A DNA stretch of 35,184 bases, from assembly GCA_001783065.1 (NCBI GenBank), contig MFQN01000014.1, positions 1 to 35,184 on the forward strand, given 5' to 3'. Each line of letters opens with the position of its first letter. Position 1 is the first letter of the stretch. Source of the stretch: Candidatus Magasanikbacteria bacterium RIFCSPLOWO2_12_FULL_43_12. GTDB taxonomy: Bacteria > Patescibacteriota > Patescibacteriia > Magasanikbacterales > UBA922. A program made the position numbers and the translations under genes. Shown here in pieces: positions 1 through 35,184 of this stretch. Under the pieces are notes generated by a model, which saw only the letters and a list, made by a program, of their open reading frames with translations, searched no databases and was not told the DNA's origin.

Positions 1-86
1 CTCAATTTGCCATTCTATTTCCTGAACGTTTAAAACTTTCATAAACAAAAAAACCGTGCTTATGCACAGCCATTTACACAAAAATA

Positions 87-470
87 TTGACACACTCTGC
101 ATTGGGCGCGGTCGTTTCTACCGTTGTCAGCATGCTGGGCATCTCGGCTTTGGCGCTCGCGCTGGGCATGTATCTGCCAATGGAGCTCAACAGTCCGATT
201 CTGCTTGGCGCTTGCGTAGGCTGGCTGATCCAACATTCAACCAAAGACGCGGCGCTCTCCAAAGCGCGCGGTGACAAAGCCATACTCGTGGCGTCGGGCC
301 TAATCGCGGGCGGAGCATTGGCCGGCGTTCTGGACGGCATCACAAAGATGGCTGGCGTTGAGTGGACATTCGGTTTCTCTGACCATGTTCGCAACTGGCT
401 CGGCCTCGCGGTCTTTCTTGTTCTCGCGGCGTTCCTCTACTGGGACAGCCGTCGAGCCAAGGCGAACTAG
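87..470 (+). pseudogene. C-terminal fragment of an OPT-family oligopeptide transporter
   Basis: About 125 codons that resemble only the C-terminus of OPT-family membrane transporters, which are normally 500-700 residues. Visible signs are GMYLPMELNSPILLG followed by a polar loop (KDAALSKARGDKA), then ASGLIAGGALAGVL and a last membrane helix near residues 103-120, ending in a basic tail. The family alignment would begin near the ALGAVV at residues 5-10, so the ATG at 87 is probably a chance start close to a breakpoint. The coding stretch is GC-rich with GCG/GGC-heavy codons, while the preceding 85 bases and the sequence after about 590 are AT-rich. It is either a transferred and truncated gene or a chimeric assembly join. 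A complete 127-residue protein is unlikely to transport by itself. Confidence 0.6.
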
Positions 471-639
471 TTCATCACACACATCACGACGGACAGCACA
501 CGCGCGCGTATTGCCCCACGCGCGCACTGCCCCAATTGACCACGAGGTTATTTGGGGTCCTACCGTGCTGTTCCGTCCTTCCCCATTTTTCAATATTAAA
601 AAATTTGGAAAGTGGGGAGGGGATTAGATTAAATATTTT

Positions 640-674
640 AAAAAATCCTTCATAAATATTACGAAGGATTTTTT
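640..674. terminator. Bidirectional hairpin terminator upstream of infB
   Basis: Perfect 12-bp inverted repeat: AAAAAATCCTTC at 640-651 and GAAGGATTTTTT at 663-674, with an 11-nt loop. A-runs and T-runs flank the stem, so it could terminate transcription in either direction. It separates the OPT fragment from the infB promoter. Confidence 0.7.
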
Positions 675-676
675 AA

Positions 677-705
677 TTGACTTTTTTCTTCTCTTCCATT
701 ATACT
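677..705 (+). promoter_or_regulatory. Sigma-70-type promoter of infB
   Basis: TTGACT (677-682), a 17-bp spacer and TATACT (700-705). It lies just after the terminator and about 50 bases before the infB start. Between them is a repeat of gtaag-cctt-like words (about 715-752), of the same family as those before murB and after queH. Confidence 0.7.
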
Positions 706-757
706 TTAATCACTCTGTAACCTTTGTAAGTCTTGTCAGCCTTTCAAGCCTTTTCTC

Positions 758-2791
758 ATGAATGTCTCCGAACTCGCTCGCCAATTAAGAACCAATACCA
801 AAGAACTGCTGGAAATTCTCCCGCAGTATGGTTTTGATATTGGACAGCGGGCGATTAAAGTTGACAACAAAGTCGCGGACCAGATTTCCCGGCGCTGGCG
901 TTTTATTAAAAAAGATTTGGAAGAAAAAAAACGCAAAGCGGAAGAAGAAAAAAAACAAAAAGAAAAAGAATTGCGCAAAGAAAGCGGACACAGCGTAATT
1001 TTACCGCAACTTATAACTGTGCGAAATTTTGCCGCGTGTTTGAATCTGCCGATTACACAAGTTATCGCGGAGTTAATGAAAAACGGTATTCTCGCGAATC
1101 AGAATCAAAATATTGATTTTGATACCGCCTCAATTATTGCCGGAGAACTTGGTTTTACGGTGTTGAAAGAAGAAGGCGGAGCTAAAATTGATGTGGAAAA
1201 AGAAGATCAACGCGGTCAGGTTTTAGAGCAGGCGCTCGCCAAGGCGGAAAATTCTCTGCCTCGCGCGCCGGTGATTGTAGTTATGGGGCATGTTGATCAC
1301 GGAAAAACCAGATTGTTGGACACGATTAGAAAAACAAATATTTTAGATACGGAATCCGGCGGCATTACCCAACATATTGGCGCGTATCAAACAATTTGGA
1401 AAGATCCGAAAAGCGGCGCGGAGCGCAAACTCACCTTCATTGACACCCCTGGCCACGAAGCTTTCACGGTAATGCGCAGCCGCGGCGCCAAAGTGGCTGA
1501 TATAGCGATTCTAATTGTCGCGGCCGATGATGGCGTCAAACCGCAGACTGTGGAAGTTATAAATATCATTAAGGCCGCGAAACTGCCGTTGGTTGTCGCG
1601 ATTAATAAAATTGATAAAGATGGCGCTGATCCGCAGAGAGTGCGCGCCGAATTATCGCAGAGGGGGATTCAAAGCGATGAATGGGGAGGCAGTGTGCCAA
1701 TGGTGGAAATTTCCGCGAAGCAAAATTTAAATATTGATAAGCTGTTGGATGTTTTGTTGTTAGTGGCTGATATGGAACAGGAAAAAATTAAGGCTGATCC
1801 AAATCTGCCGGCCGCCGGAACGATTATTGAATCCCATGTTGATAAAGGAATGGGGCCGGTGGCTACGGTATTAGTGCAATCCGGCACTTTGAAATTAAAT
1901 GATCCATTGGTGGTTAATGGCGAGATTTATGGCAAGGCGCGCGCGATGAAAGATTATTTAGCTCGCGCTTTGCAAGACGCTCCGCCATCAACGCCGGTTC
2001 AGATTGTCGGTTTTAAAGTCGCGCCGGAAGTTGGCGATATTTTGGATGTCAGTCAAGCCGGTCAAGCGGAAAAAATTAATGTAAAAGAGAAAAAATTGCG
2101 CCAAACCGGAGCCGAACGGCAGATAGTTGTTGCCGGCGATGAAGATGTTGAGGAAGATAAAAAGAAAAAGATTTTGAATTTAGTTATTAAGGCTGATGTG
2201 TTGGGTTCATTGGAAGCGATTATTGGCACCTTGGAAAAATTTAAACATGAAGAAGTCGGCGTGGCAGTTGTCGGTAAGGGTTTGGGTTTTGTTACCGAGG
2301 ATGACGTGAATAAGGCCGAAGCCGCTAAGGCCGTAGTTGTTGGATTTCACGTTAATCCGACATCAAGCGCGGAAAATCTAATGATGGAAAAGGAAATAGT
2401 TTTCGCTCGTTACGATGTTATTTATGATTTGTTTAATTGGGTCAAAGCTGAATTGGAAAAAATGCTTTCATCGGAAAAAATCGCCACCGAAATCGGTAAA
2501 GTTAAAATTTTGGCGATATTCCGCACTGACCGCGGAATGATGACTGTTGGCGGTCGAGTCATGGATGGCAAGATTAAAATAAATACTTTGGCCCGCGTTA
2601 TCCGTGAAGGCGTGAATATGGGCAGTGGCAAAATTGTTCAGTGCAAAGTCGGTCCGCAAGATGTGAAAGAGGCGATTGAAGGCACCGAGTGCGGTATGCG
2701 ATTTGAAGGCAAGGTTAAAATTGAAGTTGGCGATAGCTTGGAAATTTATACCGAAGAAACTAAGGCGAGGAAGATTGTCTTTGAGAAATAA
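758..2791 (+). CDS. infB: Translation initiation factor IF-2
   Basis: GTPase that brings initiator fMet-tRNA to the 30S subunit and promotes 50S joining. The order is: IF2_N module (about residues 1-50, beginning MNVSELARQL), a charged Lys/Glu linker (50-75), a second IF2_N-like module (80-140), the G domain with GHVDHGKT (177-184), GGITQHIG (switch I, about 201-208), DTPGH (229-233) and NKID (283-286), then the beta-barrel and C-terminal fMet-tRNA-binding domains. At 677 residues it is short; the long N-terminal extension of proteobacterial IF-2 is missing, as usual in small genomes. The ATG at 758 is chosen because the IF2_N module starts exactly there. No Shine-Dalgarno is visible. It appears to be transcribed from its own promoter. 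Confidence 0.97.
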   Translation: MNVSELARQLRTNTKELLEILPQYGFDIGQRAIKVDNKVADQISRRWRFIKKDLEEKKRKAEEEKKQKEKELRKESGHSVILPQLITVRNFAACLNLPITQVIAELMKNGILANQNQNIDFDTASIIAGELGFTVLKEEGGAKIDVEKEDQRGQVLEQALAKAENSLPRAPVIVVMGHVDHGKTRLLDTIRKTNILDTESGGITQHIGAYQTIWKDPKSGAERKLTFIDTPGHEAFTVMRSRGAKVADIAILIVAADDGVKPQTVEVINIIKAAKLPLVVAINKIDKDGADPQRVRAELSQRGIQSDEWGGSVPMVEISAKQNLNIDKLLDVLLLVADMEQEKIKADPNLPAAGTIIESHVDKGMGPVATVLVQSGTLKLNDPLVVNGEIYGKARAMKDYLARALQDAPPSTPVQIVGFKVAPEVGDILDVSQAGQAEKINVKEKKLRQTGAERQIVVAGDEDVEEDKKKKILNLVIKADVLGSLEAIIGTLEKFKHEEVGVAVVGKGLGFVTEDDVNKAEAAKAVVVGFHVNPTSSAENLMMEKEIVFARYDVIYDLFNWVKAELEKMLSSEKIATEIGKVKILAIFRTDRGMMTVGGRVMDGKIKINTLARVIREGVNMGSGKIVQCKVGPQDVKEAIEGTECGMRFEGKVKIEVGDSLEIYTEETKARKIVFEK

Positions 2792-2881
2792 AATGCCAAT
2801 AGACGAATTTTTACTAATGCTACTAATAAAAAAATTTGTTGCATTGGCATTAATTAGTATATTAGCATTATATTATTTCAT

Positions 2882-3208
2882 ATGTCCGAGGCACATTTTA
2901 CCGACGCAAACTTTGAGTCGGAGGTTCTTAAATCAAAGGTTCCGGTTCTCGTGGATTTTTGGGCGCCATGGTGCGGGCCATGCCAGATGATGGGTCCAAT
3001 TGTGGAAGAATTGGCAAAAGAATTTGACACCGCCAAAGCGAAAATCGGCAAAGTCAATGTTGATGAAAGTCAAGTTACAGCCGGGAAATACAAGGTGATG
3101 AGCGTCCCGACTTTTTTTGTGTTCAAAAACGGCGAAGTGGTTGACCAGATGGTTGGGGGAGTGTCAAAAGAGAAGCTGGCGGGGATGCTGAAGAAGCACG
3201 TGTCATAA
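2882..3208 (+). CDS. trxA: Thioredoxin
   Basis: Cytosolic disulfide reductase of 108 residues, the usual size for a single thioredoxin domain. The active site WCGPC lies within VDFWAPWCGPCQMMGP (about residues 24-39), and the cis-proline loop is present as MSVPTFFVFKNG (about 73-84). It starts 90 bases after infB. The gap is AT-rich and holds the inverted words atgccaat / attggcat and a plausible TTGTTG-16 bp-TATATT promoter, so it may be separately transcribed. No Shine-Dalgarno precedes the ATG. Its reductase partner is not in this window. Confidence 0.95.
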   Translation: MSEAHFTDANFESEVLKSKVPVLVDFWAPWCGPCQMMGPIVEELAKEFDTAKAKIGKVNVDESQVTAGKYKVMSVPTFFVFKNGEVVDQMVGGVSKEKLAGMLKKHVS

Positions 3209-3241
3209 AGACACAAAAACAGAACAACACTTAAACATCTC

Positions 3242-3275
3242 GATTTCCCCCCAGCCTTGTTAAGGAGAGAGGACT
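3242..3275. repeat. Degenerate copy of the CCTCTCC/GGAGAGG element
   Basis: The stretch resembles the 3' half of the elements at 6176 and 11018 (ccccagccttgttaaggagag), but its left arm is decayed. It lies between trxA and the DUF4349 gene. Confidence 0.4.
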
Positions 3276-3327
3276 TTAAAAGCAAACTTTATTTTACATT
3301 TTAATTTTTTATTTTTAAATTTCGTTT

Positions 3328-4296
3328 ATGTCCAAATCTCTCAAAATCATCTCGTGGGCAGTTGGAATTTTAGTATTAATTTTTGTCATCATCACGGTTT
3401 TGATAATCAAAAATTCTTATCAAGAAAAAGTAACGGCGAGGAATAGCGCTACTATGTATGAAAGCGGTTCTTTTGGTTTAACTTATGGCGCTACTACCGG
3501 TTTGGGTCAATCAAGCGGTTTGATGGCCAAAGTTCAGGAAAAATTTGCCGGCAATGATTCAGGCGCTGATTACGGAGCTGGCGCGTCTGCCGACAGCGCG
3601 CAGGATATGAAAACCGATCGCATGATTATTAAAACCGGTTCTTTGGCAATGGTGGTTGAAGACGTAAAAGCCGGTATAGCAATTATTACGCAATACGCGG
3701 AAAAGAACGGCGGCTTTGTGGTTTCCAGCAATGTCAGCAAACAAGGAGTCGCGCCTTATGGCGAAATAACGATCAGGATTCCATCAAAACTTTTTGATAA
3801 AGGTGTGACGGATCTGAAGACTATTGGGGAAGTTGAAAGCGAGCAAGTAAATGGGCAGGATGTTACCGAAGAATATGTTGATTTAACTTCGCAATTAAAA
3901 AATCTTCGCGCGGCTGAAGATCAGTTTTTATTTATCATGAAACAGGCAACGCAGATAAACGACATTTTGGCAGTGCAAAGAGAGTTGACGAATATCCGCG
4001 GACAGATAGAGCGCATACAGGGTCAAATGAAATATCTTGAACAAAGCGCGAAACTTTCAACTATTAGCGCGTATTTATCCACAGATCCTGATGTTTTGCC
4101 GGCCGTTGATCAGCAAGATAAATGGAAGCCATGGGGACAAGTAAAATCCGCGGCCCGCAGTCTGCTGTCTGTTTCTAAAGGTTTGGTAAATTTCGTCATC
4201 TGGGTTGCCGTTTATATTCCGCTGTGGTTAGTAATCGGCTTGGCAGTGTGGGGAGTGGTGAAGGGTGTAAGGTGGGCAAGAGGGAGAAGGATCTAA
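3328..4296 (+). CDS. DUF4349 domain membrane-anchored protein
   Basis: A 322-residue protein with an N-terminal membrane helix (about residues 8-28, rich in I/V/L) and a Gly/Ser/Ala-rich linker. The DUF4349 domain (about 90-250) starts at DRMIIKTGSLAMVV, continues with GEITIRIPSKLFD and QVNGQDVTEEYVDL, and ends in a long coiled-coil stretch with QRELTNIRGQIERIQGQ. A second hydrophobic helix lies at about 285-310, followed by a basic tail. Most of the chain probably faces outside, held by both ends. Family members are envelope proteins of unknown function and no catalytic residues are evident. It is monocistronic, with a strong terminator just downstream. The start context tcgtttATG is the same as that of gdhA. 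Confidence 0.85.
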   Translation: MSKSLKIISWAVGILVLIFVIITVLIIKNSYQEKVTARNSATMYESGSFGLTYGATTGLGQSSGLMAKVQEKFAGNDSGADYGAGASADSAQDMKTDRMIIKTGSLAMVVEDVKAGIAIITQYAEKNGGFVVSSNVSKQGVAPYGEITIRIPSKLFDKGVTDLKTIGEVESEQVNGQDVTEEYVDLTSQLKNLRAAEDQFLFIMKQATQINDILAVQRELTNIRGQIERIQGQMKYLEQSAKLSTISAYLSTDPDVLPAVDQQDKWKPWGQVKSAARSLLSVSKGLVNFVIWVAVYIPLWLVIGLAVWGVVKGVRWARGRRI

Positions 4297-4310
4297 AGAA
4301 AGCCAAAATT

Positions 4311-4343
4311 AAAACCGTCCCGACATGACATCGGGACGGTTTT
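4311..4343 (+). terminator. Rho-independent terminator after the DUF4349 gene
   Basis: AAAACCGTCCCGA (4311-4323) and TCGGGACGGTTTT (4331-4343) form a perfect 13-bp stem with a 7-nt loop, followed by T-rich sequence. The tail merges into a tandem tatctc-type repeat (4345-4386). Confidence 0.85.
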
Positions 4344-4344
4344 C

Positions 4345-4386
4345 TTATCTCTTATCTCCATTTATCTCAATCTATTTCTATCTCCA
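4345..4386. repeat. Tandem tatctc-type repeat
   Basis: Imperfect repeats of the words tatctct/tatctcca/tatctcaa between the terminator and the gdhA promoter region. The same word family recurs at 15364-15396 and in the large hairpin at 27179-27256. Confidence 0.6.
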
Positions 4387-4462
4387 TTGCCTTTTTTAAT
4401 CAAAAGAGTAAAATATCACTACTTTATACTTTACAAACTTTATAACTTTTAAACTATCGTTT

Positions 4463-5731
4463 ATGTCCAACCCTTTCGTAAATGCCATGGTCCAGCTGGA
4501 TAAGGCCGCTAAAATCATGAATTTGGATAAAAATATTCATGAAGTTTTAAAACAGCCGGAACGAGTATTGACTCTCGCTATTCCGGTAAAGATGGATAAT
4601 GGCGAAACAAAAGTTTTCACCGGGTATCGTTCGCAATATAATAACGCGTTAGGACCATACAAAGGCGGTATTCGTTATCATTGGAATGTTTCTTTAGATG
4701 AAGTGAAAGCGTTGTCTTTTTGGATGATGGTAAAATGCGCTGTTGTTAATATTCCGATGGGTGGGGGCAAGGGCGGAATAATTGTTAATCCCAAAGAATT
4801 ATCTGTCGGAGAATTGGAAAGATTGTCCCGCGAATATATCAGAAAAATTTGGCGCGTTATCGGTTCAGACAAAGATGTGCCGGCGCCGGATGTTTATACC
4901 ACTCCGCAAATTATGGGCTGGATGCGCGACGAGTTTGAAAAATTAATCGGCAAACCGGATCCAGGCGTTATTACCGGAAAAGCGATTGCCGATGGCGGAT
5001 CAGAAGGGCGCGAAACCGCCACTGCCATGGGCGGGGTCTATGTTGTTAGAGAATTAGCCAAGAAGAGGGGATTGAAGCCGTCAGAAACAACTGTCGCAGT
5101 GCAAGGCATGGGCAATGTCGGCGGTTTTATGGCAAAATTATTGCGCGATGATGGCTACAAAATTGTCGCGTTGAGCGATTCCAAAGGCGGTGTTTATAAT
5201 CAAGACGGCATTGATCCGGACAAAGCGGAAACAATTAAAAAGAATGGCGGCATGTTAGGATGCTATTGTCTCGGTTCCGTGTGTTCATTAGAACAAATAC
5301 CGACTGACGGGCCGTGCCGTCATGTCAGCAACGAAGATTTGTTGGAATTACCGGTGGATATTTTAGTCCCATCCGCGCTTGAGAATCAGATCACGAAAGA
5401 AAATGTTGACAAGATTAAAGCTAAATATATTATTGAAATGGCAAATGGCCCAACCACGCCGGAAGCGGATGAAATTTTACACGCGCGCGGAATTCCGGTT
5501 GTCCCGGATGTTCTCGCGAATGCCGGCGGAGTTACGGTTTCTTGTTTTGAGTGGGAGCAAAATTTGAAAGGCGAGCACTGGACTGAAGCGGATGTGTTTA
5601 TAAAATTAGAAAAAATAATGGTCAACGCGTTTAATGAAGTTTGGGATACTGCCGAGAAATATAATGTTACTTTGCGGCAGGGAGCTTTTGTTAAGGCGAT
5701 AGAGAGGGTGGCTGGGAAAATGGCGAAATAA
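4463..5731 (+). CDS. gdhA: Glu/Leu/Phe/Val dehydrogenase (glutamate dehydrogenase)
   Basis: Reversible oxidative deamination of glutamate to 2-oxoglutarate and ammonia, using NAD(P). The N-terminal substrate domain carries GPYKGGIRYH (about 64-73), the catalytic-lysine motif PMGGGKGG with K103, and D143 in PAPDVYT. The Rossmann motif is GMGNVG (215-220), and the C-terminal NGPTTPEAD motif is present. The length of 422 residues fits the hexameric short class. One oddity is a cysteine-rich loop in the cofactor domain with C267, C269, C274 and C285 (GCYCLGSVC and DGPC), absent from typical family members as I know them; it could bind a metal. The gene stands alone, with TATACT at 4425-4430 as a possible -10 box and a hairpin about 230 bases downstream. 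Confidence 0.93.
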   Translation: MSNPFVNAMVQLDKAAKIMNLDKNIHEVLKQPERVLTLAIPVKMDNGETKVFTGYRSQYNNALGPYKGGIRYHWNVSLDEVKALSFWMMVKCAVVNIPMGGGKGGIIVNPKELSVGELERLSREYIRKIWRVIGSDKDVPAPDVYTTPQIMGWMRDEFEKLIGKPDPGVITGKAIADGGSEGRETATAMGGVYVVRELAKKRGLKPSETTVAVQGMGNVGGFMAKLLRDDGYKIVALSDSKGGVYNQDGIDPDKAETIKKNGGMLGCYCLGSVCSLEQIPTDGPCRHVSNEDLLELPVDILVPSALENQITKENVDKIKAKYIIEMANGPTTPEADEILHARGIPVVPDVLANAGGVTVSCFEWEQNLKGEHWTEADVFIKLEKIMVNAFNEVWDTAEKYNVTLRQGAFVKAIERVAGKMAK

Positions 5732-5765
5732 AGTATTAGCGAAATATTATTGGTGATTGTTAAAT

Positions 5766-5800
5766 TGTCCCGCCACGGCGGGATCCCGCCTCATGGCGGT
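5766..5800. repeat. GC-rich palindrome pair
   Basis: Two adjacent small palindromes made of cccgcc/ggcggg words. Related GC words occur inside leuS at 6345-6370 and before tsaE near 17388-17420. Confidence 0.5.
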
Positions 5801-5851
5801 GGCTAAATTGTTGTGTGAGAGACATTGTCTGTCAGTTAAATCGCACGGTTA

Positions 5852-5940
5852 TTAGTCCCGTTAGGGACGGGTCCATAGTAGCCAGGCACTTTAGTGCCTG
5901 GAGAGAACGTACAATAAAATTCGAAAGTCCCAGAGGGACG
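5852..5940. repeat. REP-like cluster of three hairpins
   Basis: GTCCC-gtta-GGGAC, then CCAGGCACT-tt-AGTGCCTGG (5882-5901), then GTCCC-aga-GGGAC near 5927. The outer pair are copies of the same hairpin. The arrangement resembles extragenic REP/MITE-type elements, and no protein is encoded. Confidence 0.5.
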
Positions 5941-5960
5941 ACACAAAAATTATAAATTAA

Positions 5961-5987
5961 AACCCTGCACCGTTCTGGTGCAGGGTT
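5961..5987. terminator. Strong 11-bp hairpin, possible terminator
   Basis: AACCCTGCACC (5961-5971) and GGTGCAGGGTT (5977-5987) pair perfectly around a 5-nt loop. On the minus strand the stem is followed by TTTTAATTT, a better terminator tail than the one on the plus strand. It may therefore end a minus-strand transcript from 5990-6175, or terminate gdhA. Confidence 0.55.
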
Positions 5988-6175
5988 GTTTAGGAAGGAA
6001 GTGAGAGGGGCTCGCCAGCCAAGTCCCTCTCAAAGAACGGGAAAAGAAACATGTTAACGTTTTGCGGTAATGAGGTCGTGAATTACTTCCACCCGGGAGG
6101 GAACGCCAGGATGGTAAGTAGCTGGCATCTGTATTTAAACATACATTTGATTTTTTGGGAAGGGCATTCACACTT

Positions 6176-6213
6176 CCCTCTCCTTTACAAGGAGAGGGGT
6201 TAGGGGTGAGGTG
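6176..6213. repeat. CCTCTCCTT/AAGGAGAGG hairpin element, intergenic copy
   Basis: CCTCTCCTT (6177-6185), loop tac, AAGGAGAGG (6189-6197), followed by ggttaggggtgaggtgg. The same element and tail occur at 11018-11056, and variants occur in frame inside three genes (near 23901, 29127 and 31133). Confidence 0.75.
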
Positions 6214-6302
6214 GTTCGTTTTTCCTTGCCCTTTTCTCTATTTTCCGCTAAAATATGTCTATATGTTGGAATTCTTCAAATCCGTGTTCCATAAACTTTT
6301 CT

Positions 6303-8906
6303 ATGCAAAAAAAATACAACCATAAACAAGTAGAAAATAAATGGCCCGCCTCCACTAAGGCTTCGGCGGGTAAACACGCTGTAAAGGTAAGGCAATATAA
6401 TCACCATGAAATAGAAAGTAAATGGCAAAAGCTGTGGTTAGAAAAGAAACTTTACAAAACCAAGGAATTAGCTGACAAGCCAAAGTACTATGTCTTGGAC
6501 ATGTTTCCGTATCCGTCCGGCGCCGGGCTTCATGTTGGCCATCCCAAGGGATATATCGCGACTGATGTCGTGGCGCGGATGAAAATGATGCGCGGTTTTA
6601 ATGTCTTGCACCCGATGGGCTGGGACGCGTTTGGCCTGCCGGCGGAAAATTACGCTTTAAAAAACAAAGTACATCCGGCGGTTGCCACTAAAAAAAATAT
6701 TCAGGTTTTTAAAAAACAGCTCGGTCTTTTGGGTTTTACTTACGACTGGGATCGCGAGATCAACACCACTGATCCAAATTATTATAAATGGACGCAATGG
6801 ATATTTTTGCAAATGTTCAAGCGCGGGCTGGCTTATGAATCCAATGAGCCGATTAACTGGTGCCCGTCCTGCAAAACCGGTCTCGCAAACGAGGATTTGG
6901 AAGACGGCAAGTGTGAGCGTTGCGGTTCTGCTATTGAACAAAAACCAATGCGGCAGTGGGTTTTGAAAATTACCGATTACGCGGAAAGATTATTGAAGGA
7001 TTTGGATTTATTAGACAAATGGCCGGAGCCAATTAAAGAAATGCAGAGAAATTGGATAGGGCGGTCCGAAGGCGCGTCGGTTCGCTTTACTGTCATTGCG
7101 AGGAGCGAGGAACGAGCGACGCGGCAATCTAGTGACAGTACAATAGAGGTTTTTACAACGCGCCCTGATACATTGTTTGGCGCCACCTATGTTGTCCTCG
7201 CCCCGGAGCATAAGTTAATTGAAAAATTAAAAATTAAGATTGAAAATTTTGGCGAAGTTAAAAAATATATAGAGCAAGCTAAAAATAAAACTGCATTAGA
7301 GCGCACTGAATTGCAGAAAGAAAAAACCGGTGTAGAAATTAAGGGCGTTAAAGCAATTAATCCGGCAAATGGCGAAGAACTGCCCATCTTTGTTGCCGAT
7401 TATGTTTTGGGCGGATACGGCACTGGCGCGATTATGGCTGTGCCGGCGCATGATGAACGAGATTTTGAGTTTGCAAAGAAATATAATTTGCCGATTAAGA
7501 TCGTAGTAATGCCAGATGGCGGATCCACAACCGCCGGTAACACTGCCGAACAAATTGTTCAGGAAGAAATTAATAAAATTTTGAGCGAACACGCTTTTTC
7601 TGGGAATGGATACAATGTTAAATCCGACTTTCTTTCTGGTTTAAGAACTCTCAAAGCCAAAGAAAAAATGATTCAATGGCTGGAAGAAAAAGGATTTGGT
7701 AAAAGGCAAGTGCAATACAAACTCCGCGACTGGGTTTTTTCCCGCCAGCGCTACTGGGGAGAGCCGATTCCGCTGGTGCGGTGCGAGAAGTGCGGTTGGG
7801 TGACGGTTCCGGAAAAAGATTTACCACTTGAACTTCCAAAAGTCAAACATTATGAACCATCCGGCACCGGTGAGTCGCCGTTGACGAATATCAAAAACTG
7901 GATGAACACAAAATGTCCTCAATGCGGCGGACAAGCGAAGCGGGAGATGAACACAATGCCGCAGTGGGCTGGGAGTTGTTGGTACTATTTGCGCTATGAA
8001 GATCCAGACAACAAAAAGGCGTTGGTTGATAAAGCCAAAGAAAAATATTGGTCGCCGATAGACTTGTACGTTGGCGGGGCGGAGCATGCGACGCGGCATT
8101 TGATTTACGCCAGATTTTGGCACAAATTTTTGTATGACATTGGCGCGGTGAATAATATTGAGCCATTTACCAGATTGCAGAATGTCGGTTTGATTTTAGC
8201 TGAAGACGGACGCAAGATGAGCAAGCGTTGGAATAATGTTATTAATCCGGATGATGTTGTCAAACAATACGGCGCGGACGCGATGCGGCTTTACGAAATG
8301 TTTATGGGGCCGTTTGATCAGCCATGCGCGTGGAGTACGCAGGGAGTGGTTGGAATGTATCGTTTTCTTGATAAAGTATGGAATTTGAAAGAAAGAGTTG
8401 CAAGTAACAAGAAACAAGATACAAACAATATCCAATATTCAATATCCAATATCCAAGTGACACTGAATCAAACCATTAAAAAAGTCACCGAAGACATAGA
8501 AAATTTGAGATTCAATACCGCGATTTCACAGCTGATGATTTTAGTAAATGAAATGTCTCGGTCGAAAGTTTTAGACCCTAAGTCCTACGCCATTTTACTC
8601 CAACTCCTCGCCCCATTCGCCCCCCACATCTGTGAAGAACTCTGGAGTCAGCTTGGCAACAAAAAGTCCATATTCTTATCCGACTGGCCAAAATATGATG
8701 TTGATAAACTGCAATTTGATACGATGAAATTGGCGGTGCAGGTGAATGGACGGGTGCGGGCCACGATTGAAGTCCAAACTGGCGTTGGTGAAGAGGAAAT
8801 AAAATCTGTCGCTTTGGTGGATAAAAATGTCAAGAAGTGGTTAGATGGCAAAGAGCCTAAAAAAGTGATTTATGTGAAGGGGAGGCTGGTGAGTGTTGTC
8901 GTGTGA
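6303..8906 (+). CDS. leuS: Leucyl-tRNA synthetase with repeat insertions
   Basis: Class I synthetase charging tRNA-Leu. HVGH (about 77-80) is the HIGH motif and KMSKR (638-642) the KMSKS motif. A zinc-binding segment with CPSC and CERC lies near residues 195-220, the CP1 editing domain spans roughly 240-440, a second Cys cluster follows (CEKCGW, CPQCGG), and the C-terminal domain contains VQVNGRVRA. The start at 6303 (MQKKYNHKQV) is preferred to the ATG at 6255, because the family N-terminus normally begins at this YNH motif. The N-terminal motif is duplicated: YNHKQVENKW and YNHHEIESKW flank a GC palindrome. Two more in-frame insertions are visible, a palindromic element at 7089-7139 and a tandem repeat at 8401-8456. 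With about 867 residues and all signature motifs present, it should be active. Confidence 0.95.
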   Translation: MQKKYNHKQVENKWPASTKASAGKHAVKVRQYNHHEIESKWQKLWLEKKLYKTKELADKPKYYVLDMFPYPSGAGLHVGHPKGYIATDVVARMKMMRGFNVLHPMGWDAFGLPAENYALKNKVHPAVATKKNIQVFKKQLGLLGFTYDWDREINTTDPNYYKWTQWIFLQMFKRGLAYESNEPINWCPSCKTGLANEDLEDGKCERCGSAIEQKPMRQWVLKITDYAERLLKDLDLLDKWPEPIKEMQRNWIGRSEGASVRFTVIARSEERATRQSSDSTIEVFTTRPDTLFGATYVVLAPEHKLIEKLKIKIENFGEVKKYIEQAKNKTALERTELQKEKTGVEIKGVKAINPANGEELPIFVADYVLGGYGTGAIMAVPAHDERDFEFAKKYNLPIKIVVMPDGGSTTAGNTAEQIVQEEINKILSEHAFSGNGYNVKSDFLSGLRTLKAKEKMIQWLEEKGFGKRQVQYKLRDWVFSRQRYWGEPIPLVRCEKCGWVTVPEKDLPLELPKVKHYEPSGTGESPLTNIKNWMNTKCPQCGGQAKREMNTMPQWAGSCWYYLRYEDPDNKKALVDKAKEKYWSPIDLYVGGAEHATRHLIYARFWHKFLYDIGAVNNIEPFTRLQNVGLILAEDGRKMSKRWNNVINPDDVVKQYGADAMRLYEMFMGPFDQPCAWSTQGVVGMYRFLDKVWNLKERVASNKKQDTNNIQYSISNIQVTLNQTIKKVTEDIENLRFNTAISQLMILVNEMSRSKVLDPKSYAILLQLLAPFAPHICEELWSQLGNKKSIFLSDWPKYDVDKLQFDTMKLAVQVNGRVRATIEVQTGVGEEEIKSVALVDKNVKKWLDGKEPKKVIYVKGRLVSVVV
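6315..6425 (+). repeat. Duplicated leuS N-terminal segment flanking a palindrome
   Basis: Two 30-bp segments, 6315-6344 and 6396-6425, match at 22 of 30 positions and encode YNHKQVENKW and YNHHEIESKW. Between them lies CCCGCC (6345-6350) / GGCGGG (6365-6370), a small GC palindrome. The reading frame stays open throughout. Confidence 0.7.
7089..7139. repeat. Palindromic element inside leuS (short form)
   Basis: Ends ACTGTCA (7089-7095) and TGACAGT (7133-7139); the interior begins TTGCGAGGAGCGAGG. It is read in frame as VIARSEERATRQSS, inside the editing-domain region. Longer relatives lie at 21466, 25279 and 25975. Confidence 0.75.
8401..8456. repeat. Tandem ccaatat-type repeat inside leuS
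   Basis: Imperfect repeats of aatatccaatattc words, read in frame as NKKQDTNNIQYSISNIQ near the anticodon-binding domain. Nearly the same peptide occurs in elp3 (NKKQDTRYKQYSISNIQ) and in the small reading frame at 12084 (KTQDTRNKQYPISNI). Confidence 0.8.
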
Positions 8907-8913
8907 AATAGCA

Positions 8914-8950
8914 CACGGATGACACGGATTAAACGGATTTTAACGGATTA
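8914..8950. repeat. Tandem acggat repeat between leuS and comEC
   Basis: Four imperfect copies of acggatt-type words fill the 56-base gap between the two genes. No promoter is obvious. Confidence 0.6.
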
Positions 8951-8962
8951 TCAGCCGATCAT

Positions 8963-10432
8963 ATGTTGGAGGGAATAATTAATTCAAAAAGCAAGACGTT
9001 CTTAGCGTTTTGTTTTTGTTTTATTGCCGGTGTCGCGTTAGCGTCGTTGTTGGAATTAAAGACCGGATTACTTTATCTCTATTTATCTCTATTTATTCTT
9101 ATAACTCTATTAATCATCTTCTGGAAAAATAAAATCGTCATGTTTTCTCTCATCTGTATTTTGTTTATTGTCTTCGGCGCGGTCAGATATTTATTAGTAT
9201 TTCCATTGTCGCTTAACCACATCCCCAACTATACCGGCAAAGAAATGGAATTGACGGGTTACGTTTCTCGCGAACCAGACACAAGATTAGACGGAGTACG
9301 ATATGTCGTTAACGCGCGAGATATTGGAAGAATTTATTTTAAATACAATCTTTATCCTCGTTTTCAATATGGTGATGTATTACAATTAAATTGTAAGTTG
9401 GGAAAACCGGAAGCGAGCGATGATTTTCGCTATGATATGTATATGGCTAAAGAGGGGATATTCGCGCTCTGTCAATCGCCGTGGGTGGAAAAGATTGGAG
9501 AATACGATGGATTTTTTGTTTACAGCGCGATTTTGTGGATGAAAAATAAAGCGGCGGATAAAATTAATTTGCTTTGGCATGAGCCGATGGCCAGTCTTAT
9601 GGCTGGTTTGCTTTATGGCTATCGCAGCGGGTTGGGGGAGTTGAGTAATGATTTCAACCGGACGGGGATAACGCATATCATCGCCATTTCTGGCTATAAT
9701 ATCAGCATCGTGGCAATGATTTTAGTAACAAGTTTGAGCTTTCTCTTGATCCCGCGCAAGAAAGCGTTTTGGCTGGTCTGCGGCGGAATTTTACTGTTTG
9801 TTATTTTTGCAGGGGCAAGCGCGTCGGTCGTGCGGGCCGGTATTATGGGCATGTTGGTTTTATTGGCTAAACAACTTGGTCGGCTGTCGCGCGTTGACAA
9901 TGTGCTGGCTTTGTCCGCGGTATTGATGTTATTGCAAAATCCGTTAGTTCTGCGCTGGGACGCGGGTTTTCAGCTTTCTTTCGCCGCGACACTTGGTTTG
10001 GTTTATTTATCGCCAAAAATTCAACATTGGTTTAGCAGATTACCGGAATTTTATGGTCTGCGCGAGGTGTTTGTTTCAACCATGGCCGCGATCATCGCCA
10101 CTTTGCCGCTGATTTTATTTAATTTCGGCCGTTTGTCAATCGTCGCGCCAATCGTAAATGTCCTAATTTTGTGGCTGATCCCGTTTTTGATGTTGTTCGG
10201 ATTTTTAGCCGTGATTTTGAGTTTTATTTTTTATCCGGCCGGGCAAGTGGCCGCCTGGATCGCTTTGGTTGGATTAAATTATATCATACACCTCGCAGTG
10301 TGGTTCAGCAGTCTCAAATGGGCGGCGATTGATTTTAGTATTAACTGGATTATAATGGTATTATTATACTCACTGATAATCTCTATTTTTTATGCCAAAA
10401 GTCAGAATTTTAAACTCAAAAGCCGGTTATAA
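8963..10432 (+). CDS. comEC: ComEC/Rec2-type DNA-uptake channel, membrane part only
   Basis: A polytopic membrane protein of 489 residues that would form the inner-membrane channel for single-stranded DNA in natural transformation. It has N-terminal helices, an OB-like periplasmic segment (about residues 80-165, with TGYVSREPDTRLDGVRY), then the Competence domain with GLLYGYRSGL and GITHIIAISGYNISI (about 230-250) and further helices to the end. Full-length ComEC proteins usually carry a C-terminal metallo-beta-lactamase domain; here the chain ends after the membrane domain and that domain is a separate gene 0.66 kb downstream. The tatctctatt tandem word at 9071-9106 encodes a membrane helix. 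The last 41 bases overlap the next gene in another frame. Confidence 0.9.
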   Translation: MLEGIINSKSKTFLAFCFCFIAGVALASLLELKTGLLYLYLSLFILITLLIIFWKNKIVMFSLICILFIVFGAVRYLLVFPLSLNHIPNYTGKEMELTGYVSREPDTRLDGVRYVVNARDIGRIYFKYNLYPRFQYGDVLQLNCKLGKPEASDDFRYDMYMAKEGIFALCQSPWVEKIGEYDGFFVYSAILWMKNKAADKINLLWHEPMASLMAGLLYGYRSGLGELSNDFNRTGITHIIAISGYNISIVAMILVTSLSFLLIPRKKAFWLVCGGILLFVIFAGASASVVRAGIMGMLVLLAKQLGRLSRVDNVLALSAVLMLLQNPLVLRWDAGFQLSFAATLGLVYLSPKIQHWFSRLPEFYGLREVFVSTMAAIIATLPLILFNFGRLSIVAPIVNVLILWLIPFLMLFGFLAVILSFIFYPAGQVAAWIALVGLNYIIHLAVWFSSLKWAAIDFSINWIIMVLLYSLIISIFYAKSQNFKLKSRL

Positions 10433-11003
10433 TCTCGCGGCTGATTATTACGCCAGCAAAGAGAAGTACTGGGATAGTTTTGAAAAAGACAAAGTTTTGC
10501 CGATGCTTGGTAATTTAAAGAGCAAAAAAGTTTTAGATGTCGGCGCGGGGACAGGGAGATTAGCGTTGAGGATGGCAAAAGCGGAGGCGGAAGTGACTGC
10601 GTTGGATCTGTCTGATGAAATGCTAAAGAAATTAAAATTGAAAAATCAAAATTTAAAATTATTAACGGCGATTGGAGACGCGGAAAATTTAGCATTTGCG
10701 GATGAAAGTTTTGATATTGTTGTGGCGACGTTTTTGATTGTGCATTTGAAAGATTTGCGCGGGTTTTTTAATGAAGCTTATAGAGTGTTAAAAACTGGCG
10801 GTTTGTTTTTGGTGACAAACATCAATCAGCGAAAAGCTCCGGCGGTAAAAATAAAAGATGGTTTAGTTGAGATTGAATCATACTATCATCGTCCCGAGGC
10901 TGTGGTTAAACTATTGGAAGAATTGGCTTTTTCAATTAAGAAAAATGAATTTGTGAAAAAGGGCGAGAACTGGGTTAATCAGATTATTTTAGCGAGTAAA
11001 TAA
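10392..11003 (+). CDS. Class I SAM-dependent methyltransferase
   Basis: 203 residues of Rossmann-type methyltransferase. Motif I is VLDVGAGTGRLALRMA (about 46-61), motif II is ALDLSDEML, an acidic-aromatic motif follows as GDAENLAFADESFDIVVATF, and motif post-III is GGLFLVTNINQ. The target is not evident; small-molecule or methyltransferase-11-type assignment is as far as the sequence goes. The start at 10392 gives a 41-bp overlap with comEC in a different frame, which suggests translational coupling, but a later start is possible because the conserved part begins near residue 30. It lies between the two halves of the ComEC system. Confidence 0.8.
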   Translation: MPKVRILNSKAGYNLAADYYASKEKYWDSFEKDKVLPMLGNLKSKKVLDVGAGTGRLALRMAKAEAEVTALDLSDEMLKKLKLKNQNLKLLTAIGDAENLAFADESFDIVVATFLIVHLKDLRGFFNEAYRVLKTGGLFLVTNINQRKAPAVKIKDGLVEIESYYHRPEAVVKLLEELAFSIKKNEFVKKGENWVNQIILASK

Positions 11004-11017
11004 GACAAACAAATTGT

Positions 11018-11056
11018 CGTCCTCTCCTTGTAGGAGAGGGGCAGGGGTGAGGTCTC
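11018..11056. repeat. CCTCTCC/GGAGAGG hairpin element, intergenic copy
   Basis: CCTCTCCT-tgt-AGGAGAGG (11021-11039) followed by ggcaggggtgaggt. It lies between the methyltransferase and the metallo-beta-lactamase gene. Confidence 0.75.
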
Positions 11057-11089
11057 AACGAGGGTATAAAAAACAAACCAAACTTGATC

Positions 11090-12019
11090 ATGCCAAAAGT
11101 AACCAAAATAGTATTTATTTTATTAATAATCACTTTCGGGCTGATTTTTTATGTTAGGTTTGAGGACGGGAGATTAGAAGTCAAAATAGAGAGTAAAAAT
11201 AGTGTAGTGAAAGAGAGCAAAAAAGAAAATTTGCAAATAACCTTTTTTGACATCGGCCAAGGCGACGCGAGTTTTATTGAGTTTCCAACCGGCGAGCAAA
11301 TGCTGGTTGATTGCGCGGTGGATAGCAGGATTTTATCGGCTTTAGGACGGGTAATGGAGTTTTATGATCGCGATTTAGACTATTTAGTCGTTACACATCC
11401 TGATTCAGATCATTATGGCGGATGCGAAGATGTTCTGCGTCGGTTTCAGGTAAAAAATATTATTTATAATGATGTTAAAAAATTCGGTGATTCGGTTTGG
11501 GAGTCTTTTTGGCGAACGGTTCAAGCTGAAGACGCGGTTTATTATCCGGTTAATCAACCAGCGGTTTGGGAGGTTGGCAGTAGTACAATTCACTATTTAT
11601 ATCCGGACCATTCTGTTGTATCCAGCACCGCTTTTGTCCACGGGCAAAAAGAGCTTGGTGATAATAATGCCTCGATTGTCTTTCGTTTAGATTACGCTGG
11701 CAGCAGTGTCCTATTTACTGGAGATATGGAGAATGAGTTGGAGCAATATCTGATTAATAAAAAAAGAGAACAGTTGAAATCCGATATTTTAAAAGTCGGC
11801 CACCATGGTAGCGCCGGAGCATCAGGAAAATTGTTTTTAGAGGCTATAAAACCGGAATACGCTGTTATTTCCGTTGGCGCGGATAATAGTTATGGCCACC
11901 CATCGCTTCGGGTCTTGAGACGGCTGGAACGCGCCGGCGCGAAGGGTTTGCGGACTGACGAAATGGGCGATATTAGCTTCCAAATTTCCAACGAAGCTGT
12001 AAGCTTGAAAAATAAATAA
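11090..12019 (+). CDS. ComEC-type metallo-beta-lactamase domain protein, membrane-anchored
   Basis: 309 residues with an N-terminal membrane helix (about 5-23) followed by a metallo-beta-lactamase fold of the kind fused to ComEC. The opening motif is FFDIGQGDASFIEFP, the metal site THPDSDHYGG (HxxxDH), then LFTGDMENELE, KVGHHGSAG and ISVGADNSYGHPS. It probably sits outside the membrane as a nuclease or phosphodiesterase acting on incoming DNA alongside the channel protein. The ATG at 11090 is chosen over the TTG six bases upstream. No Shine-Dalgarno is seen. The split architecture is discussed under findings. Confidence 0.88.
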   Translation: MPKVTKIVFILLIITFGLIFYVRFEDGRLEVKIESKNSVVKESKKENLQITFFDIGQGDASFIEFPTGEQMLVDCAVDSRILSALGRVMEFYDRDLDYLVVTHPDSDHYGGCEDVLRRFQVKNIIYNDVKKFGDSVWESFWRTVQAEDAVYYPVNQPAVWEVGSSTIHYLYPDHSVVSSTAFVHGQKELGDNNASIVFRLDYAGSSVLFTGDMENELEQYLINKKREQLKSDILKVGHHGSAGASGKLFLEAIKPEYAVISVGADNSYGHPSLRVLRRLERAGAKGLRTDEMGDISFQISNEAVSLKNK

Positions 12020-12083
12020 ATCCAGCGTAGAATAGCATAAGTTACTATATTGGTGTTATTAGTGGTCGTTAAATTAGTGGACT

Positions 12084-12254
12084 ATGAAGAATTACTCATC
12101 CAATCGCGCGCAAAAAGGCAAGACAGCGTATCGTACGCCAAGCCGGTGGATAAAAAACCAGCCGGAGTTGTTTAAGAAAATGCAGGATAACAAGTTGAGA
12201 ATTTTTAAGACACAAGACACAAGAAACAAACAATATCCAATATCTAATATTTAA
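12084..12254 (+). CDS. Small basic protein of unknown function, 56 residues
   Basis: An open frame from ATG 12084 to TAA 12254, encoding a Lys/Arg-rich peptide (AYRTPSRWIKNQPELFKKMQ in the middle). The first 40 codons do not look like repeat sequence and read like a real short protein. The last 15 codons (KTQDTRNKQYPISNI) come entirely from the ccaatat repeat family, which also supplies the stop codon. It ends nine bases before the UMP kinase start. No Shine-Dalgarno and no recognised family. It could be a genuine small gene or chance coding. Confidence 0.35.
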   Translation: MKNYSSNRAQKGKTAYRTPSRWIKNQPELFKKMQDNKLRIFKTQDTRNKQYPISNI

Positions 12255-12262
12255 TATTCAAT
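12208..12262. repeat. Tandem ccaatat-type repeat before the UMP kinase gene
   Basis: Contains acacaagacacaagaaac followed by caatatccaatatctaat. It is the intergenic counterpart of the in-frame copies in leuS, elp3 and tsaE, and reaches to the pyrH start codon. Confidence 0.75.
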
Positions 12263-12263
12263 T

Positions 12264-12950
12264 ATGTCTTACAAAATCCTCTCCGTCGGCGGTTCTATTA
12301 TCATTCCAAAAACCGGTTTTGATGTTGGCTTTTTGAAAAAATTTCGTCAATTAATTTTTTCACAAGTAAAAAAAGGCGATAAGTTTGTGTTAGTAGTTGG
12401 CGGCGGAGCGACGTGCCGGGCGTATCAAAACGCGCTCACTCAAGTTATAAAACTACCAAATCGACAGTTGCATTGGCTGGGGATTTATACCACTTGGTTT
12501 AACGCGGAGTTTGTGAAGTTATTATTTTCCGGTCAATATGTTTATGAAAGTGTAATTAAGAATCCTTCCAAAAAAATAGTTACTAACAAATCAATTATTA
12601 TCGCCGGCGGGTGGAAGCCCGGTTTTTCCACTGATACGGATTCAATTTTATTAGCAAAACAGTTTGGAGCTAAAGAAGTGATTAATTTATCCAACATTGA
12701 TTATGTTTATGACAAAGATCCGAATAAATTCGCGAACGCGAAAAAAATAGAAAAAATATCATGGAAAGATTTTAGAAAAAATATTGTTGGTTACAAGTGG
12801 CTGCCGGGCAAAAATTCTCCTTTTGATCCCATCGCCAGCGGATTAGCCGAGAAATTTGGTTTGAGGGTGGCGATAATGAATGGGAATAATTTGACAGAGG
12901 TTAAAAAGGCGCTGGAAGGGCGGGGATTTAAAGGGACAGTGATTGAATAG
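12264..12950 (+). CDS. pyrH: UMP kinase-like amino-acid-kinase-family protein
   Basis: 228 residues of the amino-acid-kinase fold, most like the archaeal type of UMP kinase that phosphorylates UMP to UDP in pyrimidine synthesis. Signs: N-terminal ILSVGGSIIIP (phosphate loop), LVVGGGATCRAYQNA, a central IIAGGWKPGFSTDTDSILLA, and NLSNIDYVYDKDPNKF, which matches the kinase C-terminal lobe. The end MNGNNLTEVKKALEG also fits. Substrate preference cannot be proved from sequence. It is followed after 2 bases by the phospholipase-D gene, so the two are probably co-transcribed. No Shine-Dalgarno; the upstream DNA is repeat sequence. Confidence 0.8.
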   Translation: MSYKILSVGGSIIIPKTGFDVGFLKKFRQLIFSQVKKGDKFVLVVGGGATCRAYQNALTQVIKLPNRQLHWLGIYTTWFNAEFVKLLFSGQYVYESVIKNPSKKIVTNKSIIIAGGWKPGFSTDTDSILLAKQFGAKEVINLSNIDYVYDKDPNKFANAKKIEKISWKDFRKNIVGYKWLPGKNSPFDPIASGLAEKFGLRVAIMNGNNLTEVKKALEGRGFKGTVIE

Positions 12951-12952
12951 TT

Positions 12953-14044
12953 ATGAGTCAGTCAAACTACAAAATTTATTCCACTTCCAAAGACGCTTGG
13001 GACGCGATGTATCAGGCGATTTCGAGCGCGAAAAAATCAATTTATTGGGAATTGTATATTTTTTTGGATGACGAAGCCGGTAATCCGTTCTTTGATTTAT
13101 TGGAACAAAAAGCCAAAGAGAATATTGATGTAAAAATTGTCGTTGATTCCTGGGGAAGTTTTTGGTTGTCTAACCGCAGAGTGAAGCACCTGCGGGAATC
13201 CGGAGTTGATTTGCGTTTTTTTCATGAGCGTAAAAAGCGGTATCGCGGCTGGTGGAAACGGTTGTGGAGCAGAACGCATCGCAAGATTTTGGTGGTGGAT
13301 GAGCTGATCGGTTTCATTGGCGGTGTTAATGTTGGCAGCGAAATGAGGGACTGGTTGGATATTCATGTTCGGTTGGAAGGCAATGTGGTGCATTCCCTTC
13401 TGCGCGCCTTTGCCAAGTCTTATATCATTTGCGGAGGTGAGAAAAAAAAGGTCCGACAATTTTTAAAACACAAACTCTTGTTGTTGCCGGGTAATGACGA
13501 ATTGATTTTAGATGAACCGCACGAACGCCATTCATCGGCGCGAAGCAAATACACAGATGCCCTGTCGCAAGCTCGTGAGCGGGTGATTTTTTTCTCGCCG
13601 TATTATTTTCCGGACAAAAAATTTTTGTTGGCGCTGTGGCAAGCTCGCAAGCGTGGGATTCGAGTTGATTTATTGATTCCATTTCGCACTGATGTAAAAA
13701 TAATGACACTGGTCGCTTATACTTGGTTTTCAATTTTGAAAAAAGCCGGCGTTAAAGTGCATTTGAGCGAACAGATGTTGCACGGCAAAGGCGTGATCGT
13801 TGATGATGATTGGGCGATGGTTGGGAGCAGTAATTTGGAGCAAACGAGTTTTTATAATAACTACGAAGCCAATTTGCAGATAGAGGATAAAACGACCATC
13901 AAATCGCTTAAAGATATTGTGGAAGGTTGGATGGTGAAGTCAAAACATTTGCACGATAATCCGTCAATTGAGCGCAGCCGCTGGCAGAGATTCCAGCAGT
14001 GGTTAGCAGTGAAGTTGTATGAATTGTGGCATGGGGAAAAGTAG
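12953..14044 (+). CDS. Phospholipase D-type cardiolipin synthase-like protein
   Basis: 363 residues with two HKD motifs: HRKILVVD followed by GFIGGVNVG (about 104-123), and HGKGVIVD followed by AMVGSSNLE (about 275-295). This is the signature of phospholipase D phosphatidyltransferases such as cardiolipin synthases. There is no N-terminal transmembrane pair, so it is closest in layout to the ClsB type. The predicted role is joining or exchanging phosphatidyl groups at the membrane. Nuclease members of the superfamily are usually shorter with a single motif, so that alternative is less likely. It is tightly linked (2 bases) to the UMP kinase gene. Confidence 0.82.
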   Translation: MSQSNYKIYSTSKDAWDAMYQAISSAKKSIYWELYIFLDDEAGNPFFDLLEQKAKENIDVKIVVDSWGSFWLSNRRVKHLRESGVDLRFFHERKKRYRGWWKRLWSRTHRKILVVDELIGFIGGVNVGSEMRDWLDIHVRLEGNVVHSLLRAFAKSYIICGGEKKKVRQFLKHKLLLLPGNDELILDEPHERHSSARSKYTDALSQARERVIFFSPYYFPDKKFLLALWQARKRGIRVDLLIPFRTDVKIMTLVAYTWFSILKKAGVKVHLSEQMLHGKGVIVDDDWAMVGSSNLEQTSFYNNYEANLQIEDKTTIKSLKDIVEGWMVKSKHLHDNPSIERSRWQRFQQWLAVKLYELWHGEK

Positions 14045-14078
14045 TGAGTGATGAATCAGGAATTATGAATTAAGAATT

Positions 14079-15317
14079 ATGGACAACGAGAAAATTCGGC
14101 CATTGGCCGACCGCATGCGTCCGCGCAATTTTGTTGAATTCGTTGGTCAGGAAGAAATTGTCGGCAAGGGAAAATTATTGAGGAAATTGGTGGAAAATGA
14201 TGAGTTATCCTCCATCATTTTTTGGGGTCCGCCGGGGGTAGGTAAGACTACTTTGGCGCAGATAATTACCAACCAAACTAAGGCGCATTTTGTGGTTCTG
14301 TCAGCCGTTGATGCCGGCAGAGAGGAATTAAGAAAAGTCGTCAAAGAAGCAAAAGAGAGATTGCATGGGTTAGAAAGACAACGAACGATTTTGTTTGTTG
14401 ACGAAATTCATCGTTGGAACAAAGCACAGCAAGACGCTCTTTTGCCATGCGTGGAGCGCGGAGACATTACTTTAATCGGCGCGACTACGGAAAATCCATC
14501 GTTTGAAATTATCGGTCCGCTATTATCCCGTTCGCGCGTTTTTATTTTGAAAAGTTTGACGGAAAAAAATATCGCGGAAATTATCAAGCAGGCGTTGAAA
14601 GACAAAGAAATGGGGTTGGGAGATTATGAGATAAAGATTGAAAATGAAGTTATTGAGTTGTTAGCTGGATTGGCGGGCGGCGATGCGAGGGTGGCGTTGA
14701 ATGGGTTGGAACTTGCGTTTAAGTCTATAAAGTCTGTAAAGTCCTTAAAGTCAAAAGTAGAGATTACAAGTGGTGATATCAAAGAAGCTTTGCAAAGAAC
14801 GCACCTAGTTTTTGACAAGAGGGGAGAAGAATTTTATAATTTAATTTCGGCTCTTCACAAATCAATGCGCGGGTCGGACGCAAACGCGGCATTGTATTGG
14901 CTGGCGCGAATGTTAGAGGGTGGTTGTGATCCGTTATATGTCGCAAGGCGGGTTTTACGATTTGCCAGCGAGGATATTGGCATGGCAAACAGCGAGGCGC
15001 TTGTTCAAGCCAACGCGGCTTATGACGCTTGCCACAAAATCGGTTATCCAGAATGTACGGTGCATTTGGCGCAAGCAGTCGTCTATTGCGCCAAGTCAAA
15101 AAAATCAAATTTATTATATATAGCGTACGGCAGGGCAGCTGAAGATGCCAAGGAAACATCGCATTTGGGCGTACCAATTCATCTACGTAATGCTCCGACT
15201 AAATTTATGAAAGAGATCGGCTATGGGAAAGATTACAAGTATAATCCGGATTTTGATAAGTCTGTGGAGCAGGATTACTTGCCGGAGAAGCTTAAGAGTA
15301 GAAACTATTTTATCTAA
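14079..15317 (+). CDS. rarA: Replication-associated recombination protein A (MgsA/RarA ATPase)
   Basis: AAA+ ATPase of 412 residues acting at stalled replication forks. It opens with RPLADRMRPRNFVEFVGQEE, has Walker A GPPGVGKT (50-57), Walker B ILFVDEIHRWNK (104-115), sensor 1 LIGATTENPSFE, and the MgsA C-terminal tetramer domain with RGSDANAALYWLARMLEGG and EDIGMAN. A tandem aagtct-type repeat is inserted in frame at about residues 215-226 (KSIKSVKSLKSK). The start is preceded by a short gaattatgaattaag repeat rather than a ribosome-binding site. Confidence 0.95.
   Translation: MDNEKIRPLADRMRPRNFVEFVGQEEIVGKGKLLRKLVENDELSSIIFWGPPGVGKTTLAQIITNQTKAHFVVLSAVDAGREELRKVVKEAKERLHGLERQRTILFVDEIHRWNKAQQDALLPCVERGDITLIGATTENPSFEIIGPLLSRSRVFILKSLTEKNIAEIIKQALKDKEMGLGDYEIKIENEVIELLAGLAGGDARVALNGLELAFKSIKSVKSLKSKVEITSGDIKEALQRTHLVFDKRGEEFYNLISALHKSMRGSDANAALYWLARMLEGGCDPLYVARRVLRFASEDIGMANSEALVQANAAYDACHKIGYPECTVHLAQAVVYCAKSKKSNLLYIAYGRAAEDAKETSHLGVPIHLRNAPTKFMKEIGYGKDYKYNPDFDKSVEQDYLPEKLKSRNYFI
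14721..14755. repeat. Tandem aagtctgtaa repeat inside rarA
   Basis: Imperfect repeats of aagtctataaagtctgtaa words, read in frame as FKSIKSVKSLKSK between the AAA+ lid and the C-terminal domain. Confidence 0.65.
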
Positions 15318-15363
15318 TTTATTATATCCATTCATCTCACTGTATATAGTTTTTTAAAAAGAT

Positions 15364-15396
15364 ATTGAGATAGATGGAGATAAATAGAGATAAATT
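15364..15396. repeat. Tandem gagata-type repeat before the DUF218 gene
   Basis: Repeats of gagatagatg/gagataaata words. It is the reverse-complement family of the tatctc repeats at 4345 and 27179. Confidence 0.6.
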
Positions 15397-15403
15397 TTAA
15401 AGT

Positions 15404-16084
15404 ATGAGTAAAGTATTTTGTATTTTCGGCTATGGTGTCCCCAAAAACATTATAGAGGATGACAACTATCGCCGATATTTATCTATCGTGTTTAATCGCA
15501 TTTTTGATATTGCGGGAGGGGAGAAGGCAACGATATTGTTCTGTGGCGGGTCGACTGATTGTTTCAAGCCGTACAAACGCACGGAAGCGGATGAGATGTC
15601 TAGATTATTTAAGAATCTGGCAAAGAGAAAAGAAGTTGGTGGCGAGGCAAAGAAATGGGAATATATTTTATTGAACAAAACAGTCTGTGGTTTAGAAAAT
15701 ATTTTGTACACAGTTGGGTATTTAAAAAAGAATCGGATTAAAAAAACGGACGTCAATGTTTTTTGTGAACAAACACGAACTCGGCGAATTAAAACTCTAT
15801 TGGCTTACGGAAAGAAATACGATAAAAAATTACATCAAATCAATTTTAGAATCTTACCAGTTGATTTTGATTTATCTTCCAATCGTTATTTAGCCAAAGA
15901 GTTTATCGCCAAAAGAGAAAAGCACGACACCAAACAAGAATTTGAAGCGATCAAAAGCCAGAAAGCGCTTCTAAAATGGCGACAGTGGCATTTGCGCAAG
16001 CTGGAGTATTTACGAAAACACAGCTATGATAAAAATGGCTCAAAAGTTGTGGAGAATTGGTGGCGAGAGAATATTGGGTTTTAA
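15404..16084 (+). CDS. DUF218 (YdcF/ElyC-like) family protein, probable
   Basis: 226 residues, lysine- and arginine-rich. The pattern fits the DUF218 fold: an opening beta strand FCIFGYG, then ATILFCGGSTD, a TEADEMSRLF helix, the LLNKTVCGLENILYT motif (in place of the usual E-x-x-S-x-x-T-x-EN) and VNVFCEQTRTRR. Family members act on envelope carbohydrates or nucleotides, and the precise reaction is unknown. It lacks the N-terminal membrane helices of ElyC, so it should be cytosolic. The basic C-terminal tail (from about residue 185) is not part of the family domain. Confidence 0.55.
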   Translation: MSKVFCIFGYGVPKNIIEDDNYRRYLSIVFNRIFDIAGGEKATILFCGGSTDCFKPYKRTEADEMSRLFKNLAKRKEVGGEAKKWEYILLNKTVCGLENILYTVGYLKKNRIKKTDVNVFCEQTRTRRIKTLLAYGKKYDKKLHQINFRILPVDFDLSSNRYLAKEFIAKREKHDTKQEFEAIKSQKALLKWRQWHLRKLEYLRKHSYDKNGSKVVENWWRENIGF

Positions 16085-16117
16085 ATTTGTGTAATCAATT
16101 TTAATCACCCTAAATCA

Positions 16118-16678
16118 ATGCTTAAATTTCTACTCCACACCTGTTGCGCTCCATGCGGCATCGCTGTAATTGACGAATTGAAAACCCGGCATGACCTGAC
16201 GGTATTTTTTTATAACCCCAATATCTATCCGGAGGGAGAATATTTGAAACGGAAAAAATATGTTGTTCAGATATGCGAGGATTGGGGAGTGAAGATGGTG
16301 GATTTTGATTATGATCAAACAGCGTGGAGCGAGGCTACCAAAGGTTTAGAAAGCGAGCTGGAAGGCGGGGCGAGATGCCCGAAATGTTTTAGATTGCGAT
16401 TGGAAATGACGGCGCGATATGCCAAAGAAAATAATTTTGATATTTTTTGCACTACGCTCACCAGCGGCAGAAACAAAAAAGCCGAAGTGATTAATCCTGT
16501 CGGCGTGGAACTTGGCGCGAAATATGGTGTTAAGTTTTTTGAAACAGATTGGAAGAAAGACGGCCGGCAGGAGAAAGGGAGAATAATGGTGGAAGAGCGG
16601 GGGATTTATCGGCAAAATTATTGCGGATGTGTGTATTCTAAGGCTTACGATGCTGACAAGGCTCGCGAGGCATTGTAA
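16118..16678 (+). CDS. queH: Epoxyqueuosine reductase QueH
   Basis: Last step of queuosine synthesis in tRNA, reducing epoxyqueuosine at position 34. The 186 residues carry the six conserved cysteines of the QueH family: C9/C10 in LLHTCCAPCG, C87/C90 in RCPKC, and C169/C171 in NYCGC, expected to hold an iron-sulfur cluster with a nearby metal. Also diagnostic are FYNPNIYPEGEY and TTLTSGRNK. No other queuosine gene is in this window, so the pathway may rely on salvage or on genes elsewhere. The final residues (AYDADKAREAL) and the stop codon lie in the gtaagcctt repeat family. Confidence 0.92.
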   Translation: MLKFLLHTCCAPCGIAVIDELKTRHDLTVFFYNPNIYPEGEYLKRKKYVVQICEDWGVKMVDFDYDQTAWSEATKGLESELEGGARCPKCFRLRLEMTARYAKENNFDIFCTTLTSGRNKKAEVINPVGVELGAKYGVKFFETDWKKDGRQEKGRIMVEERGIYRQNYCGCVYSKAYDADKAREAL

Positions 16679-16693
16679 GCTTTGTAAGCCTTA
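16641..16693. repeat. gtaagcctt-type repeat forming the queH 3' end
   Basis: Words such as aaggcttacga, gacaaggctcg and gtaagctttgtaagcctta. They encode the last codons and stop of queH. The same family lies before infB (715-752) and before murB (31497-31570). Confidence 0.65.
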
Positions 16694-17356
16694 CACTCCA
16701 AGAATTCTGCGTACTATATATAGTCGGCAACCAATGTAAAGAAGTTGCCAGCCCATAGATAAACGCGCCAATAATCCAAAGAATAACCCGTGTTTTCTCT
16801 CTTTTATAACATGTCTAATCCCGCCGAGGAAACAGTGACCAACTTTTTGTCCGCTGGTGGAGGCGAAATAATTTAACGCGATTTCTATCTGGTATCCCTT
16901 TTTATATTTATTCGGCACCCTTGACCACAATTCTTTTTTTATCACCCGCAGACCGGAAATAAGAGGCAGAAAGCGCATTATTTTGTTAAACCAATATGCC
17001 CGCCGTCTTATTACGCCAATATACATAATGCGATTGCCATTCAGCACCGGTGAAATTATTTTTTCCATTTTTTGCGCGGTAAAGCCGATGATGTCCGCGT
17101 CCGCAAACATGATGATTGAATTTTTGGCGGCTTTTACTCCCGCTTCCATCGCTATTGCTTTACCACAATTATCTTTATGAGAAATAACATGCACATCAGC
17201 CAAACGCGCTACTTCTGCCGTGTCATCATCCGATCCATCATCAACCACAATAATCTCGCCAACCAGCGAGCATTTTTTTAATTCTTCTATCACCGCGCCA
17301 ATCGTCCCCGCCTCATTGTAAGCCGGAATCACCGCGCTGATTTTATCACCTAACAT
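16691..17356 (-). CDS. Family 2 glycosyltransferase
   Basis: About 221 residues with a GT-A fold: SAVIPAYNEAGTIGAVIEEL (nucleotide-sugar site), IIVVDDGSDDDTAEVA, and FADADI as the metal-binding Asp motif. A hydrophobic, basic C-terminus (LLARLSMGWQLLYIG) may touch the membrane. It is probably a sugar transferase for surface polysaccharide or a polyprenyl-phosphate acceptor; the donor is not evident. The start at 17356 (MLGDKISAV) is preferred to the ATG at 17377, whose extra codons derive from a gacacataacacg repeat. It is last in a minus-strand group after glyA and tsaE. Confidence 0.8.
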   Translation of the reverse strand: MLGDKISAVIPAYNEAGTIGAVIEELKKCSLVGEIIVVDDGSDDDTAEVARLADVHVISHKDNCGKAIAMEAGVKAAKNSIIMFADADIIGFTAQKMEKIISPVLNGNRIMYIGVIRRRAYWFNKIMRFLPLISGLRVIKKELWSRVPNKYKKGYQIEIALNYFASTSGQKVGHCFLGGIRHVIKERKHGLFFGLLARLSMGWQLLYIGCRLYIVRRILGV

Positions 17357-17422
17357 GGGACACATAACACGTAACAATTACTTGCCACGCCGTAGTACGC
17401 CCGAGGCGGACGAAGGCGGGTC

Positions 17423-17845
17423 TCAATTTATCTCCACTTTTCTCCCCCCACCTTCCACCTCAATAAAAACTTTCTTAACCCTCTTACCCTCCAGTAATCC
17501 ACCCAATTTCTCCGGCCACTCAATCACGCATACAGTCTCCGAATCGCCAATATAATCCTCCGCCCCAATTTCATATAACTGTTTCTCATCTTTTAATCTG
17601 TAAGTGTCAATATGGACAAGATTGGATATTTGATATTTGATATTTGATATTTTATATACCTGCATAAGGGTAAAAGTTGGGCTGACTATATTTTTTTTAA
17701 TTCCTAACCTGGCCGCAATTCCCTTCGTCAACGTCGTTTTTCCAGCTCCAAGCTCGCCGTAAAGCAAAACCACATCGCCGCCTTTTAATTCAGCGGCGAT
17801 TTTTTTACCGAAGCCAATCATTTGCTGCTCACTGCTTATCCGCAT
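17423..17845 (-). CDS. tsaE: tRNA threonylcarbamoyladenosine biosynthesis protein TsaE
   Basis: ATPase partner of TsaB/TsaD in making t6A37 on ANN-decoding tRNAs. 140 residues with Walker A GELGAGKTT (30-38), the SPTFTLMQVY switch region, HIDTYRL and the late VIEWPEKL motif. The hairpin between SPTFT and HIDTYRL is normally short; here it contains the in-frame peptide YKISNIKYQISN, encoded by a gatattt tandem repeat (17621-17660). The start overlaps the end of glyA by 10 bases, which implies translational coupling. A later ATG at residue 9 is a less likely start. Confidence 0.92.
   Translation of the reverse strand: MRISSEQQMIGFGKKIAAELKGGDVVLLYGELGAGKTTLTKGIAARLGIKKNIVSPTFTLMQVYKISNIKYQISNLVHIDTYRLKDEKQLYEIGAEDYIGDSETVCVIEWPEKLGGLLEGKRVKKVFIEVEGGGRKVEIN
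17621..17660. repeat. Tandem gatatttgatattt repeat inside tsaE
   Basis: Three to four copies of ggatatttgatattt words, read on the minus strand as YKISNIKYQISN. It is related to the ccaatat family in leuS and elp3. Confidence 0.75.
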
Positions 17846-19140
17846 AGTTCAGGATACAACGGAAATTTTTTCGTCATTTCAATTATATTTTGTTTAATCG
17901 CGCTTAATTTTGTTTCGTCTTGCCAATTCACCAGCGCCTCGTTAATCCAGTCTGCGATTATTTCCATTTCCGCTTCTTTCATCCCGCGGGTGGTTAACGC
18001 TGGTGTGCCGATTCTAATACCGCTGGGTTTGTATGCCGGTTGAGGATCATCGGGAATGACTTGTTTATTTACGGTAATTCCGGCCTTTTCCAATGTTTTT
18101 TCCGCTGTAGCGCCATCTATGCCGATACTTTTCATTGTGTCAGCCACCATCATATGATTATCAGTGCCATCGGTAATCAATTTTATATTTTTTTCCATCA
18201 GTTTTTCTGCCAATTTTTTCGCGTTTTTGATAATTTGGTTGGCATAGTCCTTGAATTCCGGTTGCATTGCCTCTTGTAACGTCACAGCTATAGCCGCGAT
18301 ATTGTTCATGTGCGGTCCGCCTTGGAGACCCGGAAAAACCGAACGATCAAGAATGGTAGGAATATTTTCTTTGGTCATTTCCGGTTCTTTAAATGGATTG
18401 CCGACTTTCCCCATGGAGAGAACCATACCACCGCGCGGTCCGCGCAAAGTTTTGTGCGTTGTGGTAGTAACAATATCAAACCCGTAATCAAATGGGTTGC
18501 GCATCGCGCCGCCGGCGATTAAACCGCCAATATGGGCCACATCAGCCATAGTTATGGCGCCAACTTCATCAGCCACACGTTTGAAATCAGTGTAATCATA
18601 ATCGCGCGGATAGCTGGTGTAGCCGCAAAGCAAGATTTTTGGTTTTGCCTCTTTGGCAGTTTTTAATAATTCATCAAAATCAATTTTGCCTCCGTTTTCC
18701 GGATGAGTTTTGTAACGGACGAAATTAAATAGCTTACCCATATGACTGACCGGCGCGCCATGGGTTAGATGTCCGCCGTGGGAGAGATCCATGCCCATTA
18801 TCGTGTCGCCCGGCTTGCAAAACGCTAAATATACGGCTTGATTCATCGGACTGCCGGACAGGGGCTGAACATTGGCGTGGTCGCAACGGAAGATTTTCTT
18901 TGCCCGCTCAATTGCCAATCCTTCCACAATATCGGTGAATTGATTTCCGCCATAATATCGCCTGCCCACGAATCCCTCAGCGTATTTATTGGTCAAAACC
19001 GAACCAAGCGCCTCCAACACCGCGAGAGACACAAAGTTTTCGGACGGGATCATTTCCAGGCCTTCTTCCTGTCTTTTTAATTCTCCGGCAATCGCTTGTT
19101 TAACCTGCGGATCAAAATCTGAAAGTTTTATTTTATTCAT
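17836..19140 (-). CDS. glyA: Serine hydroxymethyltransferase
   Basis: PLP enzyme interconverting serine and glycine with tetrahydrofolate, feeding one-carbon metabolism. 434 residues, the usual bacterial length. Visible are IPSENFVS (30-38), YAEGFVGRRYYGG (53-65), VQPLSGSPMN (91-100), the DVAHIGGLIAGG strand, and the PLP lysine K230 in TTTTHKTLRGPRGG. No anomaly is seen in the active site. Its leader (19141-19200) is a tandem caattt repeat without a Shine-Dalgarno. It is first of a coupled set glyA-tsaE-glycosyltransferase. Confidence 0.97.
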   Translation of the reverse strand: MNKIKLSDFDPQVKQAIAGELKRQEEGLEMIPSENFVSLAVLEALGSVLTNKYAEGFVGRRYYGGNQFTDIVEGLAIERAKKIFRCDHANVQPLSGSPMNQAVYLAFCKPGDTIMGMDLSHGGHLTHGAPVSHMGKLFNFVRYKTHPENGGKIDFDELLKTAKEAKPKILLCGYTSYPRDYDYTDFKRVADEVGAITMADVAHIGGLIAGGAMRNPFDYGFDIVTTTTHKTLRGPRGGMVLSMGKVGNPFKEPEMTKENIPTILDRSVFPGLQGGPHMNNIAAIAVTLQEAMQPEFKDYANQIIKNAKKLAEKLMEKNIKLITDGTDNHMMVADTMKSIGIDGATAEKTLEKAGITVNKQVIPDDPQPAYKPSGIRIGTPALTTRGMKEAEMEIIADWINEALVNWQDETKLSAIKQNIIEMTKKFPLYPELCG

Positions 19141-19152
19141 AATGCTTTGAAA

Positions 19153-19192
19153 AATAACAATTTAGCAATTTAACAATTTGACAATATAACAA
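19153..19192. repeat. Tandem caatttaa repeat in the glyA leader
   Basis: Words aacaattt/agcaattt/gacaatat repeated about five times, filling the gap between glyA and the NUDIX gene. Confidence 0.65.
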
Positions 19193-19209
19193 TCCACTAA
19201 ATCATATTT

Positions 19210-19608
19210 TTATTTTAAATCCTTAATAATTTCATAAACATTCGGCGCGCAATCAGCCGGCAAATTATTTATGTCGTGCCACGCCCATTCAATCGTCTCC
19301 GGTCCGGGTTTTATTTCGCCAATTCTTTCTGCAAGATAATGTACCAGAACCACCAATTTGTCTTCGGCTTGCGGCCGGCGCGTAATGATGGTGCGGAGTG
19401 GGCGAATTATTTTTATATTAATACCCAATTCTTCTTTTACCTCCCGACGACAAGTCTCTTCCAGCGGAATGTCAAAATTTTCCACTTGTCCGCCCGGAAT
19501 CATCTATACTGTTGAACCGTGTTCTTTCTTTTCTTTATTAAGCAAAATTTTTCCGCTTTCAATAATAACCGGTCCGGAAGCGATAATTGTGCCTTTAGGG
19601 AGTTCCAT
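19210..19608 (-). pseudogene. NUDIX hydrolase interrupted by an in-frame amber codon
   Basis: Reading minus from ATG 19608 gives MELPKGTIIASGPVIIESGK and a continuation to HGSTV. Then comes TAG at 19506-19504, after which the same frame goes on as MIPGGQVENFD and a Nudix box ending RREVKEELG, to a stop at 19210. The two parts together form one ordinary NUDIX domain of 132 residues plus the stop position, and the interrupted codon stands where such proteins often have Trp (a TGG to TAG change). The downstream part could restart at ATG 19503 but would lack the first strands of the fold. Possible causes are a recent nonsense mutation, a sequencing error, or readthrough. Substrate unknown. Confidence 0.75.
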
Positions 19609-19621
19609 ATAATTGAAATTA

Positions 19622-19650
19622 TTGAAATTAAAGTGGTTTTATAGTATCAT
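19622..19650 (+). promoter_or_regulatory. Promoter of the EamA transporter gene
   Basis: TTGAAA (19622-19627), 17-bp spacer, TATCAT (19645-19650), 27 bases before the ATG. Confidence 0.6.
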
Positions 19651-19677
19651 AGCCTTGATTTATTTTCAATTGTTTCT

Positions 19678-20574
19678 ATGTTGTGGGTCTTTTTAGCGAT
19701 TTCAGCCCATCTGGTCTGGGCTTTGGTAAATTTGCTGGATCGTTATGTCATGGAAAAGAGACTGAAAGAGCCATTTTTTTATACGGTCGTTATTCTTATT
19801 TTTGACGGTCTGGCGAGTTTATTATTCCTGCCTTTCATAACATTTGATTGGATCAGTTGGACGGCAGCGGTTGGCGCGTTGTTCGCCGGTGTCTTTTTTA
19901 TGTTAGGAACAATATTTTTTACCAGAGCGATTCAGATTGAAGAGGCAAGCCGGGTTAACATCCTTTGGGTGTTCATACCGATATTTGATTTTATTTTTGG
20001 CTGGTTGCTGCTGGGGGAGAAGCTGTCCGGCAAACAGTTATTGGCTTTTCTTGTTTTGTTATCCGGCAGTTTAATTGCCTGCCTTCATTGGCGCGGCGGC
20101 AAATGGAAATTTTCTCGCGCGTTTGTTTTAATGTTGATAAGCTGTTTGTTTTATTCCGGTTACGATATCATCATGAGGTATTTTACGCGAGAGTCGCCGT
20201 TTTCTCTTCTTTATTTTATCGCTTCGTTTTCCATGTTGTTTTGGCTCGTTCCGATTTTATCAACAAAAAAATTCAGACAAAAATACCAGTCTGAATTTAA
20301 ATGTTTTAATTTATCACTGGTGATTATTGTAATTTTGGTCGCTTTTTTTAGCGGGCTTGGTTTATTTTTAAACACGCGGGCGATTTCGTTGGGGCCGGTT
20401 TCGCTCGTCAGTGCGTTGGAAGGTTTTCAAACGATTTTTGTATTTGTCATCGCGGCGTTGTTGACTATTTTTGTCCCGCGGATAATGAAAGAAGAATTTG
20501 ATCGGAAGAATTTGGTTTTGAAACTGGCGGCGTTAGTTTTGATGTTGGGAGGGATTGCGGTGTTGTATTTGTAG
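19678..20574 (+). CDS. EamA/DMT-superfamily transporter
   Basis: 298 residues with about ten hydrophobic helices in two EamA halves, typical of drug/metabolite exporters. The first half includes TRAIQIEEASRVNILWVFIP near its fourth helix and a WLLLGEKLSGKQLLAF stretch; the second half has the matching NTRAISLGPVSLVSALEG. Such proteins carry amino acids, metabolites or drugs across the cytoplasmic membrane; the substrate cannot be deduced. The gene is monocistronic with its own promoter. No terminator is seen between it and the convergent gene at 20680. Confidence 0.85.
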   Translation: MLWVFLAISAHLVWALVNLLDRYVMEKRLKEPFFYTVVILIFDGLASLLFLPFITFDWISWTAAVGALFAGVFFMLGTIFFTRAIQIEEASRVNILWVFIPIFDFIFGWLLLGEKLSGKQLLAFLVLLSGSLIACLHWRGGKWKFSRAFVLMLISCLFYSGYDIIMRYFTRESPFSLLYFIASFSMLFWLVPILSTKKFRQKYQSEFKCFNLSLVIIVILVAFFSGLGLFLNTRAISLGPVSLVSALEGFQTIFVFVIAALLTIFVPRIMKEEFDRKNLVLKLAALVLMLGGIAVLYL

Positions 20575-20630
20575 AAGATTTTTGTCTCTTTTACAATTGT
20601 GACACATGTTTTGAGAATTGAGGGAGCCGA

Positions 20631-20661
20631 GGGGTCAATCCGTTTTTGGCGGAAAGACCCC
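20631..20661. other. Hairpin at the 3' side of the small gene 20680-21039
   Basis: GGGGTC (20631-20636) pairs with GACCCC (20656-20661), with an inner ccg/cgg pair. No T-run follows on either strand, so a terminator role is uncertain. Confidence 0.35.
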
Positions 20662-20679
20662 ACGGTACAAAGTGTCCGC

Positions 20680-21039
20680 TTACGGGCAGCGGCGGAGCAC
20701 CAGACAGTAGTCACGCCACCAACCACCAATGTGGTACCAGCCCTGGGACCAGTTTCGATGATAGTCGCTCCAGTGGAAACACGAGATCTTGCGTGGGTGG
20801 TTGGGGTTGCGAAAGCTGGTGACGAGCCAGTATCTGCGTAGCTCATTGGGGAGTTTGTTGAAGCGTCTCTTTAAGAATGTTTCGTCCTCTTTTCCAATGG
20901 CTCCGCCATTCTTAGTGGCAGTGCGGCGGAGCATTTTAGTGCCGAAGACGTAGTCGCCATCACTCTTGCGGAGAAACCCGACGGCCTGATATCGGCGGTC
21001 GTCCACCTCGAACTTGATACGGATATTCTTGTGCCCCAT
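20680..21039 (-). CDS. Small Trp/Tyr/Arg-rich protein of unknown function with its own promoter and strong SD
   Basis: 119 residues from ATG 21039 (MGHKNIRIKFEVDDRRYQAV). The start is fixed by AAGGAGG a few bases upstream, one of only two clear Shine-Dalgarno sites I find here. The chain is basic, with YWLVTSFRNP in the middle and an aromatic C-terminus (QGWYHIGGWWRDYCLVLRRC). No signal peptide, membrane helix or family is recognised. Base composition is richer in GC than its neighbours. Upstream are a canonical promoter and a 22-bp leader hairpin, so the unit looks like a self-contained cassette, perhaps acquired. Frames on the opposite strand are open too, but lack start signals. Confidence 0.65.
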   Translation of the reverse strand: MGHKNIRIKFEVDDRRYQAVGFLRKSDGDYVFGTKMLRRTATKNGGAIGKEDETFLKRRFNKLPNELRRYWLVTSFRNPNHPRKISCFHWSDYHRNWSQGWYHIGGWWRDYCLVLRRCP

Positions 21040-21066
21040 ATGTATCCTCCTTATGGTTGGCCAATT

Positions 21067-21114
21067 CAATTATGGCACTTAAGACACAAATCTTGTATCT
21101 AAATGCCACAATTG
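21067..21114 (-). promoter_or_regulatory. Leader stem-loop upstream of the small gene at 21039
   Basis: The two arms pair over 22 positions around a 3-nt loop with one bulged base. The three imperfect positions are G-U wobbles on the minus-strand transcript, but would be A-C mismatches in plus-strand RNA. This supports a structure in the 5' leader of the small gene. It lies between the promoter and the Shine-Dalgarno and could control stability or translation. Confidence 0.65.
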
Positions 21115-21136
21115 AGTTGAAAAGAACAGTGTGTTA

Positions 21137-21164
21137 TTATACTAAAAAATAAGGATTTGTCAAG
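21137..21164 (-). promoter_or_regulatory. Canonical sigma-70 promoter of the small gene
   Basis: On the minus strand, TTGACA (21164-21159), a 16-bp spacer and TATAAT (21142-21137). Both boxes match consensus exactly, the strongest promoter in the window. Confidence 0.8.
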
Positions 21165-21182
21165 GGTGTGACGAAGGGCGAG

Positions 21183-22922
21183 TTAATTAATGATTTTTAA
21201 CATATACGTCCCTTCTTTTCTATATCCCAACTTTCTGTAGTAACTTCTGACCCCAACTCCGGCAATCACCGCGAGTTTTTTAAATTTATTTTTCTTCGCG
21301 ATCTTTTCCGCTTCTTGAACCAGTTTTTTCCCCAGACCAGTGTGCTGGATTTCTCCATGTTTTAATGTTTTAATGTTTTTATGTTTTAATGCTACCAGTT
21401 GGCCATAGGTGTGGAGTTCGCGGATGAAGGCCAAGTTTGCGATTTTCGGAATCAGAGAGTACGTACTGTCATTGCGAGGAGTCCGCAGACGACGAAGCAA
21501 TCCACTTTCGTTGACTGTTGACGACTGGATTGCTTCGCTGTGGCTCGCAATGACAGACAAACGCAGACGGCAAAACGCAAAAACTACCTGGCGTTTTTTA
21601 TCTTCATAACTTAAAAAGTATTCCATTCCGCCCGTGGTCTCGTATTTCTCCACAAACAATTTCGGTGATGTGGTGATGTAGTGATGTGGTGATGTAGTGA
21701 TGTGCCCAACTTCTCGACAGCGCAAACATTCGCACTTCAATCCGCGCTTCGCCATCTCCGCTTGCAAGACCTGCCGTAGATTAGTTTCTTTGTTTCCAGC
21801 TTGAATGTCTGTGGCTGGTATGTCGCGAATCAAGCGAGAGATACGACAATAGCGCGGCGTTGCAACCTTCATTTGGATTAATGCTTCTAACAGTTTTTTG
21901 TCCGAATACGGTTTATACTTGCCTTTTTTGTACCAATTATATAATTCCGCGCTTTTAACAACAGAACATGGATAAATTTTAACCATATCTGGCTTTAATC
22001 CCGGGTCAGAAAAAATTTGTTTGTACATTTCCACATCATGGTTGGGAGTTGTTCCGGGCAAATTCGGCATAAAGTGCAGGTCAACTTTAAATCCTGCCTG
22101 CCGCAATAAATACATCGCGTCTTTAAATTGTTGAACCGTGTGTCCGCGTTTGGTTAGTTTTAAAATTTTATCATCCGGCGCCTGCAAACCCAATTCAACT
22201 CTTGTACAACCCATTTGGCGCATGTGATAGATGGTTTTAGGTGTGATGAGATCGGGACGAGTTTCCAATGTTAAGCCGATTATTCTGTGTCGTGTTGTTT
22301 CATTGCGTTCCTGCTCATTCTCAAGCGTGTTTTTTAGATATTGAATATTAGATATTGAATATTGTTTGTATCTTGTGTCTTGTTTCTTATTTTTCATTTT
22401 ATTACAAGCTTTAAATGATTCCAACACAAACCAATACTGGTACGCCAACGAATAAGCATTCCAACTTCCACCCTTGACAATAAATTCAATCTTATCCGTT
22501 GGATGGCCGTTTTGTTCCAGCATTTCAATCCGCCGACGCATTTGTTCGTACGGGTCAAAGTTTAGGCCAAAGGCGCGGGCAGCCGCAGGTTCGTTCCGCA
22601 GATAGCTTTTTGGCATTTTGGCTTCAGACGGACAATACACGCATTTACCAGGGCAAGGGAATGGCTTGGTAAGTGAAGTAACGATTGCCACGCCGGAAAG
22701 GGTGCGGATATCAGCCTTGCGCATTAATTTTTCCAGCGGTTTATTTGATTTGATTCTTTTCTTTTTTATTAAATTCTGATAAGCTGATAATAACCGGTGA
22801 TTGGGTGGCTGGTTGATTTTCAACTTATTGCAGGCTATTCTCCGCGCGTTATCAAACTCGGCCTTGAGTAGAGGCTTTCTAGATATAATTTCCAAAATTA
22901 TTTTTTCGTTTATATCACTCAT
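21183..22922 (-). CDS. Elp3-family radical SAM/acetyltransferase (tRNA wobble-uridine modification) with four repeat insertions
   Basis: Elp3 adds a carboxymethyl-type group to U34 of tRNA using SAM radical chemistry and acetyl-CoA. The radical SAM cysteines are C90, C94 and C97 (PCPGKCVYC), followed by NEPAAARAF, FIVKGGSWNAY, LTLETRPDLI and ELGLQAPDDKIL. The acetyltransferase domain is at the C-terminus, with HTGLGKKLVQEAEKIA and GVRSYYRKLGYRKEGTYM. Four repeat insertions are in frame: a ccaatat repeat (22336-22390), a gtgatgtag repeat (21664-21704, peptide HITTSPHHYITTSP), a palindromic element (21466-21556) and an aatgttt repeat (21357-21391). All core motifs survive, so the enzyme is probably functional. 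Its ATG directly abuts the ATG of the divergent methyltransferase. Confidence 0.9.
   Translation of the reverse strand: MSDINEKIILEIISRKPLLKAEFDNARRIACNKLKINQPPNHRLLSAYQNLIKKKRIKSNKPLEKLMRKADIRTLSGVAIVTSLTKPFPCPGKCVYCPSEAKMPKSYLRNEPAAARAFGLNFDPYEQMRRRIEMLEQNGHPTDKIEFIVKGGSWNAYSLAYQYWFVLESFKACNKMKNKKQDTRYKQYSISNIQYLKNTLENEQERNETTRHRIIGLTLETRPDLITPKTIYHMRQMGCTRVELGLQAPDDKILKLTKRGHTVQQFKDAMYLLRQAGFKVDLHFMPNLPGTTPNHDVEMYKQIFSDPGLKPDMVKIYPCSVVKSAELYNWYKKGKYKPYSDKKLLEALIQMKVATPRYCRISRLIRDIPATDIQAGNKETNLRQVLQAEMAKRGLKCECLRCREVGHITTSPHHYITTSPKLFVEKYETTGGMEYFLSYEDKKRQVVFAFCRLRLSVIASHSEAIQSSTVNESGLLRRLRTPRNDSTYSLIPKIANLAFIRELHTYGQLVALKHKNIKTLKHGEIQHTGLGKKLVQEAEKIAKKNKFKKLAVIAGVGVRSYYRKLGYRKEGTYMLKIIN
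21357..21391. repeat. Tandem taatgttt repeat inside elp3
   Basis: Four copies of atgttttaatgtttt words, encoding ALKHKNIKTLKHGEI in the acetyltransferase domain just before HTGLGKKL. Confidence 0.65.
21466..21556. repeat. Palindromic element inside elp3 (long form)
   Basis: Outer arms CTGTCATTGCGA (21466-21477) and TCGCAATGACAG (21545-21556) are exact complements; inner arms cgacgaagcaatcca / tggattgcttcg pair too. It is read in frame as VIASHSEAIQSS through LLRRLRTPRNDS. Confidence 0.85.
21664..21704. repeat. Tandem gtgatgtagtgatgtg repeat inside elp3
   Basis: About four copies of gtgatgtg/gtgatgta, read in frame as HITTSPHHYITTSP. The same word family lies between genes at 24555-24643. 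Confidence 0.75.
22336..22390. repeat. Tandem ccaatat-type repeat inside elp3
   Basis: Minus-strand reading gives NKKQDTRYKQYSISNIQ, nearly the leuS insertion peptide, between SFKACNKMK and the LTLETRPD core motif. Confidence 0.8.
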
Positions 22923-23633
22923 ATGAACCCAAAAGATTTAATAAAACAAAATCGCCTCGCTTACAACATTATCGCTGATGAGTTTTTGTTAAAACGCCAG
23001 TATCGGCTTGATGAGTTGCGCTTTTCAGAACAATATCTTGACGACGGCGACAAGATTCTTGACCTCGGTTGCGGGTGGGGGAGATTGTATCAGGTGTTTG
23101 CCCACAGGTCAATGGATTACACGGGTGCCGATCAAAGCATTGAACCTCTAAAAATCGCGCGTAAAAAATTTCCTAAAATAAAATTCGTCAGAGCGGAGAT
23201 GACAAAATTGCCTTTCAAAAAAAACGAATTTGATAAAATTTTTTGTATTAATACTTTCCATCATCTTTTATCCGGAGATTTGATGTTGGAAGCGTTGCGG
23301 GAGATGAAAAGAGTTTTAAAGCGGGGAGGACAACTGATAATGACAAATTGGAACTTAAGAGGAAATTGGCGCGAGAAAAAAGTTGAGTCTAAAGAATATA
23401 AAGACATCGGAAATAATAACTATGAAATTCCATGGAAGAATGATCTTGGAAAAGTGTTGGTTAAAAGATATTATCATGCTTTTTCTCCTTTGGAATTGAA
23501 GAAACTTTTGAATCAGGCCGGTTTTAAAGTTGAAAAACAGTATTATGAAAGATGGGGGAATAGAAAGAAGTGGGGGAAGAGGAGTAATAAAAAAGATGGG
23601 GCGAATATTGTGAGCGTAGCTACATTCCCGTGA
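22923..23633 (+). CDS. Trm9/ALKBH8-like tRNA methyltransferase, probable
   Basis: 236-residue class I SAM methyltransferase. Motif I is ILDLGCGWGRLY (about 44-55), then GADQSIEPLKIARKKF, MTKLPFKKNEFDKIFCINTF, HHLLSGDLMLEALREM and RVLKRGGQLIMTNWN. The C-terminal part EIPWKNDLGKVLVKRYYHAF followed by SPLELKKLLNQAGF resembles Trm9-type enzymes that methylate carboxymethyl-uridine at tRNA position 34. Its start directly abuts the elp3 start on the other strand, which strengthens the link. TATAAT at 22884-22889, inside elp3, could be its -10 box. A generic methyltransferase-11 assignment is the fallback. The 3' end overlaps the convergent PLP gene by 14 bases. Confidence 0.65.
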   Translation: MNPKDLIKQNRLAYNIIADEFLLKRQYRLDELRFSEQYLDDGDKILDLGCGWGRLYQVFAHRSMDYTGADQSIEPLKIARKKFPKIKFVRAEMTKLPFKKNEFDKIFCINTFHHLLSGDLMLEALREMKRVLKRGGQLIMTNWNLRGNWREKKVESKEYKDIGNNNYEIPWKNDLGKVLVKRYYHAFSPLELKKLLNQAGFKVEKQYYERWGNRKKWGKRSNKKDGANIVSVATFP

Positions 23634-24546
23634 CCAAACATACCACCGGCCCGTTCCACTGCCAGCCGGCGAGGGCGGCTTTTTTGAGGCCGGCGATAGA
23701 GAGCGCGCTGTTGGTGGAAATAGCGAGTTTGCAGGTTTCTTTGACTAAATTCATTGCTTCCATAATTTGTTTATCATCTATAATCCACCCGGACCCGCCG
23801 CTGGTTTTTATTATTTCAACCACTTTTTCTTTCCGCATTGCGACGCGGTCTACGATGGCAGAGGCGAGCGAGCGAACCACCTCTCCGCCCCTTGGGGACA
23901 CCTCCCCTTCGTAAGGGGAGGACAAGACGAATGCTTCGGCAATGGGATGACAGGTATTTGTTTGGATAATATGAATTTGCGGACGATTTTTTAGTTTTAA
24001 ATAATTGTCGGTCCAGAATGCTTCAGCCAAACCTTGCGCGGTCGTGCCGGAAGAAGTAGGGACGAAAATCGCGGCAAGGTTTGGGATTTTATCTAATTCT
24101 TCGGCCAATTCAAAATAGCCCAAAAGCGCGTTGTCGTCGGTTGATTGGCGCAGAATTTTTGTGGCGCTATCTTTGTCTATTTGGAACGCGGATTGTTTTG
24201 GCTTCTCCACCTGTTCAATTTTAATATTCGCGTCTTCAACTGTCAGCAAAAGAAGTTTTAATTTTTTTGGGTCAATGTTTTTGCCGACAAAAACCGTGAG
24301 CTTGATTTTGCTCGGATTGTTGCGGTTATGCGCTTGCGCGGCGTGAATAGCCGCTAACGCCGCGTTGCCAGAAGAAGAAATGACGAAGTCGGTTTTGCCG
24401 TCTTCTTTGAAGTATTTTTTTATCATCAGCGGTATTGACCGTCCTTTGTGCGAGCCATATTTATGCTGATCCTCGCGTTTGAGGTAAACATCTTTTACCC
24501 CGAGCGCCCGGGCCAGTTCGCCATACGGCATTTGGATTGTCTTCAT
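23620..24546 (-). CDS. PLP-dependent fold-type II enzyme (threonine synthase/dehydratase-like)
   Basis: 308 residues. The PLP lysine is expected at K34 in KYGSHKGRS, with the phosphate-contacting SSSGNAALA motif, FVPTSSGTTAQGL as the glycine-rich loop, and VCLVTGM at the end. This places it in the tryptophan-synthase-beta superfamily near threonine synthase, cysteine synthase and serine/threonine dehydratase; the exact substrate is open. The chain is shorter than usual threonine synthases and no other amino-acid genes surround it. The peptide LSSPYEGEVSPRGGEVV comes from a CCTCCCCTT/AAGGGGAGG element inserted in frame (23879-23925). ATG 24546 is preferred to the GTG nine bases upstream. Confidence 0.75.
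   Translation of the reverse strand: MKTIQMPYGELARALGVKDVYLKREDQHKYGSHKGRSIPLMIKKYFKEDGKTDFVISSSGNAALAAIHAAQAHNRNNPSKIKLTVFVGKNIDPKKLKLLLLTVEDANIKIEQVEKPKQSAFQIDKDSATKILRQSTDDNALLGYFELAEELDKIPNLAAIFVPTSSGTTAQGLAEAFWTDNYLKLKNRPQIHIIQTNTCHPIAEAFVLSSPYEGEVSPRGGEVVRSLASAIVDRVAMRKEKVVEIIKTSGGSGWIIDDKQIMEAMNLVKETCKLAISTNSALSIAGLKKAALAGWQWNGPVVCLVTGM
23879..23925. repeat. CCTCCCC/GGGGAGG hairpin element inside the PLP enzyme gene
   Basis: CCTCCCCTT (23901-23909), loop cgt, AAGGGGAGG (23913-23921). Encodes SSPYEGEVSPRGGEVV on the minus strand, close to the peptide in the NlpC/P60-type gene. Confidence 0.8.
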
Positions 24547-24554
24547 ATGTTTCA

Positions 24555-24643
24555 CTTAATCACTGGATCACTACATCACATCATCACTTGGCGATTCGGC
24601 GATTCGGTGATGAGGTGATGGTGTCATCAAGTGATGCAGTGAG
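24555..24643. repeat. gtgatg/catcac repeat region, intergenic
   Basis: Tandem atcacta/catcacttgg and gcgattcg words, then ggtgatgaggtgatgg. CATCACTTG (24582-24590) and CAAGTGATG (24628-24636) can pair. It lies between the PLP gene and the promoter of the LysW-like gene. Confidence 0.6.
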
Positions 24644-24650
24644 ACTGTGT

Positions 24651-24679
24651 TTGCATAATATCTATTTTTATGGTATCAT
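24651..24679 (+). promoter_or_regulatory. Promoter of the LysW-like gene
   Basis: TTGCAT (24651-24656), 17-bp spacer, TATCAT (24674-24679), 30 bases before the ATG. Confidence 0.65.
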
Positions 24680-24709
24680 ATTTTTGTTTTTAACACTAAT
24701 ATTATTCTT

Positions 24710-24871
24710 ATGAAACTCGTCTGTCCAGAATGTAAAAATGAAGTTGATTTGTCCCGCTATCCAAATTTGGCGGTGGGAAATGTGATTGAGTGCCAGATGT
24801 GCGGGATTTCGTTGTTGGTGAACGCGATTGGCGAGGAAGTGGCGGCGGAGATTGTCGATGAAGGCAAGTGA
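24710..24871 (+). CDS. LysW-like zinc-ribbon mini-protein, 53 residues
   Basis: Begins MKLVCPECKNEVDLSRYPNL and has the second knuckle ECQMCG: four cysteines C5, C8, C28 and C31, forming a rubredoxin-like zinc ribbon. The layout resembles LysW/ArgW, the small carrier protein of lysine and arginine synthesis. The C-terminus (AAEIVDEGK) is acidic but lacks the EDWGE tail that carries the substrate in true LysW. It may therefore be a relative with another role, for example as a partner of an ATP-grasp enzyme, or only a structural zinc ribbon. It has its own promoter. The stop codon lies in the tandem gtgtgtaagtg repeat that fills the convergent gap to mpl. Confidence 0.7.
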   Translation: MKLVCPECKNEVDLSRYPNLAVGNVIECQMCGISLLVNAIGEEVAAEIVDEGK

Positions 24872-24968
24872 GTGTGTAAGTGCGTAGGTGTGTAAGTGCG
24901 TAAGTATAGACGAGTTTTGGACTTTAAAATCGATACTTATAAACTTACTTACTTATAAACTTACTCAC
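24866..24968. repeat. Converging gtaag tandem repeats between the LysW-like gene and mpl
   Basis: On the plus side gtgtgtaagtgcgtaag words; on the other side cttacttacttataaac words, which are their inverse. The two halves could pair loosely. The minus-strand half encodes the end of mpl (VLVSKFISK) and its stop codon. Confidence 0.65.
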
Positions 24969-26519
24969 TAACACTTCTATCATTCCTCTAAAGCCGTGAC
25001 TGCCAAGGAAAACCACAACATCACCCACCTTTGCTTCTTTATTGATCAAGTCAACTAGTTTTTCATCATCAGAAATATATTTAACATTCGGATGCGTTTG
25101 GCTGATTATCTTCATCAAGTCCTCGCCCTCAAGTGGTGGGGATTTTTTTGGATCGTGTTTGATGCTGGTTAATTCCGGAATTATGACTAAATCAGCCGCG
25201 TTGAATTTATTATCATAACTTGGTATCGCTTCCGGCTGTCGGTTGCCGGTGTTTGGCTCAAAGATGGCGATTATTCTCCTGTCATTGTGAGGAGGAGCCG
25301 CGCGATCCCTCGTCTCCACTCGGGACAGGCTCCGCAATCCAGTGTCGTTGAGCAACCGGATTGCTTCGCTGTGGTTCGCAATGACAGATGCTAATGTATT
25401 TAATGTTGACTCTGCTTTCGCCGGCGAGTGCGCGATATCGTCAAAAATCGTAATCTCGCCTTCAAATCTCTTTTCTAATCTTCTCTTTAATCCTTTAAAT
25501 TCACCAATGGCTTTAATAATCGTTTCCGGATCAATACCAATCTCACACGCCATCGCGAACGCGCCGCAGATATTTTCGGCCATGTAATCGCCGAAGACGT
25601 AGGACTTAAGATGTAGGACGGAGGAATTATACGAGATGTCAAATTCCACACCGTCTTTTGTAGTTTTAACATCGGAATATTTATAATCGGATTTTTCCGA
25701 CTTTCCGTATGTCTTAATCGTCGGTTTGTTCCATGTTCCATGTTTCATGTTACATGATACACTTTCGTTTGCCACAACCAACCCCGTCTCAGGCACAGAC
25801 TTTACTAACTCATCAAACACTCTAAAATACGCCTCTTCCGTCGGATACACATCCGCATGGTCCCATTCCACCGCGGTTAAGAGCAGATGAGTGGGGGAAT
25901 AGTGCGCGAATTTCGGTCTGTCATCCCAGCGCGAACTTTTGTATTCATCACCTTCAAGCACCGACCAATCGCCACTGTCATTGCGAGGAGTCAGTAGACG
26001 ACGAAGCAATCTATCGATGTTATTCTGGATTGCTTCGTCACTCGTTCCTCGTTCCTCGCAATGACAGAAAGCAGACGGAAAATCCCCGTCAATTGCCAAT
26101 CCGCCAAACATATAACTCAGTTCCATTCCTGCTTTATACAATATCCAGCTCAACAGCGCAGCAGTACTAGTCTTCCCATAAGTCCCGGCGCAAACAATGG
26201 AATTTTTTCTGACAATATATTCCGCGATTAGTTCTGGATAAGATTTGTATTCAAGTTTTTGTTCTTGCGTGTAGAGCCACTCGGGGTTATTGGAGCTTGC
26301 CACATTACCTACCACAACTAAATCCGGTTTGCCATTTTTACACATTAAATCAGGATGCCAGCCGGTATAGTAATCAACTTTATTTTTTTTAAGATAATCA
26401 GAAATCGGCGGATAAATACCAACGTCACTCCCTGTAACCCGCCAGCCTGCTTTTTTAAATGCCAAAGCCAGCCCGCTCATCGCGACCCCACAGATGCCGA
26501 TGAAGTGAATGTGTCTCAT
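24945..26519 (-). CDS. mpl: Mur ligase of the Mpl/MurC type with two palindromic insertions
   Basis: Ligase joining UDP-MurNAc to an alanine-containing peptide. The layout favours Mpl (muropeptide recycling ligase) over MurC: MRHIHFIGICGVAMSGLA at the start, ATP loop CAGTYGKTSTAAL, then VLEGDEYKSSRWDDRPKFAH and the VEWDHADVYPTEEAY stretch typical of Mpl. A late IFDDIAHSPAKAE is also present. It is 524 residues long, more than the usual 450-460. The excess includes two palindromic insertions (25975-26067, peptide FCHCEERGTSDEAIQ onward; and 25279-25387, peptide SVIANHSEAIRLLN onward) and several smaller repeats. Its ATG overlaps the stop of the upstream arginyl-transferase-like gene by 4 bases (ATGA). 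No separate murC is seen, so it might do both jobs. Confidence 0.85.
   Translation of the reverse strand: MRHIHFIGICGVAMSGLALAFKKAGWRVTGSDVGIYPPISDYLKKNKVDYYTGWHPDLMCKNGKPDLVVVGNVASSNNPEWLYTQEQKLEYKSYPELIAEYIVRKNSIVCAGTYGKTSTAALLSWILYKAGMELSYMFGGLAIDGDFPSAFCHCEERGTSDEAIQNNIDRLLRRLLTPRNDSGDWSVLEGDEYKSSRWDDRPKFAHYSPTHLLLTAVEWDHADVYPTEEAYFRVFDELVKSVPETGLVVANESVSCNMKHGTWNKPTIKTYGKSEKSDYKYSDVKTTKDGVEFDISYNSSVLHLKSYVFGDYMAENICGAFAMACEIGIDPETIIKAIGEFKGLKRRLEKRFEGEITIFDDIAHSPAKAESTLNTLASVIANHSEAIRLLNDTGLRSLSRVETRDRAAPPHNDRRIIAIFEPNTGNRQPEAIPSYDNKFNAADLVIIPELTSIKHDPKKSPPLEGEDLMKIISQTHPNVKYISDDEKLVDLINKEAKVGDVVVFLGSHGFRGMIEVLVSKFISK
25279..25387. repeat. Palindromic element inside mpl, copy 1
   Basis: Ends CTGTCATTGTGA (25279-25290) and TCGCAATGACAG (25376-25387), with inner words ggattgcttcgctgtggt. 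Read in frame as SVIANHSEAIRLLN and RAAPPHNDR, between SPAKAESTLNT and IIAIFEP. Confidence 0.85.
25599..25624. repeat. Tandem gtaggactt repeat inside mpl
   Basis: acgtaggacttaagatgtagg, encoding SSVLHLKSYVF on the minus strand. The same word family occurs at 26711-26733 and 26961-26990. Confidence 0.55.
25728..25760. repeat. Tandem ttccatg repeat inside mpl
   Basis: Four copies of gttccatgtttcatg words, encoding SVSCNMKHGTWNKP on the minus strand. Confidence 0.6.
25975..26067. repeat. Palindromic element inside mpl, copy 2
   Basis: Ends CTGTCATTGCGA (25975-25986) and TCGCAATGACAG (26056-26067). Read in frame as FCHCEERGTSDEAIQ and LLRRLLTPRNDS, just before the DWSVLEGDEY motif. Confidence 0.85.
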
Positions 26520-27175
26520 AATATTCTCTTCAATTCATCAATGTTTGTCTTCCACTCTTTCCCATCAAACCACTCCAACCCTTCAAACTGTAATTTGTAA
26601 GTATCTGTCGGACGTTGGGCCGAGCCGAGGTAGATGTACTTTTTGCCGCTATTTTTTGCGTAAATAATCGCTTTCAACATCATGCCGAGGCCTGTATTGG
26701 GATTGAGGGTGTAGGATGTAGGACGTAGGATGTAAAAAGGGTAAGAGTAATGCAGCATTTCTTTATTTTGGTAACAGACGCAATATCCAATATCCAATAT
26801 TTTAGTATCCTGGTATTTTAACAAGATATTAAAATTATGTTTAGTGGTTAGTAGTTCTCTTGCCTTATTGGCGCTAAAAGTACCCTCGCCAAATTTTGTC
26901 TCATAAAAATCTTTCGCAATTTTACCGATATTCCAATTATAATCTTCAATCGGCAAGTCATACGTCTTAAGTCTTATGTCTTCGGTCTTTCGCAGGACTC
27001 TCCTGTTTTCGCTCGTCAATGTGAATTTATTTAAATCAACACGAACACTCCGCGTCTGATTCATTACGTCCTTGCCAACGCGCGTAAACAAATAACCCTG
27101 GTTGTAGAGAGAGTTGATGTTGGAGTCGGAGAAGTCGGTGATGATTTTTTCATCCCAAACCAAATATGATGACAT
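26516..27175 (-). CDS. Arginyl-tRNA-protein transferase-like (GNAT-fold aminoacyl transferase)
   Basis: 219 residues that resemble the conserved part of ATE/Bpt-type aminoacyl-tRNA transferases: YNQGYLFTRVGKDVMNQTRS, SENRRVLRKTE, GLGMMLKAIIYAKNSGKKYI and YLGSAQRPTDTYKLQF. The N-terminal cysteine-rich region of classical ATE is absent. By family it would transfer an amino acid from tRNA to a protein or peptide; the acceptor here is unknown. It lies between mraY and mpl, overlapping mpl by the 4 bases ATGA, so a cell-wall acceptor is a reasonable guess. Three short repeats lie in frame (peptides FYILRPTSYTLNP, QDTKILDIGYCVC and RKTEDIRLKTYDLP). Just 3 bases before its ATG ends a near-perfect 34-bp hairpin. 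Confidence 0.7.
   Translation of the reverse strand: MSSYLVWDEKIITDFSDSNINSLYNQGYLFTRVGKDVMNQTRSVRVDLNKFTLTSENRRVLRKTEDIRLKTYDLPIEDYNWNIGKIAKDFYETKFGEGTFSANKARELLTTKHNFNILLKYQDTKILDIGYCVCYQNKEMLHYSYPFYILRPTSYTLNPNTGLGMMLKAIIYAKNSGKKYIYLGSAQRPTDTYKLQFEGLEWFDGKEWKTNIDELKRIL
26711..26733. repeat. Tandem gtaggatgtaggacg repeat inside the transferase gene
   Basis: Three copies of gtaggatgta/ggacgtaggatg words, encoding ILRPTSYTL on the minus strand. Confidence 0.65.
26781..26802. repeat. ccaatat-type repeat inside the transferase gene
   Basis: caatatccaatatccaatat, encoding ILDIGYC on the minus strand, with KYQDT next to it. The family is shared with leuS, elp3 and tsaE, but the reading frame and peptide differ. 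Confidence 0.6.
26961..26990. repeat. Tandem cttaagtctt repeat inside the transferase gene
   Basis: tacgtcttaagtcttatgtc, encoding EDIRLKTYDLP on the minus strand. Related to the gtaggactt words in mpl. Confidence 0.5.
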
Positions 27176-27178
27176 AAT

Positions 27179-27256
27179 TATCTCTTATCTCTTATCTCAT
27201 ATCTCTTATCTCTGAAATGTTTGAGATAGGAGATATGAGATAAGAGATAGGAGATA
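27179..27256. repeat. Large hairpin of tatctct repeats between mraY and the transferase gene
   Basis: Two 34-nt arms (27179-27212 and 27223-27256) built of tatctct/gagata words match at 32 of 34 positions around a 10-nt loop. It fills almost the whole 85-base gap. On the minus-strand transcript it begins 4 bases after the mraY stop and ends 3 bases before the ATG of the next gene, where it could act as attenuator or block initiation. The two imperfect positions would be G-U pairs in plus-strand RNA and A-C mismatches in minus-strand RNA. Confidence 0.8.
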
Positions 27257-27260
27257 GCGA

Positions 27261-28391
27261 TTAGTAAAGCGCTACCCACAACCCCAGCAAAACAACGGCC
27301 GCGTGCATAATCCAAAACCGCATCACGGTTTTCTCCTCGCTCCAACCGCGCATTTCAAAATGATGATGCAATGGAGCCATTTTGAAAATTCTTTTGCCTA
27401 ATAAATACCTTCCGAAAAGCTGAACAATCACACTGCCAAGTTCCAGAAAAAAAATAAAACCAAAGAAAGGCAGTAACAGCATTTTATTTATAATAATCGT
27501 ATTGATCGCCAATAACGCGCCTAACCCCAGCGAACCAACATCTCCCATTTGAAACCGAGCCGGCTTGACGTTGAAATAAGTGTAAGTTATCAAAGCGCCG
27601 GTGGCTGTGGCATTAAGTAAAGTAATTTCTTGGTAGCCTGAAAGCCAGCTTAAAACTGTTAGCGCGGCAAAAGTAATCATCAGTGAACCGCCAGCCAAGC
27701 CATCCATGCCATCTGCCACATTGACCGCGTTGGCGGTGAACATGACAAAAAAAATAATAAGCGGAATGAGCCACCAGCCGATATTCGCGTAACCGTCAAA
27801 TGGTATAAAAATCTGTCGCCAGTGTTCGCCGAGTTTGGAATATATCCACCAAGCAGTAATGGCGCCGGCAACAAATTGCAAAAGTAATTTTTCATGCACG
27901 TGTATGCCTTTCCCCGGATGAGAACCGAGCCATAATGACGCGCGTTTGAAAATTGACCAAGGCAAAGTTAATATCAGCCAGATTCGCTGTGGAATTGATT
28001 TGTGCACGCGGATTAATTTTAAAACTTGCGTGAGTTTTCGGTTGCGCCGCTCGTGGCCGTAGATGTGGAGAATGTCGTCAATCCCGCCTAACAACGCGGC
28101 CAACAGCATTACGCCAATCGGCATCCAGGTAAACTTTCTTTCCCAGTTAAATAATCCGGTGATAATCGCTATCGTTACGATTACCAACAGTCCACCCATA
28201 ATTGGCACACCGGCCTTGCTTTTTCGTTCAGAAATAGCCATTGTTGGATCATATTCAGCTCGGCGGGTGATTTTGTATTTATAAAGAATTTTTGTCAAAA
28301 ATGGCGCCCAGAGGAAGGCGATTAGGCATGAAATCAGGCCAAAAGCAATGGCCGTGCGGAGGAGGTTGATGGAGGCGTCTGGGAAAGGCAT
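27261..28391 (-). CDS. mraY: Phospho-N-acetylmuramoyl-pentapeptide transferase
   Basis: Makes lipid I by transferring phospho-MurNAc-pentapeptide to undecaprenyl phosphate. 376 residues with about ten membrane helices. Diagnostic motifs: GVPIMGGLL near residue 61, LLGGIDDILHIYG (catalytic Asp pair), TANAVNVADGMDGLAGG, MGDVGSLGLGALL, and PLHHHFEMRGWSEEKTVMRFW close to the end. The cytoplasmic loop after the DD motif is longer than in E. coli MraY (roughly residues 113-170, basic). No key residue is missing. The start at 28391 follows a probable promoter. It leads the minus-strand set mraY - transferase - mpl. Confidence 0.95.
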   Translation of the reverse strand: MPFPDASINLLRTAIAFGLISCLIAFLWAPFLTKILYKYKITRRAEYDPTMAISERKSKAGVPIMGGLLVIVTIAIITGLFNWERKFTWMPIGVMLLAALLGGIDDILHIYGHERRNRKLTQVLKLIRVHKSIPQRIWLILTLPWSIFKRASLWLGSHPGKGIHVHEKLLLQFVAGAITAWWIYSKLGEHWRQIFIPFDGYANIGWWLIPLIIFFVMFTANAVNVADGMDGLAGGSLMITFAALTVLSWLSGYQEITLLNATATGALITYTYFNVKPARFQMGDVGSLGLGALLAINTIIINKMLLLPFFGFIFFLELGSVIVQLFGRYLLGKRIFKMAPLHHHFEMRGWSEEKTVMRFWIMHAAVVLLGLWVALY

Positions 28392-28400
28392 ATTATTGCG

Positions 28401-28428
28401 AGTATATTAGCAGAAAAGAGGCGTGAAA
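28401..28428 (-). promoter_or_regulatory. Probable promoter of mraY
   Basis: Minus strand TTTCAC (28428-28423), 16-bp spacer, TATACT (28406-28401). The -10 box lies only 10 bases before the ATG, so the transcript would have almost no leader. Confidence 0.45.
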
Positions 28429-28433
28429 GCAAG

Positions 28434-28462
28434 TTGCGTGTTTATTTTGTTTGTGGTAATGT
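28434..28462 (+). promoter_or_regulatory. Probable promoter of the small gene at 28493
   Basis: TTGCGT (28434-28439), 17-bp spacer, TAATGT (28457-28462), back to back with the mraY promoter. Confidence 0.45.
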
Positions 28463-28492
28463 CAAAATAGGCAATCACAATAGGAGAATGCC

Positions 28493-28801
28493 ATGAGAAA
28501 GGACACCGAGAATGTTTACTGTGCTGAATGGTTCGGTCCCAAACTGTTGCTCCTGCGCAATCTTTCTTTTCCGGAGGGGTCTGGACTCGCTGACGAGCGG
28601 AATCAACTGGTTCTGTTCGTGGGGAAAATGGCAGCCGCACAAAGAGACTTGGAGGAAGTCCGCAGACAGGCATGCGGACGAATTCATCATCCTGTTGATG
28701 TTGTCTGTGCGGCAAGGGAGAAAATTGCTTCTCTGTGGGGTTGGCTTCGTCAATCTTCGGTCAGTCAGGTTCATTCCAGACGCGATGTCGTGGACTCGTA
28801 G
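28493..28801 (+). CDS. Small protein of unknown function with a Shine-Dalgarno site
   Basis: 102 residues from ATG 28493, preceded by AGGAGA with a 5-base gap (28482-28487), the second clear Shine-Dalgarno in the window. The protein (MRKDTENVYCAEWFGPKLLL at the start) has a helical middle (MAAAQRDLEEVRRQACGRI) and a Trp-containing stretch (KIASLWGWLRQ). No signal, membrane helix or known family. The codon mix is more GC-rich and even than in the neighbours, and the gene runs against the surrounding minus-strand cluster, so it looks inserted. A perfect terminator follows. Overlapping frames in +2/+3 are less likely because they lack the ribosome site. Confidence 0.6.
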   Translation: MRKDTENVYCAEWFGPKLLLLRNLSFPEGSGLADERNQLVLFVGKMAAAQRDLEEVRRQACGRIHHPVDVVCAAREKIASLWGWLRQSSVSQVHSRRDVVDS

Positions 28802-28877
28802 AAGCTTCTTCGCCTGTCACATTCCGCTCTTTGTCGGCTCACTCCGTTCCTTCCTTGGCGCACCTTTCTGCGCCACC

Positions 28878-28911
28878 AACCAAAAACACCCTGTTAAGGG
28901 TGTTTTTGGTT
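28878..28911. terminator. Perfect 15-bp convergent terminator
   Basis: AACCAAAAACACCCT (28878-28892), loop gtta, AGGGTGTTTTTGGTT (28897-28911). It serves the small gene on the plus strand and ends directly at the stop codon of the minus-strand NlpC/P60-type gene. Confidence 0.85.
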
Positions 28912-29703
28912 TTATAATACTTTCAACCTCTTAATCTTAATCTCCCTCGCTGTTTTCGCGTATTCCCGCGTTCGCGGTTCGTTCCAGTTTTGCTCAAGAA
29001 GATTTTTATTTGAATCAATAATTTTTATTTCTTCTTGCCTGACGCCGTGATTGTAAAGTCCGTCATCCGGGAATTGGAAGGAGTGAGTGTAACGGAGAAC
29101 CACCTCACCCCTGCCTGCCGGCAGACCCTCTCCTTGGTAAGGAGAGGAGGTGTTTGCGACTTTGTGTACCAACAAGATGTGATGCAAATTATAATTCGCT
29201 CCGGTGTTCATGATGATGATAAAATCACCGGGCTGAATTTCAGAGAGTCTTATTTCTTTGCTGTTAATGTCATTGTAAAAAGTATTAACACCGGTATTTT
29301 CCGCCGGCCGAAATAACGCGATTAATTTACGAATCGGACTTCGTATCCATGGCCGTTTGATGTGTTTGCGCAGCGGCCCAAGTTTGCGCGCGTTTAATTC
29401 CGCGTTAAGAACATGATACACCAAACCGGAACAGTCAACGCCTAAATTATGTTCAACCAAGAATTTTTTAGTTTGTTCATTGTCTAAATTTTTTAAATCA
29501 ACTTTCTCCCGTAACGCAATCAGAGTTGCTTCATTAACAATTTCTTCCGGCGTTCCTTTGCCAATCAAAACTCCCAGCGCCCCGCGAACACGACTGCGTT
29601 TGTTATTAAAATAAGGACAGGATATTTTTTTTTTGGAAAACGGTAAGTGAAGATAGTTGTTGATAACTTGCATGGCTTGGGTGGAGAGTGTGGCGTCGGA
29701 CAT
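28912..29703 (-). CDS. NlpC/P60-like cysteine peptidase family protein
   Basis: About 263 residues from MSDATLSTQAMQVINNYLHL. The NlpC/P60 cysteine motif is NLGVDCSGLVYHVLNAEL (about residues 86-103), and IQPGDFIIIMN followed by YNLHHILLVHKV provides the strand with the catalytic His. The family cleaves or modifies amide bonds in peptidoglycan peptides, and some members amidate or acylate. No signal peptide is seen, so the substrate may be cytosolic. ATG 29703 is preferred to 29790, which would overlap the ATP-grasp gene by 82 bases. The gap to that gene is 5 bases, so they form one unit. A CCTCTCCTT/AAGGAGAGG element is read through in frame (TSSPYQGEGLPAGRGEVV). Confidence 0.7.
   Translation of the reverse strand: MSDATLSTQAMQVINNYLHLPFSKKKISCPYFNNKRSRVRGALGVLIGKGTPEEIVNEATLIALREKVDLKNLDNEQTKKFLVEHNLGVDCSGLVYHVLNAELNARKLGPLRKHIKRPWIRSPIRKLIALFRPAENTGVNTFYNDINSKEIRLSEIQPGDFIIIMNTGANYNLHHILLVHKVANTSSPYQGEGLPAGRGEVVLRYTHSFQFPDDGLYNHGVRQEEIKIIDSNKNLLEQNWNEPRTREYAKTAREIKIKRLKVL
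29101..29151. repeat. CCTCTCC/GGAGAGG hairpin element inside the NlpC/P60-type gene
   Basis: CCTCTCCTT (29127-29135), loop ggt, AAGGAGAGG (29139-29147), preceded by a small ctgccggcag palindrome. The minus strand reads SSPYQGEGLPAGRGEVV, just after HHILLVHKV. Confidence 0.85.
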
Positions 29704-29708
29704 AGGAA

Positions 29709-31463
29709 TTAGGGCGTAAGACTTAGGATTTTGTTTTTTATTTCTGTCGGGAGTAAATTTGCTTTCCCTATTTTTTTTAACTCTATCCATTTTAATTTAT
29801 AACTATTTTCTTTTGAATTATAGCCTTTCTCCGGGCCGCCGAGGGATAATTTGCCGGTAAAACTTTTTACAAAAAAATATGTTTCGTCCCTGCCGTTACT
29901 TATTATTTTGAGCGGTTTTTTTATTTTGTCAGATTTGACTTGCAGGCCGGTTTCTTCCAACGCTTCTCTAACGGCGGTATTAACGAGTTTATTGTCTTTT
30001 CTTTCATGGCTTCCTCCTGGCAGAATTAAGTAGCGTCGGCCGTACTTATTGCGTTCAATTACTAATAATCTATTATTTTTTATAATGATCACCCCCGCCC
30101 GCCTTGAATCCCAAACATTGCCGCCCCTGACACAACCGATAAAATCAATCATTTTCTTCCCAATATCGTTCAACTCATTATGTTTTGCCATTACGCTGTC
30201 TGTGGTTTGCATCCGCAATAAATCCGCGCCAGGACTATCATTATCATAGAATATTAGGTTAAATGGCGATTTTTTGCGGCATTTTGGTTCTGGCAGGGCT
30301 GGAATATTTTTCGTCACTCTCTGCACCACTTGCGCCCCGTCCGTGATTTGGATCAGTTTTTGATTTTTCAAATTAATATTTAAGAGAGCTTTTATATGCG
30401 CTTCAAACGTCGCCAAATGTGTTTTGTTAATTGTGTTTTGTGTTTTATTTTGCAACTGGCTTTCGTACGTCGTACTCGCCGGCTGTCGCGCGTTTATTTC
30501 CAGAAGATACAGCCGTCCGGTCTTCTCCTCCACCACCACATCAATTCCGAACAATCCTTTCCAGCCGGCTTTTTTCAAACGCAAGCCGACAGCAGTGGCG
30601 ATTTTTTTGTATCGCGCGAGTTGTTTTTTGGATAAAATTTTATGCGGCAAGGCCCAGTCATTGCCGATCGTGGCGAATTGTTTGTCAGTAAATGGCATCA
30701 AGCCGGTGATTTGGTAACTGATATTGCCAAGCAAAATTTTATTTTTACTAATGACATTGTTGTTGGTAAAAAGCGGGCCGACAATATACGGCGCGATTCT
30801 CGCCTCGCGTTCGGGGAATATTTTTTTAATATTTTTTAATATTTTTTCGTTTTCTATCAAAACCGTTCCACTGCCTGTATGCGAACGATTGAATTGCAAA
30901 ATGAATTTCTCTCCGGTAAATTTGATGTCTTTGCATTTTTTGATTTGATATGGCGGCAAGTATTCTTTTAATTCACCAAGCCATTTAATCTGCGATATTT
31001 TTTCTTCCACTTCGTTGGCCAGTTCCGCCGGCGGGTTTAACAGCTTCCAACCGTTGTCAGCGCAGATTTTTTCTATTTGCGGAGTGGTTTTGAAAACGAC
31101 AAAGTTGACCACCCCTCTGCCCCTCGGGGCATCTCCCCTTGGTAAGGGGAGAGGTTTGATACCCCCCTCCTTAACAAGGAGGGGTGCCCAGATTCGCATC
31201 TGGGCGGGGAGGTGGGTCTCGCAAATTGTGTTGATCATTTTTTTTACCTTCGGATGCTGAAGCAGTTCCCGTGTATCAAGCTGTTTTTTTTCTTTTATTA
31301 ATAAAACATTTTTTTTGCCTTTCGCGATAGAATTGCCAAAAGGAGTGGAATTTGAGATAATAAAATAGCCGGGAGTGTTTAAATCTAACCCCAAAGCGCG
31401 TTCAATATCGCGGGTGATATAGATGATTGGTGAGGATTTTAAGCGTTTTTTTAACTCTATCAT
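29709..31463 (-). CDS. ATP-grasp ligase fused to a Nudix domain
   Basis: 584 residues. About 1-445 resemble an ATP-grasp carboxylate-amine ligase: KFILQFNRSHTGSGTVLI (nucleotide-binding loop), ITGLMPFTDKQFATIGN, KKAGWKGLFGIDVVVEE and the metal-binding LYLLEINARQPAST. About 450-584 form a Nudix domain (AGVIIIKNNRLLVIERNKYG, LPGGSHERKDNKL, VREALEETGL); its box has one extra residue and Asp in place of the first Glu. The fusion suggests ligation of an activated acid to an amine, with nucleotide clean-up or sensing. It is followed 5 bases later by the NlpC/P60-type gene and is divergent from murB. A composite repeat is inserted near residues 83-120. A promoter lies at 31473-31501, giving a nearly leaderless mRNA. 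Confidence 0.75.
   Translation of the reverse strand: MIELKKRLKSSPIIYITRDIERALGLDLNTPGYFIISNSTPFGNSIAKGKKNVLLIKEKKQLDTRELLQHPKVKKMINTICETHLPAQMRIWAPLLVKEGGIKPLPLPRGDAPRGRGVVNFVVFKTTPQIEKICADNGWKLLNPPAELANEVEEKISQIKWLGELKEYLPPYQIKKCKDIKFTGEKFILQFNRSHTGSGTVLIENEKILKNIKKIFPEREARIAPYIVGPLFTNNNVISKNKILLGNISYQITGLMPFTDKQFATIGNDWALPHKILSKKQLARYKKIATAVGLRLKKAGWKGLFGIDVVVEEKTGRLYLLEINARQPASTTYESQLQNKTQNTINKTHLATFEAHIKALLNINLKNQKLIQITDGAQVVQRVTKNIPALPEPKCRKKSPFNLIFYDNDSPGADLLRMQTTDSVMAKHNELNDIGKKMIDFIGCVRGGNVWDSRRAGVIIIKNNRLLVIERNKYGRRYLILPGGSHERKDNKLVNTAVREALEETGLQVKSDKIKKPLKIISNGRDETYFFVKSFTGKLSLGGPEKGYNSKENSYKLKWIELKKIGKANLLPTEIKNKILSLTP
31112..31216. repeat. Composite of three hairpins inside the ATP-grasp gene
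   Basis: CTCCCCTT-ggt-AAGGGGAG (31133-31151), CCCCTCCTT-aac-AAGGAGGGG (31164-31184), GCCCAGAT-tcgc-ATCTGGGC (31186-31205). It is read in frame as THLPAQMRIWAPLLVKEGG and KPLPLPRGDAPRGRGVV, which matches no part of an ATP-grasp fold. Confidence 0.85.
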
Positions 31464-31472
31464 AGCGGAGGC

Positions 31473-31501
31473 ATTATAATTGATTTTTGACTATCTTACA
31501 A
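31473..31501 (-). promoter_or_regulatory. Promoter of the ATP-grasp gene, near-leaderless
   Basis: Minus strand TTGTAA (31501-31496), 17-bp spacer, TATAAT (31478-31473). Transcription would begin within a few bases of the ATG at 31463. Confidence 0.5.
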
Positions 31502-31570
31502 GGCCGACAAGGCTTACAACGCTCACAAAGCCTCGTAAGCATTGTCAGCATAGTAAGCCTCGTAAGCCTT
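31497..31570. repeat. gtaagcctt-type repeat before murB
   Basis: Words aaggccgacaaggcttac, cctcgtaagcattgtcagc and cctcgtaagcctt, up to the murB ATG. The same family occurs at the queH 3' end and before infB. Confidence 0.7.
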
Positions 31571-32509
31571 ATGGACGCAATCTACCAACAACTCAAACAA
31601 TTTGGAAAAGTAAAACCAAACGAGCCATTAGCCAAACATACGACTTTTAAAATCGGCGGACAGGCGCGGTTTTTAGTTATTGTTGAAGACAGAGAACAAA
31701 CGATCGGTTTGCTTAATTTTTTATCCGCCGAAGGAATTAATTATTTTATTTTAGGCGGCGGATCTAACCTGTTATTTTCTGATGATAATTTTGATGGTGT
31801 GATAATAAAAGTTACAAGTTACAAGTTACAAGTTACAAAAAATGTGGTAGAAGCCGATGCTGGTGTTCCGTTAGCTAAAATCCTTAACATTACCATGGAG
31901 CATGGCTTGTCCGGAATGGAATGGTCAGCTGGCGTGCCGGGCACGATTGGCGGGGCGGCGCGCGGAAACGCCGGCGCGTTTGGTTCTGATATTGCATCAA
32001 ATGTTGATCGAGTTGAAGTGTGGCGCAATGGGGAGGTAATAATTTTATCAAAAGAAGAGTGTAATTTTGGTTACCGTTCCAGCGGATTGAAAAAAGATGG
32101 CGCTGTTATATTGAGCGTTTGGTTTAAATTTCCGGTTGGAAATAAACAGGAAATAATGGCAAAAGTGCAAAAAAATTTGCAAGCTCGGCAAGGAAAATTC
32201 CCGCCGTTTCCTTCCGCGGGTTGTTTTTTTAAAAATATTAAGCTGGATAAATGGCCTGGTAAAAAAGAAGATTTACCTCCGATTTTTTTAGAACGCGGCA
32301 CTGTGCCGGCCGGTTGGCTGGTGGAACAAGCGGGCATTGGCGGTTTAACTGTTGGCGGAGCCAAAGTTGATGCCAGTCACTGCAATTTTGTGGTCAATGT
32401 TGACAAAGCAACACAGTCAGATGTTTTAAAGCTGGTTGAAATTGTTAAAGAAAAAGTGTATAATAAGTTTGGGGTAGAATTGGAACAGGAGGTAGAAGTG
32501 GTGGAGTGA
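31571..32509 (+). CDS. murB: UDP-N-acetylenolpyruvoylglucosamine reductase
   Basis: FAD/NADPH enzyme making UDP-MurNAc in peptidoglycan synthesis. 312 residues from MDAIYQQLKQFGKVKPNEPL. FAD-binding motifs are HTTFKIGG, FILGGGSNLLFSDD and GMEWSAGVPGTIGGAARGNAG; GYRSSGLK and PSAGCFFKN (general-acid Ser) follow, and the chain ends with a Glu-rich EQEVEVVE. The in-frame ATG at 31487 is rejected because its 28 extra codons (VSIVSIVSLVSL) are translated repeat. A tandem gttacaa repeat is inserted in frame at about residues 80-89 (KVTSYKLQVTKN). Together with mpl and mraY it shows the cell can build peptidoglycan. Confidence 0.95.
   Translation: MDAIYQQLKQFGKVKPNEPLAKHTTFKIGGQARFLVIVEDREQTIGLLNFLSAEGINYFILGGGSNLLFSDDNFDGVIIKVTSYKLQVTKNVVEADAGVPLAKILNITMEHGLSGMEWSAGVPGTIGGAARGNAGAFGSDIASNVDRVEVWRNGEVIILSKEECNFGYRSSGLKKDGAVILSVWFKFPVGNKQEIMAKVQKNLQARQGKFPPFPSAGCFFKNIKLDKWPGKKEDLPPIFLERGTVPAGWLVEQAGIGGLTVGGAKVDASHCNFVVNVDKATQSDVLKLVEIVKEKVYNKFGVELEQEVEVVE
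31811..31839. repeat. Tandem gttacaa repeat inside murB
   Basis: Four copies of gttacaagttacaag, read in frame as VTSYKLQVTKN in the FAD domain, just before EADAGVPLAKI. Confidence 0.75.
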
Positions 32510-32516
32510 AGGCAGT

Positions 32517-34307
32517 TTAATTTTGTTTGACAAGAACAACGTCTATTTTAATATTATGTCTTGGCGCTACTTGCGCCAGGATTTCTTTTTTTTGGTATCC
32601 TTTGCGATTTAAAACAACGCTATATTCGCCCGGTTCAGCCGGAAAAAAGTACCGACCGAACATATCGGTAACGTAATATGATAATAATTTGTTGAATTTT
32701 TTTTCAAATAAACTGACAAAAACGCCCGATAATGGTTTTTTTGTTTTTTCATCATAAACCACGCCGAATTTTGTCGTCTTAATTTTGTGGTTTAGACGCC
32801 AGAATAAGCACAACGTGATTATGTTCCAGCCAACAAGTAAATATGTCCACCAGATTTGAACTAACAATAGGAAAATTAAGGATGCAAGTGGAGCGCCAAA
32901 TGCTATCAGTACGCACGCGCGCCTTTTATATTTTTTCCAGTAGAATTTTTTAATTGACGGCAGTGTTAGATTTGGATCCATCGGCACATCTTTGTCAATA
33001 ATTTCATTAGCACGTTGGATTTTGATTTGTCCGCCTAAATAATCATCTTTATCCGGCCGGATTTTTTTGAAGTCGGAAGGAAAATCGTAGTCAGACTTGA
33101 GGACGTCTAATTGATATTCTCCCGCAGTTGGCAAAAAAAGATAATTACCGTCTCTTCCCGTTACCATTGTTCTGACTACCACTTTGTCTTTGTTGTAAAG
33201 ACGCACCGTGCTTAGGTCCAGCGGTTGGTTATTTAAGGAGTTGTAAACTCTGCCCCAATCTTGTTTTTTCCGTCGGACAAATAGCAGCCCGAATTGGGTG
33301 AAAGTAAATTGAAAATAGAGTAAAAAATTTTGTAAACCAGCGGCAAAAGGCACATTCACAACGGCTATTCCCGCGACGATTGGAGATGTTTTTTTAATAA
33401 TACATTGTTTGAGATAAGCTTCCTGTTTTGGTGTTTTTTGTTTTATTAATCCAAAAATATCTTTAACGCCGTTTATCTCAACAGTTTTAATCGTTTCTTG
33501 GGCGCAATCAATCGCCACCGCTGATTTGCTGTGAACGTCGGCGATGTTTAAATATCCGGCATCGGAAAAACATTTAGCCAGAGCTTTTTCGGTTTCAGCG
33601 GATATCTCGTCGTAATTATATGTTTTGTCTGTTCCACCGATACATTGCCATAGTTGAAGTGATTTTTCAGAGTATAATTGTGTGTAGTCTTTGAATTGGT
33701 CAATCAATGTTTGTTTAAGCGCCGGCATATCCCAAATCCAGTTGAGAGAATTTTTTTGATAACATTCAGAAAGTTTCGCGATGTATTCATCGCCGGTATA
33801 CAACCACGTCGCTTCTGCTTGACAATCAAGAATAGAAAAATTTTCTTTGCCAGTTAAATTGCGAAAGGCGTTCGGCAGTTTGTCCGTCGCCACGTTGTCA
33901 ACATAACAATTTTTGTAACGTGTAAAATATTCCCCATGTTTCATCTCGCCTCGTTTCTCCATATACTCTTTATTTAGCGCTTCCAAACAGGCGGCTACCT
34001 CGTCAGCTTGTTGCGGGCAAAAACTCGGATCTCTGGCGCAATCAATATTTTTAGCGCTGGTTTGCCACTGTTCGCTTGCCGGGTCAAAAAGTTTATAAAA
34101 ATCCGACAAAAATTCTTCCGCGTCGTTATCTAAATAGCACTGTTTTACTTTTTGCCAGTAGCTTAATGTGTCACTTTCACCTTGATTATACTCCGCGATA
34201 GCGTCAAGTTCGCATTTGGCCGCGGCTGGCGGCGGCAACTCTAACGCCAAAGCGTTGCCGGCTGTTATCAACAAAAAAGTTAGAGAAAAAAATAAAAATT
34301 TTTTCAT
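32517..34307 (-). CDS. Exported cysteine-repeat protein with carboxypeptidase-regulatory-like domains
   Basis: 596 residues. A signal peptide is clear (MKKFLFFSLTFLLITAGNAL). The N-terminal half (about 25-295) holds about five loose repeats in which two cysteines bracket a helical stretch, with endings such as VKQCYLDN, YKNCYVDN, LSECYQKN and LAKCFSDA. A hydrophobic segment follows (about 305-340), then a beta domain of the carboxypeptidase-regulatory type (GRVYNSLNNQPLDLSTVRLY with GNYLFLPTAGEYQL), two close membrane helices (about 465-505) and a second such domain (GVVYDEKTKKPLSGVFVSLF with GRYFFPAEPGEYSV). It is probably an envelope protein with structural or binding function. ATG 34307 is chosen because the signal peptide starts there. 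It is divergent from hpf. Confidence 0.75.
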   Translation of the reverse strand: MKKFLFFSLTFLLITAGNALALELPPPAAAKCELDAIAEYNQGESDTLSYWQKVKQCYLDNDAEEFLSDFYKLFDPASEQWQTSAKNIDCARDPSFCPQQADEVAACLEALNKEYMEKRGEMKHGEYFTRYKNCYVDNVATDKLPNAFRNLTGKENFSILDCQAEATWLYTGDEYIAKLSECYQKNSLNWIWDMPALKQTLIDQFKDYTQLYSEKSLQLWQCIGGTDKTYNYDEISAETEKALAKCFSDAGYLNIADVHSKSAVAIDCAQETIKTVEINGVKDIFGLIKQKTPKQEAYLKQCIIKKTSPIVAGIAVVNVPFAAGLQNFLLYFQFTFTQFGLLFVRRKKQDWGRVYNSLNNQPLDLSTVRLYNKDKVVVRTMVTGRDGNYLFLPTAGEYQLDVLKSDYDFPSDFKKIRPDKDDYLGGQIKIQRANEIIDKDVPMDPNLTLPSIKKFYWKKYKRRACVLIAFGAPLASLIFLLLVQIWWTYLLVGWNIITLCLFWRLNHKIKTTKFGVVYDEKTKKPLSGVFVSLFEKKFNKLLSYYVTDMFGRYFFPAEPGEYSVVLNRKGYQKKEILAQVAPRHNIKIDVVLVKQN

Positions 34308-34308
34308 A

Positions 34309-34337
34309 TTGTTGTTTAAAAACATCTGTGTTATACT
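34309..34337 (+). promoter_or_regulatory. Promoter of hpf
   Basis: TTGTTG (34309-34314), 17-bp spacer, TATACT (34332-34337), about 30 bases before the ATG. The minus strand has TATAA-like words for the divergent gene in the same region. Confidence 0.55.
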
Positions 34338-34368
34338 TATACTATATTAATGATAACATTTTTTTATT

Positions 34369-34713
34369 ATGATAATCAACATCAAAGCGACGAACATCGA
34401 TTTGACGGACGCAATCCGTCAATATGTGGAGGAGAAAATGGGGGGATTAACAAAGTATTTTAGCAATATCACCCAAGCCGACATTGACATTGGCATGGAA
34501 TCGCACCATCACCAGAAAGGCAAGATATTTTATGCTGAAGTCAACGCTCACACGCCCAAAAAAATCGTGCGGGTTCGTAAAAACGCGGTTAATTTGTATA
34601 AAGCGATTGATAAGGTGAAAGATCATATCAAAGTTGAATTAGGTGAAAAAGGCAAGCGGATGCAGGCGAAGAATAAGAAGGTGTTGAGGAGAACAAAGGA
34701 GTACGAAATCTAA
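34369..34713 (+). CDS. hpf: Ribosome hibernation-promoting factor (HPF/RaiA, short form)
   Basis: 114 residues of the sigma-54-modulation/S30EA fold: INIKATNIDLTDAIRQYVEE at the start, then LTKYFSNITQADIDIGMES, FYAEVNAHTPKKIVRVRK and NLYKAIDKVKDHIKVELGEK, with a basic tail. The family binds the 30S decoding region and silences ribosomes in stationary phase. The C-terminal dimerisation domain of long HPF is missing, so it is the short type, which by itself does not form 100S dimers without a partner. It has its own promoter and a terminator at 34824. Confidence 0.93.
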   Translation: MIINIKATNIDLTDAIRQYVEEKMGGLTKYFSNITQADIDIGMESHHHQKGKIFYAEVNAHTPKKIVRVRKNAVNLYKAIDKVKDHIKVELGEKGKRMQAKNKKVLRRTKEYEI

Positions 34714-34823
34714 TTTATAGCAATTATTTTTTGTATGAAATTAAAAATCAGCATTTTTGGATAAAATACCGAGTACTTTTAAGTTTAGTGTTCAATGGCA
34801 GATTGTTTGTTTATATCGTTCCT

Positions 34824-34850
34824 AACCCCGCCAAAATGCGGGTTTTGTTT
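34824..34850 (+). terminator. Terminator after hpf
   Basis: AACCCCGC, loop caaaat, GCGGGTTTTGTTT. The stem has one bulged C and is followed by a T-rich tail. Confidence 0.7.
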
Positions 34851-34855
34851 TAGAG

Positions 34856-34884
34856 TGGACAATTTTACCTATTTATGATATCAT
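34856..34884 (+). promoter_or_regulatory. Promoter of the tRNA-Ser gene
   Basis: TGGACA (34856-34861), 17-bp spacer, TATCAT (34879-34884), 29 bases before the tRNA. Confidence 0.7.
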
Positions 34885-34913
34885 TTTGGGGTATTTTGGA
34901 GAAGTAAAATTAC

Positions 34914-35003
34914 GGAAGAGTGCCCGAGTGGTTTAAGGGAACAGTCTTGAAAACTGTCGTGGATGAAAGTCCATCGTGAGTTCGAATCTCACCTCTTCCG
35001 CCA
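34914..35003 (+). tRNA. tRNA-Ser (anticodon TGA)
   Basis: 90-base tRNA with acceptor stem GGAAGAG (34914-34920) / CTCTTCC (34993-34999), anticodon stem ACAGT/ACTGT (34941-34945 / 34953-34957) and loop CTTGAAA, giving anticodon TGA at 34948-34950, which reads UCN codons. It has the long variable arm of class II tRNAs and the TTCGAAT T-loop, and CCA is encoded at 35001-35003. Its 3' end overlaps the end of a minus-strand reading frame (stop at 34989), an arrangement typical of tRNA-linked integration sites. Confidence 0.95.
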
Positions 35004-35184
35004 ATTTTCACTTTTTGTGAAATTGTAAGATATTGCCTCGGCGCAAAGCGCCTCGGCATGGTATTTTTCCGCAATTTGAAAGGCATTTTTGAAATCGCAT
35101 GCCAGCGTGCGGTCGGCAATGCGGAAGTTCGAACCAATCTTTTTGAGAAAATCCCGAATCCGTTCGGGATTTTCTTGTTGAGCG
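34989..35184 (-). CDS. C-terminal end of a protein, probably a site-specific recombinase (partial)
   Basis: An open frame enters from the right edge and ends at TGA 34991-34989, inside the tRNA-Ser. The 64 residues include NPERIRDFLKKIGSNFRIAD, LACDFKNAFQIAEKYHAEAL and NFTKSENWRKR. The phrase resembles what I recall of the C-termini of recombinase proteins in Patescibacteria genomes, but no catalytic residues are visible, so this is a recollection-based guess. The position, with the 3' end and stop lying in a tRNA gene, is what an integrated element with its integrase next to the attachment site would show. A 12-bp hairpin (35147-35174) lies within the frame. Confidence 0.45.
   Translation of the reverse strand, partial: AQQENPERIRDFLKKIGSNFRIADRTLACDFKNAFQIAEKYHAEALCAEAISYNFTKSENWRKR
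35147..35174. repeat. Perfect 12-bp inverted repeat at the right edge
   Basis: GAAAATCCCGAA (35147-35158), loop tccg, TTCGGGATTTTC (35163-35174). It could terminate the tRNA transcript on the plus strand, although it lies within the probable recombinase frame. Confidence 0.55.

Follow-up and report, generated by a model that had tools for sequence, protein, structure and literature searches.

The closest described systems act on the wobble uridine (U34) of tRNAs. In eukaryotes, these are Elongator (Elp1-6) and the methyltransferase Trm9; the Trm9 holoenzyme of eukaryotes and haloarchaea includes the activator Trm112, which eukaryotic Trm9 needs. To our knowledge, Elongator subunits other than Elp3 are reported absent from bacteria. 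Archaea such as Haloferax and Sulfolobus have Elp3 without the other Elongator subunits (PMC2584109, PMC7663514). Archaeal homologues of Elp3 and Trm9 were noted in 2008, with elp3 and trm9 clustered in Sulfolobus solfataricus (PMC2584109), and Haloferax volcanii is reported to contain mcm5U (PMC7663514).

The bacterial enzymes for U34 are MnmE/MnmG, which generate cmnm5U34, and MnmA. Unmodified U34 in tRNA-Lys/Gln/Glu was reported to be non-viable in Salmonella (PMC5400242). In a 2020 review, bacterial Elp3 is described for a single clade, Dehalococcoides, with a shortened N terminus and no known derivative (PMC7663514). A catalogue from the same year lists mcm5U for Archaea and Eukarya only (PMC7694415). 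According to a 2017 review, bacterial genes similar to Trm112-dependent methyltransferases were not found (PMC5372719). In the open-access literature, to which the search was confined, we came across no description of an Elp3-Trm9 pair in bacteria.

The locus described here, from a patescibacterium of the order Magasanikbacterales, can be compared with each of these systems. It is like eukaryotic Elongator plus Trm9-Trm112 in the catalytic residues of Elp3, the catalytic and tRNA-binding residues of Trm9, and the same two predicted steps, but this order is without recognizable Trm112, the two genes form a divergent pair, and the one thiolation enzyme that was looked for and found is MnmA. Like the archaeal systems, it would rely on Elp3 without other Elongator subunits; unlike them, it is bacterial, Trm112-free, and tightly divergent, whereas a haloarchaeal genome tested has Trm112. 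At the haloarchaeal loci examined, no elp3 was found within ∼4 kb of the homologue. With bacterial MnmE/MnmG plus MnmA, it shares the wobble position, presumably the same tRNAs, and MnmA, but MnmG and MnmE are absent and the carbon donor differs, being acetyl-CoA for Elp3 versus glycine and methylene-THF for MnmE/MnmG. Its Elp3 is, like that of Dehalococcoides mccartyi, a lone bacterial Elp3 with the same fold and motifs, but it is extended by helices at its N terminus and is accompanied by a Trm9-like partner. Judging from sequence, we consider it likely, with good confidence, that the pair is a two-gene bacterial mcm5U34 pathway, consisting of Elp3 and a Trm9-like enzyme, with MnmA as the probable thiolation enzyme, standing in for MnmEG.

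A divergent pair of genes with abutting start codons

The window, i.e. the whole stretch of DNA that was analyzed (35,184 nucleotides), comes from a genome (G000) of 1.05 Mb in 34 contigs, which is 99.6% complete. The genes around the pair (Table 1) are ordinary bacterial genes, encoding TsaE, serine hydroxymethyltransferase, and Mpl/MurC-like and MraY-like proteins. A PLP-dependent threonine-synthase-like gene (23620-24555), which contains a repeat-like segment (SSPYEGEVSPRGGEVVRS), overlaps the methyltransferase gene tail-to-tail by 14 bp.

Table 1. Features of the elp3-methyltransferase locus (positions are those of the window)
Feature	Position	Strand	Description
elp3	21183..22922	minus	579-aa ORF, ATG start; radical SAM + KAT enzyme, predicted cm5U34 maker
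Trm9-like class I methyltransferase	22923..23633	plus	236-aa ORF, ATG start; predicted to convert cm5U34 to mcm5U34
Abutting divergent start codons CAT/ATG	22920..22925	.	Read from sequence
Palindromic repeat insert, in frame, elp3 KAT region	21440..21565	minus	∼aa 455-493; repeat pair 21468/21544

The earlier note on this DNA stated that the two genes start exactly back to back, and the ORF coordinates are indeed exact, with zero bases between the two ATG codons. Across 46 loci of the order, the two starts lie a median of 6 bp apart, with 33 loci at ≤15 bp, as compared with a median gap of 188 bp among the 67 divergent pairs that a crude gene call gave for the source genome. Chance is excluded as an explanation for the tight divergent spacing of the pair. 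With only 0-15 bp between the starts at most of the order's loci, the promoter and leader of each gene must lie inside the opposite gene. A σ70 scan of the shared start region detected sites no more numerous than in shuffles.

On sequence grounds, the minus-strand gene is beyond doubt Elp3. It scores 529 bits against the NCBIfam profile TIGR01211 (ELP3), for which the cut-off is 350, and its best PDB relatives are archaeal Elp3 entries (∼1e-117), along with solved bacterial and yeast Elp3 chains; matches to Min and Dmc Elp3 go down to 1e-117. The cysteines of the radical SAM [4Fe-4S] cluster are in place (C90/C94/C97), and E220/K315/Y317 align with E207/K302/Y304 in Elp3 of Methanocaldococcus infernus (Min), with the same 95-residue spacing. 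With these Min residues mutated, cm5U formation is lost or severely impaired (PMC13315578). The acetyl-CoA motif of the KAT domain (Q526-H-T-G-L-G and YYRKLGY 561) is found despite the insert, and Q526, G529, and G531 are invariant among relatives.

The neighboring methyltransferase is predicted to be Trm9-like

The plus-strand gene (METHYLTRANSFERASE) encodes a class I methyltransferase to which Pfam and NCBIfam give generic names only, so its likeness to Trm9 needed separate testing. These two databases alone were rejected as a functional assignment, since generic methyltransferase names cannot assign function. A family profile built from 41 orthologues was searched against all PDB sequences. 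The top match was Yarrowia Trm9 (YlTrm9, 5cm2_Z), with 7.8e-31 over 195 residues, which is nearly full length. The second-best match (2.1e-25) covers only the SAM-binding core, and among the three PDB alignments listed, YlTrm9 alone gives full-length coverage. Searched back against the source genome, YlTrm9 retrieves the methyltransferase gene first (1.3e-9), with the runner-up at 0.017. The AlphaFold2 model of the methyltransferase has a mean pLDDT of 94; when it was used in Foldseek, 5cm2_Z ranked ninth by E-value, with a target-normalized TM score of 0.81 that is the highest among the matches listed.

In yeast Trm9 (ScTrm9), mutation of R29, H115, R241, Y243, and N271 cuts tRNA binding and activity (PMC5372719). 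All five residues are present in the methyltransferase, as R25, H114, R182, Y184, and N228 (the yeast-to-Yarrowia register being set by motif), accompanied by W143, P170, and W171. The C-terminal PWK...KRYYHAF segment on which the earlier note had based its Trm9-like assignment reads P170-W171-K172...K181-R182-Y183-Y184-H185-A186-F187. The five-residue set is kept in most Patescibacteria, other bacteria, and archaea, with Y184 the most variable position. As a set, it is missing from 11 generic methyltransferases and from Escherichia coli CmoA and CmoB. Against the family profile, Trm9-like rows score 91-222 bits, generic methyltransferases 52-78, CmoM 33, CmoA 22, and CmoB 17. The predicted reaction, methyl-esterification of a carboxyl on the U34 side chain, is like that of CmoM in the cmo5U34 pathway, but identity with CmoA, CmoB, or CmoM was rejected because of scores of only 17-33 bits and, for CmoA and CmoB, because the Trm9 residue set is missing. 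Profile, functional residues, and relative profile scores thus all support a Trm9-like enzyme, as proposed, rather than CmoA/CmoB/CmoM.

It is unlikely, but still the best of the alternatives, that Elp3 makes cm5U while its partner methylates another group or position (e.g. a carbamoyl-type derivative, or the 2′-O), so that the end product is not mcm5U. Class I methyltransferases change substrate easily, and some relatives have V, C, H, I, or L at Y184. Against this, R25, H114, R182, and N228 are near-universally kept, residues whose yeast counterparts have been linked to binding the tRNA and orienting its cm5U34, and the same two activities are paired in archaeal and eukaryotic relatives.

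Phylogeny is less clear-cut. Yeast Trm9, the one eukaryotic sequence sampled and a long branch, falls inside the bacterial rows of the methyltransferase tree and the archaeal homologues form their own clade, with deep branches poorly supported. The tree sets the methyltransferase of the pair with yeast Trm9 and close to the archaeal rows. Constraining the Trm9-like rows to one clade, apart from generic methyltransferases, gives AU p = 0.51, which neither rejects such a clade nor demonstrates it. The placement outside the tRNA-modifying group that would have spoken against the original proposal was not seen, but the weak branch and this AU value leave a Trm9 clade unproven. A Paceibacter methyltransferase (L110, 3887-4657) groups with yeast Trm9 but is without an equivalent of R182; no Elp3 lies within its 8.6-kb locus.

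The pair is conserved in Patescibacteria and beyond

Among 86 genomes of the order, the methyltransferase occurs in 75 and Elp3 in 77; both are found together in 74 genomes, and the two genes form a divergent pair within 600 bp in 71. In one orthologue (G081, L022 1072-2199), the ORF runs to 375 aa because of a long extension at the C terminus, which may reflect a fusion or an assembly error. Of 380 Patescibacteria genomes drawn evenly, 140 contain Elp3, of which 108 also carry the methyltransferase, and a divergent and adjacent pair occurs in 88 genomes spread over 41 families. No convergent or tandem arrangement at ≤600 bp was found in these 380 genomes. Co-occurrence of the two genes is strong (Fisher p = 2e-58, kinship ignored), and only five of the 380 genomes have the methyltransferase without Elp3, all of them weak matches. 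Because the converse is seen in 32 of the 140 Elp3-bearing genomes, clustered in few families, Elp3 can act alone. The foremost such family (f40) accounts for 12 genomes with Elp3 from which the Trm9-like methyltransferase is absent (G103, G122, G140, G155, G196, G209, G240, G300, G348, G364, G395, and G404); in these, cm5U may be the end product, or a different enzyme may complete the modification.

Divergent pairs also came to light elsewhere when named genomes were scanned: at least five in Chloroflexota (L130, L147, L152, L153, L159), others in at least one deltaproteobacterial metagenome-assembled genome (MAG) (L146), in Fermentibacterota (L160), and in Dojkabacteria (L139, L144), and pairs with a wider gap in at least two archaeal MAGs (L124, L126). 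Counts outside Patescibacteria proper are minimum values and may be affected by errors in MAG binning. An Ignavibacteriales locus (L096) was left out as support, since it may be a binning error: it nests with CPR in the tree, sits on a 17-kb contig, and comes from a genome with MnmG. Conservation of the adjacency extends through the order and the phylum and past its limits; confinement to a single genome, which would have counted against the earlier proposal, was not observed. That proposal had also been framed as a two-enzyme pathway of a reduced bacterium. The pathway reading is supported, and the pair has a wider distribution than that framing, since it is also present in large-genome Chloroflexota.

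Such conservation bears on whether the neighbor could be a generic, unrelated methyltransferase, its adjacency being mere inherited gene order. The generic Pfam/NCBIfam matches and the weak tree support for a Trm9-like clade would fit this idea, but it is made very improbable by an adjacency kept in 41 families and outside the phylum, and by the rarity of the gene in genomes without Elp3 (5/380, all weak matches). A Trm9-like partner of Elp3 is the reading we retain.

Elp3 carries an in-frame repeat insert

The elp3 insert, which falls within the KAT region, belongs to a palindromic repeat found in the window at 21468-21554, 25977-26065, and 7092, from which an 11-mer (GTCATTGCGAG/CTCGCAATGAC) has ∼107 copies in the genome. 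It lies in frame inside both elp3 and a MurC/Mpl-like gene, encoding peptides such as SHSEAIQ...LLRRLRTPRNDS. In the AlphaFold2 model of Elp3, very low confidence is confined to residues 460-483 (pLDDT <50, within the insert) and 510-526, the latter near the acetyl-CoA blocking loop.

The insert and the low pLDDT around it could be signs that this genome is losing the pathway, with Elp3 disabled by repeats and the pair residual. We give this little credence, since the elp3 frame is open over 579 codons with intact catalytic motifs, the low pLDDT is limited to these two stretches, and in a relative from the same genus, elp3 is interrupted at the corresponding position by a similar in-frame-sized insert. 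Scarcely credible is an MnmL/MnmM-like (YtqA/YtqB) system with cmnm5U from MnmEG as its substrate: MnmL is likewise an Elp3-like radical SAM protein and the second NCBIfam match of Elp3, but this reading is contradicted by the profile scores (79 bits for MnmL against a cut-off of 180, versus 529 against 350 for ELP3), by the KAT domain present in Elp3, and by the missing MnmG and MnmE, which leaves such a system no cmnm5U substrate.

Genomic context and proposed pathway

Profile searches of the source genome yielded no MnmG or MnmE over cut-off, only GTPase-domain matches. MnmG was found in 6 of the 380 Patescibacteria genomes, none of which is Elp3-positive; ∼60% of the sample has neither MnmG nor Elp3. 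The methyltransferase family occurs in 13 other bacterial genomes, 11 of which are without MnmG, the two exceptions being L096, with its possible binning error, and L107, in which no Elp3 was seen on a short contig. The source genome does have MnmA (372 bits) and a full set of U34 tRNA genes (Lys UUU, Glu UUC, Gln UUG, Arg UCU, and Gly UCC), and A-ending codons predominate in the boxes of these tRNAs.

Trm112 (PF03966) gives no match above its cut-off in any of the order's 86 genomes, and none whatever in the source genome, although the model is short (40 positions) and a very divergent activator of this type could therefore be missed. It is present in most Chloroflexota genomes tested that have the methyltransferase family and in both euryarchaeal genomes tested. 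A TRM112-like partner or a competing MnmE/MnmG, which it had been suggested to look for, is thus not seen here: MnmG and MnmE are missing and no Trm112 is recognizable.

From these data and from the established chemistry of Elp3 and Trm9, we infer a set of reactions, their order, the tRNAs concerned, and Trm112-free action. Elp3 alone, without Elp1/2/4/5/6, would use SAM radical chemistry and acetyl-CoA to carboxymethylate the wobble uridine at C5 (cm5U34), presumably in tRNAs reading NNA/NNG codons of split boxes. The Trm9-like neighbor would then methyl-esterify the cm5U34 carboxyl in a SAM-dependent manner, giving mcm5U34; that it would do so without Trm112 follows from the absence of the latter. 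The resident MnmA would probably 2-thiolate tRNA-Lys, -Glu, and -Gln, yielding mcm5s2U34. Since MnmG is nearly absent, the Elp3/Trm9-like pathway would substitute for the missing MnmE/MnmG.

Implications

On balance, we lean toward a broader view in which a Trm112-independent mcm5(s2)U34 pathway (Elp3, Trm9-like methyltransferase, and MnmA) is widespread in bacteria, above all in Patescibacteria and Chloroflexota, where it would replace MnmEG. MnmG is missing from nearly all sampled Patescibacteria, and the literature searched held no answer as to how U34 is modified there; the pair offers a testable one for more than a quarter of the sampled species. For enzymology, it would provide a Trm9 that is small and may work without Trm112, along with an Elp3 that stands alone. 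The occurrence of mcm5U would extend to bacteria from the Archaea and Eukarya to which it has been assigned (PMC7694415) and, if this is true, mcm5U would be a modification of all three domains of life.
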